A stretch of DNA of 56,767 nucleotides from Nitrososphaerales archaeon (GTDB lineage: Archaea; Thermoproteota; Nitrososphaeria; Nitrososphaerales; Gagatemarchaeaceae), in NCBI GenBank assembly GCA_030038395.1, contig JASHOZ010000033.1, positions 1 to 56,767 of the forward strand, read 5' to 3'. This document shows positions 1 through 56,767 of this stretch, piece by piece. How positions within the stretch are numbered: position 1 is the stretch's first letter; each line of letters begins with the position of its first letter. Below the pieces are notes generated by a model that was given only the letters and a program-made list of their open reading frames with translations, was not told the origin of the DNA and did no database searches. The translations under genes were made by a program, and so were the position numbers.

Positions 1-399
1 CAGCTCCACGGGCATCCCCGCCTCCTTCACGAGCGACTGGAGGATCTTGTTCGCGTTGAACTCCTCCATGGTCTGGTGAGATGTCCTGACGTAGAGCTTC
101 CCGCTCTCCACGAGCGACTGCTCTTCGATCTGGCGCGTCAGGTTGAGGACGAGCCTACCCAGGTTCGTGACGGTGTACTTCCTCTCCTGCCTGTTCAGCT
201 GGATGAGGAGCTGCTTCACCAGCTTCCGGAGATGGTAGGCGAACTTCCCCGACTCCTTCTTCGACTTGAACCCCGCGAGGGTCTTCAGGGCGCTGTAGGT
301 GAGGGGACCCTTGATGTTCAGGATCCTTAGAATCTCCAGCCTCTGCGGGGAAGCTATCACGCTGTAGATCGTCTTCACTCTACGAGGAGCAGCCTGCAA
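1..399 (-). CDS. ArsR-like winged-helix regulator with ATP-cone start (partial)
   Basis: Reading the minus strand from about 399 gives a winged-helix domain with the motif SPQRLEILRIL near the start, then a basic recognition region (KSKKESGKFAYHLRKLV). The segment after it, MEEFNANKILQSLVKEAG, resembles the beginning of an ATP-cone, the nucleotide-sensing domain of NrdR and ribonucleotide reductases. The C-terminus lies outside the window. Two starts are possible: TTG at 399, about 32 bases after a TATA-like box at 427-435, or GTG at 378. I prefer TTG because the spacing suits a leaderless transcript. The role is probably a DNA-binding regulator responsive to nucleotides, which is an inference from the domains. 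Confidence 0.75.
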   Translation of the reverse strand, partial: MQAAPRRVKTIYSVIASPQRLEILRILNIKGPLTYSALKTLAGFKSKKESGKFAYHLRKLVKQLLIQLNRQERKYTVTNLGRLVLNLTRQIEEQSLVESGKLYVRTSHQTMEEFNANKILQSLVKEAGMPVEL

Positions 400-426
400 A
401 ATCCGCTCGCCAGGTTGTTGTCAATT

Positions 427-435
427 GTATTTAAC
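427..435 (-). promoter_or_regulatory. TATA box for the ArsR/ATP-cone gene
   Basis: On the minus strand the sequence GTTAAATAC sits in an AT-rich patch about 32 bases before the TTG at 399. The rest of 400-663 holds no gene that I can support. Confidence 0.5.
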
Positions 436-663
436 ATTATGACGATTCGATTTCAGCGATGCGGCGGGTTGAGACTCACCCTGCACCCGACTCGCCCAGC
501 CTCCCAGTCCCCTCGGTCCGTGACGTGAGGGTGCAGAGCGCGAGCGGGTCAACTTGTTTGGCGTACAACTTCATCAGCCAACATGCGTGGCACCGATGCT
601 CAGTTAAGTCCGAGAGGTCGGCAGGGTGGCACACACCAAACCGGCTCGACGAAGGGGCTGTGC

Positions 664-2595
664 CTACCCCAGCCCGAGTTTCGTTGCGAGGTCGAGGTAC
701 CTTGGGTCCGCGCGGACCGAGTCCAGTTCAGGGTCCGACTTGGACCAAAGGATGGAGACCACTTTCTTCGAATATGACCGTTCCAGCCACTCAAACCCTT
801 CGTCGACTTCACCAAGGAAGAAGTGTAAGGAGGCAGCCTCGTATTCGTCAACCCCGGTGTCGTGAAGGTTGGCCTCGAGCTGAGGCAAGAGTTCTCTGAC
901 CGTCCGCCTATCGCCCCGGCGTCGTGCGAGCTCCGCCTGGACTCCTTTACCTATCATGGGGCGAGTCTTCCGACCCTCTTCGACCACGGCTGCCAGCTCA
1001 CGCTCCACGTCTTCGTGCATGTTCAACACTCCGTAAACGCGTGCCAGCCTGGAATGGAAGGCGAACATTGCAGGGTCGAGGGTGCCGGCCCTGCTGTAAA
1101 TCTCGAGCGCCTTGTGGTAGTCCCTCTTGTTGAGGAAGTAGTCCCCGTAGTTCAAATTGATGATCGGAGAAAGCGGGTCGAGTTCGACTGCCTTTTCGAT
1201 TTGTTGCAGAGCTTCGCTCCACCTCTGCTGTGGGTAGAGCACCCAGAAGGCGTACCACTGGTGTGCGGTCGGGTACCCGGGCTTCAGGTCGATGGCCCTC
1301 TTGAATTCGGCCTCGGCCCCTCTGAGGTCGAACTGCTGACCCAGCGACGACCCTTTCGCGACGTGCGCCTCGGCCAGGTCTGGGTCGAGCTCGAGCGCCC
1401 TGGCAACCATCTCGTTGGCCCTCGCGAGGTTCGTCTCGGGGTCGACTCCCTCGTTCACGCGGAGCAGGGAGTAGCAGTCCGCTAGTCCGACGTATCCAAG
1501 TGCGAAGTTAGAGTCTTCCCTCACCGCCTGCTCGAAGGTTTCGAGAGCGCGCGTGATGTTATCCAACCCCCTCCTGTTCCACAGGTACCTCCCCTTCAGG
1601 TAGAGGGCGTAGGCGGCCGTGTTCTCGGTGGGCTTCCTCGCAATCCGCTCCTTCTCATCAGAAAGTATCTTGACCCTGAGAGCGTCGGCCACCTGTCTCG
1701 CGACGTCGCTCTGGACCTCGAAGACATCATCCAGGTTACGGTCGTAGTTCTGTGCCCAAAGGTGTCGGTCCTTCGCCACCTCGATTAGCTGGGTGGTGAC
1801 CCTGATTTTGTTTCCAGCCTTCCTGAAGCTCCCCTCCAGGACGGAGCCGACTTTGAGTTCCCTCCCGATGTCTTCGATTCGCTTGGTCGTCCCTTTGTAG
1901 CTCATCACCGAGGTTCTGGAAATCACATCGAGGCCGCTTATTCCCGCGACGGTCGATATGATCTCCTCGGTAATCCCTTCCGCGAAGTACTCGTCGTTCG
2001 GGTCTGGGCTCATGTTTCTGAACGGGAGGATGGCGATTCTGCTTGTCGCGAACTCATGAGACTCGGGGACAAACTGCTCCCAGGGCATCCTTGCCATATA
2101 CACCGTCACCGGGATGTTCACGTTCTTCAGAGCCTTCTCTCCAAGAGATACGAACTGAAGGTTTGACTTGTTCCTGATCTGGTCGTAGACCTGGCCTGAG
2201 ATGCAGATGCCTCCGACCTCGGCCAGCGGCTCAATCCGCGCCGCTATGTTGACAGCGTCTCCAAGGATGTCGCCGCCGCTCTCCACCACGTCGCCTGAGT
2301 GGACGCCAATTCGAAGGGTGACCGTTTCGCCCCTCGCGACCTTCCTATCATGCATCATCTGCTGGATGGAAACCGCACATAGAACCGCATCGAGAGCGCT
2401 GCCAAACTCAACAAGGAACGCGTCCCCCATCGTCTTGATCTCGCGTCCTCCGTGGCTGGCAAACAACGGACGAAGAAGACTTCGATGTCTCTCCAGCTCC
2501 TGAAGAGTGGCGGTCTCGTCCCTTTGGGCAAGGGAAGTGTAGCCTACGATGTCCGTAAACATGATAGCTGCAAGGCGGCGTTGGCCTTCAGTCAA
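664..2595 (-). CDS. Class III nucleotidyl cyclase with TolB-N-like and TPR domains
   Basis: A 643-residue multidomain signalling protein. Residues about 5-170 form a class III adenylate/guanylate cyclase catalytic domain: metal-binding Asp in FTDIVGYTSL (D15) and TMGDAFLVEF (D58), the lysine before it (K54) typical of ATP selectivity, and the N116/R120 pair in GDAVNIAAR. Residues about 185-310 resemble the TolB N-terminal-like/FlgO region (ITEEIISTVAGISGLDVISRT), and the remainder is a series of TPR helices. There is no transmembrane segment, so it is probably cytoplasmic. The likely product is cAMP. This architecture is widespread in bacteria, so gene transfer is possible. The start is TTG, about 30 bases after a TTTAAA box at 2621-2630, which suggests a leaderless transcript. 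Confidence 0.88.
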   Translation of the reverse strand: MTEGQRRLAAIMFTDIVGYTSLAQRDETATLQELERHRSLLRPLFASHGGREIKTMGDAFLVEFGSALDAVLCAVSIQQMMHDRKVARGETVTLRIGVHSGDVVESGGDILGDAVNIAARIEPLAEVGGICISGQVYDQIRNKSNLQFVSLGEKALKNVNIPVTVYMARMPWEQFVPESHEFATSRIAILPFRNMSPDPNDEYFAEGITEEIISTVAGISGLDVISRTSVMSYKGTTKRIEDIGRELKVGSVLEGSFRKAGNKIRVTTQLIEVAKDRHLWAQNYDRNLDDVFEVQSDVARQVADALRVKILSDEKERIARKPTENTAAYALYLKGRYLWNRRGLDNITRALETFEQAVREDSNFALGYVGLADCYSLLRVNEGVDPETNLARANEMVARALELDPDLAEAHVAKGSSLGQQFDLRGAEAEFKRAIDLKPGYPTAHQWYAFWVLYPQQRWSEALQQIEKAVELDPLSPIINLNYGDYFLNKRDYHKALEIYSRAGTLDPAMFAFHSRLARVYGVLNMHEDVERELAAVVEEGRKTRPMIGKGVQAELARRRGDRRTVRELLPQLEANLHDTGVDEYEAASLHFFLGEVDEGFEWLERSYSKKVVSILWSKSDPELDSVRADPRYLDLATKLGLG

Positions 2596-2620
2596 GGCAC
2601 CAAGCGAAGGTTTCCGTGGT

Positions 2621-2630
2621 CATTTAAACA
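2621..2630 (-). promoter_or_regulatory. TATA box for the cyclase gene
   Basis: The minus strand reads TGTTTAAATG about 30 bases before the TTG start at 2595, the spacing expected for an archaeal promoter with a leaderless message. Confidence 0.6.
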
Positions 2631-2662
2631 GGCCAAGTCTCGACGTGGTGAATGGCACCGGC

Positions 2663-3742
2663 TCAGACGAACTTTCCCTTCTGGAGCATCGTCCGCCCGT
2701 CCACCTTGACCGTCGCTCCAGTCATCGAGTCCAAGATGAAGGACCCCGGCCTATTCTTGCCTCCCAAAGGCCCGTTCCCTCCAACACCGATGGACACTGC
2801 GCCATACGCCACATTGTTGATGGTGTAACCGGCTTCAGCCTTCGGATTGAAGCCGATCCCAAACAAGCCGATGTTGTCCTTGTCCCCAGTGCCTGCTTCC
2901 CAGTTCTTCCGTACTGCCTCCGTGCTCGAGTTTCCTTTGAACTCCGTCACCTTCCCGTCCTCGAAGGTCAATTGAAGGCCCTTCACCTGACGCCCCATGC
3001 GAGGGGTGCCCGCGTTAAAGGTGATGTGCCCCCCAGCCGTGTCCTCCAGCGGCGCGACGGTGAGCGAGCCCGCAGGTAGCTGGTCGTTGAAGTCTCCGTT
3101 CTCGATGTCTTCTTCATCGACTACCCCATCCGAGAGGAACCACTTCCTCCCTGAGACGTCGAAACTCAGATTGGTTTGTCCGGGCCCTGTGACCTCTATG
3201 GTCCGCGCGTCCTTCAGGGTATCCCTCAATGCTCTGCCTGTTCTCGCAAGCTTCTGGTAGTCGACCGAGGCAGCAGCCTGCATCATCTTGCTCCACTTCG
3301 CGAAATTGAATCCGTACACCTTCGCCCTAGGCTTCGTCACCAATGCAAGCCCGAGGTCGAGCGTTCTGATCTTCCTTTCTCTGCTAAGAGGGAAGTGAGC
3401 GGCGGTCTCCCCTTCATCGTTCGCCGCGAGCTTCTTCGGCTCTATCCTCCTGAGATTGGCAGGGTCGTAGGTGGCGGCCATGGTTATCTGCGCGGTGGAC
3501 TTCTCCGTCAAGCCCCTGCAGAAGGCAGAGGGTTCCCTCAGTTGCTCCTCTGAGAGGTACTGGTAGTTCGCCAGCATGAACTCGTCCGTGTAAAGGGACA
3601 TGATTACATCTGCGCCCTTCTTCACGCACGCCAACGCAATTTCCTCGGCCAAGGGGAGATTGTGAGGATAGAGATTGATTGCGACGTTGTCATCGTCAGA
3701 GATGCGTAGGCAGTCGTTAACCACCGACTGGGCTAGAGACAC
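2663..3742 (-). CDS. M29-family aminopeptidase-like protein, metal site degenerate
   Basis: This 359-residue protein has the length and overall pattern of thermophilic M29 metallo-aminopeptidases, including the late NP and GGKN landmarks (GIGFNPKAEAG and PLGGKNRPGSF). M29 enzymes bind two metals through Glu, Glu, His, His and Asp residues in motifs such as PTEEVFT, HIALG and HxD. Here the corresponding stretches read LPAGSLTVAP, VSIGVGG and SFILDSM, so most ligands appear replaced. It may be a non-catalytic or repurposed relative. The start is GTG, with TTATAA centred about 28 bases upstream at 3763-3772, so the gene is probably leaderless. The family assignment is firm enough, but activity is doubtful. 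Confidence 0.75.
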   Translation of the reverse strand: MSLAQSVVNDCLRISDDDNVAINLYPHNLPLAEEIALACVKKGADVIMSLYTDEFMLANYQYLSEEQLREPSAFCRGLTEKSTAQITMAATYDPANLRRIEPKKLAANDEGETAAHFPLSRERKIRTLDLGLALVTKPRAKVYGFNFAKWSKMMQAAASVDYQKLARTGRALRDTLKDARTIEVTGPGQTNLSFDVSGRKWFLSDGVVDEEDIENGDFNDQLPAGSLTVAPLEDTAGGHITFNAGTPRMGRQVKGLQLTFEDGKVTEFKGNSSTEAVRKNWEAGTGDKDNIGLFGIGFNPKAEAGYTINNVAYGAVSIGVGGNGPLGGKNRPGSFILDSMTGATVKVDGRTMLQKGKFV

Positions 3743-3762
3743 GCTGCTTTAGACTTAGGGCT

Positions 3763-3772
3763 GGTTATAAGG
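3763..3772 (-). promoter_or_regulatory. TATA box for the M29-like gene
   Basis: The minus strand reads CCTTATAACC about 25-28 bases before the GTG start at 3742. Confidence 0.6.
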
Positions 3773-3821
3773 TTGAAGCCACATTCCATTCATGTCCGCC
3801 CACTCACCGCGACTAAACCCA

Positions 3822-3873
3822 AACACATTGAGGCTGGGCTCGCCCTGTGTCGATGGGTTTGCCTTGCAAATTC
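3822..3873 (+). repeat. Degenerate dispersed repeat, copy A
   Basis: This intergenic stretch shares CACATT, CTGG, CTC, CCC and an exact TCGATGGGT in the same order and spacing with 5479-5530. It lies in the 348-base gap 3743-4090, where I see no gene. The function is unknown. It could be a decayed mobile fragment or a small RNA element. Confidence 0.5.
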
Positions 3874-4090
3874 AACCAGCCAGCAGGTGGAACATCGTCA
3901 GGTTCCGATAGGGCTCAAGGTTCGCCTGGCCCATCGACTCATCCTTTCCTCGAGGGAGGCCGAGGTTGAGCATCGTGCGAATTGTCCCGACTGTGGGGAG
4001 GCGAAGTGGAGCTACGCATCGTTGGGCTCCTCTCCGAATCTTCATAACGCTCGGTTGACACGACGGACGCGGAGGGGGCAAGGATGGGCA

Positions 4091-4546
4091 ATGTCCAGGT
4101 TCATCGTGCGTGGGGCCAGTCACCGAGATGCCCCTGCTCTCGAAAGACTCCTTCATGAATGGTTGATCTGGGATCCCGCTCCCAGTCGAATCAGTTCAGT
4201 CAAACGGGCGATACGGAAAAAGGAGTTCCTTGTTGCTGAGACGCGATTTCATGTCGTCGGTTTCATCCATTACGTCATACACGAAGACGTCGTTGACGGT
4301 GCACCCAACGCATTCATCACCGCATTCTACGTCAAGGGGGAACACAGGCGCAAGGGTATAGGGACCGGGTTGCTGCATGAGGCCGTGTCCTCAGCCGCGA
4401 GCCGCGGGGCCACCTTTGTCGAAACGTCGACAATTCACTCTAATGCCAGGGCCTTCTATGAAAACCACGGTTTCAAGCAGTCGAAGGGCGAAATCGGCGA
4501 AGTCTTCCTCGAGCTGGATGTCAAGAAATTCATGGAGGCGAAGTGA
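4091..4546 (+). CDS. GNAT-family N-acetyltransferase
   Basis: About 151 residues from the ATG at 4091. The acetyl-CoA binding motif A is clear: AFYVKGEHRRKGIGTGLLHEA contains R/Q-x-x-G-x-G/A in RRKGIGTG, followed by the usual motif B with ARAFYENHGFK near the C-terminus. It would transfer an acetyl group from acetyl-CoA to an amine, with an unknown substrate. An open frame continues upstream to about 3773, but that part lacks family similarity and overlaps the intergenic repeat, so I start at the methionine preceding SRFIVRGAS. A hairpin follows at 4574-4605. Confidence 0.85.
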   Translation: MSRFIVRGASHRDAPALERLLHEWLIWDPAPSRISSVKRAIRKKEFLVAETRFHVVGFIHYVIHEDVVDGAPNAFITAFYVKGEHRRKGIGTGLLHEAVSSAASRGATFVETSTIHSNARAFYENHGFKQSKGEIGEVFLELDVKKFMEAK

Positions 4547-4573
4547 AGCCGGAGTACAGAGTTCCTGAACTGG

Positions 4574-4605
4574 GGCTCTCCGCGACGGCGAAGGCGGAGA
4601 GAGCC
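4574..4605 (+). terminator. Stem-loop after the acetyltransferase gene
   Basis: An inverted repeat (GGCTCTC-CGC against GCGGAGAGAGCC, with a two-base bulge) lies 28 bases after the stop codon. No clear T-run follows, so it may be an RNA-processing or structural element and not a simple terminator. Confidence 0.35.
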
Positions 4606-4714
4606 AACGGGACAGGTTGGCCTCGGAACCCAACTTCAAGCAATTGAGGGGCCACGGACCTGACGCGGCCTTTGTGTCAAAGTTGAATTATCCGGCTCAC
4701 GCCGAAGCGGTCCC

Positions 4715-5326
4715 GTGAGTTCAGAGAGAATCGTCGAGGTCGGATACGACCGAATCTGCCAACTCTATCACAAACGCCGCATCGATAGGTTCTGGTCGGT
4801 GGTCCAAGATCTCAGCGCCTTTACAAGTCGACTTCCGACGGCGGGTTCCGTCCTTGACGTCGGTTGCGGAAGCGGATTCATCGCGTCAAAATTGGAGGAG
4901 CGCGGATTCACTGTGACGGGGATCGACATATCGACAAAGATGCTTGAGATGGCAAGAGAGAACGCGCCCCAGTCGACTTTCCTCAGGATGAACATGCGAA
5001 GCTTGAATTTCCCCAAGGAGTCGTTCGATGGCGTGCTCTGTCTCTACTCGATAATCCACGTCCCAAGGCGTCATCATCTTGCAGTCCTCAAACGCTTCCA
5101 CAGGGTCCTGAAGTCTAGGGGAGTCCTGGCAATCCACATGGGGTGGAGGGACTGGGCAGGAATCGAAGAGAACTGGCTGGGAGGGGGAGCTCCGATGTAT
5201 TGGAGCCACTTCGGCCGGGGAAAGAGCATCGAACTGATTGAGAATTCAAGATTCGACATCATCCTGTCTAGGGCGTCGAAGCAGAAGGATGGCACACACC
5301 TGTTCGTACTCGCCCAGAAATCGTAG
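4715..5326 (+). CDS. Class I SAM-dependent methyltransferase
   Basis: A 203-residue Rossmann-fold methyltransferase. Motif I is VLDVGCGSGFIASKLEERG (residues about 46-64), followed by the acidic SAM ribose-binding TGIDIS, then motif post-I and FDGVLCLYSIIHV as motif IV. The pattern matches small-molecule methyltransferases of the Methyltransf_11 type, with an unknown substrate. The start is GTG at 4715. The gene stands alone between intergenic regions. The codon and domain pattern is complete, with no sign of truncation. Confidence 0.85.
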   Translation: MSSERIVEVGYDRICQLYHKRRIDRFWSVVQDLSAFTSRLPTAGSVLDVGCGSGFIASKLEERGFTVTGIDISTKMLEMARENAPQSTFLRMNMRSLNFPKESFDGVLCLYSIIHVPRRHHLAVLKRFHRVLKSRGVLAIHMGWRDWAGIEENWLGGGAPMYWSHFGRGKSIELIENSRFDIILSRASKQKDGTHLFVLAQKS

Positions 5327-5478
5327 GAAGCGCCGCCCGCCGGAGGCGCACCAAGCAGGTCAAGTCCACGACCTCGTTCAGCAACACGCTCACGGCGTCC
5401 AACGACACAAATTGACTACAGGGGATTGCGAACAAATACCCAGAGTCAAGCTTGTCTCACTAAACGAAAGGCGTTGCG

Positions 5479-5530
5479 AGCACATTAGAGCTGGTCTCAC
5501 CCGGAGTCGATGGGTCTACCATCCAAGCCC
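5479..5530 (+). repeat. Degenerate dispersed repeat, copy B
   Basis: The partner of 3822-3873, in the 409-base gap 5327-5735. Matching blocks include CACATT, CTGG, CTC, CCC and TCGATGGGT. No coding region is visible in the gap apart from this element. Confidence 0.5.
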
Positions 5531-5735
5531 ATCCGGAAGCCACGCCTGGTCAGGTCAGTCAGGCTAACGCTCCCGTAACGCGCCGTACGAATCCGCTATT
5601 CATCAGGAGACTGTCGCTGAACTTCATGCTGTAGTGTCGAAGGGCGAACTCCCCGTTTTGGCCCTCGGAGGCGGTGGAGAAGGGAGACCGAAACTTGAAT
5701 GTTCGCTGGTTGTAGGATGAGAGTCCTGGCAGTAA

Positions 5736-7244
5736 TCAAAAACCGGCATCCATACTGACAATCAATTCCCCCTGGCCTATACTGATGCACCACGCGTAAA
5801 GGGGAGTGTTATAGCCAGTGGTCTCATAGGCACAGTTGGTTTCACTCGGTCCAGGAGGGAGGTACGTGTCGGGATACCACAATGTGATGTTGTAGTCGTA
5901 CGTGGGACTCGGGCTAGTGACCTCGAGTCTGCATCCTCCAGAACCAGAAGCCAAGCCTCCACAGTCAAATATGGTTGCGTCGTCGATGTTGTACGTCGAG
6001 CAAGGCGATCCGGAGAACCCTGTCGTGGGGGATGAGACGGAGCAGTCGCCTGCTGGGCTCCAAGCTGGGCCGAGAAACTCGACGTACTGAAAGGGAGGAG
6101 GATTCTCGAGATTGAGCGCGGTGGGGTTAGCTCCTCCGACCTGAGAATAGTAGGAGTCGTTGTTGTAGCCACCAGTGCAGTAGACATACCCGCTGCTGGA
6201 CACGCACTGAGCGGGGGATCCCGACTCCGGGTAGTTGGTGGTCGTTCCCCAGGAGAGGAGCCCGTCACTTGATATGCCAGTGAAGTAGGCAGGGACACTG
6301 AGGTAATACAGGTAAGAACCCGCAAGGACGTACACGGCCGATCCATCAGTAGGGAGGTCTGTTGTCCTGGTCCAGCTTCCTATCCCCTCTGAAGACAACC
6401 CGGCGTAGTAGGCATAGCTTGGACTCGGTGGACAGAGATCCGTGCAGGTGTTGACGGGATTACCGAAGCAGAAGATTCTCCCGTCCGCGGAAACACACCC
6501 CTGAACGTAGAACTGGGGGTAGCCGTTGGTGGCGCTCCAATTGCCGACTCCATCGGCGCCTATCGGCGCATAGTATCCCACCGACTGATAAGGCGGGAGG
6601 GACCATATCGAGGAGGCATTCCCTTGGACAAGGACGTCCACGCAGTAGATGTACCCCGAGCTTATGACGCAGTCTGGCGTGCGAGAGATCGGGAAAGAGG
6701 TGGTCTCCCTCCACGAGCCGACTCCGTTCTGTGAGAGCGGTGCGTAATACGAGGCATTGGTATCGTGCCCGTTGGGCGAGCTGACGTATCCGCCGATGCA
6801 GTAAATGTACCCAGAGTCAGCCAAGCAAGTTTCATCTTGAATGCCTACGGGGTAGTCGGTGGTGCTGGTCCATGCGCCAATCCCTGAGGGTGTCAAGCGA
6901 GCATAGTAAGTCCTGTTGATATCGCCTTGACCACTCGTTGGGGTAGTCCCATCGTAGCCGCCTACGCAGAAGATGTACCCATCATCTGTCACGCAGCTCA
7001 GGTCGTTGGCGGGGAAGGGGTAGCCGGGTGCGGGACTCCACGCTCCTAACTCTTCGGCTTGGACTGTGGTTGTGGTTTCGGTTTGGGTGGCAGTGGTCCC
7101 GGTCTGGGTGTGCGGGAAAGCGAGGGAGACCGTGGCTATCGCGCCCGCTGTTATGAGCAAAATAGAGATGAAAGCTGCACCCGCTGCCGAGCCTCCTCGT
7201 CGATGGCGCTCCATCGGGTATGTCCCTGACGGATGAGGACTCAC
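5736..7244 (-). CDS. Membrane-anchored, secreted Kelch-like beta-propeller protein
   Basis: A 502-residue surface protein. One hydrophobic segment (about residues 20-43, AAFISILLITAGAIATVSLA) after a basic stretch acts as a signal anchor, followed by a Thr/Gln-rich linker (about 48-66). From residue 70 there are repeated blocks of about 60 residues of the form GIGxWxxTTxYP ... C-x-x-x-x-GYIYCxGGY ... YYAxL, at least five of them, typical of Kelch/galactose-oxidase-type blades. Most blades carry a paired cysteine around GYIYC, consistent with disulfides outside the cell. The last about 120 residues are a separate domain. A second methionine (MERHRRGG, residue 11) is an alternative start. The function is unknown; binding of ligands or cell-surface contact is an inference. 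Confidence 0.75.
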   Translation of the reverse strand: MSPHPSGTYPMERHRRGGSAAGAAFISILLITAGAIATVSLAFPHTQTGTTATQTETTTTVQAEELGAWSPAPGYPFPANDLSCVTDDGYIFCVGGYDGTTPTSGQGDINRTYYARLTPSGIGAWTSTTDYPVGIQDETCLADSGYIYCIGGYVSSPNGHDTNASYYAPLSQNGVGSWRETTSFPISRTPDCVISSGYIYCVDVLVQGNASSIWSLPPYQSVGYYAPIGADGVGNWSATNGYPQFYVQGCVSADGRIFCFGNPVNTCTDLCPPSPSYAYYAGLSSEGIGSWTRTTDLPTDGSAVYVLAGSYLYYLSVPAYFTGISSDGLLSWGTTTNYPESGSPAQCVSSSGYVYCTGGYNNDSYYSQVGGANPTALNLENPPPFQYVEFLGPAWSPAGDCSVSSPTTGFSGSPCSTYNIDDATIFDCGGLASGSGGCRLEVTSPSPTYDYNITLWYPDTYLPPGPSETNCAYETTGYNTPLYAWCISIGQGELIVSMDAGF

Positions 7245-7447
7245 TCTCAGACCTGTATAATTCTAATGGTCAGAACGAGATGCCCGCGAAGAGGTCGAAA
7301 TGGCTCTCGAGAATTCGGAAGCCATACTCACGCCTGCATGCTAGCGATTAGTTTGCTCGCATCTCCCCATGCACGTGGTCCAAGTCGTCTCACGTCAGAA
7401 CGCCAAGCCCCTCTGTGTACTGAGTGTCACTCCGAGCTAATCTGAGC

Positions 7448-7593
7448 TGGGGTCGCCCGGATTTGAACCGGGGATCTTCAGCGGACTCGGCCGACAGGAA
7501 CTACGATCCATGTGGGCTCCCAAGGCTGAAAGCCTAGACCAGACTGGCCCCAATCAAGCGCTCGGTTTGCGTTGTGGCCTAGCCGACGACCCC
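7448..7593 (-). tRNA. tRNA-Pro(TGG) with two introns
   Basis: Acceptor GGGGTCG (7593-7587) pairs with CGACCCC (7455-7449), with discriminator A at 7448. The T-arm is CCCGG-TTCAAAT-CCGGG. Removing 35 bases from the D-loop (about 7578-7544, flanked by an AG repeat that leaves the exact ends ambiguous) and 35 bases at the canonical 37/38 site (7518-7484) gives a 76-base cloverleaf with stem TCAGC/GCTGA and anticodon TGG at 7522-7520. Without the D-loop intron no acceptor pairing is possible. A TATA-like TCTATAACTAA lies about 30 bases upstream. Confidence 0.9.
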
Positions 7594-7619
7594 ACGGGTC
7601 GGTCTGCGCGGGGCGTTAG

Positions 7620-8219
7620 TTATAGATTCCGCGGCAGCGAAGGCCTCCTCCTCGACACAAATTCACTGCCTTGGATGAAGAAGCGCCACCCGAGGCCCGT
7701 GCCCCGGCTGACCCCCACCCGCGTGCTCGTGCCGACTGTCCCCTGCAAGTGCCCACTCTCGAAGAAGAGCCTTTCCGAGGTCACCATGTCCTCCCCGTTC
7801 AGGGACCCGTCGACCCCCAGCGCGCGGGTCAGTTTCCCGGGACCGTCGGCAAGATGGTGGTCGTGGCGCGTGCTCCGTCTCTCGCGCATCGACGCGACTC
7901 CCTCGACGGGTTCTATCGCTCTGATGAGGACCGCGCCCGCGTGGCCTCGCGTCTCGGTAGTAACGTTCAGGCACCAGTGGTTCCCATACGAGAAGTAGAT
8001 GTACGCGCGTCCGCCCTCTCCGAACATGACGCGGTTCCGAGCTGTGAGGCCACGGTACGCGTGGCTGGCTGGGTCGTCGGCCCCTCTGTATGCCTCCGTC
8101 TCGACCACCCTTCCGGAGAGGCGTTCGCTTTCGACGACCCGGACTAGCAGGCTCCCAAGAAGGCCCTTTGCCACGTCGGGGGTGTACCGCTCGAAGAAAC
8201 GCCTACCGAGCCTGGGCAT
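7620..8219 (-). CDS. DNA-3-methyladenine glycosylase (AAG/MPG family)
   Basis: About 199 residues from the methionine of MPRLGRRFFERY. It removes alkylated or deaminated purines from DNA as the first step of base excision repair. Family landmarks are VVETEAYRG, whose first or second Glu is the catalytic base, DPASHAYRGLTARN, MFGEGGRAYIYFSYGNHWCLNV (the substrate pocket), and DGPGKLTRALGVDGSLNGED. An upstream methionine at 8252 would add 11 unconserved residues; the start at 8219 follows a TTTAAT box (about 8249-8257) by 30-odd bases. It is divergent to the EndoQ gene, so two damaged-base repair genes share one promoter region. Confidence 0.92.
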   Translation of the reverse strand: MPRLGRRFFERYTPDVAKGLLGSLLVRVVESERLSGRVVETEAYRGADDPASHAYRGLTARNRVMFGEGGRAYIYFSYGNHWCLNVTTETRGHAGAVLIRAIEPVEGVASMRERRSTRHDHHLADGPGKLTRALGVDGSLNGEDMVTSERLFFESGHLQGTVGTSTRVGVSRGTGLGWRFFIQGSEFVSRRRPSLPRNL

Positions 8220-8298
8220 CAGTTGAACCCCCCCGTTGCCGGAGGTGGGCATTAAATCGGCCCTCCTTCCGAGTTGCCGTCACGTCCGCCCTTCTCGT

Positions 8299-8308
8299 GG
8301 TTAAGTAG
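8299..8308 (+). promoter_or_regulatory. TATA box for the EndoQ gene
   Basis: GGTTAAGTAG lies about 28 bases before the ATG at 8331. The oppositely directed TTTAAT box for the glycosylase gene is about 45 bases away. Confidence 0.55.
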
Positions 8309-8330
8309 ACATCGGGTGCCGACGAGCCAG

Positions 8331-9539
8331 ATGCGTGTCGTCGCAGACCTCCAGCTCCACTCGAAGCATGCGTTGGCAACAAGCAAGAACATGGACCTCG
8401 AACACATCGCTGAAGGGGCGAGGGCCAAGGGCCTCGACCTCCTCGGGACGGGAGACTTCACGCATCCTGAATGGCTCGCCGAGCTGAAAGCGAAGCTCGA
8501 GCCTATCCCAGGGACGGGACTGTTCTCCTTCGGCGGTGTGACATGGATGCTCGCCGGCGAGGTGAGCAACGTCTACCAGGAGGGCGGGAGGGTGCGCAAA
8601 GTGCACCACCTGCTCTACGCCCCAGACTTCGATGCGGTTGACCAAGTCAACGATGCTCTCTCGGGCTTCGGCGACCTGGCTTCGGACGGCAGACCGGTAC
8701 TCAAGGGGCTCGGCTCCGCCGAGCTCGTGGAACGCGTCGTCTCAGCATGTCAGGAGGCCGTCGTCATCCCTGCTCACGCATGGACGCCCTGGTTCGGTCT
8801 GTTCGGTAGCAAGTCGGGGTTCGACTCATTGCGGGAGTGCTATCAAGACCAGACCCAGAGGATCTTCGCAGTAGAAACGGGTCTGAGTTCCTCTCCGCCT
8901 ATGAACTGGCGGCTGTCCTCTCTCGATGGCGTCGCGCTTGTATCGAACTCTGACGCGCACTCCCCCAACCCGTGGAGGCTCGGCAGGGAGGCTAGCGTCT
9001 TCGATATGGAGAAGCCGAGCTACCGCGAAGTCTTCGACGCGATCAGGCAGCGTGACAGGCGCCGTTTCCTCTATACGATTGAGGTCGACCCAGCATACGG
9101 GAAGTATCACCTCACTGGGCACAAGAAGTGTGGCGTCTCCGCAGCTCCAGAGGAGGCAAAGCGGCTGAGGAACATATGTCCGAAGTGCGGGCGGCCCATG
9201 ACAGTCGGCGTACTCCAGAGGGTCGACGAGCTGGCCGACCGTCCCGACGGCTTCACTCCCGAGGGCGCAATTCCCTTCAAGACCCTTCTTCCACTTTACG
9301 AGGTCATATCACTCGCGGCGGGAGTGAACCGTCTTTATGCCGCGAGCGTACTGGAAGAGCAAGACAGGCTGATTCGCGCGTTTGGCAGCGAACTCTCGGT
9401 ACTTCTTGAGGCCCCTCCAGAGAGTCTCGCACGCCATACCAAGCCTGAGATAGCGCGCGCGATCACTGCCGTTCGGGATGGCCGTCTAGCCTTCAAACCG
9501 GGCTATGACGGAGTGTACGGAGTCCCGTCACTTGGCTAG
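8331..9539 (+). CDS. Endonuclease Q-type PHP-domain nuclease
   Basis: 402 residues from ATG 8331. The N-terminal PHP domain has the metal-binding residues of the polymerase and histidinol phosphatase fold: D6 and H10 in ADLQLHS, D42 and H45 in GTGDFTHP, then IPAHAWTPW and SNSDAHSPNPW. A zinc-binding insert follows (GHKKCGVS ... ICPKCGRPM), with HKxCG and CPxCG in the arrangement known from EndoQ. EndoQ nicks DNA on the 5' side of deaminated bases (uracil, hypoxanthine) and abasic sites in archaea. The neighbouring divergent alkyladenine glycosylase supports a damaged-base repair role. A longer reading from 8274 has no family support. Confidence 0.88.
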   Translation: MRVVADLQLHSKHALATSKNMDLEHIAEGARAKGLDLLGTGDFTHPEWLAELKAKLEPIPGTGLFSFGGVTWMLAGEVSNVYQEGGRVRKVHHLLYAPDFDAVDQVNDALSGFGDLASDGRPVLKGLGSAELVERVVSACQEAVVIPAHAWTPWFGLFGSKSGFDSLRECYQDQTQRIFAVETGLSSSPPMNWRLSSLDGVALVSNSDAHSPNPWRLGREASVFDMEKPSYREVFDAIRQRDRRRFLYTIEVDPAYGKYHLTGHKKCGVSAAPEEAKRLRNICPKCGRPMTVGVLQRVDELADRPDGFTPEGAIPFKTLLPLYEVISLAAGVNRLYAASVLEEQDRLIRAFGSELSVLLEAPPESLARHTKPEIARAITAVRDGRLAFKPGYDGVYGVPSLG

Positions 9540-9554
9540 CCCGCGGCGCGGTCC

Positions 9555-10061
9555 CTAGGAGGGTTTCCGCTTGTTGAGCATGTGCTCGACTTTGGGATAC
9601 AGGTGCTCTGCCATCGCGGAGCGGGGGATTCTAGCTGCCAGATAGACTTCGTGCTTCTTGCTGTACATCAGCATGATTTTGGCCCGTTTGTACGCGAGGA
9701 GGATGAAGTCGATTTTCCCATACCACCTTTCCGCCTGGGCAGTTGCCTCGAGGAAAACAGTGTCCAGCACGCCGAGCCTCTCCCGCGTCTGGTTCTCAAT
9801 CCGCACTCTTGCTTCGTACTTCTCGGAGAAGGCGTGGGAGAGCGTCTCTCCCTTCTGATTGAGCACCACGACCCATAGGAAGGATGGGTCTGCCGCCAGG
9901 ACCTCCTTCCCCAAGGCCTCGGGGGTCTGCAAGTCGAGGCATCCGTTCTGCGCCGCTACAAAAACGCTTGGCGCGGCGCTCCCCGTCGCTGGCGCCACCG
10001 CTCCCCGGCCTTCTATCCGAGCCTGGTCCCATACACTTGGTGCGCTCGGTCTCGCGAGCAC
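9555..10061 (-). CDS. Conserved hypothetical protein, roadblock/PAS-like size
   Basis: The conserved-looking part begins around LGKEVLAADPSFLWVVVLNQKG and runs to the C-terminus KVEHMLNKRKPS. The alternation of short beta-type segments (FLWVVVLN, IDFILLAY, EVYLAARI) suggests a small alpha/beta sensor-like domain, which I do not recognise. The frame stays open upstream through the tRNA-Trp gene, so the true start must be after 10097. I give GTG at 10061; TTG at 9932, just before QTPEALGKE, would give a more compact protein of 125 residues and may be correct. Confidence 0.55.
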   Translation of the reverse strand: MLARPSAPSVWDQARIEGRGAVAPATGSAAPSVFVAAQNGCLDLQTPEALGKEVLAADPSFLWVVVLNQKGETLSHAFSEKYEARVRIENQTRERLGVLDTVFLEATAQAERWYGKIDFILLAYKRAKIMLMYSKKHEVYLAARIPRSAMAEHLYPKVEHMLNKRKPS

Positions 10062-10096
10062 GTCCTCGGAGGCTCGCGGGGCGTGGATTCCCTGTG

Positions 10097-10263
10097 TGGG
10101 GACGGTCGGATTCGAACCGACGGTATACAGGTCTCTGCAGCTCCAATGCCTAATCATCCACGCTGCCGTGTCATCAAACTTGTGCGTTTGACCACTGGAG
10201 CCTGTCGCCTTGCCTGTCCAAGGAGGACCCCTCCACGGGGCATCCTGTCTGGGCTACGTCCCC
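10097..10263 (-). tRNA. tRNA-Trp(CCA) with two introns
   Basis: Acceptor GGGGACG (10263-10257) pairs with CGTCCCC (10104-10098), with discriminator A. The T-arm is GTCGG-TTCGAAT-CCGAC. The anticodon arm is ACAGG-CTCCAG/A-CCTGT, with CCA at 10198-10196. A 62-base intron (10194-10133) sits at the canonical 37/38 position. A second 31-base intron is in the D-loop (10248-10218, ends ambiguous because ACAGG is repeated at both borders). The spliced product is 74 bases with all expected stems. A TATA-like CCATAAAGCC lies about 30 bases upstream. Archaeal tRNA-Trp introns often carry a C/D guide RNA, but here only a box C-like TGATGA is clear. Confidence 0.9.
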
Positions 10264-10305
10264 GCACGCTCTGCGAGGGCGCTTCGCGGTGGCTTTATGG
10301 ATTCT

Positions 10306-11622
10306 TCAGATTCTGCCTTCCAGCATCTGACTGATGAGTCTCGCGAGCGCGGGCCTCCCGACCTCGGCGGCCTCAAACCTGACTCGGGCGACGGGCCTTT
10401 TGATTCTGATCATCTTCGTCAGGTCCGAAGGCGTTCCCAGGACCACGGCGTCGCACTCCACCCGATCAATGCTTCTTTCCAGTTCCTTGAGCTGCGCGTC
10501 GCTGTACCCGAGGGCAGGGAGGACTTTGCCGAGCTTGGGGAATCTATCGTAGGCGGTCCGTATCGAGCCGACCGCTTTGCTCCTAGGGTCGACCAGAGTG
10601 GCGCCGACGGACTTCGCGGCCACGGCGCCGGCGCCGATCGAAAGACCGCCATGCGTCACCGACGGTCCGTCCTCCACGGCGAGCACCCTCTTCCTCCTCA
10701 CGAGCTCCGGCCTATCGAGTACGGCTTCGGAGCGCGTCTTGACGATGACGGCTGTCGGGTTGAGGGCCCTGCAGTTAGACGCGAGTCGCTCGACCGCTTC
10801 CTTCGAGGCGATGTTGACCTTGTTGATGACGATGACGTCGGCCAGTCTCAGGTTGGTCTGTCCCGGGTAGTAGCCCGACTCGTCTCCTACTCGCAGGGGG
10901 TCTGTCACCACGACCGTGAGATCCGGGATGTAGAAGCTGAAGTCGTTGTTTCCGCCGTCCCAAAGGATAACGTCCCCTTCCCTCTCGGCCCTCTCGAGAA
11001 TCGCCCGGTAGTCGACCCCCGCGTAGACCACGAGGCCATTGTCGATGTGACCCTCGTACTCCTCCCTCTCCTCGATTGTCGCATGGAACCTGTCCAGATC
11101 TGCGTGCGTCGCGAACCTCTCTACCGCGACCGTGAGGTCCCCATATGGCATGGGGTGACGAACTACGACGGGCTTGAGGCCCTCCTTCATGATGATGCTC
11201 GCCACCTTGCGGCTCATGGTGCTCTTCCCCGCCCCCGTCCTCGTGGCCACGACCGCGACCACGGGCTTCTTCGATCTGATCATCGTGTCGCCGGGGCCGA
11301 GCAGGTGATAGCTCGCGCCCGCGGATTGGACGAGCGCGGCCTTGTCCATGACGTACTGGCTCGAGACGTCGCTATACGAGAAGTAGACGTCGCTCGCGCG
11401 GTTGGACTCGATCAGCCGCTTGAGTTCCTCCTCTGGCCTTATCGGGATTCCGTTCGGGTAGAGCTTTCCCGCGAGCGACGCGGGAAAGGTCCTGTCGGAT
11501 ATGAACGGAATCTGAGTCGCGGTAAAGGCGACCACCTGGTACTCCTCGTTGTCTTTGAAGAATACCAAGAAGTTATGGAAGTCGCGGCCCGCGGCCCCCA
11601 TGATGATCACCCTGCGTGCCAT
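10306..11622 (-). CDS. Cyclic 2,3-diphosphoglycerate synthetase family protein
   Basis: A 438-residue protein matching the cDPG synthetase family, which in methanogens and some other archaea forms the intramolecular phosphoanhydride of 2,3-diphosphoglycerate, a thermoprotective solute. The start RRVIIMGAAGRDFHNFLVFF is diagnostic, and a P-loop lies in VVATRTGAGKSTMSRKVA. Later motifs are DGGNNDFSFYIPDL, VINKVNIASKE (NKxD-like) and VLAVEDGPSVTHGGLSIGAG. Many archaea that do not accumulate the solute keep this gene, so the substrate here is not certain. It lies upstream of tRNA-Trp on the same strand. Confidence 0.85.
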   Translation of the reverse strand: MARRVIIMGAAGRDFHNFLVFFKDNEEYQVVAFTATQIPFISDRTFPASLAGKLYPNGIPIRPEEELKRLIESNRASDVYFSYSDVSSQYVMDKAALVQSAGASYHLLGPGDTMIRSKKPVVAVVATRTGAGKSTMSRKVASIIMKEGLKPVVVRHPMPYGDLTVAVERFATHADLDRFHATIEEREEYEGHIDNGLVVYAGVDYRAILERAEREGDVILWDGGNNDFSFYIPDLTVVVTDPLRVGDESGYYPGQTNLRLADVIVINKVNIASKEAVERLASNCRALNPTAVIVKTRSEAVLDRPELVRRKRVLAVEDGPSVTHGGLSIGAGAVAAKSVGATLVDPRSKAVGSIRTAYDRFPKLGKVLPALGYSDAQLKELERSIDRVECDAVVLGTPSDLTKMIRIKRPVARVRFEAAEVGRPALARLISQMLEGRI

Positions 11623-11716
11623 GGAGTTCAGGTGCTAGCCCCGACTCGGCGCTAAAAAGGGTCTTCGGCATGAGCGTCAGACCTTCCGCCTTCTGCGTGG
11701 TAACGAAGCGCTAGGT

Positions 11717-11989
11717 TCACAGACTCCACGGCTTTCCACCGTGGACCACGTTCTCGGGGAGACGGCTCTGCCACTTTTCCAAGAAGGCTAGGTCATCTTT
11801 CTTGTTCCGAAGGCTGTCAGGGAGCATGACGGGTATCTCCTCGACTATCGGGTAGTAGCGGCTGCACTGGGAGCAGATCAGGACCCCGTCCACAATCACC
11901 TCCCCGTTGACGTTGAATTCCAACATCTCGAGGGGATAGTGCTTGTCAATCGGACAGGCGAGAATGTCGAAGAGTTTCCGCTGCACGCC
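11717..11989 (-). CDS. Trm112-family zinc-binding protein
   Basis: 90 residues from GTG 11989. Two cysteine pairs mark the Trm112 zinc knuckle: the single-Cys ACPIDKHYPL at residues about 11-19 and CSQCSRYYPIVEEIPVMLP at 43-62. Trm112 proteins act as activating partners of several RNA and protein methyltransferases. The frame is open upstream, but only the part after this GTG matches the family. A TATA-like TTTTATACG on the minus strand at 12009-12019 is about 25 bases from the GTG, which supports a leaderless start. Confidence 0.8.
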   Translation of the reverse strand, partial: GVQRKLFDILACPIDKHYPLEMLEFNVNGEVIVDGVLICSQCSRYYPIVEEIPVMLPDSLRNKKDDLAFLEKWQSRLPENVVHGGKPWSL

Positions 11990-12008
11990 GCCCGGACGGG
12001 AGGAGAAC

Positions 12009-12019
12009 CGTATAAAACT
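12009..12019 (-). promoter_or_regulatory. TATA box for the Trm112-like gene
   Basis: The minus strand reads AGTTTTATACG about 20-30 bases before the GTG start at 11989. Confidence 0.55.
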
Positions 12020-12232
12020 CTCTGAGCGGCTTAGAAACGTTAATCTACCATGAACCCGGCTCTCAGACTCAGCCGGCCATAGCGCGCGGGTCCTACCCAG
12101 ACTCGTTCCGACCCTGGAAGTAAAACCGCGTGTCGTCACCGTGTTACTGAGTTCCGAGAGGACTCGGGAAGGGGTGATGCCGGCGCTCATTCATCAGCTG
12201 CTATTTTCTTCTTGCCCCCCATTTTCGGTAGG

Positions 12233-12242
12233 AACGTTTAAG
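12233..12242 (+). promoter_or_regulatory. TATA box for the DUF1512 gene
   Basis: AACGTTTAAG lies about 33-40 bases before the TTG start at 12275. The rest of 12020-12230 between the two divergent genes contains no gene that I can support. Confidence 0.5.
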
Positions 12243-12274
12243 TCCGAGTCGCAGTTGCCGATTTCCAAGAGTTC

Positions 12275-13411
12275 TTGTCTCTCATCTCAAGCATCGGCCT
12301 TCAGGGGCTGACAGGTCTCTCTTCGGGAGACACCGTGACGATCATCTACATCATATTCTTCATGGGCCTATTCGTGTTCCAGTTCGCCTTCGGGACCAGA
12401 ATCCAGGTCTACTTCGCGCTGAACGACATCGGAAGGGGCCTGAGCAAGCTCAAGGTGATGAAGGAGAAGTCAAGGAAGGAGGCGATAGACTACCTCGTCA
12501 ACGTCGGCAAGGCGGCGAATGACCCTTCACAGAGAGTGGACCAGTTCCTAGACTACGTGACGATAATGCCTGTGGGCATCGACCCGCAGGGCCTGGTCAA
12601 CAAAATCGACCATGTAGTCACCACGAACAACGACAGGGTGAGGGCAGAGGTGGGCGCGCTGGTGACCCAGAACAACCCGGTGACTGTCTCCATCTCAGAG
12701 AACCTCCTCGAGGTCGCGACCGCACTGAACATGATCCACAAGGTCGTCAGGCACTACTACATCCTCGGGAAGAAGACGAACTCATACTTCACGCTTATCC
12801 AGCTGCAGATGCTGATGCCCATGATCATCCAGGAGTCCGACGCCCTCCTGAACGCGGTCGATTCGTTCAAGGTGGGCCAGCCCGTGGGAGACGGCATCGG
12901 GCCGGTATCTGTCTCGAAGTTCATGGTGGGAAAGGAGAAGCGTGCGATCGCGAAGGACACCGTCATGGCGATCAGCGAGTACAAGGGGAGAAAGCTCTAC
13001 ATCGTAAAGGCCGATGGGCCAATGGCATACGTCGGGCAGCCAGGCGTTGCGATAAAGAAGATCGTGGAAGAGATGGGAGTGAAGCCCAGCGCAATCGTGA
13101 TGATAGATGCAGCCCTGAAGCTGGAAGGGGAGAAGACAGGAGAGATAGCGGAGGGCGTCGGCGCCGCGATAGGAGGAATCGGGGTCGAGAAGTTCCAGAT
13201 CGAAGAGGTCGCGACCACTCACAAGGTGCCCCTCTACGCCATACTCGTCAAACAGAGCATCCTTGAGGCGATAACGGTGATGAGGAAGGAGATCGCGGAG
13301 GCTTCGGAACGCGTGGTCCAGACCCTCCAGCGCGTCATCGAAGAGAAGACCAAGGAAGGCGACGACGTCGTTGTGGCAGGGATCGGGAACACGCTTGGTG
13401 TGGCCCAATGA
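12275..13411 (+). CDS. DUF1512 archaeal membrane protein
   Basis: A 378-residue protein of the archaeal DUF1512 family. One N-terminal transmembrane helix (about 22-40, VTIIYIIFFMGLFVFQFAFG) is followed by a large soluble part rich in helices and conserved motifs such as VTISENLLEVA and VGPVSVSKFM-like SVSKFMVGKEKRAIAKDT. The C-terminal half (DGPMAYVGQPGVAIKKIVEE, MIDAALKLEGEKTGEIAEGVGAAIGG) has repeated Gly-rich turns. The function is unknown; it is broadly conserved in archaea. The start is TTG. The next gene begins inside its last codons (4-base overlap), so the two are translationally coupled. Confidence 0.8.
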   Translation: MSLISSIGLQGLTGLSSGDTVTIIYIIFFMGLFVFQFAFGTRIQVYFALNDIGRGLSKLKVMKEKSRKEAIDYLVNVGKAANDPSQRVDQFLDYVTIMPVGIDPQGLVNKIDHVVTTNNDRVRAEVGALVTQNNPVTVSISENLLEVATALNMIHKVVRHYYILGKKTNSYFTLIQLQMLMPMIIQESDALLNAVDSFKVGQPVGDGIGPVSVSKFMVGKEKRAIAKDTVMAISEYKGRKLYIVKADGPMAYVGQPGVAIKKIVEEMGVKPSAIVMIDAALKLEGEKTGEIAEGVGAAIGGIGVEKFQIEEVATTHKVPLYAILVKQSILEAITVMRKEIAEASERVVQTLQRVIEEKTKEGDDVVVAGIGNTLGVAQ

Positions 13412-13611
13412 TGAGCTCTGTGCCGGCTACCGATAGGAAGTCCAAGCTTCTGGTCTATTCAATCGAAGAGTGCCCTGTCTGCGGCCAGAAGACCAAGAGG
13501 GCCTTCGCGGTCGGCGACTACGTCACGAAGGAAGCGGCGAAGTGCACGAAGTGCGGCAACCAGACCAGGGTGAGTCTGGTCTACGCCGAAAGCACCAAGC
13601 CGTCAGGTTAG
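13408..13611 (+). CDS. Small zinc-ribbon protein
   Basis: 67 residues with two CxxC knuckles, ECPVCGQKT and KCTKCGNQT, spaced as in a zinc ribbon. It overlaps the DUF1512 gene by 4 bases and the convergent map gene by 9 bases at its 3' end. It probably acts together with the DUF1512 protein, an inference from coupling. The target is unknown. Confidence 0.7.
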   Translation: MMSSVPATDRKSKLLVYSIEECPVCGQKTKRAFAVGDYVTKEAAKCTKCGNQTRVSLVYAESTKPSG

Positions 13612-14496
13612 GATGACCAGCCCGTCCTCATCTAGCGCCATCGTGTGCTCGAACTGCGCTACCGGGTTGCCGGAAGCTTCGACTAGGGTAGGATAGGACC
13701 TCACGAGCCTCTTCTTGACCAGCTGCTTGAGCATCTCGTTGACCTTCGCGACGCCGAACCTCTCTGAATACCAGCGCGGCGTGAACGGCAGTGTCTTGCG
13801 CTCGTTCCAGATGGCGTCTGCGAACTCGTCGAGCTCGCGGGCACCGGTCCTCTTCCTCACGACGACGGAGAAAATCGTCTGGGCGGGCCCGTCGACAACG
13901 TACCCGGCAGCAGACTTTGGGGTCAGGAATGGCTCTATCGCGAAGACGTCCCCCCTCTTCAACGACTGCATGCCAGGGACATAGATGTTAGGAATGCTCT
14001 TCCCCGCGTGGACGACATACCGGTCTAACGTGTGCCCGGTGAGGTTCTCGATTGTCCTGAAGCCTCGCTGGGACGCCTCTCTGTAGACGAGCCTCCCAAT
14101 CTCGCCCGTCCGCGTCTCCCGCTTCGCGGCTCCGATGGCCACTTCAAGGGCGCTCTCCGTCGCGTCGAGGAGATCCCGGTAGCCGGGGTTGAACGTGACG
14201 GTGGCGGCGGTATCGGTGACGTACCCGTCAATGTGGACCCCGAAGTCCACTTTGATCAGATCGTCTTCCTTGAAGGTCAGGCGGTCGTCGCCCTGGGGCG
14301 CATAGTGAGCCGTGACGTCCCCGACGCCGATGCCTGTCGGAAAGGCGGGTCTCCCTCCCCGCGCGGCGATTTCCTTCTCGACGTAAACGCAGGTCTCCAG
14401 GTAGCCTACCCCTGGCTTGACGAACGACTTGACGAGGGTTCGGACGTCGTTAGTTATCCTCCCAGCTCTCCTATACTGCTCCGGAACAAGCGTCAC
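13603..14496 (-). CDS. map: Methionine aminopeptidase, type II
   Basis: A 297-residue enzyme that removes initiator methionine from nascent proteins. The two-metal site is intact: D84 in IKVDFGVH, D95 in VTDTAAT, H155 in TGHTLDRY, E188 in AIEPFLT and E283 in QFEHTMAL. The insertion between the H155 and E188 motifs and the winged-helix-like block near 215-265 identify the type II (archaeal/eukaryotic) form. The length is normal. It is convergent with the zinc-ribbon gene and divergent to coaD. Confidence 0.96.
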   Translation of the reverse strand: MTLVPEQYRRAGRITNDVRTLVKSFVKPGVGYLETCVYVEKEIAARGGRPAFPTGIGVGDVTAHYAPQGDDRLTFKEDDLIKVDFGVHIDGYVTDTAATVTFNPGYRDLLDATESALEVAIGAAKRETRTGEIGRLVYREASQRGFRTIENLTGHTLDRYVVHAGKSIPNIYVPGMQSLKRGDVFAIEPFLTPKSAAGYVVDGPAQTIFSVVVRKRTGARELDEFADAIWNERKTLPFTPRWYSERFGVAKVNEMLKQLVKKRLVRSYPTLVEASGNPVAQFEHTMALDEDGLVILT

Positions 14497-14578
14497 TCTC
14501 TCACGAATCCTTTATCCAGTTGGGCGTCCCGGCGACCTTCGAGGTATTTCAACTGATTCGACGGGTGAGTAGCGACGG

Positions 14579-15052
14579 ATGAGATACAACACAGTCGCTA
14601 CAGGGGGGACGTTCGACCACATCCACAGAGGTCACATAGCGCTTCTGGAGAGGAGTTTCGCGGTGGGCGACACCGTGGTCATAGGCCTGACATCAGACGC
14701 CTTCGCCGCCAAAGAGGGGAAGTCCCCCGACCAGACATACGAAGAGAGGCTGGCGGCCCTCGAGCGCTTGATTCACGCGAAGTTCCCCGGTAGGAGATAC
14801 GTTGTTGCGAAGCTGGAGGACAACTTCGGGCCGGGGATAGCCTCGAAGGAAGTGGAAGCAATCGTCGTCACGAAAGAAACTGCGGCGAAGATTCCTATCG
14901 CGAACGCCCTGAGAGCGGAGAAGGGGTTCCCGCCACTCGAGGTCGAGGTGGTCGAACACATCCTAGCTCAAGACGGGAAGCCAGTCTCCTCCACGCGCAT
15001 AAGAAGGGGGGAGATCGACCCCGAAGGGAATGTCCTGAACCGTACGCGATAG
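14579..15052 (+). CDS. coaD: Phosphopantetheine adenylyltransferase, archaeal/eukaryotic type
   Basis: A 157-residue nucleotidyltransferase that converts 4'-phosphopantetheine and ATP to dephospho-CoA. The signature GGTFDHIHRGHIALL (T/HxGH class) is near the N-terminus, and the C-terminal SSTRIRRGEI corresponds to the ISSTxIR ATP-binding motif. The intermediate VVTKETAAK is typical of the archaeal branch. It precedes trpS by 58 bases on the same strand. Confidence 0.93.
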   Translation: MRYNTVATGGTFDHIHRGHIALLERSFAVGDTVVIGLTSDAFAAKEGKSPDQTYEERLAALERLIHAKFPGRRYVVAKLEDNFGPGIASKEVEAIVVTKETAAKIPIANALRAEKGFPPLEVEVVEHILAQDGKPVSSTRIRRGEIDPEGNVLNRTR

Positions 15053-15110
15053 CTGGCGGGCCTGAGCCCTCGAAAGGGATAATATCCAAACTGAGAAAGG
15101 CGACCGCGTT

Positions 15111-16241
15111 GTGGGCAAGGGAGAGCTCGACCCCTGGGGCTCGGACACCGTCAAGGACTACTCCAGGCTCCTCTCGGAGTTCGGAATCGAACCTGTCGCC
15201 CCTCTTCTCCCTCGCTTCAAGAAGCTGAGCCCCCACCTCAGCCGTGGGATAGACTTCGGACAGCGGGACCTCTCGCGGGTTCTGGACGCGATAGACGGCA
15301 ACAAGCCGTACGCGGTGATGAGCGGGATAAAGCCGTCGGGGGACTATCACCTCGGGACAAAGATGACCGCCGACGACATCATCTACTTCCAGTCGCTTTC
15401 GAAGAGAGCGACCGCCTACTATTCCATCGCCGACGTGGAGGCTTACAGCGACAACGGGCTATCCTTCAGGGAGACCGAGAAGACGGCCGTCCGACACGTT
15501 GCGGACATCCTCGCCCTTGGACTGGACCCTGACCGGGCCGTAGTGTACTTCCAGAGCCAGGAGATCAGGGTCATGCGGCTCTCGTCGATATTCTCTCGCG
15601 CCGTCACCATGAATATGCTGAAGGCAATCTACGGCGAGCGCCCGATAGGCCTGTACATGGCGGCACTTGTTCAGGCAGGAGACATCCTGATGCCGCAACT
15701 GCAGGAATTGGGCGGGCCGAAGCCTGTCCTCGTTCCTGTCGGCGCGGACCAGGACCCGCACATCAGGCTCGCCCGCGACTTGGCGGCGAGATACCACGAC
15801 GAGTTCGGGTTCATCTCTCCTTCTGCGGTCTATCACAAACTGATGCTCAGCCTTGCGGGCGACGCGAAGATGTCGAAGAGGTCGGAGACGACGCTCCTCA
15901 CGCTATCAGACACGCCGTCCGCCGCGTCGAAGAAGATCCTCAGTGCCTTCACGGGCGGGAGAGACACGGTTGAAGAGCAGCGGGAGAAGGGCGGGAGGCC
16001 GGAGATCTGTCCTGTCTACGACCTCTACAGGTTCCACTTCGCCCACGACGACGAACACCTGCAGCGCGTCTTCCACGAATGCACGAAGGGGATCAGGCTT
16101 TGCGGGGACTGCAAGCAGGAGGCTGCGAGCTTAGTCAAGTCTTTTCTCGTCGACCAACAAAAGCGCAGAGAGGCAATGACATCCGACGCGAAGGAACTTC
16201 TGGCCAGGAGCGCCAAGCATCTGGCGTCGGCAGGGAGGTGA
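15111..16241 (+). CDS. trpS: Tryptophanyl-tRNA synthetase
   Basis: A 376-residue class I aminoacyl-tRNA synthetase. The HIGH element is HLGT at 80-83 within KPSGDYHLGTKM, and KMSKR is at 253-257. GADQDPH before the KMSKR loop is the usual tryptophan and ATP binding segment of the archaeal/eukaryotic branch. GTG start at 15111 after a GC-rich leader. Its TGA at 16239-16241 lies in the strong purine stretch GGGAGGTGA that precedes pheS, so trpS, pheS and pheT appear to be one transcription unit. Confidence 0.95.
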   Translation: MGKGELDPWGSDTVKDYSRLLSEFGIEPVAPLLPRFKKLSPHLSRGIDFGQRDLSRVLDAIDGNKPYAVMSGIKPSGDYHLGTKMTADDIIYFQSLSKRATAYYSIADVEAYSDNGLSFRETEKTAVRHVADILALGLDPDRAVVYFQSQEIRVMRLSSIFSRAVTMNMLKAIYGERPIGLYMAALVQAGDILMPQLQELGGPKPVLVPVGADQDPHIRLARDLAARYHDEFGFISPSAVYHKLMLSLAGDAKMSKRSETTLLTLSDTPSAASKKILSAFTGGRDTVEEQREKGGRPEICPVYDLYRFHFAHDDEHLQRVFHECTKGIRLCGDCKQEAASLVKSFLVDQQKRREAMTSDAKELLARSAKHLASAGR

Positions 16242-16259
16242 AGCGGCTCGTCATCCTCG

Positions 16260-17729
16260 CTGCATCCGATCGAACGAAGAGTCCTAGCCTCGCTACTCGG
16301 CTCCTCCGGGCTTGAGTTCGGCGCACTCGTCGCGAGCTCTGGGCTCAAGGCAGACCAGGTCAGAAGGTCCCTCCAATGGCTCTCCTCGAAGGGGATGGTG
16401 GTCATCAGCGAGGCGGAGACATCGGCGCTGCTGGTAGAGGGGACACCGGCGGAGCTCGTCCTCGTCCGCGCTCTCGAGTCTGAGGGGCAGCTAACGATAA
16501 GCGAGCTGAAGTCGAGGTTCAGATCCGATGGCGAGTTCTCCGCCGCTTTCGGGAGGGCTAGAGCAGCCGGCTGGATCAGCCTCGACAACTCGCGTTCGCC
16601 TCCCTCAGTCAGGGTTGCCGACAGGAAGGGCGCCGAAGCGCTCGCAAGCGTAGTTGACTCCGCATCCCGCGGTGCCGCCGAGTCGGCCTTCACGGAGGAG
16701 GAGCGGAAGGTGATTGCGGAGCTTGTCAGGCGCGGAATCGTCAAGAAGCTGACCACGAAGTCGGTGACCGTTTCAATCACAGAGGCGGGAAGAAGCGCCG
16801 TCGCTGAAAGGGAGGCCGAGCGAGCGCTCGACAGGCTGTCACCCGAAGTCCTCGCCTCCGGCGAGTGGAAGGGGAAGCAGCTCAGGCCCATCGACGTCGA
16901 AGCAAGAGCGCCAGTCTTCTTCCCCGGCCGACGGCACCCGGTCAGGGACTTCATACGGGAGGTGAGGGAGACGTACGTATCGATGGGCTTCACCGAGCTT
17001 GAGGGGGGGAGCGTCCATCCTGCCTTCTGGAACTTCGACGCGCTCTTCATCCCGCAGGACCATCCCGGCAGGGAGATGCAGGACACGTTCTATCTCGAAG
17101 GCCTCTCCGACCGGACGCTCGCGAGGAAGGGAGTCGTCGCGAACGTGGCAGCGGCCCACGAGAACGGCTGGCAGACAGGGAGCAGAGGCTGGGGATATCG
17201 GTGGCAGATCGAGGAGGCCAGGCGCCTGGTCCTGCGGACGCACAACACGGTGCTCACTGTACGGGCTCTGTCCGAGTCGCGAGAGAAGGACGCCAGGGTA
17301 TTCGCCGTCAGCAAGGTCTACAGGAACGAGAGCCTCGACTACAAGCACCTCGCGGAGTTCCACCAGATGGACGGCATCATCGTCGGCGAGGGGCTCAACG
17401 TGAGGCACCTCATCGGATTCCTACAGGCGTTCTACAAGAAGCTCGGAATGCGAGACATCAAAGTCTGGCCCACATACTTCCCGTATACCGAGCCATCCCT
17501 CGAGGTCGTGGGTTACTCCGAGGCCGCAAAGGCTTGGATAGAGCTGAGCGGCTCAGGAGTCTTCAGGCCCGAGGTGACGGAGCCACTCGGAGTGAAGGTG
17601 CCCGTCCTCGCGTGGGGCCCTGGAGTCGAACGCCTGATGCTCATGCGCTTTGGCATCGACGACATGCGCGAACTGTATGGGAGCGACCTTGGCTGGCTGA
17701 GGAGAAGGGTGGAGCTTGCCGGTAGTTAG
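16260..17729 (+). CDS. pheS: Phenylalanyl-tRNA synthetase alpha subunit
   Basis: Class II synthetase subunit that carries the Phe-activating site. The N-terminal winged helices (LHPIERRVLASLLGSSG onward) precede the catalytic core, where RHPVRDFIREVRETYVSMGF, the motif 2 region (VSKVYRNESLDYKHLAEFHQ) and motif 3 (GWGPGVERL-type AWGPGVERLMLMRFG) are complete. In frame after the trpS stop there is no ATG, GTG or TTG before 16395, yet codons 16260-16394 encode typical PheS winged-helix sequence. The only candidate upstream is CTG at 16260. Starting at 16395 would remove about 45 conserved residues. The length of 489 residues from CTG is normal for archaea. Confidence 0.93.
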   Translation: MHPIERRVLASLLGSSGLEFGALVASSGLKADQVRRSLQWLSSKGMVVISEAETSALLVEGTPAELVLVRALESEGQLTISELKSRFRSDGEFSAAFGRARAAGWISLDNSRSPPSVRVADRKGAEALASVVDSASRGAAESAFTEEERKVIAELVRRGIVKKLTTKSVTVSITEAGRSAVAEREAERALDRLSPEVLASGEWKGKQLRPIDVEARAPVFFPGRRHPVRDFIREVRETYVSMGFTELEGGSVHPAFWNFDALFIPQDHPGREMQDTFYLEGLSDRTLARKGVVANVAAAHENGWQTGSRGWGYRWQIEEARRLVLRTHNTVLTVRALSESREKDARVFAVSKVYRNESLDYKHLAEFHQMDGIIVGEGLNVRHLIGFLQAFYKKLGMRDIKVWPTYFPYTEPSLEVVGYSEAAKAWIELSGSGVFRPEVTEPLGVKVPVLAWGPGVERLMLMRFGIDDMRELYGSDLGWLRRRVELAGS

Positions 17730-19350
17730 GATAGGCCTCCGGCGTTTCCAGCGGATGGTCGGGGCAAGCAGGTCGGAGATACTCGACAAGCTCCCCTTCA
17801 TCGGACTCGACATCGAGAGCTCCGACGGAGAAGCCGTCAGGGTCGAGTATAGCCCGAACAGGCCGGACCTTGGGACTGACATCGGGATCGCAAGGTCGCT
17901 GAAGGGCCTCCTAGGGAGGGAGACCGGGATGCCTGTCTATGTTGTGAAGCCCTCAGGCATATCGGTGTCGGTGGACGGCAGACTCTCCTCCGTGAGGCCA
18001 TGCATCGGGGCCGCCGCGGTGACGGGGTTGCGGCTCGATGCTGAGGACGTCAGGCAAATCATGTCGCTCCAGGAGGACCTCCACAACGGCCTCGGCAGGA
18101 AGAGGAGGGTCTTCGCGATAGGACTCCACGACTTGGAGCGTGTGGCACCGCCGCTTTCCTACATGGTGGTCGGGCCAGACTGCAGCTTCGTCCCGCTTGG
18201 CTCGCGTGCGCCCGCAACAGTCGGGAGCATCCTCACGGATACTCCGGAGGGGCGCTCGTACGGGGCTATCATCCCGGGAAGGGGCAAGTACCCGATCATC
18301 AAGGACTCGCGTGGCTCCGTCTTGTCCTTTCCCCCAGTGATCAACGGAGACGCCACGAGGGTCACGGAGAAGACGAGAGCTGTGCTGGTCGAAGTCACCG
18401 GGACCGGGCAGGGCGCGGTCGACGACGCGCTCGCGGTCGCGACGACCACCCTCGCCGAAGCCGGAGGGAGAATAATGAGCGTGCGAGTCGAACGACGGGG
18501 CTCGGTTCGCGAGACACCCGACCTCTCGCCTGTGCAACTCCCGCTGGACACTGATCTGATCAGGAGGGTACTCGGCCTTCAACTGACAGGACAGGAGATG
18601 GTCGAAGCGCTGGAAAGGAGCCGTCTCTCGGTCCGAAGGACGACCGTGTTCGCCGCCAGGTACAGGGTCGACCTGATGCACCGCGTCGACCTAGCGGAGG
18701 AGGTGGCGCTGGGCTACGGCATCTGGCGGATCGGTCCACTCTACCCGCCAAGCAATCAACCAGGGTCCTTCCATCCCTTCGAACAGTTCCTCGACGCCGC
18801 TTCGACGGTGATGGCGGGAGCTGGGATGTTAGAGATGATGACGTTCGAGCTCGTCGACGAGGGCTCGATGTACGCGAGGTTCGGCAGGTCGGGCGCGGCC
18901 AAGGTGGCTGTCCACCAGCCCCGAAGCCTGGAGCACTCCGTCCTCAGGGACAGCTTGATCCCCAGCCTGATGACCGCGCTGTCGGAGAACGTCAGGTCAG
19001 ACTACCCGCAGCGCATATTCGAGATCGGCAGGGTCTACTCTCGCGTCGCAGACGGGGTCTCCGAGTCGTGGCATCTCGGGTGTCTAGTGGCGCACTCCCA
19101 GACTTCCTTCTCCGAAGCGAAGATGTTTCTGGAGGCTGTGTGCCGGACATTGGCAGGCGCGGAAATATCGGCGCATGAGGCGGAACATTGGGCATTCGCT
19201 CACGGTAGATGCGCGTCAGTCGGCATCAGTGGACGCATGGTCGGGCATGTAGGAGAGCTGAGTGCGGAAGCTGTGGACGCGTTCGGGCTCCGGGTCCCCG
19301 TGGCAGGGTTCGAGGTAGACCTAAGAGAACTCCGCAAACAGCTAAAATAG
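17716..19350 (+). CDS. pheT: Phenylalanyl-tRNA synthetase beta subunit
   Basis: A 544-residue archaeal-length PheT, which holds the editing site and forms the alpha2beta2 enzyme with PheS. It starts at TTG 17716, overlapping pheS by 14 bases. Recognisable regions are the N-terminal B1-like block FLGDLDIES-type (FIGLDIESSDGEAVRVEYSPNRPD), the B3/B4 editing region (AIIPGRGKYPIIKDS), the B5 helix-turn-helix (LDTDLIRRVLGL ... DLMHRVDLAEEVALGYG) and the class II-like core with DYPQRIFEIGRV. Overlap with pheS indicates coupled translation for stoichiometric subunits. Confidence 0.95.
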   Translation: MPVVRIGLRRFQRMVGASRSEILDKLPFIGLDIESSDGEAVRVEYSPNRPDLGTDIGIARSLKGLLGRETGMPVYVVKPSGISVSVDGRLSSVRPCIGAAAVTGLRLDAEDVRQIMSLQEDLHNGLGRKRRVFAIGLHDLERVAPPLSYMVVGPDCSFVPLGSRAPATVGSILTDTPEGRSYGAIIPGRGKYPIIKDSRGSVLSFPPVINGDATRVTEKTRAVLVEVTGTGQGAVDDALAVATTTLAEAGGRIMSVRVERRGSVRETPDLSPVQLPLDTDLIRRVLGLQLTGQEMVEALERSRLSVRRTTVFAARYRVDLMHRVDLAEEVALGYGIWRIGPLYPPSNQPGSFHPFEQFLDAASTVMAGAGMLEMMTFELVDEGSMYARFGRSGAAKVAVHQPRSLEHSVLRDSLIPSLMTALSENVRSDYPQRIFEIGRVYSRVADGVSESWHLGCLVAHSQTSFSEAKMFLEAVCRTLAGAEISAHEAEHWAFAHGRCASVGISGRMVGHVGELSAEAVDAFGLRVPVAGFEVDLRELRKQLK

Positions 19351-19559
19351 CCGGGCGCCTTCCAGGCTCAAGACGGCTTTCGTTCAAAAGCGCGCAAAAC
19401 GGCCACCTGCGAAGGCGGAGACGCTTTGATGAGCGGATGGTTTACCCAGTCGCGCGACAGCCGAAGGCCGTTTGCCCGTTGAAGAGGCTTGGTGACAACC
19501 CCTGCTAAGAGCCGGGAGGTGATCCGGGCCCGTCAGAGACGGGCAACAATCAAACTCTC
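19351..19559 (+). other. Intergenic region with hairpin before the toprim gene
   Basis: 209 bases without a supported gene. A perfect 7-bp hairpin (GCCCGTC, loop AGA, GACGGGC) lies at 19528-19544, 15 bases before the ATG at 19560. The region is strongly purine-rich with further GC-rich partial hairpins, so a structured leader or small RNA is possible, but I cannot match it to a known family. Confidence 0.4.
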
Positions 19560-19979
19560 ATGGGGATGGCCATGATAGACAAGCATCAGCGAGCCATCGA
19601 CGCGTTCGGCGCCTTCGCCGAGGGTCTCGTACGCGACCTCGACCAGATGTCTGCCGAGGGCTGGGCAGTCTTGGTCGAAGGGCGGCGCGACGCAAAGGCC
19701 CTACGGGCGCTGGGGTTCAGCGGGCGCATCGCCGAGACCTCTGCGTACAATAAGAAGGGCACTAGGGCGTTTGGGGGGAAGTCGAGGGTAGTCATCCTTA
19801 CCGACCTTGACCGAGAGGGAAGCGTCCTCGCGGCGCGGTACGTGAAGGCTCTCACCCACGACGGCCTCGTGGTCTCCCTCGCGGAGAGGAGAAGGTTGAA
19901 GCACGCCTCGAAAGGCCTCTTCCTCCACATAGAGAACCTCGCCCGCTTCGGTCACTCGGCCATGATCGAGCCGACCTGA
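19560..19979 (+). CDS. Toprim-domain protein, archaeal UPF0292-like
   Basis: A 139-residue single-domain toprim protein. The first acidic motif is VLVEGRRDAKALRALGF (Glu at about 40), and the DxD motif is VVILTDLDREGSVLA. It resembles archaeal toprim proteins related to the 5S rRNA maturase RNase M5, which cut or modify nucleic acid. The substrate is not known. It lies between pheT and dnaG, another toprim protein, but is not a fragment of it. An alternative start is the ATG of MAMIDKHQ. Confidence 0.8.
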   Translation: MGMAMIDKHQRAIDAFGAFAEGLVRDLDQMSAEGWAVLVEGRRDAKALRALGFSGRIAETSAYNKKGTRAFGGKSRVVILTDLDREGSVLAARYVKALTHDGLVVSLAERRRLKHASKGLFLHIENLARFGHSAMIEPT

Positions 19980-20030
19980 CGCGAACCCCCCTCTAGAAGG
20001 AGCCGCTCGTCCCCGAAATCCATACCACGA

Positions 20031-20041
20031 AGTTTATATTC
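20031..20041 (+). promoter_or_regulatory. Promoter TATA box upstream of dnaG
   Basis: AGTTTATATTC lies 85-95 bases before the dnaG TTG, so transcription should start near 20060 and leave a leader of about 65 bases. This is unlike most first genes in the window, whose boxes lie 25-35 bases from the start. Confidence 0.55.
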
Positions 20042-20125
20042 ACGATTTTTGCCCCGCAATTCTAGTTACGCTAACACCGTTAGGTACGAGTTAGAGCAAA
20101 ATGAACGAAACAGGTGTGAAAGAAA

Positions 20126-21298
20126 TTGCCAGAGTCGGGTATAGTAAAGTATCTAGTAAGACTGAAATTTGAAGTCGATGGGGTCGTAGAAAGAGCCGAC
20201 GTCATCGGGGCTATCTTCGGCCAGACCGAAGGTCTCTTCGGCCCGGAAATGAATCTCAACGAGCTGCAGAAGAGCTGGAAAGTCGGCAGAATAGAGATCA
20301 ACCTCGAGTCGAAGAACGACAAGACGAAGGGCGAGGTCATCGTCCCCATGTCGACCGACATCGGAACCGCGGCGCTGATTGCCGCGGCGGTAGAGAGCGT
20401 CGACAAAGTGGGGCCATGCAGTGCGCGCTTCAACCTGAGCGCCATAGAAGACGTGAGAGCTACCAAGCGCAAGCAGATCGTCGACAGGGCGAAGCTCATC
20501 GTGCGCGACTGGAGTTCGAAGACCTCCAGCGAAGGCGAAAACGTGCTGAAGGACGTCACCGAGTCCACCAAGAGGGCGAGGGTGATCAACTACGGCATCG
20601 AAAACCTGCCAGCGGGGCCGGGAGTCTACTCGTCCGATCTCGTCTATCTGGTGGAAGGGAGGGCGGACGTCGTGCTGTTCCTGCGGGCGGGCATTGAGAA
20701 CGTGGTCGCGCTTGAAGGGACCAGCGTTCCCGACTCGATTATCGAACTTGGAAAGAAGAAGCGCCTGATCGCAGTGCTCGATGGCGACAGAGGGGGAGAC
20801 CTCATCGAGAAAGAGCTCGCTCAGGTGGTCAGGGTGGAGAAGGTGCTTAGGGCGCCCGCAGGGAAGGAAGTCGAGGACCTGACGCCGATTGACGTGATCA
20901 ACATGCTGAGAGCCGAGAAGATAGAAGTGGGCCCGGGAGGGGCCAGAAGAGAGAGGGCTCAGGAAAGGCCGCAGGAGAGGCCCCCTGACGAGCAAGACGA
21001 GCCAGTAGTGGTGAAGACGCGCGAGCTCTACCCAAGTCTTAACGGAACCCTCGAGGCGATACTCCTCGACGCGGGGCTTCAAGAGGTCGGGAGATTCCCG
21101 ATAAGCGAGCTCGTCCAGAAGATGGAGAACTCGAGCGGCGCGCACTTCCTGGTGTTCGACGGCATCGTCACACAGAGGCTCGTCGAGTCCGCTACCAAGG
21201 TGGGCGTGAAGGGAATCATCGGGCACCGCACTGGCGAGCTGGGCAACATACCTGATGACGTCCGCATCGGAACCTTCAGGGACCTCGGGCTAGAGTAG
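20126..21298 (+). CDS. dnaG: Archaeal DnaG-type primase
   Basis: A 390-residue archaeal DnaG. The N-terminal domain (IVKYLVRLKFEVDGVVERADVIGAIFGQTEGL) is followed by the toprim domain with VYLVEGRADVVLFLRAGI and LIAVLDGDRGGDLI, holding the catalytic Glu and the DxD. Archaeal DnaG associates with the exosome and can synthesise short RNA in vitro; whether it primes replication is not settled. The C-terminal part after a polar linker (about 270-300) is a smaller helical domain. Start is TTG 20126 and a 23-codon frame (20101-20172) overlaps it. pelA follows after 9 bases. Confidence 0.94.
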   Translation: MPESGIVKYLVRLKFEVDGVVERADVIGAIFGQTEGLFGPEMNLNELQKSWKVGRIEINLESKNDKTKGEVIVPMSTDIGTAALIAAAVESVDKVGPCSARFNLSAIEDVRATKRKQIVDRAKLIVRDWSSKTSSEGENVLKDVTESTKRARVINYGIENLPAGPGVYSSDLVYLVEGRADVVLFLRAGIENVVALEGTSVPDSIIELGKKKRLIAVLDGDRGGDLIEKELAQVVRVEKVLRAPAGKEVEDLTPIDVINMLRAEKIEVGPGGARRERAQERPQERPPDEQDEPVVVKTRELYPSLNGTLEAILLDAGLQEVGRFPISELVQKMENSSGAHFLVFDGIVTQRLVESATKVGVKGIIGHRTGELGNIPDDVRIGTFRDLGLE

Positions 21299-21307
21299 CT
21301 CGGGCGC

Positions 21308-22363
21308 TTGATAATCACAAGGTTCGACCCGCGGCACGGCTACTGTTCCCTCATCGTCGAGTCAGCCGAAGACCTCTGGACGCTGAGGCGCGTCATCGAG
21401 AGGGGGGACGTGGTCGTGACGCGTAGCACACGGGTCGTCAAGAGAGAGGAGGAGTACTCCAGGCCCGACAAGGGCGAGAGAGTCAAGGTCACGGTTGCTC
21501 TAGCGGTTGAGGAGGTCGCGCTCGACAGCAGCATCGAGCGGATAAGAGTGAAGGGGTACATCACCGAGGCAAGCGACGAGACTGTGAGCAAGGCGGGGTC
21601 TCACGCCGTCACCATATCACCAGGGCACCCACTGACCATCCGCAAGGAGAAGTGGACCGCGTTGGACGAGAAGCTTATCCGCTCGTCCTCGGAGTCTTCG
21701 ACGCGTTTCGTCATCGTGGCCGTGGACAGGCGAGAGGCGGGGATTGGGGTCGTCAGCGGCTCGCACTTGGCCGTCATCTCGACGGTCGAGTCGGGCCTCG
21801 GCGGGAAGATGTCGGAAGAGCAGAGCTCCAAGCCCTACATGACCAAGGTCGCGGACATCGTCGCGAGTTCATGGAAGGCGGGGGACGAAGTAATCGTTGC
21901 AGGCCCAGGGAACTTCAAGAGCGCCATGGCCAACCAGTTGAGGGAACGACTGAGGTCGGCACCGGTCCGCATCGTGGAGGGCTTGGACACGACAGGAGCC
22001 GACGGGATACGTTCGCTCCTGAAGGAGCCTGCATTCCAGGAGGTCGCGAAAGGGTCGCTTCTGGTGAAGATGGAGAGCCTGGTGACCGAGGTCGTGAAGA
22101 GGGTCTCGGTCGGCGACCCGAAGGTAGCATATTCACTCCCCAGGGTCAGGGAGGCGGCCAGCGCCGGCGCGATCGAGGCGTGCGGAGTCTCAGACGACGT
22201 CTTCTCTGCGGGGGTCGACGAGGAGCAGCTTGTCCGCGTCCTCGACATCATCGAACAGAAGGGGGGGTCAGTCTACCTCGCCGACTCGTCGCTGGAGTTC
22301 GGGAAGCAAATCTCCGCCTTCGGGGGGATAGTCGCCCTCCTCCGTTTCGCGCTCAGAGCTTAG
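21308..22363 (+). CDS. pelA: Pelota homologue (ribosome rescue factor)
   Basis: A 351-residue archaeal Pelota/Dom34, which with aEF1A-type GTPase or ABCE1 splits stalled ribosomes. The N-terminal Sm-like domain is visible in DLWTLRRVIERGDVVVTRSTRVVK, the central domain in VVAVDRREAGIGVVSGSHLAVIS, and the C-terminal eRF1-like domain in ALRDVFSAGVDEEQLVRV-like VSDDVFSAGVDEEQL followed by GSVYLADSSLEFGKQISAFGGIVALLRF. Like other pelota proteins it lacks the GGQ motif. TTG start at 21308, nine bases after dnaG, so the two share an operon. Confidence 0.95.
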   Translation: MIITRFDPRHGYCSLIVESAEDLWTLRRVIERGDVVVTRSTRVVKREEEYSRPDKGERVKVTVALAVEEVALDSSIERIRVKGYITEASDETVSKAGSHAVTISPGHPLTIRKEKWTALDEKLIRSSSESSTRFVIVAVDRREAGIGVVSGSHLAVISTVESGLGGKMSEEQSSKPYMTKVADIVASSWKAGDEVIVAGPGNFKSAMANQLRERLRSAPVRIVEGLDTTGADGIRSLLKEPAFQEVAKGSLLVKMESLVTEVVKRVSVGDPKVAYSLPRVREAASAGAIEACGVSDDVFSAGVDEEQLVRVLDIIEQKGGSVYLADSSLEFGKQISAFGGIVALLRFALRA

Positions 22364-22619
22364 TGAGATACGGGAAGACTAGTTCGGCAAGGATGGCCAG
22401 GATCACCCCCCCTTTGATCAGATCCTTCCCCAGCCTTCTCTCAGTGTGAGTGTAGTAAAGGAGGAGCCCGACCATCAGCACGCTGACGTAGGCGAGCCTG
22501 GCGACATCGATTACGGTCGTGTCCAGTGTCGTCAGTATGGTCGTCATTATCGAAATGAACTGCTGCGCGAGCTGCTGGACAACGCTGCTGACATCAGGCG
22601 CTGCCGTTGACTCAGACAT
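22353..22619 (-). CDS. Small two-helix membrane protein
   Basis: 88 residues. The first half is amphipathic (MSESTAAPDVSSVVQQLAQQFISIMTTI), then a transmembrane helix at about 42-58 (LAYVSVLMVGLLLYYTH), a basic loop (TERRLGKDLIKGG) and a second helix at about 70-85. It resembles small archaeal membrane proteins without assigned function. The last 11 bases overlap the pelA 3' end in convergent orientation. The start ATG is in a clear context. Confidence 0.65.
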   Translation of the reverse strand: MSESTAAPDVSSVVQQLAQQFISIMTTILTTLDTTVIDVARLAYVSVLMVGLLLYYTHTERRLGKDLIKGGVILAILAELVFPYLTKL

Positions 22620-22658
22620 TCAGCATTGAATCGGCCGACATATATAACGGGCGCCCGG

Positions 22659-23882
22659 TCATATTATCCCGAGATACGAAGACAGCGGGAGGCTCAGGAT
22701 GAGGACCAGGACCAGCAGCGTCACCGCGATGGTCACGTTCATGACGGACTTCTCGCTCATCTTCCCGCGGACCGCCCCCTTCAGCCCTGCCATGAATGCC
22801 TGGCCCCCGTCGAGGGGATAGATCGGAAGCGCATTGAATATCGCCAGGTTCACGTTGATGAAGAAAAACCAGTACAGTAGGGTGGCGAGGGGGACGAGCG
22901 AGCTCCCGTAGGACGAGGTGTAGAACGGGGAGAGGGCGGCCGAGAAAGGCGCGAGGCTCTCGCAGTTCGTGAACGTGGGAATGCAGAGGTACAGGATGGG
23001 GCGCGTCAGGATGGAACTGGTGTACGTCGAGACGGTCGACTGAAGGTCGGAGTACCCGACCACGTCAACACCTATGAACCCTTCAGAGCTGTTTGAAGGG
23101 TTCTCTCCCACGGTCAGGTTGATCTGCTCAGTCCCTGACGGCGTCCAAAGCGTCATGTTGACCGTCTGTCCGGGTTTGTACCATGATGACTGGGTTATCT
23201 GGCTGGGGTTGTTGTACGGGGCGCCGTCCACTGCCGTGATGAAGTCCCCTGGCTCTATCTTCGCGGCCGCGGCCGGCGATGACACCGCCACCGACGCCAC
23301 TGCCAGCCCATCCGCCGCTGGCTTCATGGTCGCGACCACGCTGAAGAGCAAGAGGAGGAAGATGACCCCGAGGGCAAAATTCAACCCTGCGCCGGCGGCG
23401 AGCACGCGGCCAGAGTCCCGCGCCCTCGCCTGCTTGATTGCCGCCTCGTCCACGTCCACGAATGCGCCGATGGGTATCACGAGTAGGAAGATCAGACCAG
23501 ACGACTTGACTGGGAGGCCTAGGCTCCGTGCGATGACCCCGTGCGCCCCCTCATGCACCACCATGGCGAAGACGAGCGCCAACCATCCGTCGACAATCGG
23601 AAGGTAGGGGTTGACGCCCGGCAGCCCCAGATAGGCGAGCGGGGTCACACCCCTGATCGCCGTCCCCGCCGCCTGGGCGTTCTGCGAGAAGATGACAAGG
23701 AACTCTGCGAGGAACAGGAAGAGACCGAGACCTGCAGCTACCGGGAGTAGGTAGAGAAGGAGCCATCCGACGGGCTTCGACACCTTGTTCTTGCCCAGCC
23801 TATCCATCAGAGACTGAAACCGTCTCGTCCGCAGGAGCACGAGCCCGTACTGGAAGTCGACACGCTTGAAGTCCTCGGACAA
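22659..23882 (-). CDS. Site-2 protease (M50 family) with PDZ domain
   Basis: An intramembrane metalloprotease of about 408 residues from TTG 23882. The zinc-binding HEGAH lies in AMVVHEGAHGVIARSLG, and the C-terminal Asp is in FNALPIYPLDGGQAF. Between them are transmembrane segments and a PDZ-like domain (KIEPGDFITAVDGAPYNNPSQ). It would cleave membrane-bound substrates such as anti-regulators, which is an inference. The frame is open up to 23960, but that would overlap the start of the divergent thiolase gene. The TTG is about 25-30 bases from a TTAAAG box at 23909-23917, so the transcript is probably leaderless. Confidence 0.9.
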   Translation of the reverse strand: MSEDFKRVDFQYGLVLLRTRRFQSLMDRLGKNKVSKPVGWLLLYLLPVAAGLGLFLFLAEFLVIFSQNAQAAGTAIRGVTPLAYLGLPGVNPYLPIVDGWLALVFAMVVHEGAHGVIARSLGLPVKSSGLIFLLVIPIGAFVDVDEAAIKQARARDSGRVLAAGAGLNFALGVIFLLLLFSVVATMKPAADGLAVASVAVSSPAAAAKIEPGDFITAVDGAPYNNPSQITQSSWYKPGQTVNMTLWTPSGTEQINLTVGENPSNSSEGFIGVDVVGYSDLQSTVSTYTSSILTRPILYLCIPTFTNCESLAPFSAALSPFYTSSYGSSLVPLATLLYWFFFINVNLAIFNALPIYPLDGGQAFMAGLKGAVRGKMSEKSVMNVTIAVTLLVLVLILSLPLSSYLGII

Positions 23883-23908
23883 GCGATTTTCGCTCGCGCC
23901 CCGCTGTC

Positions 23909-23933
23909 GCTTTAAGCATTCACGCTTAATATG
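23909..23933. promoter_or_regulatory. Divergent promoter pair (site-2 protease and tRNA thiolase)
   Basis: GCTTAAAGC on the minus strand at 23909-23917 faces the protease TTG at 23882, and CGCTTAATATG on the plus strand at 23923-23933 faces the ATG at 23959. Both spacings are about 26-31 bases, so both messages may be leaderless and the pair shares one 77-base region. Confidence 0.6.
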
Positions 23934-23958
23934 AGACGGGGTACTGCGCCGACGAAGC

Positions 23959-24891
23959 ATGGACTGCTCGAAGTGCGGAGGGCGCGCGTTCTACGCCCGC
24001 AGATACTCAGGCGAGTCGCTCTGTCCTCGCTGCTTCGACGAGTCGATCGTCGAGAAGACGAGGAGAACCATCTCGAAGCACGGAATGATTCGCCGCGGAG
24101 AAAGGGTGGGCGTCGCAGTGTCAGGAGGGAAAGATAGCCTGTCTCTACTCCATGTTCTCCACAGGCTCGAGGCTAGGAACGGCGGGAGCCTGGTGGCGAT
24201 CTCGGTCGACGAAGGGGTCGCGGGGTATCGAGACGAGGCGCTCAAGCACGCCGCGGAGGCTTCCGTTAGCCTCGGGATAGAACACAGCGTGGTCTCTTAC
24301 AAGGAGCTGTTCGGGTTCTCGCTGGACCAGGCATTGGACTGGAAGGACGAGGAAAGGGAGGTGTCCTCCTGCAGCTTCTGCGGCGTCTTCAGGCGCAGGG
24401 CGATCGACTTGGCCGCGGAGAGGGCGGGAGTCTCGGTCGTGGCGACCGCACACAACCTCGATGACTACATTCAGACCTTCATGCTCAACCTCCTCCACGG
24501 CGACGTGGCGAGGCTCGGCTGGATGGACCCGTCCTATGCGGACGGCGGGTTCGCCGTGAGGCGCGTCAAGCCGTTCATGGAGATCTACGAGGAGGAGATC
24601 GCCCTCTTCGCGTATCAGACCGGCGTCCCCTTCCAGAGCGTCAGTTGCCCCTACATGCACGAAGGGCTGAGGACCGAAGTGCGTGACTACCTCAACCGGC
24701 TGGAGGGTGCCCATCCAGGAATCAAGAACGTCGTCTTGGGCTCTGCCCTGGACGTCATCTCGCGGTACGCGCGGGCAGAGGGCAAGGCGTCCCTCAGGTG
24801 CTCCGAGTGCGGGCGCCAGTCGTCGTCGCCGGTGTGCGGAGTCTGCAGAATGAAGTCGTCGATAAAACAGCACGTTAATTACACGGGCTAG
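23959..24891 (+). CDS. tRNA 2-thiolation enzyme, TtuA/Ncs6 family
   Basis: A 310-residue PP-loop ATPase that thiolates uridine in tRNA. A zinc finger with CSKCGG and CPRCF starts the protein, the PP-loop is GVAVSGGKDSLSLLH, and the catalytic CSFCG follows at about 135. A second finger at the C-terminus is CSECGRQSSSPVCGVC, and HNLDDYIQTFMLN belongs to the core. TtuA modifies U54 in thermophiles and Ncs6 modifies wobble U34. The sequence alone does not decide between them. It is followed immediately by the SRP RNA. Confidence 0.9.
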   Translation: MDCSKCGGRAFYARRYSGESLCPRCFDESIVEKTRRTISKHGMIRRGERVGVAVSGGKDSLSLLHVLHRLEARNGGSLVAISVDEGVAGYRDEALKHAAEASVSLGIEHSVVSYKELFGFSLDQALDWKDEEREVSSCSFCGVFRRRAIDLAAERAGVSVVATAHNLDDYIQTFMLNLLHGDVARLGWMDPSYADGGFAVRRVKPFMEIYEEEIALFAYQTGVPFQSVSCPYMHEGLRTEVRDYLNRLEGAHPGIKNVVLGSALDVISRYARAEGKASLRCSECGRQSSSPVCGVCRMKSSIKQHVNYTG

Positions 24892-24898
24892 AGGTCCG

Positions 24899-25220
24899 GC
24901 GGGCTGGCGGTGGGGAGGGACGGAAGGTTAGCCGTCTTCCAGAATGCTGAAACCGGCTTCACGCAGCGCCAGCAACCCTCGGGTAAAACCACCTTCCTCG
25001 TCACCCGCGCCGGGCGGGGGAGACGAACTCACGCCGGAGCGGGCGGTCATGAGGGGCGGTCCTCTCGAAGGAGAGGTCCTGACTCTGCATTGCCGAACTG
25101 GGCGAGATCCGGGAGGGAGCAGCCCTATGGTGACGTGGCCACGCTGCCCCGTCTACGTGGGGGATTCCCTGCCTGACGAGATGGGGGCGGAGAGTGATGG
25201 CGAACTCCGGGGGGCCCGCC
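24899..25220 (+). ncRNA. Signal recognition particle 7S RNA
   Basis: The region shows the archaeal SRP RNA layout. 5' GGCGGGC (24899-24905) pairs with GCCCGCC near 25214-25220 as helix 1. Helix 6 is CCTCTC-GAAG-GAGAGG at about 25053-25070. Helix 8, which binds SRP54, is at about 25095-25126, with the conserved sequences GGCGAGATCC and GGGAGGGAGCAGCC. A possible TATA-like TTAATTA at about 24872-24880 lies within the end of the thiolase gene, about 25 bases before the 5' end. The exact ends are approximate. Confidence 0.88.
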
Positions 25221-25230
25221 GCCGCTTACA

Positions 25231-25240
25231 GCTTTTAAAC
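25231..25240 (+). promoter_or_regulatory. Promoter TATA box for tRNA-Ser
   Basis: GCTTTTAAAC lies 25-34 bases before the mature 5' end of tRNA-Ser at 25265 and 10 bases after the end of the SRP RNA. Confidence 0.6.
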
Positions 25241-25264
25241 GGCCGCGAACCGGTCGGGGCTTGC

Positions 25265-25419
25265 GCAGGGGTAGCCTAGAGTCTCGGACGGGGAGCCTGG
25301 TAAGGCGCAGATGCGGTCGCGCAAGCTTGCTAAGCCTGTGTCTCTAACGGGACTCGTGGGTTCGAATGGCGTTTCACGGCGGTGCGGCCCGGGGGCGCTC
25401 GGAAGTCCCACCCCCTGCG
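25265..25419 (+). tRNA. tRNA-Ser(GCT) with three introns
   Basis: Acceptor GCAGGGG (25265-25271) pairs with CCCCTGC (25412-25418), with discriminator G. Removing a 16-base D-loop intron (about 25280-25295), a 14-base intron in the 5' anticodon stem between positions 29 and 30 (25311-25324) and a 39-base T-loop intron (between about 25366 and 25406) gives an 86-base tRNA. It then has D-arm GCCTAGCCTGGTAAGGC, stem CAGGC/GCCTG, loop TTGCTAA with anticodon GCT at 25329-25331, a 5-bp variable arm GTCTC-TAAC-GGGAC typical of Ser, and T-arm GTGGG/CCCAC. The T-loop intron split TTCGA from the rest of the loop. Exact intron ends can shift by a few bases. Confidence 0.88.
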
Positions 25420-25432
25420 CTCGACTGAAGCG

Positions 25433-26716
25433 CTACCGTGCGAACGAGCCGCCTGCGAAGCCAGCGCCCTTGCCGAGCGCGCGCTCTATCAGCATGAGCT
25501 CGTTGTACTTGGACACGCGCTCGCCGCGCGCCGGGGCGCCCGCCTTGATGAACGCGGAGCCGAAGGCGGTCGCGAGATGAGCAATGAACGGGTCGTCTGT
25601 CTCCCCCGACCTGTGCGAGACGACAAAGTCCCATCCCGCATCGGCTGCCACGCGGATTGCGTCCTCGGTCTCCGAGACAGTCCCAATCTGGTTGAGCTTG
25701 ATCAGAACCGAGTTCCCAGCCTTCGCAGCTATGCCTTCCTTTATCCGAGCGACGTCTGTCACGTACACGTCGTCTCCGATTATCATGGTACGGCCGCCGA
25801 TCCGCTTGGTGATGGAACTGAACGAGTCCAAGCGACCTTCGGCGAACGGGTCCTCTATTGTGAGCAGACTGAACTCGTCTTTGAGCGCCACGTACATGTC
25901 TTCGAGGCGGTCAGGCGAGAGCTTCTTCCCGTCAACCGCATAGACGTCCTCCGTCGGGTCGTAGAACGTAGAGGCTGCCGCGTCAATCCCCACCCGCACG
26001 TCAGATTCCGAGTACCCTGCCTTCGCGATCGCCTCGCTGATCGCCGACAGCGCATCACGTGTCCTCCTGAACGGCGGTGCGAACCCACCCTCGTCCCCGA
26101 CGTTGATCGCTCCTCTACCATGCTTCGCGACGAGGACGCCCTTCAGAGAGTGGTATACCTCCGCCCCGACCCTGATTGCTTCGCCGCACGTATCTGCCCC
26201 GACCGGCTCCACGTGGAACTCCTGTACGACGAGCTCATTGCCGGCATGCTCGCCTCCGTTTATCACGTTCATCATAGGCACGGGGAGCCTGTACTTCGCA
26301 GCTCGGCGCAGCTGGGAAAAGAGCCGCCCGGAGCCGGCATTCGCAGCAGCTCTCGCGGTCGCCATGGAGACCGAGAGGATTGCGTTCGCGCCCAACCTCG
26401 CCTTGTTTCCGGTCCCATCCAAGGCAATCATCTTCTCATCTACCGCCCTCTGTTCGGCGCAGTCCATCCCCACTAGTTCGGGGCCAATCACCCTGCTCAC
26501 GTTGGCGACCGCCTTCGACACCCCCCTCCCGGCGAACCGCTTCGGGTCCCCATCCCTCAGCTCCAGCGCCTCGTGCGTTCCGGTGGACGCTCCCGAGGGG
26601 ACGCTCGCCCTCCCCACAGAAAGCACGGTGGTGACTTCCGCCTCGACGGTGGGGTTCCCCCGCGAGTCGAGGATCTCCCGCCCCCTGACGGAGACTATCC
26701 TGACGGGCTTCGCCAA
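25433..26716 (-). CDS. eno: Enolase
   Basis: 427 residues, full family length. It interconverts 2-phosphoglycerate and phosphoenolpyruvate in glycolysis and gluconeogenesis. Conserved parts are GREILDSRGNPTVEAEV, PSGASTGTHEALELRDGD, LPVPMMNVINGGEHA, NVGDEGGFAP, LTIEDPFAE, SVLIKLNQIGTVSETEDA and FVVSHRSGETDDPFIAHLA, which hold the Mg ligands and the catalytic Glu and Lys. TTG start at 26716, with a TTTAAC box about 35-40 bases upstream. It lies between tRNA-Ser and tRNA-Val and is transcribed against both. Confidence 0.97.
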   Translation of the reverse strand: MAKPVRIVSVRGREILDSRGNPTVEAEVTTVLSVGRASVPSGASTGTHEALELRDGDPKRFAGRGVSKAVANVSRVIGPELVGMDCAEQRAVDEKMIALDGTGNKARLGANAILSVSMATARAAANAGSGRLFSQLRRAAKYRLPVPMMNVINGGEHAGNELVVQEFHVEPVGADTCGEAIRVGAEVYHSLKGVLVAKHGRGAINVGDEGGFAPPFRRTRDALSAISEAIAKAGYSESDVRVGIDAAASTFYDPTEDVYAVDGKKLSPDRLEDMYVALKDEFSLLTIEDPFAEGRLDSFSSITKRIGGRTMIIGDDVYVTDVARIKEGIAAKAGNSVLIKLNQIGTVSETEDAIRVAADAGWDFVVSHRSGETDDPFIAHLATAFGSAFIKAGAPARGERVSKYNELMLIERALGKGAGFAGGSFAR

Positions 26717-26843
26717 AGACTGTATCCGGCCGCTTCCCGCCGGACCTCGTTAAATCTGATTCGGCGAATAGTCGGAAGGCGGGACCGGCACTCTGAAGGC
26801 TCGGGGCGCCAAAGGATATCTGCCCGCGCAGGGGTGCACGCCT

Positions 26844-26916
26844 GGGGGCGTGGTCTAGCGGCTATGACGTCTCCCTTACACGGAGGAGGTCGGGGGTTCG
26901 AATCCCCTCGCCCCCA
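26844..26916 (+). tRNA. tRNA-Val(TAC), no intron
   Basis: A 73-base cloverleaf: acceptor GGGGGCG/CGCCCCC, anticodon stem TCTCC/GGAGG with loop CTTACAC, T-arm GGGGG-TTCGAAT-CCCCT, discriminator A. The TATA-like AAGGATATCTG at about 26811-26820 sits about 27 bases upstream. It is the only unsplit tRNA in the window. Confidence 0.95.
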
Positions 26917-27014
26917 CATCGGCTGCATCGGGGTCTGCGTTCGCCGCTAGGGCGGCCCGCGCCACGCGCGACGGCGTCCAAGAGTTATCTAAGCACACGC
27001 GAGCGGCGAGGCAG

Positions 27015-27515
27015 ATGCCCGACTTCAGATACGTCGGTTGGTCCGAATACGGGAGGCTGACTGAGATGCTGGCGAAGAAGGTGGCCGAGAGTCGTGAGAG
27101 GTTCGACCTGGCGGTAGGGATAGCGCGGGGAGGAGTTCCAGTGGCGATGGTGGTTTCCGACCGTCTCGGCCTTCGACTGGACTTCGTGAAGGCCAGGTCG
27201 TACAGCGGCATTGCCAAGAGGTCGCGCACGACGATACTGCAGGGCACGACGGAGAAGGTCGGAGGGAGGCGCGTCCTGCTCGTAGACGACCTGGTCGACG
27301 AGGGGGTGACAATGGCCACCGTGGCGCGGCGACTCGCCAAGAGTCGCCCCGCGGCGCTGAAGACGGCGGTCCTGTTCAAGAAGCCGTGGAGTACGACTCA
27401 CCCCGACTTCTTCGTTGAGGAGACCGAGGACTGGGTGGTCTTCCCGTTCGAAACGCATGAGGTGGAGTCCCTGAGGAAGGCGGAGGCGCGGCCACGCTCA
27501 CCGAAGCAGCGATGA
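27015..27515 (+). CDS. Phosphoribosyltransferase-family protein
   Basis: A 166-residue type I PRTase. The PRPP-binding loop is VLLVDDLVDEGVTMATVARRL (residues about 91-111), with the preceding GIARGGVPVAMVVSDRLG as the PPi loop. Length and pattern suit archaeal xanthine/hypoxanthine-guanine PRTases, but the base cannot be assigned. It begins about 30 bases after an AGTTATCTAAG box. Its 3' end overlaps the convergent Nudix gene by 18 bases. Confidence 0.85.
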   Translation: MPDFRYVGWSEYGRLTEMLAKKVAESRERFDLAVGIARGGVPVAMVVSDRLGLRLDFVKARSYSGIAKRSRTTILQGTTEKVGGRRVLLVDDLVDEGVTMATVARRLAKSRPAALKTAVLFKKPWSTTHPDFFVEETEDWVVFPFETHEVESLRKAEARPRSPKQR

Positions 27516-28040
27516 GATTATCCTCAAAGTGAGCCCCCATACCTCGTATCCGTCGACGACCACGGCCGCCGCCCCTTCGGGCCTAATGGTCCCTGTCGGA
27601 GGGTGTGCACCCGGCCCCTCTCTCAGCCTGGCCAAGGCGACCCACCGGCAAGAGGCGACCTCCCTGTTTGGTTCTCCCTCGAAATCTCCCTTCAGCAGGA
27701 ACACCGCCGGGAAGACTTCCAGGGTCCGCGTGTGCGTCTTGAACCGTCCTACGTATCCGAGGAAGTCGGCATGCGCCCTGAGGTCGATGCCCACCTCCTC
27801 GCGCGCCTCCCTGATTGCCGTCTCGACCAGTCCCCCGTCCCCTGCCTCTGCTTTGCCTCCTGGGAAGGCCACCTGACCTGACCACGGGTCCCCTGCAACC
27901 TCCGCGCGCTTGATCAGCAGTACCTTGGGGTCGTAACTCCCTCGAAGAATGACCGCAACGGCCGCCCGCCTGAGCCCGCCTCCAGAAGGCTCGTCGCGAA
28001 GGAGTCTCTCCTTCAGCCCTTCGACTGTCGGCAGTTTCAT
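27498..28040 (-). CDS. Nudix hydrolase, CoA pyrophosphatase type
   Basis: A 180-residue protein with an intact Nudix box: FPGGKAEAGDGGLVETAIREAREEVGID provides the Gly, Glu and REAREEVG residues that bind metal. The LLIKRAEVAGDPWSGQVAFPGG region is typical of the CoA-pyrophosphatase (NudL-like) branch, which cleaves CoA or acyl-CoA to 3',5'-ADP and phosphopantetheine. The substrate remains to be tested. It is divergent from the thioredoxin gene. Confidence 0.88.
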   Translation of the reverse strand: MKLPTVEGLKERLLRDEPSGGGLRRAAVAVILRGSYDPKVLLIKRAEVAGDPWSGQVAFPGGKAEAGDGGLVETAIREAREEVGIDLRAHADFLGYVGRFKTHTRTLEVFPAVFLLKGDFEGEPNREVASCRWVALARLREGPGAHPPTGTIRPEGAAAVVVDGYEVWGLTLRIISSLLR

Positions 28041-28066
28041 CTCTGAGTGACGGAATTCCGGCAGAA

Positions 28067-28077
28067 TCTTAAATACA
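28067..28077 (+). promoter_or_regulatory. TATA box for the thioredoxin gene
   Basis: ATCTTAAATAC at 28067-28077 lies 32-42 bases before the ATG at 28109. Confidence 0.5.
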
Positions 28078-28108
28078 CATCACCGCTCGATTCGCTCGGC
28101 GACTTGAC

Positions 28109-28471
28109 ATGATGCCGACAGGAACGCAACATCAGAACCTGACCGTGAAACTGACTGAGGCGAACTTCGACGGCCTGATCTCCGGTGACAAGCCCGTGTT
28201 CGCCGACTTCTGGGCGGACTGGTGCGGCCCGTGCAAGGTGATGGACCCCGTGGTGGAGCGGCTCGCCGCGAGGTACTCTGGGAGCGTGGTCTTCGGCAAG
28301 GTGAACGTGGACGAGGAGATGAACCTCTCGTCTCGCTACCAGGTATACTCCATCCCTACATTCCTGGTCTTCAAGCGCGGGCAGCCGATGGACGCGGTCA
28401 TCGGCGCCGTCAGCGAGGCGTCGCTGGAGCGTCTCCTGAAGTCGGCCGTCGGGGAAAGGCAGCCGACATAG
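28109..28471 (+). CDS. Thioredoxin
   Basis: 120 residues with the classical fold and active site WADWCGPCKVMDP (CGPC), a cis-Pro in YSIPTFLVFKRG, and a standard C-terminal helix. It reduces disulfides in cytoplasmic proteins. The first methionine gives a short N-terminal extension before the beginning of the fold (LTVKLTEANFD). It is convergent with the metallophosphoesterase gene, with a gap of only 3 bases. Confidence 0.93.
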   Translation: MMPTGTQHQNLTVKLTEANFDGLISGDKPVFADFWADWCGPCKVMDPVVERLAARYSGSVVFGKVNVDEEMNLSSRYQVYSIPTFLVFKRGQPMDAVIGAVSEASLERLLKSAVGERQPT

Positions 28472-28474
28472 GGC

Positions 28475-29233
28475 CTAGGTCACGCGCGTCCCGTCCGTCA
28501 GGAAGATGTCAGCGTCCTCGAGACTCACCGATCTGGACGACAGGACGGGGCCGAACTGGAACGACTTGCTCCTGTTGATGGGCTGGCCACCGACTAGCCT
28601 GTTGAACGGAGGCATTACTGTGAGCTTGCCCGATCCACGGGGCCGCGACTCGTACCCCGCCCCTTCCATCAGGGCAGCTACGTCGTAGGCTGCCGATACC
28701 CACACGGCCTCCCTGGTCCTCGCTCCCAGTGAGTCTTTCATCTCGTAGGTGAAGTGGGAGTGACCGATCACAAGGTTCCTGGTCGCGATGGCCTCCTCTG
28801 AAGGCCATGCATGTCCGTGGGCCAGCCCGACCCTTCCGCGCCCGCTCCCGAGGACCATCCCCTGCGAGGGGTGCAGCCTCACCCGGGGCGGGAGGACAGT
28901 CTTGATGTTGCCGTCGTGGTTCCCGGGGACAACGTCGACCTGCTCGAACAGGTCGAGCATCGTCTGGAAGAACCAAGGGACCACCCCCCAGTCGATATCT
29001 TCGACCTTCCCCACCGTGTGCTTCACGTCTCCGAGGACTGCGAGGCGGGCGGCGCGGTGCCTCTCCGCCAAGTCGCGTATCCTCGCCACCATCTTGACGG
29101 AATAGGGAGGGAGACGGAAACCCTTCTTCGCGAGCTCCTTCTCGAGCCCGAGATGGAGGTCGGACACCAGGAGGGTCGAGCCTCCCTCGCCGGCGTACAC
29201 GAGCGCGGCCTCCCCGGGGACTATCTTGAGCAA
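28475..29233 (-). CDS. Metallophosphoesterase associated with Lhr helicase
   Basis: 252 residues. Metal and catalytic motifs of the calcineurin-like fold are present: LLVSDLHLGLEKEL (DxH), LAVLGDVKHT (GDxxH variant), VVPGNHDGNI (GNHD), LAHGHAWPS and IGHSHFTYE (GHxH-like). This family occurs next to Lhr helicases in many archaea and is suggested to act on the 3' or 5' ends of DNA or RNA. Here a gene of unknown function and the Lhr helicase are immediately upstream on the same strand, so the three probably form one operon. Confidence 0.88.
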   Translation of the reverse strand: MLKIVPGEAALVYAGEGGSTLLVSDLHLGLEKELAKKGFRLPPYSVKMVARIRDLAERHRAARLAVLGDVKHTVGKVEDIDWGVVPWFFQTMLDLFEQVDVVPGNHDGNIKTVLPPRVRLHPSQGMVLGSGRGRVGLAHGHAWPSEEAIATRNLVIGHSHFTYEMKDSLGARTREAVWVSAAYDVAALMEGAGYESRPRGSGKLTVMPPFNRLVGGQPINRSKSFQFGPVLSSRSVSLEDADIFLTDGTRVT

Positions 29234-29234
29234 G

Positions 29235-29918
29235 CTACGCGATCAGCGGGAGTATCTCTCCCCTGATGAACGAGCCGAACTCGGACATCTCCATCCGGCT
29301 GAACCCAGTGACGACGCAGTTCCTCGTCACCCCCAGGACGTACCCCGTCTTCGCGCTCTTCAGCACGAGGTACCAGAGCTTCCCATGGGTAAGGTAGTCA
29401 GAGTACAGCGTCGTATTGCCAAGGCTGTCGCCGTACAGCGAAAGCTTGCTTATGCTCGGGATGTCCATGTCGTCGAAGAAGACTATCTTCGTCTCCTCGA
29501 AGTTCTTCTCGTGGAACTTTCTCATCGTCTCAGGGTCTATCCTGGCTTCGACTATCTGCCCCAGGCTGAGGAATACGGCCTTGCTCATCTCGTTGGCGAC
29601 GTTGTTCGCCCTGTTCTTCTTATCGTAAACGATCAGGAACAGTCTGTCCTTGAACATGTTGAACGAGAACGGTGCCTCGAAGGTCCGCGGTACGGGGAGC
29701 GCCTTGTCCCTGTGCTTGACCACGAAGACCGAGTCGAAGGAGAACGTCCCCTCGAGCGTCCCCTTCCCCGCCGTGAGGTCCGTTATCTCCGAGATGAGCT
29801 TGAAGTCCTGGTCTTCCACGGTCGTCTCCGTCTCGACCTTGAAAGCCTTCAGTTTCTCGGCTAGGACGTCCATGTCGGAGTCCTCCCTCACAAGAAAGAC
29901 CTTCCCAGCCAGAACCAA
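29235..29918 (-). CDS. Conserved protein of unknown function in the Lhr operon
   Basis: 227 residues, which I do not recognise. It starts with a short beta-rich part (KVFLVREDSDMDVLAEKLKAF), has many aromatic and charged residues, and no signal, membrane segment or cysteine cluster. Its C-terminus reaches one base before the metallophosphoesterase start, and the helicase lies 35 bases upstream, so it should be co-transcribed. A role with the helicase and nuclease is an inference from context only. Confidence 0.6.
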   Translation of the reverse strand: MVLAGKVFLVREDSDMDVLAEKLKAFKVETETTVEDQDFKLISEITDLTAGKGTLEGTFSFDSVFVVKHRDKALPVPRTFEAPFSFNMFKDRLFLIVYDKKNRANNVANEMSKAVFLSLGQIVEARIDPETMRKFHEKNFEETKIVFFDDMDIPSISKLSLYGDSLGNTTLYSDYLTHGKLWYLVLKSAKTGYVLGVTRNCVVTGFSRMEMSEFGSFIRGEILPLIA

Positions 29919-29953
29919 ACGAGCCCGCCCTCCCCCCGCATGTTAATGGGTCT

Positions 29954-32791
29954 TCAGTTCCCCCAGAACTGCCGCGTCGTCACGAACCTTATCTTCGCCT
30001 CGAGCAGGTCACGGTAAAACGCCTCGTCGTCGTCTCGCATCCCCGCGAGTATCCTCGACGCCGTCTGGGGTCCGATGCCATACACGGTCTGGGCCACGAC
30101 CGCATTCTTGCCGTACGACAGGACGAGGTCCGCCGCCCGCCTCGCCTTCGACAGTTCGGTCCTCTCTTCCTCCGACATCGGTGCCGCCGTCTTCCGTTTC
30201 TGAAGGAGCGCCGTCACCCTCCCGGTCCCGTAGTAGCACGGGGTCATCAGTCCCGAGCCGCAGCTCGTGCACCTGGGCTCGTCCACCAGATCGCCGACTG
30301 CGACAGCGGGCTGCTCGGTCCCGCACTTCATGCAGACGAGGCTCACTTCGGTGCCGAATATGCTCGCCTTCATCCTCTGATAGGACGACCTCCCGAGTGA
30401 GTCCGGGGCCACCGCCTCCGGGACCTCGAGGTACCTGTACAGGAGGGCGTACGCGATCGGCGTGGGCCTATCGCCCGCGAGGAAGGTCTCGACTGCTATC
30501 TCTCCTCTCGCCACTCGCCTCAGCACCTCCTTCCCGTTGGCCATGTCTATCAAGTCCCGCCCGGTCTCCTGCAGCGCCTCCTCGAAGACGGGGGTCTTCT
30601 CGAACCTCGTCGGGAGTGAGCAGAGGTTGGGGTGGGCGATGAGCTTCCCCCTCTTCAGCGCGCCGAACCGCTCGGCAACATGCTTGACCCGGGCGGGGAA
30701 TGGGAAGTTCCGCTGCGCGGCGACGGCGTAGGTCCGCTCGAGCTCCTCCGGGGTGAGCCCCATCAGCTCCCTGGACAGTGCTTTCAGGTCGACATCCTCC
30801 GCGTCCATCGTCAGCTCCATCAGGACTCTGTACCCGTCCAGCCACCAGACTCTCACCAGCCCCCTTCGCGATAGGATTTCCTCGAACACGTAGGCGAACG
30901 TCCTGTTCACCGACTCGCCGAAGCACAGGTGCACTATCAGGTACTTCCCGAACCCCTCGAAGAGCACCAGCCTGTCCGACGGGACAGGTGCGCCCATCTT
31001 CTTCTGCTCCGTAATCTGGTCGGCGACGAGCGCCCTCGCCGGGGCGCTCCCTGGTATCTCGTTCAAAGCGTCCTCTGCGGCTCGCTCCCCGGCTTCCAGG
31101 CCTTCCGACACCGCTCTCCTGAGCCTTCCGGTCTCCATCGCCAGCTCGAACGGGATCGGGAGCATCTCTCCGTCCCACGTCGCGACAGCGGCGAGCGGGT
31201 CTTCGACGGGCGTGACGTAGATCTTCCTGTCATCCGCGACCTGTTCGATCTGCCATACCCTCCCCTTCAGGATGAAGTGCACCCCTGGCTTCGCCTTGAG
31301 CAGGACGAACTCCTCCCCGAGTATCCCGACGGAGCCGTTCGTCGACACGTCGACGACGAGGTATCGCGTCTCGTCGGGGATCATCGACAGGTTCTCGAAG
31401 TAGTACTCTCTCGTCATCGCAGTTCGGCTCAGCGCCTTCCCGCCCAGCCTCACCTTCCCGAGCTCTGCCAGGTAGGCAACGGTCCGATCAAACGCTTCCC
31501 TCTGCAACTCTCTGAACGGCGAGGCCTTCCTCACCTCCCGCAGGAGGTCGTCAGCGTCGATGGTCTCGAAGTCCATCAGGTACCCCGCGACCTGATGTGC
31601 GAGGACGTCGAGCGAGTTCGAGTACGGCCTGGTGGGCTCGATTGAGCCCCGCCTTGCGGATATGATGCTGGCCGCAGACTCGAGGACGTCATCTGCGGAC
31701 ACAGTAAGGAGCACGCCCTTTGAGACCTTGGTCAGGGAGTGTCCGCTCCTCCCGACGCGCTGCACGAGCGCGGTCACCTGCCTCGGGGACATGTACTGTA
31801 CGACCAGGTCGACCGAGCCGACGTCTATTCCGAGCTCAAGAGTGGAGGTGCAGACCAGGGCCTTGAGCTTCCCTGACCTGAATTCGTGCTCGACTCTCTC
31901 CCTCTCTTCGCGCGGGAGCGACCCGTGATGTACCCCGACGTCGCTGCGCAGTCTCGATAGCTTCTCTCCGAGCATCTCCGCGAGCGTCCTGCTATTCACG
32001 AACAGCAGGGTTGACACATGTTCTCCTATCAGTCCGTCAATCCTCGCGAGCCTGGCGGCCAGGTCCGGGGCGGAGTACGTCTCCCTAGCCGTGGACTGGT
32101 CCCCGGGGTCCGGGACGGGATACTCGATGGCGTAGGTCGACCCTTTCGGCGCCGGGGTCTTCACCAGGCTCCTCGCCCTCGTCCCGAAGATGAAGTCGGC
32201 GGCCGTCTCCGGCGTCCCGACGGTCGCGGAGAGCGCGACCAGTTGGTATCCAGGGGCCACCTTCCTCAGCCTCTGGAGCCCTACGCACAGCTGCACCCCC
32301 CGCTTGCTCTCCACGAGGTTGTGCAACTCGTCCACTACGACCCCCTTGACGTGCGACAGGTTCTGGCGCATCCTCTTCCCGGGGAGGATCGCCTGGAGCG
32401 TTTCAGGAGTCGTGACGAGCACGTCGGGCGGGTTGGCCGACTGTCTTGCCCGCTGCGATTGCGAAGTGTCGCCGTGTCTGATGTCCACCGTAAGGCCGAG
32501 CTTCGAACACCAGCCCTGGATCCTCTTGAGCATGTCCCTGTTCAGGGCGCGCATCGGAGTGATGTACAGGAGCGAGACTCCTTCGCCCCTCCCTCCAGTC
32601 ACCACCCTCCCCAGAAGGGGGAGGAGCGCGGCCTCCGTCTTCCCCGAGCCCGTCGGCGCGATAATCAGGACGTCGTCTCCACGCGCTACGATTGGCCAGG
32701 CCTCGGCCTGCGGGGGCGTCGGCTCCCTGATCCCACTTTCGATGAGGAGTGTCCTGATCTGTGGCGCCAAGGCGTCCGTCGGGCCTGTCAT
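29954..32791 (-). CDS. Lhr-type superfamily 2 helicase (copy 1)
   Basis: 945 residues with two RecA domains: Walker A APTGSGKT at 45-52, TPMRALNRDM, DELHNLVES (motif II with DELH), SATVGTPE (motif III), TSTLELGID and QRVGRSGH (motif VI). The winged-helix and Lhr core follow. A C-terminal zinc finger (CMKCGTEQ ... CTSCGSG) and a YGIGPQTASRIL helix-hairpin-like segment end the protein. Lhr helicases unwind 3'-5' on DNA and DNA-RNA hybrids. The gene heads an operon with the unknown protein and the metallophosphoesterase and is divergent to the SMC-like gene. Confidence 0.93.
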   Translation of the reverse strand: MTGPTDALAPQIRTLLIESGIREPTPPQAEAWPIVARGDDVLIIAPTGSGKTEAALLPLLGRVVTGGRGEGVSLLYITPMRALNRDMLKRIQGWCSKLGLTVDIRHGDTSQSQRARQSANPPDVLVTTPETLQAILPGKRMRQNLSHVKGVVVDELHNLVESKRGVQLCVGLQRLRKVAPGYQLVALSATVGTPETAADFIFGTRARSLVKTPAPKGSTYAIEYPVPDPGDQSTARETYSAPDLAARLARIDGLIGEHVSTLLFVNSRTLAEMLGEKLSRLRSDVGVHHGSLPREERERVEHEFRSGKLKALVCTSTLELGIDVGSVDLVVQYMSPRQVTALVQRVGRSGHSLTKVSKGVLLTVSADDVLESAASIISARRGSIEPTRPYSNSLDVLAHQVAGYLMDFETIDADDLLREVRKASPFRELQREAFDRTVAYLAELGKVRLGGKALSRTAMTREYYFENLSMIPDETRYLVVDVSTNGSVGILGEEFVLLKAKPGVHFILKGRVWQIEQVADDRKIYVTPVEDPLAAVATWDGEMLPIPFELAMETGRLRRAVSEGLEAGERAAEDALNEIPGSAPARALVADQITEQKKMGAPVPSDRLVLFEGFGKYLIVHLCFGESVNRTFAYVFEEILSRRGLVRVWWLDGYRVLMELTMDAEDVDLKALSRELMGLTPEELERTYAVAAQRNFPFPARVKHVAERFGALKRGKLIAHPNLCSLPTRFEKTPVFEEALQETGRDLIDMANGKEVLRRVARGEIAVETFLAGDRPTPIAYALLYRYLEVPEAVAPDSLGRSSYQRMKASIFGTEVSLVCMKCGTEQPAVAVGDLVDEPRCTSCGSGLMTPCYYGTGRVTALLQKRKTAAPMSEEERTELSKARRAADLVLSYGKNAVVAQTVYGIGPQTASRILAGMRDDDEAFYRDLLEAKIRFVTTRQFWGN

Positions 32792-32876
32792 GGGGTTCGC
32801 GAGTCGGCGCGCTCATAAAAGCCGTTGCATGGGAGGGAGTCCTGAAAGTGACTCAAGGCTCGCCCAAAACGCGCAA

Positions 32877-32887
32877 CCTCTAAATCC
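32877..32887 (+). promoter_or_regulatory. TATA box of the SMC-like operon
   Basis: CCTCTAAATCC lies 27-37 bases before the TTG at 32914, in the 122-base gap between the divergent helicase and SMC-like genes. It supports a leaderless first gene. Confidence 0.55.
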
Positions 32888-32913
32888 AACTCGGGCGCGC
32901 TTCCGCCTGAATC

Positions 32914-34920
32914 TTGTCAGGCCGCACCGAGGAACTATCCAGCGAGTCTCCCGCCCCGCTCACCACGGTCAGGGAGATAATCCTCGAGAACTTCATGAGC
33001 TACGAGTACGCCCGGATCCCACTGCGAGGCGGGCTCAACCTCATAATCGGTCCCAACGGCGCGGGCAAGTCTTCCGTCCTCCTGGCTATTTCGGTCGCGT
33101 TCGGGCAGGCCTACACGGAGAGGTCCCGCAAGCTCTCTGACCTGATCAGGCGAGGGAAGGACATCGCCAGGGTGTCGCTCATATTCGACAACTCGGCGAA
33201 GCAGGGGAGGCGGCCGATCCCCTACTCGAAGTCAGACACCTTCATGCTCAGCCGGTATCTCCGCCGGGACGGGTCGTACTGGTTCGAGGCAGACTACAAG
33301 GAGATAGACAAGAGCGAGGTCGTCAGACTCCTGAAGGAGTTCGGCATCAACCCCGACAACCTCCTGATCATCATGCACCAGGGGATGATCGAGGAGTTGG
33401 GCGCCGTGACGCCGCAAGAGCGCCTGAGGATGGTCGAGGAGGCGGTCGGGTTCGCTGAATACCGGCAGAGGATAGTCCAGGCGGAAGAGGAGCTCGGCGG
33501 CCTCATCGGAGAAGAGAGCTCCCTGCTCCAGCTGATCGACAACGCCAACCAGGCGCTCGAGTACTGGAAGCAAATCTACGACAGGTATCAGGAGAAGAAG
33601 AAGCTCATCGAGCACGTCGCGCTCCTGAACAAAGAACTGCTGTGGAGCACCGAGGCCAAGTTGACGAAGTCCCTCCAGTCGGTCGAGGCGAAGATAGCCT
33701 CGAAGCTGAGGGTCCTGGAGGACCTGAAGTCCCAGCAGGCGGAGGCGTCCTCGGACGCCGACCAGACGCACCAGACACTCCTGGACAAGCAGGTCGAGCT
33801 CAGGAAGTTCTACTACGCCCTCATCAGGGCCGAGTCAGAGAAGGCAAAGGACGAGTCCACCAGGGCGGCGTACAAGGCCGTCAAGGAGGACCTCGCGGGG
33901 CTCGCGAAGACACTCGACGAGGTCTTGGCCGGCGTGTCAGAGAAGCAGGCGAAACGGGCTAGGGAGTACGTGGGGTACATCTCTGGCAAGGGGGTCGCCG
34001 GCGAGGCGGACGCCGAACGGCGGAAGGTGGACCTCGAAAGGGAGGTGTCGTCGCTGCAGCCCGAGATCAGCAAGACAGAAGAGCTGATCAGGAAGGCGAT
34101 GGACACCTACCTCGGCTTCCGCGTGAAGTCCGAGGTCCTGTCGTACAGGGTAAAGGTCACCGAGTCGGACCTGCGCGACCTCGAGCGGGACGCCAGAGAG
34201 GCGAGAGCCGAGATGGAGAAGATTGCGCCCGCTCTCGCCGACGCGGGAGCGAGGGTCGAGACCTCGCGCCAGCCCTACGAAGTGTCCGAGGAACTGAAGC
34301 TCGCCTCGGCGCACGTGCAGAAGATGCAGGACGTGCCAGACGAAGCCGAGAAGATCTACAACGACTACTCCGGTAACGTCGACGAGTTGAAGGTCAAGCT
34401 CGCGAAGCTCCAGGAGAACAAAAAGGCGATGCTCGCTGAGCTCGAGTCGAGGAAGAGCGTCTGGCGGGCCGCGATGGAGAGGCTCGTGGAGTCCGCCGAT
34501 CCTGCGTATCAGGCGGTCCTCGCCGCGGCCGACGCGAGCGGTTTCATCAAGTTCGAGGAAGGGGGCGACATCGAAGACGCGGGGATCGCGCTCTACGTCG
34601 GCTTCAGAGGGGGGTCACCGACGACGCTCGACCCCTTCACGCAGAGCGGGGGGGAGCGCTCGGTCGCCCTCATGGCGTTCCTCCTCTCGCTGCAGGGGAG
34701 GATCGTCTCGCCGCTCCGGGCAATGGACGAGTTCGACATCCACATGGACCCGAGGAACAGGGAAGCCATGTTCAAGATGATCCTCGCGCAGATGAAACAG
34801 AGGGCCGCCTCGCAGTACATCGTGATCACGCCCTCGATACTCACAGTCTTCGACAGGAGCGCGCACGTCATCACGGTGCAGTCGGTCCATGGCTCCACCG
34901 AGGTCAAGGAGCTGAAGTAA
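32914..34920 (+). CDS. Short SMC-like ATPase resembling Smc5/6
   Basis: 668 residues. The N-terminal half-ATPase has IGPNGAGKSS (residues 45-53) and a Q-loop MHQG at 154-157, followed by long charged heptad-rich regions of about 400 residues with no cysteine, so no zinc hook, and no canonical SMC hinge that I can see. The C-terminal half has the ABC signature QSGGERS (577-583), Walker B LRAMDEFDIHMD with D605 and E606, and a D-loop. MDEFDxxMDxxxR is the form seen in Smc6-type proteins, unlike Rad50 or canonical SMC. Ordinary SMCs are much longer (about 1100-1200). Archaeal Smc5/6-related proteins are known in outline. It heads a three-gene operon. TTG start. Confidence 0.85.
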   Translation: MSGRTEELSSESPAPLTTVREIILENFMSYEYARIPLRGGLNLIIGPNGAGKSSVLLAISVAFGQAYTERSRKLSDLIRRGKDIARVSLIFDNSAKQGRRPIPYSKSDTFMLSRYLRRDGSYWFEADYKEIDKSEVVRLLKEFGINPDNLLIIMHQGMIEELGAVTPQERLRMVEEAVGFAEYRQRIVQAEEELGGLIGEESSLLQLIDNANQALEYWKQIYDRYQEKKKLIEHVALLNKELLWSTEAKLTKSLQSVEAKIASKLRVLEDLKSQQAEASSDADQTHQTLLDKQVELRKFYYALIRAESEKAKDESTRAAYKAVKEDLAGLAKTLDEVLAGVSEKQAKRAREYVGYISGKGVAGEADAERRKVDLEREVSSLQPEISKTEELIRKAMDTYLGFRVKSEVLSYRVKVTESDLRDLERDAREARAEMEKIAPALADAGARVETSRQPYEVSEELKLASAHVQKMQDVPDEAEKIYNDYSGNVDELKVKLAKLQENKKAMLAELESRKSVWRAAMERLVESADPAYQAVLAAADASGFIKFEEGGDIEDAGIALYVGFRGGSPTTLDPFTQSGGERSVALMAFLLSLQGRIVSPLRAMDEFDIHMDPRNREAMFKMILAQMKQRAASQYIVITPSILTVFDRSAHVITVQSVHGSTEVKELK

Positions 34921-34921
34921 C

Positions 34922-35680
34922 ATGGAGGACCGCAGACTCGAGGACCTGCTCAGAGTGATCGAACTTTGCAGGTCAGTCGAGACGAGCAGCGCCAACCCCT
35001 TCGACGTCGACATCAGGGAGAAGATCACGCTCTTGAATGACAGGCTCCCGGGCTGGAAGTTCCTCGACGAGCTCCTGGTAGACTCTGAGGCGATGTTCGA
35101 GCTCGCGCAGATCGTGAAGCTCCAGGACGAATGGCTCAAGCACAGGGCCTCGTCGCTGTACATCGACCCGCTCCTCATCCAGCTGAAGGTCAAGCTCCTC
35201 TCCAGGGACGACCTCGTCGAGTCCTTCGTCAGGAGCTGGCATCCTGTCGCACAGCTGGACCAGATATCGCCGAAGGGGCTGGAGCGCGCGTTCGTCTACT
35301 GGAGGGACCTCTCTCCGATGGCAGAGCGCTTCAGAGAGGAGTTCGGCAGCTACGGAGCGAAGACTGGCGCGGTAGACTACGAGGAGCTGGTGTCGCTTGG
35401 CATCTTCACGAAGAGTCAGTTCGAGGAGGGGCTCGCCGCGTTGCACGAGGAGCTGGCCGCGCAGTCGAAGGGGGAGTGGGTCGACTACAGCGGGTTCATC
35501 GGGTCCCAAGACATAGAGACACGGGTCAAGAGGGCCTACCTCCTGGCCTTTCTGATAAGCGAGGGGCGAGCGTCGCTCAGGACCGAGCCCTTGACGGGGA
35601 GGATCTGGACTACGTCGCTCGAGTCGAAGGCGAAGGGCCCCCCGAGGTCGGTCGCCATATCGGTTACAGGTGGCGCCTGA
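34922..35680 (+). CDS. Kleisin-like protein (ScpA/Nse4 type)
   Basis: 252 residues. The N-terminal part (LLRVIELCRSVE ... NPFDVDIREKITLLNDRL, residues about 9-42) has the length and DxxDI-type pattern of a ScpA N-terminus, followed by the helical FELAQIVKLQDEWLKHRASSLYIDP. The C-terminus RVKRAYLLAFLISEGRASLRTEPLTGRIW resembles the winged helix of kleisins (FLAxLEL ... VxLxQxxxFGxI). No significant signal from any other family is visible. It begins one base after the SMC-like stop and its TGA overlaps the next ATG (TGATG). Kleisins bridge the two SMC heads. I judge the assignment likely but not proven. Confidence 0.6.
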   Translation: MEDRRLEDLLRVIELCRSVETSSANPFDVDIREKITLLNDRLPGWKFLDELLVDSEAMFELAQIVKLQDEWLKHRASSLYIDPLLIQLKVKLLSRDDLVESFVRSWHPVAQLDQISPKGLERAFVYWRDLSPMAERFREEFGSYGAKTGAVDYEELVSLGIFTKSQFEEGLAALHEELAAQSKGEWVDYSGFIGSQDIETRVKRAYLLAFLISEGRASLRTEPLTGRIWTTSLESKAKGPPRSVAISVTGGA

Positions 35681-36234
35681 TGGAGACGGCAGACAGGGCG
35701 TTGCTGGAGAGGAAGGTGAGGAGGGCGTTCCAGGTCCTCGTGCTCCAGCGCGGCAGGAATCCGGGTGTCAAGGGGTGGGAGATGAAGCGATACCTGGGAA
35801 GAGACTACAGGAAGATAGTCGAGGTGCTGTCAGAGGACGTCTCAGGGCTTGGCCTCGAGGTCTTCGAAGTGAAGGGGGCGGACGGGACGGATGACTCGGC
35901 CAGGTTCTTCCTCAGGTTCAGAGAGCCCCCGACTGTGAGCGAAGCTGAGACTTCTGGGATCAGGATCGACGACTTGGCCGTTCTCGCCGCCACCCTCGCA
36001 TTCGTCAACTCCAAGCAAGGGAGGGCGGCGAGGAGAGAGGTAGAGCAGTTCCTGCGGGAGAAGTTCCCGAAGTGGAGGGTAGAGTACTCGCTCGACAGGT
36101 ACGTCAAGAGGGGCTATCTGGAGCAGGACGAAAGGACGATGCTGCACGCCGGCTGGAGGACGCACGCCGAGGTAGATGAGAAGACCCTCATGACCCTGAT
36201 CCTTTCCAGGGCTCAGGAAGGCTCCAAGAAGTAG
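35680..36234 (+). CDS. Double winged-helix protein, MAGE/Nse3-like kite candidate
   Basis: 184 residues. It begins with RKVRRAFQVLVLQRGRNPG and WEMKRYLGRDYRKIVEVLSEDVSGLGLEVFEVK, followed by a second domain with IDDLAVLAATLAFVNSKQG, ARREVEQFLREKF, YVKRGYLEQ and LHAGWRT. The order of a long helix, a FLN-type turn, EELWEFL-type helix, RGYLE and a W-containing end resembles the MAGE homology domain of Nse3, one of the two kite subunits of Smc5/6. ATG overlaps the kleisin stop. Its 3' end overlaps the convergent second helicase by 22 bases. I cannot run a profile search, so this is an inference. Confidence 0.55.
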   Translation: METADRALLERKVRRAFQVLVLQRGRNPGVKGWEMKRYLGRDYRKIVEVLSEDVSGLGLEVFEVKGADGTDDSARFFLRFREPPTVSEAETSGIRIDDLAVLAATLAFVNSKQGRAARREVEQFLREKFPKWRVEYSLDRYVKRGYLEQDERTMLHAGWRTHAEVDEKTLMTLILSRAQEGSKK

Positions 36235-39200
36235 CGACGCCTCAAGGCTTCGCGCTCCCCTTCGATTATCAGGTCCACCAGGTCAACGCCTTCCTTCCTC
36301 ATCTTCGCTGCCAGCGCCGCTGCTTCAGCGGTCCTGATCCCCCTTCCAGCAAGGAGCATGTCAGCGGCGTGCCCGTACTCGCTCCGCAGTTCGGCGGACT
36401 TCCTTATCGCTTCTGCCTGCCTGAGCCTCTTCCCCTTGAGCTCCGCCCTGCTACGAGCTTTCATCGAGAGAGAGAACACGTCCTCATACGTATCGTTCGA
36501 GACGCCGACCGCATCTTTCCCGCATGCCGGGCACTTCGCGAGTCCCTGCATGTCTCCGACACGTTTCAGCTCAAGATAGTCCCAGCAGTTTACGCATGTG
36601 GCGACGAGGAAGGTGTCGTCTATCCTCGCGCGGGTCGACTGCCGGAGCAGCGCCCTGAGCCTCTCCGGGGACACTATCTCCCCCCTCCTGCTTATCTCCT
36701 CGACGCCTATTCGCGCGATCGGTGAGAGCGCGGCCTGCTCGATCTGTCTGACCTCTATCGCGCCTGCCTTGATCTTGGCCAGGACGTCCGCGGAGCCGGC
36801 CAGGTCAAGGTCGTCATGGAATATCATGTTCATCGCCTCCTCGTACACCGGGGTGTCACGGAGCGACTCGATCAGCCCTGCGATCGAGACGCTTGCGTAC
36901 TCCGCGTCCTTGGCTATCGCCCCACACTTCTTCCCAGCGTGGATTAGCCTCCGCTTGAAGATCCCGCTCCGCTCGAGCGCCTCCTCCGTAGCGGCCCTCA
37001 GGTCCACCCCGCCAAGCTCGTCGAACAGCTCGACCGCGGCCGCCGGTCCCACGTCTGCCTCGATGACGATTCTGTACGGGTCCTGGTGCACCGCGACCGA
37101 CTGGCCGATCCTCTCGGAGATGCGGTGACCCATCACCCTGGCGAGGAGCCTGTTGACCTTGTGGCCGAATGCGGCCTGGATGACCACGTACCTGTCCCAC
37201 CTCTCCACGGTGACGAGCCTCTCTGACGGGATCGGGACGCCGGCTGCGCGCTGCTCGACGACCTCCTTCAGCGCATCAGCGGCCAGCTCCCTTGAGACGG
37301 GGTACGTCCGGCACAGCTCGTCGAGGTACCCCTCCTCGTTCCCCTTGTCAAGCTCCTCCGCGTACCTCCGCCGTATCATCCCGACCTCGGCTGCCACGTC
37401 TCTGGGGACCGGGATCTCGTCCCCCACCCAGTTCGGGACGGCGCCGGTGGGGTCGTCCTCGGCCTTGACGTAGACCTTGTTTCCGTAGATCTGCTCGACC
37501 TTCCAGCACCTGCCGGCTTCTACGAACTTCACCCCCACTTCCCCGTACTCGGATACGAACGCCTCGTCAAGCGTGCCGACGAAGCTGTCTCCTTCAATCA
37601 CGAGATACTGCCGCTCGTCCGGGATCATCGACAGGTTGTCGAAGTAGTAGCTGAAGAGCGGTTTGACGTCGCGAGCCCTGAACACCTTCCCTTCCGATTC
37701 GTTGTAGTACGCGAGCCGGGGGTACCTCTCTCTCATGTATGTAAGCACCTTCTTGAGCTTCTCCCCTTCGATTGCCGAGTAGACGTGGCTTCGAGAGAGG
37801 AGCGACTTCAGGTCGTCGAAGTTCCAGCTCCCCTGCTCGATCAGCAGTCCGGCTATCTGGTGGGTCGCCACATCGTACGGCTCCATGACTGGCTCGAGCG
37901 GCTCGAGCTCTCCGGCCCTCGCCTTCCTGCACAGAACGGCCGCCTCGAGGGTGTCGTCCGAGTCTTGCGTGATGATCATCCCGTTCGACGCCTCCCCTAC
38001 CCTGTGACCGCTCCTCCCCACCCGTTGGACGAGCCTGGTCGCCTGTCGCGGCGAGTTGTACTGGACGACGTACTCGAGGAAGCCTATGTCGATCCCCAGC
38101 TCGAGGCTGCTGGTGCATATGACGCCGAGGAGCTTCCCATCCTTCAGGTTCCTCTCGACCGCCTCCCTCGTCGCCTTGGACAGAGAGCTGTGGTGTATCC
38201 CCATCGGGAAGCGGGGGTCCCAGACGCGGAATCTGCTGGCGAGCGCCTCGGCCTCTGTGCGCGTGTTGGTGAAGACCAGCACCGACTTGTACCTCTCGAC
38301 CGCATCCCTGATCGTCCTGAGCCTCGCCGCGACGTCAGGGAAAGAGTAGATGGCCTCGGCCAGAATCCTGTCTTCCCCGGCAGCCCTCGGCGCGACGACC
38401 TTCAACGCGAGGCTCTTCTCGACGGGGACCCTGACCACTTCGCAGTCCCTCCCGTTTCCCACCAGGAACTTCGCGACTCTTTCGGGCGACCCGACCGTAG
38501 CCGACAGGCCTACCATTTGCAGCTCGTTCTCGGCAGCGTCGCGAAGCCTCTCGAGTCCGACGCTCAACTGGCTCCCCCTCTTGTCCTCCGCCAACTCGTG
38601 GACTTCGTCGACGACCACCCACCTTAGCTTCGAAAGGTTCTGCCTGATCCTCCTGCCTACTAAGAGGATTTGGAGCGTCTCGGGCGTCGTGATCAGGAAC
38701 TCGGGAGGGGCGAAGCTGAGGTTGGTCCTCTCCGCCTGCGAGCTGTCCCCATGCCGCACCCCCAGCCGTATGTCGAACCGCTTGCACCACCACTGCATCC
38801 TCTCCAGCATGTCCCTGTTCAGGGCGCGGAGGGGCGTGATGTAGAGGAGTTTCGTGTTCTTGGCCCGTTCTTCGCCCTCTCTAATCAGCGCGTCGAGGAC
38901 TGGGAGGATCGCGGCCTCCGTCTTTCCTGTCCCCGTGGGGGCCATCAGCAGAGCGTTCTTCCCTGCCCTCACCAGCGGGACGAGCTTGGTCTGCGGGTCC
39001 GTCGGGCTCACGAACCCTTTCTCCTTGAGGGCCTGGACTAGAGGTGGCGAGAAGAGTTGGAAGACGTTCTGCTCGCTCAGTGGCTCTTCCCACCTTTGTG
39101 CGAAAGGTCTCTGATCAAAGTCCCCACTAGAAGATACATTCCGTCTGGTTCCTCCTCCAATAAGGTTCCGGTAACTCCAACCTGCAGTCTCATGACTCGG

Positions 39201-39266
39201 AGCCTTCAGCCGCAACTCTGGAGTCAGCGCGACGCCTTGACACCCTCGGACGCGCGCCATGAGCAA
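36213..39266 (-). CDS. Lhr-type superfamily 2 helicase (copy 2)
   Basis: The full frame is 1017 residues. Walker A APTGTGKT, TPLRALNRDM, DEVHELAED, SATVGSPER, CTSSLELGID and QRVGRSGH are all intact, and a C-terminal zinc finger is CVNCWDYLE ... KCPACGK. Similarity to other Lhr proteins begins only around FQLFSPPLVQALKEKGF, i.e. near position 39080. The only codon there that could act as start is CTG; the first ATG would add about 60 unconserved residues. The two helicases are clearly paralogous, with the same domain order. Its 3' end runs into the SMC-like operon. Confidence 0.9.
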   Translation of the reverse strand: MLMARVRGCQGVALTPELRLKAPSHETAGWSYRNLIGGGTRRNVSSSGDFDQRPFAQRWEEPLSEQNVFQLFSPPLVQALKEKGFVSPTDPQTKLVPLVRAGKNALLMAPTGTGKTEAAILPVLDALIREGEERAKNTKLLYITPLRALNRDMLERMQWWCKRFDIRLGVRHGDSSQAERTNLSFAPPEFLITTPETLQILLVGRRIRQNLSKLRWVVVDEVHELAEDKRGSQLSVGLERLRDAAENELQMVGLSATVGSPERVAKFLVGNGRDCEVVRVPVEKSLALKVVAPRAAGEDRILAEAIYSFPDVAARLRTIRDAVERYKSVLVFTNTRTEAEALASRFRVWDPRFPMGIHHSSLSKATREAVERNLKDGKLLGVICTSSLELGIDIGFLEYVVQYNSPRQATRLVQRVGRSGHRVGEASNGMIITQDSDDTLEAAVLCRKARAGELEPLEPVMEPYDVATHQIAGLLIEQGSWNFDDLKSLLSRSHVYSAIEGEKLKKVLTYMRERYPRLAYYNESEGKVFRARDVKPLFSYYFDNLSMIPDERQYLVIEGDSFVGTLDEAFVSEYGEVGVKFVEAGRCWKVEQIYGNKVYVKAEDDPTGAVPNWVGDEIPVPRDVAAEVGMIRRRYAEELDKGNEEGYLDELCRTYPVSRELAADALKEVVEQRAAGVPIPSERLVTVERWDRYVVIQAAFGHKVNRLLARVMGHRISERIGQSVAVHQDPYRIVIEADVGPAAAVELFDELGGVDLRAATEEALERSGIFKRRLIHAGKKCGAIAKDAEYASVSIAGLIESLRDTPVYEEAMNMIFHDDLDLAGSADVLAKIKAGAIEVRQIEQAALSPIARIGVEEISRRGEIVSPERLRALLRQSTRARIDDTFLVATCVNCWDYLELKRVGDMQGLAKCPACGKDAVGVSNDTYEDVFSLSMKARSRAELKGKRLRQAEAIRKSAELRSEYGHAADMLLAGRGIRTAEAAALAAKMRKEGVDLVDLIIEGEREALRRRYFLEPS

Positions 39267-39397
39267 CCGCGTGACACAGGGTGTACTCGGGCTTGCCCAG
39301 GATCGGCACTCGCTCCGCGCAGTCGCGGCTTGGAATTGAAGTCAACCCTTATCTATCAGGGGGGGAGTCACACGAACGCGACTTGGTATCACGACGG

Positions 39398-40831
39398 ATG
39401 TTGGTCGCCGCCGCCGTAATCATCTTACTCGCGCCACTCTCGCTCCTACACGTCGTGAACGCCGCCACGTCGATTGGAGTCGGATCGGAGCCGTGGGAGA
39501 TGGCTTACGACTCGACGAACGGCTACATTTACGCGCCGAACTCGGGCTCCAACTCGGTGTCTGTGATTGACACGGCGACGAACGCAGTCGTCCACACGAT
39601 AACTGACGTATCCTTCGACGAACCGATAGCCGTCGCGTTCGCCTCCACCGACGGCGAGGTCTATGTTGCCAACTTCGAGGACAGCACGATATCCGTGATA
39701 GATCCCGCGACCAACACGGTAACACAGGTGATATCGGCCGCGTCCTTCGACAATCCTCAGGGCCTTCTGTTTGTCTCGGCGGACAAGGCGCTCTATGTCT
39801 CCAACCTCTATGGGGACACCGTCTCCGTGGTGAACACCACCACTAACACAGTCGTCCATGTCATAAGCAGCGGCACCTTCTCTGAGCCGTACGAGATGGC
39901 GTACGTGCCGTCCAACGGGCTCGTCTATGTCACTAACTATGCCTCCTCCTCGCCGAGCACGGTGACCATGTTCGCGCTCAACAACACTGTGGTAGGCACG
40001 ATAGGCGTGGGGTATACTCTCGGCGGGGACGAGCCGTGGGGGATCGCTTACTCCCCCTCAAACAACGACCTCTACGTGTCGGACTACCTCAGCGATAGGG
40101 TGGTCGTAATCGACGCGTCCAACAACGTCGCGAGCATCGATATCACTGTCGGTTCGTATCCGGAGGATCTGCTGTACTCTCCGAGCGACAACATGATCTA
40201 TGCCGCGAACTCCGGCTCGGACACCGTCAGTAAGATCAACCCATCGACCAACATGGTCGTGGCGACCTACGCCGTGGGAGCCCTACCCGCAGGTTTCGCC
40301 TTCGCCCCTTCGAATGACGAGGTCTACGTCTCGAACTACGACTCGGGGACGATATCCTATTTCGCCGCGCCTCCAAGCGCCGACAGCGTGATCCTCTCTG
40401 ACCTCGGAGAGCTCAACTCAAGCATCAACGCGATTGACTCGACGGTGAACGGCATCTCCAGCACCGTTTCGAATCTGCAGGCCACGCTTGCCGGCATCTC
40501 CTCCACAGTTGGCGGGATTGGCTCGTCTCTGGCGGGCATCACCACGACGCTGAACAACGTGTCGTCCACGGTGCAAGGAATCTCCGGCGCGGTAACGAGC
40601 CTCGAGTCATCAGTCTCGTCGCTCTCCACCACCCTCTCGAACGGCGTCAGCAGCCTGACGAGCGGCACAAACGGGGTTCAATCATCCGTCGACGGACTGC
40701 AGTCTTCAGTCTCTACTGTCAGCAACGACGTGTCGTCCATCATGGACCTGCTCTATCTCGTGTCCGCTCTGGTAGTGATATTCGGCATCCTTGCGCTCGT
40801 CATGGCGATGAGGAAGAACAAGGGCGCGTAG
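39398..40831 (+). CDS. Secreted YVTN/NHL beta-propeller with coiled-coil stalk and C-terminal anchor
   Basis: 477 residues from ATG 39398. A signal peptide (MLVAAAVIILLAPLSLLHVVNA) is followed by about seven YVTN-type blades (residues about 25-325) with motifs of the form VYVANxxSxTVSVIDxATNTVV. Then comes a Ser/Thr-rich region of about 110 residues (LSDLGELNSSINAIDSTVNGI onward) with a heptad-like hydrophobic spacing and no Pro or Gly-breaking charge pattern, consistent with a parallel coiled-coil stalk. One transmembrane helix (MDLLYLVSALVVIFGILALVMAM) and a basic end (RKNKG) finish the protein. The topology resembles surface layer stalk proteins. The ligand is unknown. Confidence 0.78.
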   Translation: MLVAAAVIILLAPLSLLHVVNAATSIGVGSEPWEMAYDSTNGYIYAPNSGSNSVSVIDTATNAVVHTITDVSFDEPIAVAFASTDGEVYVANFEDSTISVIDPATNTVTQVISAASFDNPQGLLFVSADKALYVSNLYGDTVSVVNTTTNTVVHVISSGTFSEPYEMAYVPSNGLVYVTNYASSSPSTVTMFALNNTVVGTIGVGYTLGGDEPWGIAYSPSNNDLYVSDYLSDRVVVIDASNNVASIDITVGSYPEDLLYSPSDNMIYAANSGSDTVSKINPSTNMVVATYAVGALPAGFAFAPSNDEVYVSNYDSGTISYFAAPPSADSVILSDLGELNSSINAIDSTVNGISSTVSNLQATLAGISSTVGGIGSSLAGITTTLNNVSSTVQGISGAVTSLESSVSSLSTTLSNGVSSLTSGTNGVQSSVDGLQSSVSTVSNDVSSIMDLLYLVSALVVIFGILALVMAMRKNKGA

Positions 40832-40861
40832 TCCGTCCGGGTGGATGAAGCTCACCGTGCT

Positions 40862-40874
40862 ACCCTTAAATAGA
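40862..40874 (+). promoter_or_regulatory. TATA box of the lipA operon regulator
   Basis: ACCCTTAAATAGA lies about 26-38 bases before the ATG at 40900, in a strongly AT-rich patch. This fits a leaderless transcript for the regulator and the lipA operon behind it. Confidence 0.6.
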
Positions 40875-40899
40875 ACGTTATAACATAAGTAATAAAGTC

Positions 40900-41325
40900 A
40901 TGATAACGCCTTACGAGATAGTCTCAAAGTCAGCCCTCCCTGCGGTTAGGGCGATGGTCGCGAGGCGCCTCCGAGAAGACTACCACATGACGCAGCAGCA
41001 GGTGGCCGACGCCCTAGGTATCACCCAGGCATCAGTCAGCAACTATGCCAGACGAACGCGGGGGGTGATGGTGGATTTCGAAACAGATGCGGTCGTCTCG
41101 GCGGCCGCGGACCGTATCGCGCACGACCTCTCGAAGGAGTACCCCGACCAGAGGGAGGCTCTGAGGTCGATGACCGAAGTGCTCGACTACATCCGGTTCA
41201 ACCACATGATGTGCAGCCTGCACGGCGACATAGAGCCGGGATTTGAGACAGAAGGGTGTTACGCCTGCGACGGAGCGCTGTCCGGAAAGGGTTTTGAAAG
41301 GCTAAAGCCGCCCGCCGGAATCTGA
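40900..41325 (+). CDS. COG2522-like XRE regulator with C-terminal Cys cluster
   Basis: 141 residues. An HTH of the archaeal COG2522 type starts the protein: PYEIVSKSALPAVRAMVARRL, then DYHMTQQQVADALGITQASVSNYARRTRG. A helical middle part follows. The C-terminus has C at SMCSLHGD-like MMCSLHGD and YACDG after EGCY, giving three Cys (CSLHG and CYAC) that could bind a metal or an Fe-S cluster. lipA begins one base after the stop codon, so they are co-transcribed. Because LipA carries Fe-S clusters, regulation of lipoate synthesis by cluster or redox state is possible; this is an inference. Confidence 0.82.
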   Translation: MITPYEIVSKSALPAVRAMVARRLREDYHMTQQQVADALGITQASVSNYARRTRGVMVDFETDAVVSAAADRIAHDLSKEYPDQREALRSMTEVLDYIRFNHMMCSLHGDIEPGFETEGCYACDGALSGKGFERLKPPAGI

Positions 41326-41326
41326 A

Positions 41327-42253
41327 TTGCTGGTCGACTCGAAGCCAGAGTGGCTCGTCGTAAAGCCCCCAGGGGGGAGCGCTCACGCGAGTCTCAAGGA
41401 GCTCTTCCGCGAACTGAACCTGCACACGGTGTGCGAAGAGGCTCACTGCCCCAACATCCAGGAGTGCTGGGGGGGCGGGACAGCAACGCTGATGCTGATG
41501 GGGGACGTCTGCTCACGCGCGTGCCGGTTCTGCATGGTCACCCCGGGGACGCCGAGCGGCGCCCTAGACGCGCTCGAGCCTGAAAACGTCGCGTTTGCGC
41601 TCTCGGAAATGGGGTTGACGTACGTTGTTTTGACCTCGGTCGACAGGGACGACCTTCCCGACGGAGGGGCGGCCCACTTTGCCCGCACCGTGAGCCTAGT
41701 CAAGAAGAGCTCTCCCTCCACCCTCGTTGAGGTGTTGATTCCCGACTTCCAGGGTGACCTGGACTCCCTCCGAGTGGTCGCCGGAGCGCGGCCCGACGTC
41801 ATCGCGCACAACATCGAGACGACCGCCTCGCTCACTCCGAAGGTCAGAGACCCCCGTGCAGGATACTGGCAGTCGCTGTCGGTCCTCCGGATCGTGAAGA
41901 AAATCGACCCGCACATCTTCACGAAGTCCTCGATAATGGTGGGTCTGGGCGAGACCGAGGAGGAGGTGATCGCGGCGATGGCCGACCTGCGAAGGGCGGG
42001 GGTCGACTTCCTGACGGTGGGACAGTATCTCCGTCCTTCGGCGAGGCACCTTCCCGTGGTAGAGTACGTAAAGCCGTCCCAGTTTCAGAGGTACAAGGAG
42101 TTGGGGGAGGAGCGGGGCTTCAGGTACGTCGCCGCCGGCCCTCTTGTGAGGAGCAGCTACAGGGCTGGAGAGTTCTTCGTCAGGACAGCGGTCAGGCAGA
42201 CCGCGGAGGGGCGTCAGTCTTATATGGCATCGGACGTCGGAACGTCTGTTTGA
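41327..42253 (+). CDS. lipA: Lipoyl synthase
   Basis: A 308-residue radical SAM enzyme that inserts two sulfurs into octanoyl groups. Both clusters are visible: auxiliary cluster Cys C36, C41, C47 in VCEEAHCPNIQECW and radical SAM C62, C66, C69 in VCSRACRFC. The motif DRDDLPDGGAAHFA and the C-terminal GPLVRSSYRAGEFF with the conserved Ser are intact. TTG start at 41327; the TGA overlaps the TTG of the E1 gene (GTTTGACG). Its neighbours show a complete lipoate pathway. Confidence 0.96.
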   Translation: MLVDSKPEWLVVKPPGGSAHASLKELFRELNLHTVCEEAHCPNIQECWGGGTATLMLMGDVCSRACRFCMVTPGTPSGALDALEPENVAFALSEMGLTYVVLTSVDRDDLPDGGAAHFARTVSLVKKSSPSTLVEVLIPDFQGDLDSLRVVAGARPDVIAHNIETTASLTPKVRDPRAGYWQSLSVLRIVKKIDPHIFTKSSIMVGLGETEEEVIAAMADLRRAGVDFLTVGQYLRPSARHLPVVEYVKPSQFQRYKELGEERGFRYVAAGPLVRSSYRAGEFFVRTAVRQTAEGRQSYMASDVGTSV

Positions 42254-44403
42254 CGGAGTCAGAGTTTCTCAAGAGCTCCGGGACCGACGCCATCCCGCGC
42301 ATCTTCAGCGAAGCAGACTTCAGGTTAAGCAAGCCAGACGACGCCCTCTACCAGCGGCTGACCCCCGAAGGAACGCTGCGAGGAAAGGAGCCCAACATTC
42401 CGCCTTCCCTGCTCATGAAGCTCTACGAGCAGATGGTCTTCGGGCGCGTCTTCGACGAGAAGGCGAGCAACCTGTCGACCCTCAGGGAGATCGGCACATA
42501 CGCACCTGGCAGAGGACAGGAGGGAGCGCAGGTGGGGTTCGTCAACGCCCTTGAGAAGGGGGACTGGTACGTCCCGATGTATCGGGACGCGGCCGGCATG
42601 CTCGCGTTCGGCATGCCCGCGCAGCAGCTGCTTCAGTACTGGGGAGGAGACGAGAGGGGGATGCAGATACCGGAGTCCGTCAACATGCTCCCGCTCGCGG
42701 TCCCCGTCGCGACCCAACTCCCGCACGCCGTGGGACTCGCCATGGCCCGCCGGCAGCAGGGCGAGAGGTCCGTGACCCTCGCCTGCACGGGAGACGGGGG
42801 GACTTCAAAGGGGGACTTCCACGAAGCCCTGAACTTCGCAGGGATCTACGACCTACCGGTAGTTTTCTGTGTTGAGAACAACCAGTGGGCCATCTCAGTC
42901 AGGCGGAGGCAGCAGACGGCCTCGCTTACGATAGCACAGAAAGCCGCGGCCTACGGATTCGAAGGAATCCTGGTTGACGGAAACGACGCGGTCGCCGCCT
43001 ACGAAGCGACAAGGTACGCAGTGGAGAAGGCGAGGAGGGGGGGAGGACCCACGCTGCTGGAGTTCTCCACCTACAGGCTCGGCCCGCATACGACCGCCGA
43101 GCTCGTTTCGAACAAGCTGAAGTCGCCGGAAGAGGTGGCTGAGTGGGAGAGGCGGAGCCCGATAACGCGGTTCGAGAGGTATCTCGCTTCCAGGGCGCTC
43201 CTTGACGACGCGGCAAAGCAGGCAGTCGCGCAAAGGGCCCAGAGCAGGATGGCGGACGCGGTCGCGGCATACAGGGCCACGCCCCCCGTCGACCCATCGG
43301 TCATGTTCGACTACATGTACTCGACGCCTACCCCGGCCCTGGCGGAGGAGAAGGCGGGGGCGTTCGGCGGAGAGGCCCGGCAGGAAACTGCCGCCGCGCC
43401 GGAGCGTGCGCCGGGAGGCGGGAAGCCGGGGGTGAACATCAGGAACGCCATCAACATGGCTCTCCGAGAACGGATGGAGAGGGACAGCAAGGTGGTCGTC
43501 TTCGGCGAGGACGTGGGTGAGAACGGGGGCGTCTTCCAGGTCACGCGCGACCTCCAGAAAGAGTTCGGCCCCGAAAGGGTCTTCGACACTCCCCTGGCGG
43601 AGCTCGGAATCGCCGGAATGTTCGTGGGTCTCTCGATCGGCGGGCTGGTCCCAGTGGCCGAGTTCCAATTCGAGGGCTTTACCATCCCGGCGTTCGACCA
43701 GATCTTCTCACACGTCGCCCGGATGAGAAACAGGACGCGGGGGAGGTTCGCTCCGCGCGGGGTCATCAGGTTCCCATACGGGGCCGGCATCCGCGCCCCC
43801 GAGCACCACTCCGACTCGCCCGAGGCGTACTACGCCCACACGCCGGGCCTCAAGGTCGTCATCCCCTCCAACTCCTTCGACGCGAAGGGGCTCATCTGCT
43901 CCGCCCTGCAGGAGCCCAACCCTGTGATATTCATGGAACCCAAGAGGCTGTACGACTCCCCCAAGATGGAAGTCCCAGAGGGGGAGTATTCCATCCCGAT
44001 CGGGAAGGCGAAGGTCGTAAAGGAGGGAGACGACGTCACTTTCGTCTCCTTCGGGGCCATGATGCTCCCGACCCTGGACGCGGCGGAGGCTCTGCGCTCG
44101 GAGGACGGCGTGTCGGCCGAGGTCATCGACTTGAGGACAATCTCTCCGCTCGACATCGCTACGGTCGTTGCCTCGGTCCAGAAGACAGGGAGGCTGGTGA
44201 TCATCCATGAAGCACCGAGGACGCTCGGCATCGGCGCGGAGATCGCCGCCCTTGTGTCCGACAAGGCCCTCGACTACCTGAAGGCTCCCATCAGGCGCGT
44301 CACGGGGTACGACACGGTCGTCCCGCTGGCGAAGCTCGAGGACCAGTACATCCCGAGTAAGGACCGCATCGTGAAGGCGGCCTCCGAGGTTGCGAAGTAC
44401 TAG
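42250..44403 (+). CDS. Fused E1 alpha-beta subunit of a 2-oxoacid dehydrogenase
   Basis: 717 residues in one chain. Residues about 40-360 are an E1 alpha subunit with the ThDP motif GDGGTSKGDFHEALNFAGIYDLPVVFCVENNQWAI (GDG...NN). A Glu/Ala/Gly-rich linker (about 365-393) joins it to an E1 beta subunit (INMALRERMERDSKVVVFGEDVG onward) with the ending DQYIPSKDRIVKAASEVAKY. In most organisms these are two genes. The substrate cannot be assigned among pyruvate, branched-chain or acetoin. TTG start overlaps lipA by 4 bases. Together with the E2 and E3 genes a full complex is encoded here. The 3' end overlaps the convergent flavoprotein gene by 4 bases. Confidence 0.93.
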   Translation: MTESEFLKSSGTDAIPRIFSEADFRLSKPDDALYQRLTPEGTLRGKEPNIPPSLLMKLYEQMVFGRVFDEKASNLSTLREIGTYAPGRGQEGAQVGFVNALEKGDWYVPMYRDAAGMLAFGMPAQQLLQYWGGDERGMQIPESVNMLPLAVPVATQLPHAVGLAMARRQQGERSVTLACTGDGGTSKGDFHEALNFAGIYDLPVVFCVENNQWAISVRRRQQTASLTIAQKAAAYGFEGILVDGNDAVAAYEATRYAVEKARRGGGPTLLEFSTYRLGPHTTAELVSNKLKSPEEVAEWERRSPITRFERYLASRALLDDAAKQAVAQRAQSRMADAVAAYRATPPVDPSVMFDYMYSTPTPALAEEKAGAFGGEARQETAAAPERAPGGGKPGVNIRNAINMALRERMERDSKVVVFGEDVGENGGVFQVTRDLQKEFGPERVFDTPLAELGIAGMFVGLSIGGLVPVAEFQFEGFTIPAFDQIFSHVARMRNRTRGRFAPRGVIRFPYGAGIRAPEHHSDSPEAYYAHTPGLKVVIPSNSFDAKGLICSALQEPNPVIFMEPKRLYDSPKMEVPEGEYSIPIGKAKVVKEGDDVTFVSFGAMMLPTLDAAEALRSEDGVSAEVIDLRTISPLDIATVVASVQKTGRLVIIHEAPRTLGIGAEIAALVSDKALDYLKAPIRRVTGYDTVVPLAKLEDQYIPSKDRIVKAASEVAKY

Positions 44404-44831
44404 GAACCTCTCGACTTGTAGGTGACCAGGCCGCTCATCTTCACCGCCAGGATGAAGGCTCGGCACTCGGGCAAGGACGCGTAGGTCACGGATGTCGTGG
44501 GAATCCACCTTGGCACCGCCGAGAAGATGGCCTTCACGACCCCGTCGAGTAGCTCCGAGACGCGGCCCACCTCGACCGCCTTCCCTTGAATGAAGGCCGC
44601 CTCGCTCCCGGAAGAAATCGCGATTGAAATCCGCGGGTCGCGTTTGAGGTTCCTGTAGCAGACTGACCGAGGGTCGGCGTACGTGTAGAGTTCTCCGTCG
44701 ACGTACGCCACTGGGTTCCACGATGAGTGGGGCGAGCCGTCCTTCCTCAGCGTGGCTACAATAGCGGAGCGCCCCCTGTCGTTGATGAGCGCGACCGTCT
44801 CCTCCGCATTCATCGGCCGCGGCATTATCAT
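44400..44831 (-). CDS. Pyridoxamine 5'-phosphate oxidase-like FMN/F420 protein
   Basis: A split-barrel flavin-binding protein of about 143 residues starting at the methionine of MIMPRPMNAEET. Family landmarks are IVATLRKDGSPHSSWNPVAYVDGELYTYADPRS, followed by RDPRISIAISSGSEAAFIQGKAVEV. It probably uses FMN, F420 or heme; substrate not known. An upstream TTG at 44909 would add residues without family similarity. It is convergent to the E1 gene and lies between E1 and E2, interrupting the otherwise plus-strand operon. Confidence 0.78.
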   Translation of the reverse strand: MIMPRPMNAEETVALINDRGRSAIVATLRKDGSPHSSWNPVAYVDGELYTYADPRSVCYRNLKRDPRISIAISSGSEAAFIQGKAVEVGRVSELLDGVVKAIFSAVPRWIPTTSVTYASLPECRAFILAVKMSGLVTYKSRGS

Positions 44832-45020
44832 CCTCGTGAAGGGACGGGCGCGCGCAGCGCTGGCTTCAAGTAGAGCCTGCAGGTTCTCACGTCCTGAACT
44901 GGCGACCAAGCCGTCCCTTGGCGCCGACCCCCGCCCTTATCTCCGCTTCGGAGCCTAGCGGCAGAGAAGCGCCCTCGAAAAGCACTAATAGACTTGCGCG
45001 TTCGCCGACTTCCAACTCGC

Positions 45021-46229
45021 ATGGTGTTCGAGTTCAAGCTCCCAGACATAGGGGAAGGGGTGGCAGAAGGGGAGATACTGAAGTGGATGGTCAGGGAGGG
45101 AGACTCAGTCAAGGAGGACCAGCCCCTTGTGGAGGTGATGACCGACAAAGTCAACGTGCAGATTCCGTCTCCCCGCACCGGGAGGGTTGCAAAAATCTCC
45201 GCGAAGGAGGGCGAGGTAGCCAAGGTGGGGCAGACAATCATGATAATCGACGACGGAAGCGCGGGGTCAGCCAGCCCTGTCCCGCCAAGTCCATCGCCGC
45301 AGACGTCACCCCGCCCGAGCCAGCCTCAGCCATCTGAGCCGTCAGCAGGCGTCATTGCGACACCCGCCACGAGGCGACTTGCCCGCGAACTCGGCGTCGA
45401 GATCGCTGCAGTCCGCGGCTCCGGCCCACAGGGACGAGTCACCGAGGACGACCTGAGGCGCGCGGCCGCCGGCCAGAGCCCTCGTACGGGTGTAGTCGAA
45501 CAGGCGCCTGCCGCGCCACGCAGTGACCAAGAGGAGGTCGTCCCGCTCCGCGGAATGAGGAAGATAATTGCAGAGCGGATGGCGAAGTCCAGCCAGACTG
45601 TAGCGCAGGTCACACACGTCGACGAGGCCGACATGACGGAGCTCGTCCTCCTCAGGGAGGCCTTCAAGGGGAGCGCCGAGAAGAGGGGGGTCCGCCTGAC
45701 TTACCTGCCCTTCGTCATCAAGGCCCTCGTCCCGGCGCTGAAAGAGTTCCCGTACGTCAACTCCTCTCTTGATGAGGCGGCCGGCGGGATAGTGCTGAAG
45801 AAGTACTACAACATCGGGATAGCCACCGACACGCCTCAGGGGCTCGTCGTCCCCGTGGTGAAGGACGTCGACAAAAAGGACATCTTCGAGCTAGCAGGCG
45901 AGATTGAGAAGCTGGCAGAGAAGGCGAGGGCGGGGGAGCTGGCCCTCGACGAGGTGCGCGGCTCAACGTTCACGATTACCAATGTGGGCGCGATCGGGGG
46001 GATGTTCGCCACCCCGATAGTGAATCTCCCGGAAGCCGCAATCCTGGGCCTCCACAAGATAGCGAAGCGGCCCCTCGTCAGAGAGGGGAAGATAGAGATC
46101 AGGGACGCCACGTACCTTTCTCTCAGCTTCGACCACAGGGTCTTCGACGGCGCATACGCGGCAAGATTCACTACAAGGGTGATAGAAGTCCTGCAGGACA
46201 CGAAGAAGCTCCTGGCCGAGGTCCTCTGA
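45021..46229 (+). CDS. E2 dihydrolipoamide acyltransferase
   Basis: 402 residues. An N-terminal lipoyl domain (FKLPDIGEGVAEGEILKW) has its lipoyl Lys at K43 in MTDKVNVQIP. A Pro/Ser-rich linker (about 80-107) and a subunit-binding domain (TPATRRLARELGVEIAAVRGSGPQGRVTEDDL) follow. The catalytic domain contains H372 and D376 in SFDHRVFDGAYA. The core would form a large assembly with E1 and E3. I start at 45021, ten residues after the longest start, because MVFEFKLPDIG is the domain start. Its own upstream region has a TAATAG-like box about 35-40 bases from the ATG. Confidence 0.95.
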   Translation: MVFEFKLPDIGEGVAEGEILKWMVREGDSVKEDQPLVEVMTDKVNVQIPSPRTGRVAKISAKEGEVAKVGQTIMIIDDGSAGSASPVPPSPSPQTSPRPSQPQPSEPSAGVIATPATRRLARELGVEIAAVRGSGPQGRVTEDDLRRAAAGQSPRTGVVEQAPAAPRSDQEEVVPLRGMRKIIAERMAKSSQTVAQVTHVDEADMTELVLLREAFKGSAEKRGVRLTYLPFVIKALVPALKEFPYVNSSLDEAAGGIVLKKYYNIGIATDTPQGLVVPVVKDVDKKDIFELAGEIEKLAEKARAGELALDEVRGSTFTITNVGAIGGMFATPIVNLPEAAILGLHKIAKRPLVREGKIEIRDATYLSLSFDHRVFDGAYAARFTTRVIEVLQDTKKLLAEVL

Positions 46230-46290
46230 GGCCCCATCGACTTGGAGAAAGTTTAAGCCATAAACAGCCTCGTTGCGGGCGAGTCAACTG

Positions 46291-47688
46291 ATGATTGAGG
46301 CAGACGTCACCGTAGTCGGGGCGGGGCCCGGGGGCTACACTTGCGCCATACGCGCTGGTCAGCTTGGACTGACGACAGTAATCGTAGAGGGCGACAAAGT
46401 GGGTGGTGAGTGCCTGAACTACGGCTGCATCCCGTCGAAGGCTCTGATAACCGTCTCAAGGATAGTCGACAGGACAAAGGAAGCGGAGAGGTTCGGGGTA
46501 AAGGCAAGCAGCATCAGCGTCGACCTCGCCCAGACACAGAAATGGAAGTCGGAGGTGGTAGGGAAGCTCGTAGGCGGCGTCGAGATGCTCCTGAAGGGCA
46601 ACCACGTGACCATATTGAAGGGAAAGGCAGAGGTGCGGGGACCGAACACTTTGATGGTCACGACCTCCGAGGGAGCAGAAGAGATCCGCACGAAGAGTCT
46701 CGTGATCGCCACGGGCACCGAAGCGGTGCAGCTCCCAGGCCTTGCGCTCGACGGCTCCGCGATAGTCGGCTCGAAAGAGGCGCTTGAGTTGGCCGAAGTC
46801 CCGCACAGGACGCTCATCGTCGGAGGCGGAGCGATTGGTCTGGAGTTCGCATCCATGTTCCAGAGGCTCGGGGGCGCCGTGACCATCGTAGAGGTGATGG
46901 ACCAACTCCTCCCGGGGAGCGACCCGGAGGTCGTGCGCGTGGTGCACCGAAAGCTCGAGTCGCGCGGAGGGAAGGTCTACCTGAAGTCCAAGGTGGCAGG
47001 GGTCGTCAAAGGGAAGTCGGGGGCCACCGTCAGCATCGAGACGCCCGAAGGACCGGCCTCGGTCGAGGTCGACAAGGTCCTCGTCAGCGTGGGGCGCAGA
47101 CCCCGGACGGCCGGGATGAATCTGGAGGGTATCGGCGTGAAGACAGACCAGCGGGGGTACATCACGACAGATCAAAGGATGCAGACATCGGCCCCGTGGG
47201 TCTATGCCATAGGAGACGTGCGGGGCCCTCCGCTTCTTGCCCACAAGGCGTCCAAGGAAGGGATGGTCGCTGCCGAGTGCATCGCGGGCCTGCCGAGCGC
47301 GGCCGACTGGAAGGTCATTCCCGACGCAGTGTTCAGCGACCCCGAGATAGCCAGCGCGGGGCTCACGGAGGCGAAAGCGACTGAAGCAGGCTACAACGTG
47401 AAGAGGAATAGGTTCCAGTTCGCCGCCCTTGGGAGGTCGCTTTCAGCGGGGGAGAGCGAAGGGTTCGTGAAGATAGTCTCGAGGGCGGACGACGGCCTAG
47501 TCCTCGGCGTCCAGATAGTCGGGGCGGAGGCGTCCGACCTGATAAGCGAAGCCGCCCTGGCGATCGAGATGGGAGCCACGGTCGAGGACATAGCCATGAC
47601 GATGCACCCTCACCCCACGCTCCCGGAAGGAATCATGGAGGCTTCCGAGTCCGCGGCAGGAAGGCCGATTCACCAGCTGAAGACATGA
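46291..47688 (+). CDS. lpdA: Dihydrolipoamide dehydrogenase (E3)
   Basis: About 465 residues from ATG 46291. FAD-binding GAGPGGYTCAIRAGQLG and redox-active CLNYGC (C41/C46) open the protein. The NAD-binding domain is LIVGGGAIGLEFASMFQRLG, and a second GDVRGPPLLAHKASKEG motif binds FAD. The catalytic His and Glu are in MHPHPTLPEGIMEA. It reoxidises dihydrolipoyl groups of E2. A TTG at 46273 would add six residues. The lipB gene overlaps its stop by 4 bases. A TATA-like GTTTAAG lies about 20-40 bases upstream. Confidence 0.96.
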   Translation: MIEADVTVVGAGPGGYTCAIRAGQLGLTTVIVEGDKVGGECLNYGCIPSKALITVSRIVDRTKEAERFGVKASSISVDLAQTQKWKSEVVGKLVGGVEMLLKGNHVTILKGKAEVRGPNTLMVTTSEGAEEIRTKSLVIATGTEAVQLPGLALDGSAIVGSKEALELAEVPHRTLIVGGGAIGLEFASMFQRLGGAVTIVEVMDQLLPGSDPEVVRVVHRKLESRGGKVYLKSKVAGVVKGKSGATVSIETPEGPASVEVDKVLVSVGRRPRTAGMNLEGIGVKTDQRGYITTDQRMQTSAPWVYAIGDVRGPPLLAHKASKEGMVAAECIAGLPSAADWKVIPDAVFSDPEIASAGLTEAKATEAGYNVKRNRFQFAALGRSLSAGESEGFVKIVSRADDGLVLGVQIVGAEASDLISEAALAIEMGATVEDIAMTMHPHPTLPEGIMEASESAAGRPIHQLKT

Positions 47689-48326
47689 CTGGCGCACTTC
47701 TCGACCTGGGGAGGATGGAATACGGAGCCGCTCTTGAGCTCCAGCGTACGCTGGCGGCGCGCCGTGCCAGGGGCGAGATACCCGATACTCTGATCCTCGT
47801 AGAGCACGACCACGTCATCACGCTCGGGAGGAAGACCTCGGCGGAGAACCTCAGAGTGCAGAACATCCCTGTCTTCGAGGTAGAGAGGGGGGGAGACGCG
47901 ACTTACCACGGGCCGGGGCAACTCGTCGGATATCCGATAGTCCTCCTCGAAGACCACGACGTGCGGAGGCACGTCAACGCGATGGCGGAAGCGCTCATCC
48001 GCGCCGCGGCGAGGTTCGGCATCACATCCGGACGGCTGGAGGGAAGGCCGGGCGTGTGGGCTGGGGACAAGAAACTCGCTTCCGTGGGGGTCGCCGTCAA
48101 GGACTGGGTAGCCTACCACGGGTTCGCGCTCAACGTCAACACCGACCTCTCCTACTTCGCGCTCATCAAACCATGCGGCTTCGACCCTGGCGTCATGACC
48201 TCGATGAAAGAGCTGAGCGGCCGCGAGGTCCCATTCGGCGAGGTGAAAGAGGCCGTGCTCGCGGAGTACTCCGCGGTCTCCGGCCAGCCGTTCCTCAGGG
48301 ACGCGGGCCGGGTCGTCTCATCCTGA
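47685..48326 (+). CDS. lipB: Octanoyltransferase (lipoate-protein ligase B)
   Basis: 213 residues. LipB moves an octanoyl group from acyl carrier protein to the lipoyl domain, after which LipA adds sulfur. Conserved motifs are RGGDATYHGPGQLVGYPI, KKLASVGVAV and the acyl-accepting Cys in LIKPCGFDPGVMTSM. It overlaps the E3 gene by 4 bases, so lipB is translated with E3. Together with lipA the gene set would make lipoate on the E2 protein without an external supply. An acyl carrier protein is not visible in the window, so the octanoyl donor is unclear. Confidence 0.94.
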   Translation: MTGALLDLGRMEYGAALELQRTLAARRARGEIPDTLILVEHDHVITLGRKTSAENLRVQNIPVFEVERGGDATYHGPGQLVGYPIVLLEDHDVRRHVNAMAEALIRAAARFGITSGRLEGRPGVWAGDKKLASVGVAVKDWVAYHGFALNVNTDLSYFALIKPCGFDPGVMTSMKELSGREVPFGEVKEAVLAEYSAVSGQPFLRDAGRVVSS

Positions 48327-48330
48327 GAAA

Positions 48331-48340
48331 CATTAAGTAA
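48331..48340 (+). promoter_or_regulatory. TATA box of the aldehyde dehydrogenase gene
   Basis: CATTAAGTAA lies 24-33 bases before the ATG at 48364. Confidence 0.55.
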
Positions 48341-48363
48341 CTCACGAAGTCGCGCGGGCAGCC

Positions 48364-49944
48364 ATGCCAAAGAAGGCTCCGGTCAAGGTCACCTATGTCA
48401 CTCTCGCGGCCGACCAGAGCCTTCACCCGAAGTTCGAAGACGAGATGAAGCGGTTCGAGACGAAGCTCGGCGAGCGCCACCCCATGTTCGTAGGCGGGAA
48501 GGAGGTCTGGTCGAAGGCCGGCGAGTTCGAGTGCCGCAGCCCGATCGACACCTCCATCGTGGTAGGCAGGTTCCAGACAGGCACGCGGGAGCACGCATCC
48601 GCAGCGATTGTCGCCGCTGCAGAGGGCTTCAGAGCCTGGAGCGAGACGCCGTGGCGCGAGCGCGTCCGTACGATGGAGCGATTCGCCTCCCTTGTCGACA
48701 AGAGGAAGTTCGAGATAGCCGTCGCGATAACCTACGAGGTAGGCAAGACGCGGATGGAGGCCCTCGCCGAGACATGGGAGGCGCAGGACTCGGTGAAGTA
48801 CTGCGCGAAGCTGATGCGTGAGCATGACGGGTATCTGACAAGGATGGGCCAGGGGGGTCCCGGCGAGCGCACCGTCGTAGTCGAAAGGCCGTACGGAGTC
48901 TGGCCTGTCATCTCCCCCTTCAACTTCCCGTTCATGCTCGCCAGCGGCATGGCGATAGGCGCGCTGATAACGGGGAACGCGATAATCCTGAAGCCCACGA
49001 GCGCAGCGCCGCTCTCAGGGCTGATGCTCTACCAGGCGTTCAGCGACGCGGGCGTCCCGGGAGGAGCAGTCAACTTCGTCACGGGACCTGGTGCCAACTT
49101 CGAGGGCGAGTTCGCCTCCAACCCGAACGTCGCCGGGATAGCCTTCACCGGCTCACGAGACGTAGGCATGAGGCTCTACAGGAAGTTCCTCACGTCGCAG
49201 CCTTACCCGAAGCCCATCCTGCTGGAGATGGGGAGCAAGAACCCAACGATAGTCACGGGGAGGGCGGACATCGCGAAGGCCGTCGAGGGGACCGTCAGAG
49301 CCGCGTTCGGCTACAGCGGGCAGAAATGCAGCGCGACGTCCAGGCTCTATGTCCATAAGGACGTGGCCCGCGAGTTCCTGGCCGCGCTGAAGGCACGCAT
49401 CGACAGGCTGGCCGTCGGCGACCCGCGCGAAAGGGACGTCTTCATGGGGCCGGTGATTAACAAAGAGGCGGTGGCCAAGTTCGAAGGGGCGGTTTCCGAA
49501 GCGAGGGCGGCGGGGGGCCAGCTCCTGACGGGAGGGTCGGTGCTGAAGTCCGGCGCGATGGCTAGGGGCCACTTCGTCTCCCCGACCGTGGTCACGGGTC
49601 TCCCACGCAGCAGCCGGCTGTTCAGGGACGAGCTCTTCCTCCCCTTCGTGGTAGTGTCGGAGTTCTCGAGCACCGAGGAGGCGGTTGCGCAGGCGAACGC
49701 GACCGAGTACGGACTTACCGCCGGCATCTTCACCAACGACAAGAAGGAGATGGCGATGTTCTTCGAAGGCATCAGGTTCGGCGTCACGTACGCCAACAGG
49801 AGCGGAGGTTCCACCACTGGCGCCTGGCCCGGTGCCCAGTCGTTCGTCGGCTGGAACGCTAGCGGCGCGACTGGGAGGGGGGTCGGCGGCCCGAACTACC
49901 TTCTGAACTTCCTGCGCGACCAGTCGCAGACGACCGTCAGCTGA
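48364..49944 (+). CDS. Aldehyde dehydrogenase, P5C dehydrogenase-like
   Basis: 526 residues. NAD-binding motif VWPVISPFNFPFMLASGMAIGALI, catalytic Glu in LLEMGSKNPTIV, and nucleophile Cys in YSGQKCSATSRLYVH are typical of the superfamily. The length of the N-terminal part and the sequence around SGQKCSA resemble 1-pyrroline-5-carboxylate dehydrogenase, which oxidises glutamate semialdehyde, but other aldehydes are possible. It has its own promoter and is convergent with rps19, so it separates the ribosomal cluster from the lipoate genes. Confidence 0.9.
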   Translation: MPKKAPVKVTYVTLAADQSLHPKFEDEMKRFETKLGERHPMFVGGKEVWSKAGEFECRSPIDTSIVVGRFQTGTREHASAAIVAAAEGFRAWSETPWRERVRTMERFASLVDKRKFEIAVAITYEVGKTRMEALAETWEAQDSVKYCAKLMREHDGYLTRMGQGGPGERTVVVERPYGVWPVISPFNFPFMLASGMAIGALITGNAIILKPTSAAPLSGLMLYQAFSDAGVPGGAVNFVTGPGANFEGEFASNPNVAGIAFTGSRDVGMRLYRKFLTSQPYPKPILLEMGSKNPTIVTGRADIAKAVEGTVRAAFGYSGQKCSATSRLYVHKDVAREFLAALKARIDRLAVGDPRERDVFMGPVINKEAVAKFEGAVSEARAAGGQLLTGGSVLKSGAMARGHFVSPTVVTGLPRSSRLFRDELFLPFVVVSEFSSTEEAVAQANATEYGLTAGIFTNDKKEMAMFFEGIRFGVTYANRSGGSTTGAWPGAQSFVGWNASGATGRGVGGPNYLLNFLRDQSQTTVS

Positions 49945-49964
49945 ACGCTACGGCGCCCGTCAGA

Positions 49965-50360
49965 CTACTTCAGAGGGACGTAGAGGCTGGAGCGGCTGGA
50001 GCCGATCCCAGGAGTCCCATGCACGACCTTCTTGTTGGTGATCACGAACTCGCCGAGGTATCTGCCGATCATCTCTGGCTTCACTTCCAGAGGGATGAAC
50101 TCCTTCCCGTTGTGCACGCCTATCGTGAGCCCCACCATCGACGGGAGGACTATCATATCCCTCGCATGCGTCTTAATCTGTCCCTGGAGCCTGCCTTCCT
50201 TTATCGCGCGGGCGTCTTCCAGTATCTTTCTCTTCTCGGCTGACACGCCCCTGTTGAGCGACCTCCGTGCTCTAGAAGGGAGAAGCTCCAGCAGCGACTC
50301 GGTAGACATCGACGTGAGCTCCTCGAGGGACTTTCCCCTGTAGCTGAACTCCTTCGGCAA
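49965..50360 (-). CDS. rps19: Ribosomal protein S19
   Basis: 131 residues, the archaeal form, which has an N-terminal extension relative to bacterial S19. Conserved parts are IKTHARDMIVLPSMVGLTIGVHNGKEFIPLEVKPEMIGRYLGEFVITN. It starts directly after the rpl2 stop. Unlike the usual S10 operon, no rpl22 follows; the next gene downstream is the convergent aldehyde dehydrogenase. Confidence 0.97.
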   Translation of the reverse strand: MPKEFSYRGKSLEELTSMSTESLLELLPSRARRSLNRGVSAEKRKILEDARAIKEGRLQGQIKTHARDMIVLPSMVGLTIGVHNGKEFIPLEVKPEMIGRYLGEFVITNKKVVHGTPGIGSSRSSLYVPLK

Positions 50361-51107
50361 TTATCTCTGGACCTCCACGCTCGCCCTCGGCAATCTCCTT
50401 CGTCCGGTCTTCCTAGGCGCTATTAACCCTACCTTCCTCCCCGGAGGGGCATTCCTGGACGTGCTTGTGGACTTGCCGGGGTGCTGGTGCCTCCCGCCTC
50501 CGAACGGGTGGTAGACGACTGCCATCGCTATCCCTCTCATCCGCGGGTACACCCTCCCGGAAGCCCTCATCGCGTGGTGGCGCGCCCCCGCTGTGAGGAA
50601 CGGTTTCTCGCGCCTGCCTCCGCCCGCGATCTCTCCGACCGTCGCGCGGCATCTATCATCAATCTGCATGCTCTTCCCTGACGGGAGCCTGACGATGGCC
50701 CGGCCGTTCGCCTTCGAAAACAGGACAGCCGACGTGCCGGAAGCCCTGACCAGCCTTCCACCATCGCCCTGCCTGAGCTCGATGTTACAGATGCGCGTCC
50801 CTTCAGGGATCTGCGCGAGGGGCATCATGTTCCCCGGCACCGGCGGAGCCCCCACTCCCATCGCCAATTGTTTGCCTACCGACATCCCCGACACAGCCGG
50901 GACGTAGGTGAACCTGTGGTCCCCGTAGCCCACCTGCGCCAGCGGGGCGGACCGCCCGCGCTCGTCGAGCAGGGCGGTCACCTTGGCCATCCCCTGCGAC
51001 TCCGGCCCGAGCCTCGGATAACGAACCGGACTCACCTTTCCCCTAACGGGTGCCCTGAACTGGATGCCTGCCTTCCCTCTCCTCCGCTGAAGTATCCTCT
51101 TTCCCAT
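50361..51107 (-). CDS. rpl2: Ribosomal protein L2
   Basis: 248 residues. The peptidyl-transferase-centre protein, with GGRREKPFLTAGARHHAMRASGRVYPRMRGIAMAVVYHPFGGGRHQHPG conserved. It lies 3 bases after rpl23 and directly before rps19. Confidence 0.97.
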   Translation of the reverse strand: MGKRILQRRRGKAGIQFRAPVRGKVSPVRYPRLGPESQGMAKVTALLDERGRSAPLAQVGYGDHRFTYVPAVSGMSVGKQLAMGVGAPPVPGNMMPLAQIPEGTRICNIELRQGDGGRLVRASGTSAVLFSKANGRAIVRLPSGKSMQIDDRCRATVGEIAGGGRREKPFLTAGARHHAMRASGRVYPRMRGIAMAVVYHPFGGGRHQHPGKSTSTSRNAPPGRKVGLIAPRKTGRRRLPRASVEVQR

Positions 51108-51110
51108 CGC

Positions 51111-51377
51111 TTACACCAGCCCCAACTTGGACGCGAGCTCGGCAGCCTTGTCTGCTTCGAGGAGCCTGACGAACGCCTTCTTTCCCTTCACCGTCCTCTC
51201 GGTGTTGACGGCGGCCACCTTCATTTCGTACAGTGCCTCAAACGCGCTCGCTATCTGCGGCTTCGAGGCCCTGTCATCCACGATGAAGCAGATCTTGTTC
51301 TCCTTCTCGATCTGCTCGAACGTTCTTTCCGTGACGTACGGGCGTCTCAGGAGCTTCTGCGCGTCTTCAAGCCGCAT
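51111..51377 (-). CDS. rpl23: Ribosomal protein L23
   Basis: 88 residues, complete. Marks the polypeptide exit tunnel and binds SRP and trigger-type chaperones. Motifs include RRPYVTERTFEQIEKENKICFIVDDRAS, MKVAAVNTERTVKGKKAFVRL. Overlaps the rpl4 3' end by 11 bases. Confidence 0.96.
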   Translation of the reverse strand: MRLEDAQKLLRRPYVTERTFEQIEKENKICFIVDDRASKPQIASAFEALYEMKVAAVNTERTVKGKKAFVRLLEADKAAELASKLGLV

Positions 51378-52170
51378 CTCGTTCTGCCTCCCTGTCTCTG
51401 CCGCTCAGCGTCCCCAGCGCCGACTCCGTCCATATGGCGAGCCTTCCTGGGACCCCCCCTGGCGCAAGGTCGAGCACGCTGAGTTCGTCCACCCTCGCCA
51501 CCCCCACTCCGGGGATCCCGCTCGCCGCCTTGCCGACGCCCCTGTCGTTCGTGACGACTATCAACGGCCCCACCCCCGTCCTGTAGACGCGGCCCCTGAG
51601 CCTGGACCTGCCTGTCCTCCTCTTTATCCCCCTCTCGACTCGCTCCACTTCGGCTTCGAGATCGGCCTTCTTCAGGAATTCCGCCAGTTCGGCCGTCTTC
51701 TCGACCGCCTCGATGTCGTCGGTCACAACGAGCGGAAGCTCCACCTTCCTCACCCTGTGCCCTCTCGCCTTCACAGCCTCGGCGCTCGCGGTGTACGCTA
51801 TCGCCGAGTCGGTGGCGAGGCGGCGCTCCTTCTTGTTGATCGCGAAGTGAATGACCTTCTCCGATCTCGGCGGATGCGGGAGCCTCCCCTTGACCACGCT
51901 GGCCACTCCCGCAGCCAGGCCCGACTTCGGGTACCTTTCCCCTTTCACCCTCGGTATCCTTGACCGCCCCGTCCCGGTGGGGGGGCTGTGAGTCTCAGCC
52001 GTCGTCCTCTCGCCTGCCATCGGGTCTCTTCCCTTCGGCTGGAACCCGTGGGAGGCGACGAGCCAGAACGCGCGCTTTATCAGATCCGGCCTCAGTTGAG
52101 TCGAGAAGACCTGAGGGACATCGATTTTCCCCGCGGACTTGCCGTCCAGTCCCACGACCTCAGCCTTCAC
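51367..52170 (-). CDS. rpl4: Ribosomal protein L4
   Basis: 267 residues from GTG 52170, whose product begins VKAEVVGLDGKSAGKIDVP. Overlap with rpl3 by 4 bases and rpl23 by 11 bases. GLAAGVASVVKGRLPHPPRSEK is the archaeal/eukaryotic L4 loop region. A longer frame from 52470 is only the antisense-free extension through rpl3 and lacks family similarity. Confidence 0.96.
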   Translation of the reverse strand: MKAEVVGLDGKSAGKIDVPQVFSTQLRPDLIKRAFWLVASHGFQPKGRDPMAGERTTAETHSPPTGTGRSRIPRVKGERYPKSGLAAGVASVVKGRLPHPPRSEKVIHFAINKKERRLATDSAIAYTASAEAVKARGHRVRKVELPLVVTDDIEAVEKTAELAEFLKKADLEAEVERVERGIKRRTGRSRLRGRVYRTGVGPLIVVTNDRGVGKAASGIPGVGVARVDELSVLDLAPGGVPGRLAIWTESALGTLSGRDREAERDAA

Positions 52171-53123
52171 CGCGACGGCCTCCCCAACGTGGGGCTGAGC
52201 TCGAGCACCTGCGGTGGGTTCTGACTCTTCCTGAATCCCCTTACGGCCATCCTTACCATCACGAACCTCCTCGCCGGCCCAGGTACAGAGCCCCTCAGAA
52301 CGGCGTAGTCCCCCTTCACTTCGCCGAAGTGCGGAAACCCACCCGCTGGAGTGATTGGCTTCTCCGTCCCGTTCGCCGACAGGAGTATCCTCTTCCCCGT
52401 CTCTGTCCTCTGATGGAAGCCCATCTGCCCCGCCCTCGCCACGGTGTACATCACCGCAGCCGGGTGCCACGGGCCGATTACACCTACCGCCCTGACGCTC
52501 TTTCTTGACTTGTGCTGTTTCCGCTTAACTCCGAACCTAGTCACCGGTCCTTCGAACCCCTTCCCCTTCGTGATGCCGAGCACGTCGACGTACATCCCCG
52601 CCTTGAAAACGTCCGTGAACTTCACCTTCTTCCCCATCATCCCGACCACATATTCGGCCTGAGACTTCACATCCCCTCCTGAGACGCCCACCTCCATGAC
52701 TATCGGCTGCTTTTGCGACAGCCCCACGTCGCTAGGTACGGTCGAGACGAACGCCGTGACCCTCGCGGCGCGTTCTATGGGGAGTTTCTCCAAGCCCTCC
52801 CCGGGAGCCTTCAGGTCAGCGATTGGATGGTCGGCCCCGTCCTCGTGGCCGTAGAGCCTCAGGCCGGTGACCTGCGCTTCGGGCATCGAGAGGACGCTCG
52901 ACATGTTGAAGAGGGGCTTCCCGAAGTTCGGCGTCTTCGCCCTGTCGTCCACCGTTATGACGTGAATCGTCCCCGCCTTGAACGCTGGATATCCTAGGAT
53001 CGTCGGCTTGTCGCTTTCTAGCTTCGGCCAGTTCCGTATCCTCGGGAGAAGACTCTTCGCCCTTCCCCTTGGTCTGTATGCAAGGCTGCCCCTGCGTGGC
53101 GCGCTATGCTTCCGATGACCCAA
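52167..53123 (-). CDS. rpl3: Ribosomal protein L3
   Basis: 318 residues, archaeal length. MGHRKHSAPRRGSLAYRPRGRAKS, then GEVSGGDVKSQ-like GVSGGDVKSQAEYV and KGKGFEGPVTRFGVKRKQHKSRKS are typical. A TTAAGT-like box at about 53160-53170 lies 40 bases before the ATG. The gene is first of the S10-type cluster after the SPOUT gene. Confidence 0.97.
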   Translation of the reverse strand: MGHRKHSAPRRGSLAYRPRGRAKSLLPRIRNWPKLESDKPTILGYPAFKAGTIHVITVDDRAKTPNFGKPLFNMSSVLSMPEAQVTGLRLYGHEDGADHPIADLKAPGEGLEKLPIERAARVTAFVSTVPSDVGLSQKQPIVMEVGVSGGDVKSQAEYVVGMMGKKVKFTDVFKAGMYVDVLGITKGKGFEGPVTRFGVKRKQHKSRKSVRAVGVIGPWHPAAVMYTVARAGQMGFHQRTETGKRILLSANGTEKPITPAGGFPHFGEVKGDYAVLRGSVPGPARRFVMVRMAVRGFRKSQNPPQVLELSPTLGRPSR

Positions 53124-53174
53124 CTCACGCTGACCTTTCCCGAACCCCGTTTCTCGGTTCGCACTTAAGCTTTC

Positions 53175-53990
53175 TTAGATTATGAGAAGATTCATGAGCC
53201 CGAGCCCGGCGAATATCGCTTCCTCTGTCCTGACCGTCTCGACGTGCTGGTCAGGATACAGGTTCACGACGAAGTCCGCCCTGGCGGGGAGGTCGGGGCC
53301 GACGATCTCGAAGAGGCCTCGAGAGGGGGAGCCGAAGACGAGCTTCAAGGTCGATGCCTTCCTAGCCGCATCCCTAAGCGCTGCCACAGCCGACTGGAAC
53401 GAGTTCCCGTATCGGGATGTTGCCACCTTGAGCGCGAACCTCCGGTCTGCAAACACCTCCGCTGCCGTAGCTGTTTCTACCGCGTATCCCCAGTACTCGT
53501 TCACTCGCTCGCGGTCAACGACCTCCGCGGTGAGAGGCGCGGTAGAAACCACCCTCAAGGTGACCCGTCTCCCAGCCGGGACCTTCTCCCTGAGTCTGGG
53601 GTTCTTGTCTAGCCCTACATCGACCGTGCCGTCGGCGTTGGTTACCCCTTCGCGGAAGTCGCCGACGGCGAGCCGCTCTATCGGGACCTTCGGCTTGTGC
53701 GACGGGATGCGGAGCGGCGGAAGGAGTCCGGCATATCTCAGCGTTTCGTCGAGGGGATAGAGCCTCCTCCTGAGGTACTGCGGTGTCTCGAGGTACTCTA
53801 GCACCTTCCTCATCAGCGTCGGCTCCCCGCGCCTCCCGTCGTCCCTGAAGACCTGGATGACGTCCACCCCGTAGATCGAGCACGCTCTCGCCATCACCCC
53901 CAGCTTCGCCGTCTTGTCGCGGAGCGCATCCCGCTCCTCCAGCACCGTGTCTGGGATCGCAACACAGAGCCTCCTCCCGAGCAACGTCAT
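53175..53990 (-). CDS. SPOUT-family putative RNA methyltransferase
   Basis: 271 residues. In archaea a protein of this family regularly lies just upstream of rpl3. Conserved features are the N-terminal RRLCVAIPDTVLEERDALRDKTAKLGVMARACSIYGVDVIQVFRD and the C-terminal KLVFGSPSRGLFEIVG ... VVNLYPDQHVETVRTEEAIFAGLGLMNLL, where the knotted SAM-binding loop lies. An OB-like insertion (about 95-160) binds RNA. The target, probably rRNA, is not known. The TTAAT-like box about 25 bases upstream of the ATG at 53990 supports a leaderless transcript. Confidence 0.87.
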   Translation of the reverse strand: MTLLGRRLCVAIPDTVLEERDALRDKTAKLGVMARACSIYGVDVIQVFRDDGRRGEPTLMRKVLEYLETPQYLRRRLYPLDETLRYAGLLPPLRIPSHKPKVPIERLAVGDFREGVTNADGTVDVGLDKNPRLREKVPAGRRVTLRVVSTAPLTAEVVDRERVNEYWGYAVETATAAEVFADRRFALKVATSRYGNSFQSAVAALRDAARKASTLKLVFGSPSRGLFEIVGPDLPARADFVVNLYPDQHVETVRTEEAIFAGLGLMNLLII

Positions 53991-54081
53991 CGGTGGGTAA
54001 CTGCTGCCGGCGTTAATTCAGCTTTTTCCTACGGATGCGCTGCAGATACGCAGATGAACGGACGACTGCGAGGGTAGGACA

Positions 54082-55383
54082 TTGGAACCAGGACGGCCGG
54101 GCGCGAAGAGGGTGAACTGGGTCTACTCCACGTTCCCGGTGGCGGTCGCGACTGGACCCCTGGGGACGATGGTGCAGCTCTACCTCATCCAGCTCAACGG
54201 CGTCACGCTCGGGACCATCTATGCCAGTCTGGCCGTTGCCGTGTTCAACGGGGTCAGCATACCCGCCGCGATATTCTGGGGGTTCGCGACCGACAGGCTG
54301 CACAAGAGGCGCGGGCTGATTGCGGGGAGCTACGCCGCGATGGCAGCCATCCTCCTGATGTTCTACTTCGACAGCACGACGGCGGGGACAATCGGCACCT
54401 ACGCCGTCTTCTCCTTCGTCTCGGTCGCGTCGGCGACGCCCCTCAACCTCCTCATAATGGAGACGCGGTCAAAGGGGGAGTGGGCGGGGGCGTTCGCCAT
54501 GCTCTCGATGGTGTCGAGCGTGGGGAGCGTCGGTGGTCTGCTACTGAGCACCGTGTGGTCCCAGGCGTTCCCACTGATATTCCTCTCAGTTCCTTTCAGC
54601 TTGTTCACGCTGGCGTCCGCCGCGCTATCAGCGGCGACCATCCCGGAGCCCGCAGTGATCTTCGAGAAACAAGCCGTGGCAATGAAGAAGTCGAGCTTCT
54701 TCAGCCGCCTCCTCACCCTCCCAATCTTCTTCATCCGGGCGCCGAGGGTGTCCGACTTCGCGAGCGCCTTCAAGGGTCTCCGTTCGAGCCTGACGAGCTA
54801 CGTCCCTCTCTTCTACATCTCCACTATCATGTTCTACTTCTCCAGCGGTCTCTTCAACACCTCCTTCGTCCCCGCCATGTCTGCGTTCGAGCTTACTTCG
54901 GTCGAGATATTCGCAGTCATTCTGGTCGGGGCCGCCATACAGACGCTCGCGTTCCCAGGCGCAGGGCGGTATGTCGGGAGCCAGTCGCTCGTGACGACGA
55001 GCGCGCAGGGCCTCCTGCTCAGAGGGTGGTCCTACATCGTGATCGGAGCGGCAGCCCTCCTGCTCTCCGGTCCGCTCTTCGTCGTCCCCGCGATCGTGAT
55101 GTATCCAGTGGCCGCAGGGGTCGCCTTTGCCGTCTACTACACTGCCTCAAACACGATGATGTTCAACACCGTGCAGCGGAAGAGCCCAGGCGCGGCCCTG
55201 GGCGTGTACTCCGCGGTGGTGGGAATAGCGACGATGGGCGGCTCTCTGGCATCGGGCTTCGTATCCGTGTACCTAGGCTTCGACACCACGTTCGTCTTCG
55301 CCGGCGTCCTGCTGTTTGCGGCGGTCGCAATACTTGCGCAGCTCCCGAAGGTGCCGGGGTCAGAGCCGGGATCGCACCAGTAG
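54082..55383 (+). CDS. Major facilitator superfamily transporter
   Basis: 433 residues with about 12 hydrophobic segments. The loop between helices 2 and 3 has the MFS signature in modified form: GFATDRLHKRRGLIAGSY. The central cytoplasmic loop (about 185-235) is basic and hydrophilic (KKSSFFSRLLTLP). A duplicated 6+6 arrangement is visible, with GVYSAVVGIATMGGSLASGFV in the second half. The substrate is unknown. TTG start at 54082. No TATA-like box is obvious, although the divergent SPOUT gene has one. Confidence 0.85.
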   Translation: MEPGRPGAKRVNWVYSTFPVAVATGPLGTMVQLYLIQLNGVTLGTIYASLAVAVFNGVSIPAAIFWGFATDRLHKRRGLIAGSYAAMAAILLMFYFDSTTAGTIGTYAVFSFVSVASATPLNLLIMETRSKGEWAGAFAMLSMVSSVGSVGGLLLSTVWSQAFPLIFLSVPFSLFTLASAALSAATIPEPAVIFEKQAVAMKKSSFFSRLLTLPIFFIRAPRVSDFASAFKGLRSSLTSYVPLFYISTIMFYFSSGLFNTSFVPAMSAFELTSVEIFAVILVGAAIQTLAFPGAGRYVGSQSLVTTSAQGLLLRGWSYIVIGAAALLLSGPLFVVPAIVMYPVAAGVAFAVYYTASNTMMFNTVQRKSPGAALGVYSAVVGIATMGGSLASGFVSVYLGFDTTFVFAGVLLFAAVAILAQLPKVPGSEPGSHQ

Positions 55384-55464
55384 CGGAATCGGCCTGTCCC
55401 CGCCACAGGGTGACAGGAGGACGCCCCCCAACCCGTTAGGCGTAAATAGCGCGCGCAGGGCCGA

Positions 55465-55481
55465 CCCGTTAGGGCAACGGG
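55465..55481 (+). terminator. Perfect hairpin after the transporter gene
   Basis: CCCGTT, loop AGGGC, AACGGG, preceded by a direct repeat of ACCCGTTAGG at about 55430. A TAAATAG motif at about 55443-55449 lies between the repeats and could be a TATA box for a downstream transcript. No T-run follows, so the role as a terminator is unsure. Confidence 0.4.
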
Positions 55482-55565
55482 CTTGCTCTCGTCTTGGCAT
55501 GGACTCGCCGAACGCTGGACATTCTGCTTCCTACTCCTCCCGCGTGCCCTCCCGCGCAGGCGTAG

Positions 55566-56767
55566 GTGCTAGACAAAGTGGACCTGGCCCCTCTCTGGGT
55601 AGCAGCGGGCCTCATGGCCGTGTTCACGGCGTGGCTTCTGAAGAGGGGCTCCGCAATGAAGACGGTGAACGACGCCGTGATACTTGTCTTCCTCCTCTCC
55701 ATGATGGCTTCGATGTTCATGAGTTCGGTCGTATATCTCTACTACCCCGCTTTCATGACGCTCGTCCTTCTCGTGATCGCCAACATGGTGGCGATGAGCG
55801 TCTTCATCGTCCCGATACTCATGCTGATGGTCACAGGTGACCGACCCCTAGACAAGACCATGGTCGGGAGCCCTGTCTCAGCCAGGACAGTCATGTTCGC
55901 TTCGATAATCGTCTGCGTCATCCTGTCCGAGGTGTTCATGGGGTGGACCTTCGCCCTCGTATCAGGGACCGCGTCGACTTCTCAAAGCGCCCTCTCCGCA
56001 CTCGTCTCATCGATGGGGACCTACTGGTTCATTTTCACGATGGCGTCAGAGATGGCGGTCACTCTCTATCTTGTAGGCAGGAAGTTCCCTGCCGCCTTCC
56101 GCTGGCTCGTCGCAATCCAGACGGCGGTGATGGTCCTGTCCCCAACCGCCATCAGCAACCCGACGTGGGTGTACTGGTCTCTCTGGGGCAACAGCGGCGT
56201 CATGATCCTAGCGATCATCTTCATCTTCGAGTACCTGTACAAGAACAGGGAGGTCCCCGCGGGGGCTCTTGCGTACATCGTCCGGCTGCTCGGTGCGTAC
56301 GCTCTGATGATGGCAGGCCTGTTCGTGTGGCTTCTCTACGACGACGTCGCGCTCTTCGCTCTGTCGGTCGTCGTAGAAATGGCGGTCTACTTCAGCATCG
56401 TCCTCGACGAGAAGCGGCTCGCCGAGCCGCCCGTAAAGTCTTGGCTCGCAATGCCCAACTGGGCGTTCGCCCTGCTCGGGTCGGTCTTCCTCGCGGAGTT
56501 CTTCATGGGCGGCGTGCTGGACGTGCAGGCAAGCGGCACCTCCTACTTCACGACCCTCCCGTTCGCAGCCATCGCCGGTCCTATCGTGACCGCCGTCGGA
56601 GCAGCGTTCTACGACTTCATAGTCTTTGTGAGCAGCATCACGGCCTCCTTCCTCTTCCTCGCGATGATGGGGGTCGAGATGGGCGCGCTCATCGTGTTCA
56701 AGATAAAGTACGCCAGGGACATGGAGACGAAGATACGGTTGGTGCTGGTGATAGTCGCCTACGCGCT
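55566..56767 (+). CDS. Multi-pass membrane protein with internal duplication (partial)
   Basis: Reading from GTG 55566 (preceded in frame by TAG) the frame stays open to the window end, at least 400 residues. About 11-12 hydrophobic segments are visible, with many Met and few charged residues. The N-terminal half has a segment CVILSEVFMGWTFALVSGTAS and the second half VFLAEFFMGGVLDVQASGTS, each followed after about 40-50 residues by a hydrophobic stretch and EMAVTLYLV or EMGALIVFK. This suggests a tandem duplication. I do not recognise the family. Confidence 0.7.
   Translation, partial: MLDKVDLAPLWVAAGLMAVFTAWLLKRGSAMKTVNDAVILVFLLSMMASMFMSSVVYLYYPAFMTLVLLVIANMVAMSVFIVPILMLMVTGDRPLDKTMVGSPVSARTVMFASIIVCVILSEVFMGWTFALVSGTASTSQSALSALVSSMGTYWFIFTMASEMAVTLYLVGRKFPAAFRWLVAIQTAVMVLSPTAISNPTWVYWSLWGNSGVMILAIIFIFEYLYKNREVPAGALAYIVRLLGAYALMMAGLFVWLLYDDVALFALSVVVEMAVYFSIVLDEKRLAEPPVKSWLAMPNWAFALLGSVFLAEFFMGGVLDVQASGTSYFTTLPFAAIAGPIVTAVGAAFYDFIVFVSSITASFLFLAMMGVEMGALIVFKIKYARDMETKIRLVLVIVAYA

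Follow-up and report, generated by a model that had tools for sequence, protein, structure and literature searches.

A probable SMC-kleisin-kite operon of the Smc5/6 class in Nitrososphaerales archaea

The SMC complexes of archaea have been described as kite-less, Smc-ScpA being reported without a kite (PMC7055376), and kite-based Smc5/6 as eukaryotic. "SMC5/6-related" SMCs of archaea were published in 2021 (Yoshinaga and Inagaki, as cited in PMC9389158); as that citation presents them, they are defined by the SMC alone, without kleisin or kite partners or gene order. Do such ATPases have partners of their own? The question is raised by a 56,767-nucleotide stretch of DNA from a Nitrososphaerales archaeon (GenBank assembly GCA_030038395.1, contig JASHOZ010000033.1), hereafter the window, in which a preliminary description had read three adjacent ORFs as a minimal archaeal Smc5/6 complex. 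A linked trio provides the archaeal SMC5/6-related ATPases with the partners that had been missing. As a system of three proteins it can be produced in full for studies of structure and loop extrusion, and it opens the homodimer-to-heterodimer origin of Smc5/6 and its prokaryotic roots to testing. In this study, the three proteins, their relatives and their gene neighbourhood were analyzed, and we consider it probable that the three genes together specify a full SMC-kleisin-kite machine, in minimal form, that belongs to the Smc5/6 class.

The locus and the spread of the three genes

The operon spans positions 32914-36234 of the window in the order smc, kleisin, kite (Table 1). The ORFs lie end to end as previously claimed, with a gap of one base (34921) between smc and kleisin and an overlap of one base (35680) between kleisin and kite, and the position of the TTG start of smc is the same in close relatives. 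A promoter and terminator scan with sigma-70 models, by which archaeal promoters are not covered, gave nothing. The window lies in contig 53 of a 1.49-Mb archaeal assembly with a completeness of 91%, the nearest named relatives of which are Nitrososphaerales/"Thaumarchaeota" MAGs (kite identity up to 89%).

Table 1. Genes of the operon and of its surroundings, in positions of the window.
Feature	Position	Strand	Basis or remarks
smc, hinge-less Smc5/6-related SMC ATPase, 668 aa	32914..34920	+	ORF with TTG start, motifs, profile searches, tree
nse4-like kleisin, 252 aa	34922..35680	+	ATG ORF; family-wide Pfam and PDB profile matches
nse3/nse1-like kite, 184 aa	35680..36234	+	ATG ORF; structure model, Foldseek, family-wide Pfam
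aLhr1-type Lhr helicase, C-terminal Cys motif	36213..39266	-	convergent with the operon
second Lhr-type helicase	29954..32791	-	lies upstream, divergent to the operon; conserved among close relatives
conserved 227-aa protein, no known family	29235..29918	-	near the operon in 23/49 loci scored
calcineurin-like phosphoesterase	28475..29233	-	SbcD-related/PdeM-like, weak matches below curated cut-offs

The survey took in 299 genomes from the phylum of the window's archaeon, all of them at least 80% complete, with a threshold of E<=1e-50 for the SMC. The kite was found in 122 of them, the kleisin in 124 and the Smc5/6-like SMC in 123, and comparison of the three listings placed all three genes in 121. 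One of the two surplus kleisin genomes has a weak match (E=7e-4) and in the other the gene lies at a contig end, while the SMC listing differs from that of the kite by two extra genomes, G073 (partial) and G169, and by the lack of G329. Of 41 related genomes, 27 have the kleisin, and these 27 and no others have the kite, with the SMC adjacent and the order unchanged. Named carriers of the trio belong to Nitrososphaeria, Bathyarchaeota, Methanomethylicia and Hadesarchaea, together with a few Methanosarcinales-like MAGs. One locus carried the label Hodarchaeaceae, which NCBI taxonomy places among the Asgard families, and was considered as an Asgard copy; it was rejected, since its genome belongs to the 28-genome phylum that also holds Hadesarchaea.

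Gene order is conserved in relatives, as the earlier reading of the locus had required. In every one of the 74 named loci for which enough sequence is available, the kleisin immediately precedes the kite (74/74), and under a strict rule the SMC is placed immediately before the kleisin in 57/69; five of the 12 exceptions are artefacts of that rule caused by over-extended ORFs, which gives a corrected figure of ~62/69. In the Methanosarcinales-like genomes the SMC is present but unlinked to the kleisin-kite pair, and in some families of the same phylum it is located apart from kleisin and kite. All three genes are missing together from the sampled members of one family of the same order (f10), which keep the canonical SMC. 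The three genes are thus inherited together, and a chance arrangement is excluded because the same order is found again in many genera. A canonical SMC with a hinge coexists with the trio in the same genomes.

The SMC ATPase

The SMC carries a Walker A motif GPNGAGKS (aa 46-53), the signature QSGGERS (aa 577-583), a Walker B AMDEFDIHMDP and an ITP motif (aa 638-640); signature and Walker B could both be read in the ORF as they had been reported. The head had been called Smc6-type, which holds for the Walker B (DEFD[IV]HMD) but not for the signature, QSGGERSV being Smc5-like, so that the features are mixed. The ITP near the C-terminus is invariant across the archaeal family and is also found in Smc5 and yeast Smc6; human Smc6 has LTP at this place, and in canonical archaeal SMCs the motif is replaced by ITL, VTL, VSL or ATL.

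Searches of the PDB ranked the eukaryotic pair first at every level. The single SMC sequence matched yeast Smc5 (3e-30) and Smc6 (7.5e-24) ahead of prokaryotic Smc (1.3e-17), the family profile matched Smc6 (1.2e-47) and Smc5 (4.8e-44) ahead of Smc2 (3.6e-33) and bacterial Smc (2.4e-29), and a broader profile matched Smc6 at 7.9e-56 and Smc5 at 3e-54. In a head-only tree of 52 sequences, the archaeal family, which is itself monophyletic (support 85/90), forms a clade with Smc5 and Smc6 (97/93), outside the canonical archaeal SMCs and Smc2/3. The eukaryotic rows of this tree are few and long-branched, with letters taken from PDB alignments; for Smc2 and Smc3, the queries retrieved PDB chains identical to them. 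Grouping of the archaeal family with canonical archaeal SMC was rejected by the AU test (p 0.000275). A sister grouping of Smc5 and Smc6 was not rejected (p 0.44), so that Smc5, Smc6 and the archaeal clade may have branched in more than one order. Judged from its sequence, the head is closer to eukaryotic Smc5/Smc6 than to any canonical SMC, and its earlier assignment to the Smc5/6 type is borne out by ranking, clade and AU test. The published SMC5/6-related SMCs, as cited, likewise group with Smc5/6 and very probably include this family.

About 55 full-length homologues of the SMC were compared. They measure 593-700 aa, and their coiled-coil tip is variable: the tip columns hold between 0 and 74 residues, and two Methanomethylicia members have no tip. 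The preliminary description had noted neither a zinc hook nor an obvious hinge. This was upheld: no CxxC occurs in the ~55 homologues, and among the matches listed Pfam SMC_hinge was matched neither by the window SMC nor by 28 homologues, while two canonical SMCs of the same order, used as positive controls, gave SMC_hinge at 1e-15 and 1e-17. Long arms with an SMC hinge, a trait of Smc5/6, are thus not found in the archaeal family. Nor are two different SMC subunits, each genome examined in detail having one Smc5/6-like SMC gene; extra SMC rows in the 299-genome listing are mostly fragments of one gene. Canonical SMCs of the Smc-ScpAB and archaeal Smc-ScpA type, with which the trio shares the SMC-kleisin logic, also differ by their hinge and long arms. 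The ASRPs (coalescin, Sph) are, like the trio SMC, short archaeal SMC-related ATPases, but most of them carry a zinc hook and no consistent flanking genes have been reported for them (PMC9389158); the ASRP model gave the window SMC 29.5 bits against a cut-off of 300.

The kleisin and the kite

Scanned alone against Pfam, NCBIfam and PADLOC, neither the kleisin nor the kite of the window gave a useful match, and their assignment comes from their families and from structure models. The kleisin has a ScpA-like N-terminal helical domain (aa ~5-72) and an Nse4_C-like C-terminal winged helix (aa ~144-249). Pfam Nse4_C was matched by 26 of 31 homologues (best 3.5e-7), and none of the 31 matched SMC_ScpA or Rad21_Rec8 among the matches listed. 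The top PDB matches of the kleisin profile were human EID3/Nse4b (4.7e-6) and yeast Nse4 (3.6e-5), and in profile searches of the PDB the N-terminus reached Pyrococcus ScpA at E 0.027-0.12. The structure model is of low confidence overall (pLDDT 55) with a confident C-terminal winged helix, which superposes on ScpA C-domains and has Nse4 as a weak top match. The earlier reading of a kleisin, with ScpA-like patterns at both termini, holds up; the protein is not merely ScpA-like but, by its family's profile matches, specifically of Nse4 type. We found no paper describing archaeal homologues of Nse4 or Nse3, and the SMC-origins preprint of van Hooff et al. 2024, which lay outside the search, may contain them.

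The kite was modelled (pLDDT 78) as a tandem winged helix, WH1 at aa 3-80 and WH2 at aa 96-157, followed by a C-terminal helix. Its top solved matches in Foldseek were MAGE-G1/Nse3 (4.9e-6), the Nse1-Nse3-Nse4 complex (TM 0.68) and Nse1, with the kites of Wadjet JetABC, MukE and ScpB ranking below Nse3 and Nse1. The best single match to Nse3, 5hvq_D, superposes poorly (TM 0.38), and 7dg2_C is a good one. At the sequence level, Pfam MAGE was matched by 7 of 31 homologues (best 3.6e-4) and Nse1 weakly by one, SMC_ScpB was matched by none of the 31 among the matches listed, and no RING family was seen among them. A profile search of the PDB placed a MAGE-domain Nse3 first, weakly (E 0.37), and a narrower profile found no match. 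The model agrees with the Nse3-like kite proposed before, a protein related to Nse3/Nse1 by predicted fold, with a weak sequence link to MAGE.

Taken beside eukaryotic Smc5/6, the trio is alike in head sequence and clade, in the SGGERS signature and the DEFD..MD and ITP motifs, in its Nse4-type kleisin and in a tandem winged-helix kite nearest Nse3/Nse1. It is unlike in having one SMC gene instead of two, an SMC of 590-700 aa with short arms in which no hinge is detectable, and a single kite gene (~184 aa) that lacks RING; neither Nse2 nor Nse5 nor Nse6 was seen in the operon or next to it, the locus being all that this covers. The trio is not Smc5/6 in the strict sense, since two SMC subunits and a hinge were looked for and not found. 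It is a homodimer-type, hinge-less Smc5/6-like variant, the homodimer itself being something that we infer.

Proposed mechanism and role, and alternative readings

Two copies of the single SMC would form an ATP-dependent head dimer, bridged by the kleisin, whose N-terminal domain would bind one SMC at the neck and whose C-terminal winged helix would bind the other at the cap. On the middle segment of the kleisin, a dimer of kites would clamp DNA atop the engaged heads in the manner of Nse3 in Smc5/6, whose clamping of DNA over the heads (reviewed in PMC10512200) serves as the model. Because the arms are short and a hinge is not detectable, ring closure would come from the heads plus kleisin and kite, or from the tips of the coiled coils touching one another. 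Absence of the hinge would test whether the SMC mechanism needs one. Plausibly, the trio is linked to the way in which eukaryotic Smc5/6 arose. We put forward more tentatively, as a reading that could well fail, that the trio is a surviving homodimeric, hinge-less Smc5/6 close to the pre-duplication ancestor of Smc5/Smc6 and Nse1/Nse3, working without a hinge gate.

The role may be sought in the neighbourhood. Of 66 loci whose sequence extends far enough, 43 have the convergent Lhr gene no more than 1.5 kb from the kite. Archaeal Lhr helicases have been tied to DNA repair and RNA metabolism, and phosphoesterase genes are known beside Lhr genes (PMC8301817). From the Lhr helicase and phosphoesterase neighbours we propose that the likely role is the handling of DNA junctions or of damaged or replicating DNA beside the canonical SMC; for a DNA-repair role in particular, the evidence consists of these opposite-strand neighbours.

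The same SMC5/6-like complex might instead serve chromosome compaction or compartmentalisation, as coalescin does, rather than repair. ScpA for the canonical SMC was not detected in four close genomes tested, and the trio may therefore be the only recognisable SMC-kleisin complex there. The conserved linkage to an Lhr helicase and a PdeM/SbcD-like phosphoesterase fits DNA transactions better, however, and the absence of the trio from a family that keeps the canonical SMC suggests that it is not the main condenser. We regard compaction as the less likely role, though one to be taken seriously.

Much less probable is an archaeal condensin of Smc-ScpAB type, the kleisin and kite of which have drifted from ScpA and ScpB and the Smc5/6 likeness of which reflects common SMC ancestry. 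The resemblance of the kleisin N-terminus to Pyrococcus ScpA, the superposition of its modelled winged helix on the ScpA C-WHD and the presence of MukE and ScpB lower in the Foldseek list of the kite all speak for it. Yet Nse4_C, and not the ScpA or Rad21 models among the matches listed, is what the kleisins matched, the SMC falls with Smc5/6, a canonical grouping being rejected at AU p 0.0003, a separate hinge-bearing canonical SMC is present in the same genomes, and the published archaeal Smc-ScpA complexes have no kite.

Least credible is that the trio is a relative of Wadjet/MksBEF or Lamassu, a defence system by which foreign DNA is detected and cut: the kite model does resemble the JetABC kite and the SMC has weak PADLOC matches to mad3, LmuB and JetC, but the PADLOC matches are to generic ABC heads, the operon has no nuclease (JetD/Toprim or other effector), the genes are usually single-copy in a conserved neighbourhood with a broad, lineage-consistent spread over hundreds of species, and the kite was not found in viral contigs, where the SMC matches were again generic ABC heads. 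MukBEF and Wadjet JetABC are likewise kite-based complexes with a related kite fold, but they differ from the trio in heads, kleisin and genome context, and the JetD nuclease had no match in the three proteins. The PADLOC match of the window SMC to JetC amounts to only 38 bits, over a coiled-coil stretch.

Genes flanking the SMC operon

The SMC operon of the window lies between two Lhr-type helicase genes, one on each side, and in some relatives both helicase genes are located downstream of the operon. The YVTN-like protein has a C-terminal transmembrane-like stretch and is predicted to be secreted or membrane-anchored. The 227-aa protein carries the conserved motif FHExNxEDTKxIFFDDVDIPNIxKLSLYG and matched no family in Pfam or NCBIfam.

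Neighbours of the SMC operon and kleisin ORFs of two Bathyarchaeota loci
Feature	Source	Position	Strand	Remark
Conserved 227-aa protein	window	29235-29918	-	found close to the trio across many archaeal relatives
Lhr-type helicase, aLhr1-like	window	29954-32791	-	C-terminal Cys motif; one flank
Lhr-type helicase, aLhr1-like	window	36213-39266	-	C-terminal Cys motif; other flank
YVTN-like beta-propeller repeat protein, long	window	39281-40831	+	adjoins Lhr gene
Kleisin ORF	L167	5135-5998		start resembles SMC C-terminus
Kleisin ORF	L169	5129-5992		start resembles SMC C-terminus

Separated and altered trio loci

In Methanosarcinales/Halobacteria-labelled MAGs (loci L173, L176 and L196; genomes G343 and G344), the SMC was found elsewhere in the genome, apart from the kleisin-kite pair. 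No SMC gene lies upstream of the kleisin ORF in Bathyarchaeota L167 and L169, and the SMC-like stretch opening this ORF (VIAVQTVEGKSQ) is possibly a deletion scar or the product of a gene rearrangement.

Canonical SMCs in trio-bearing and Hadarchaeota genomes

ScpA (PF02616) was not detected in the trio-bearing genomes G000, G004, G015 and G030, and the coexisting canonical SMC is thus without a recognisable kleisin there. Because the open frames of the Hadarchaeota canonical SMCs (L248 and L249) span only 768-779 aa and that of L248 gave no SMC_hinge match, this phylum may possess a second type of hinge-poor SMC. The public record of locus L181 carries a naming conflict: it is labelled Candidatus Hodarchaeaceae (an Asgard family) but groups with Hadesarchaea in one phylum set.
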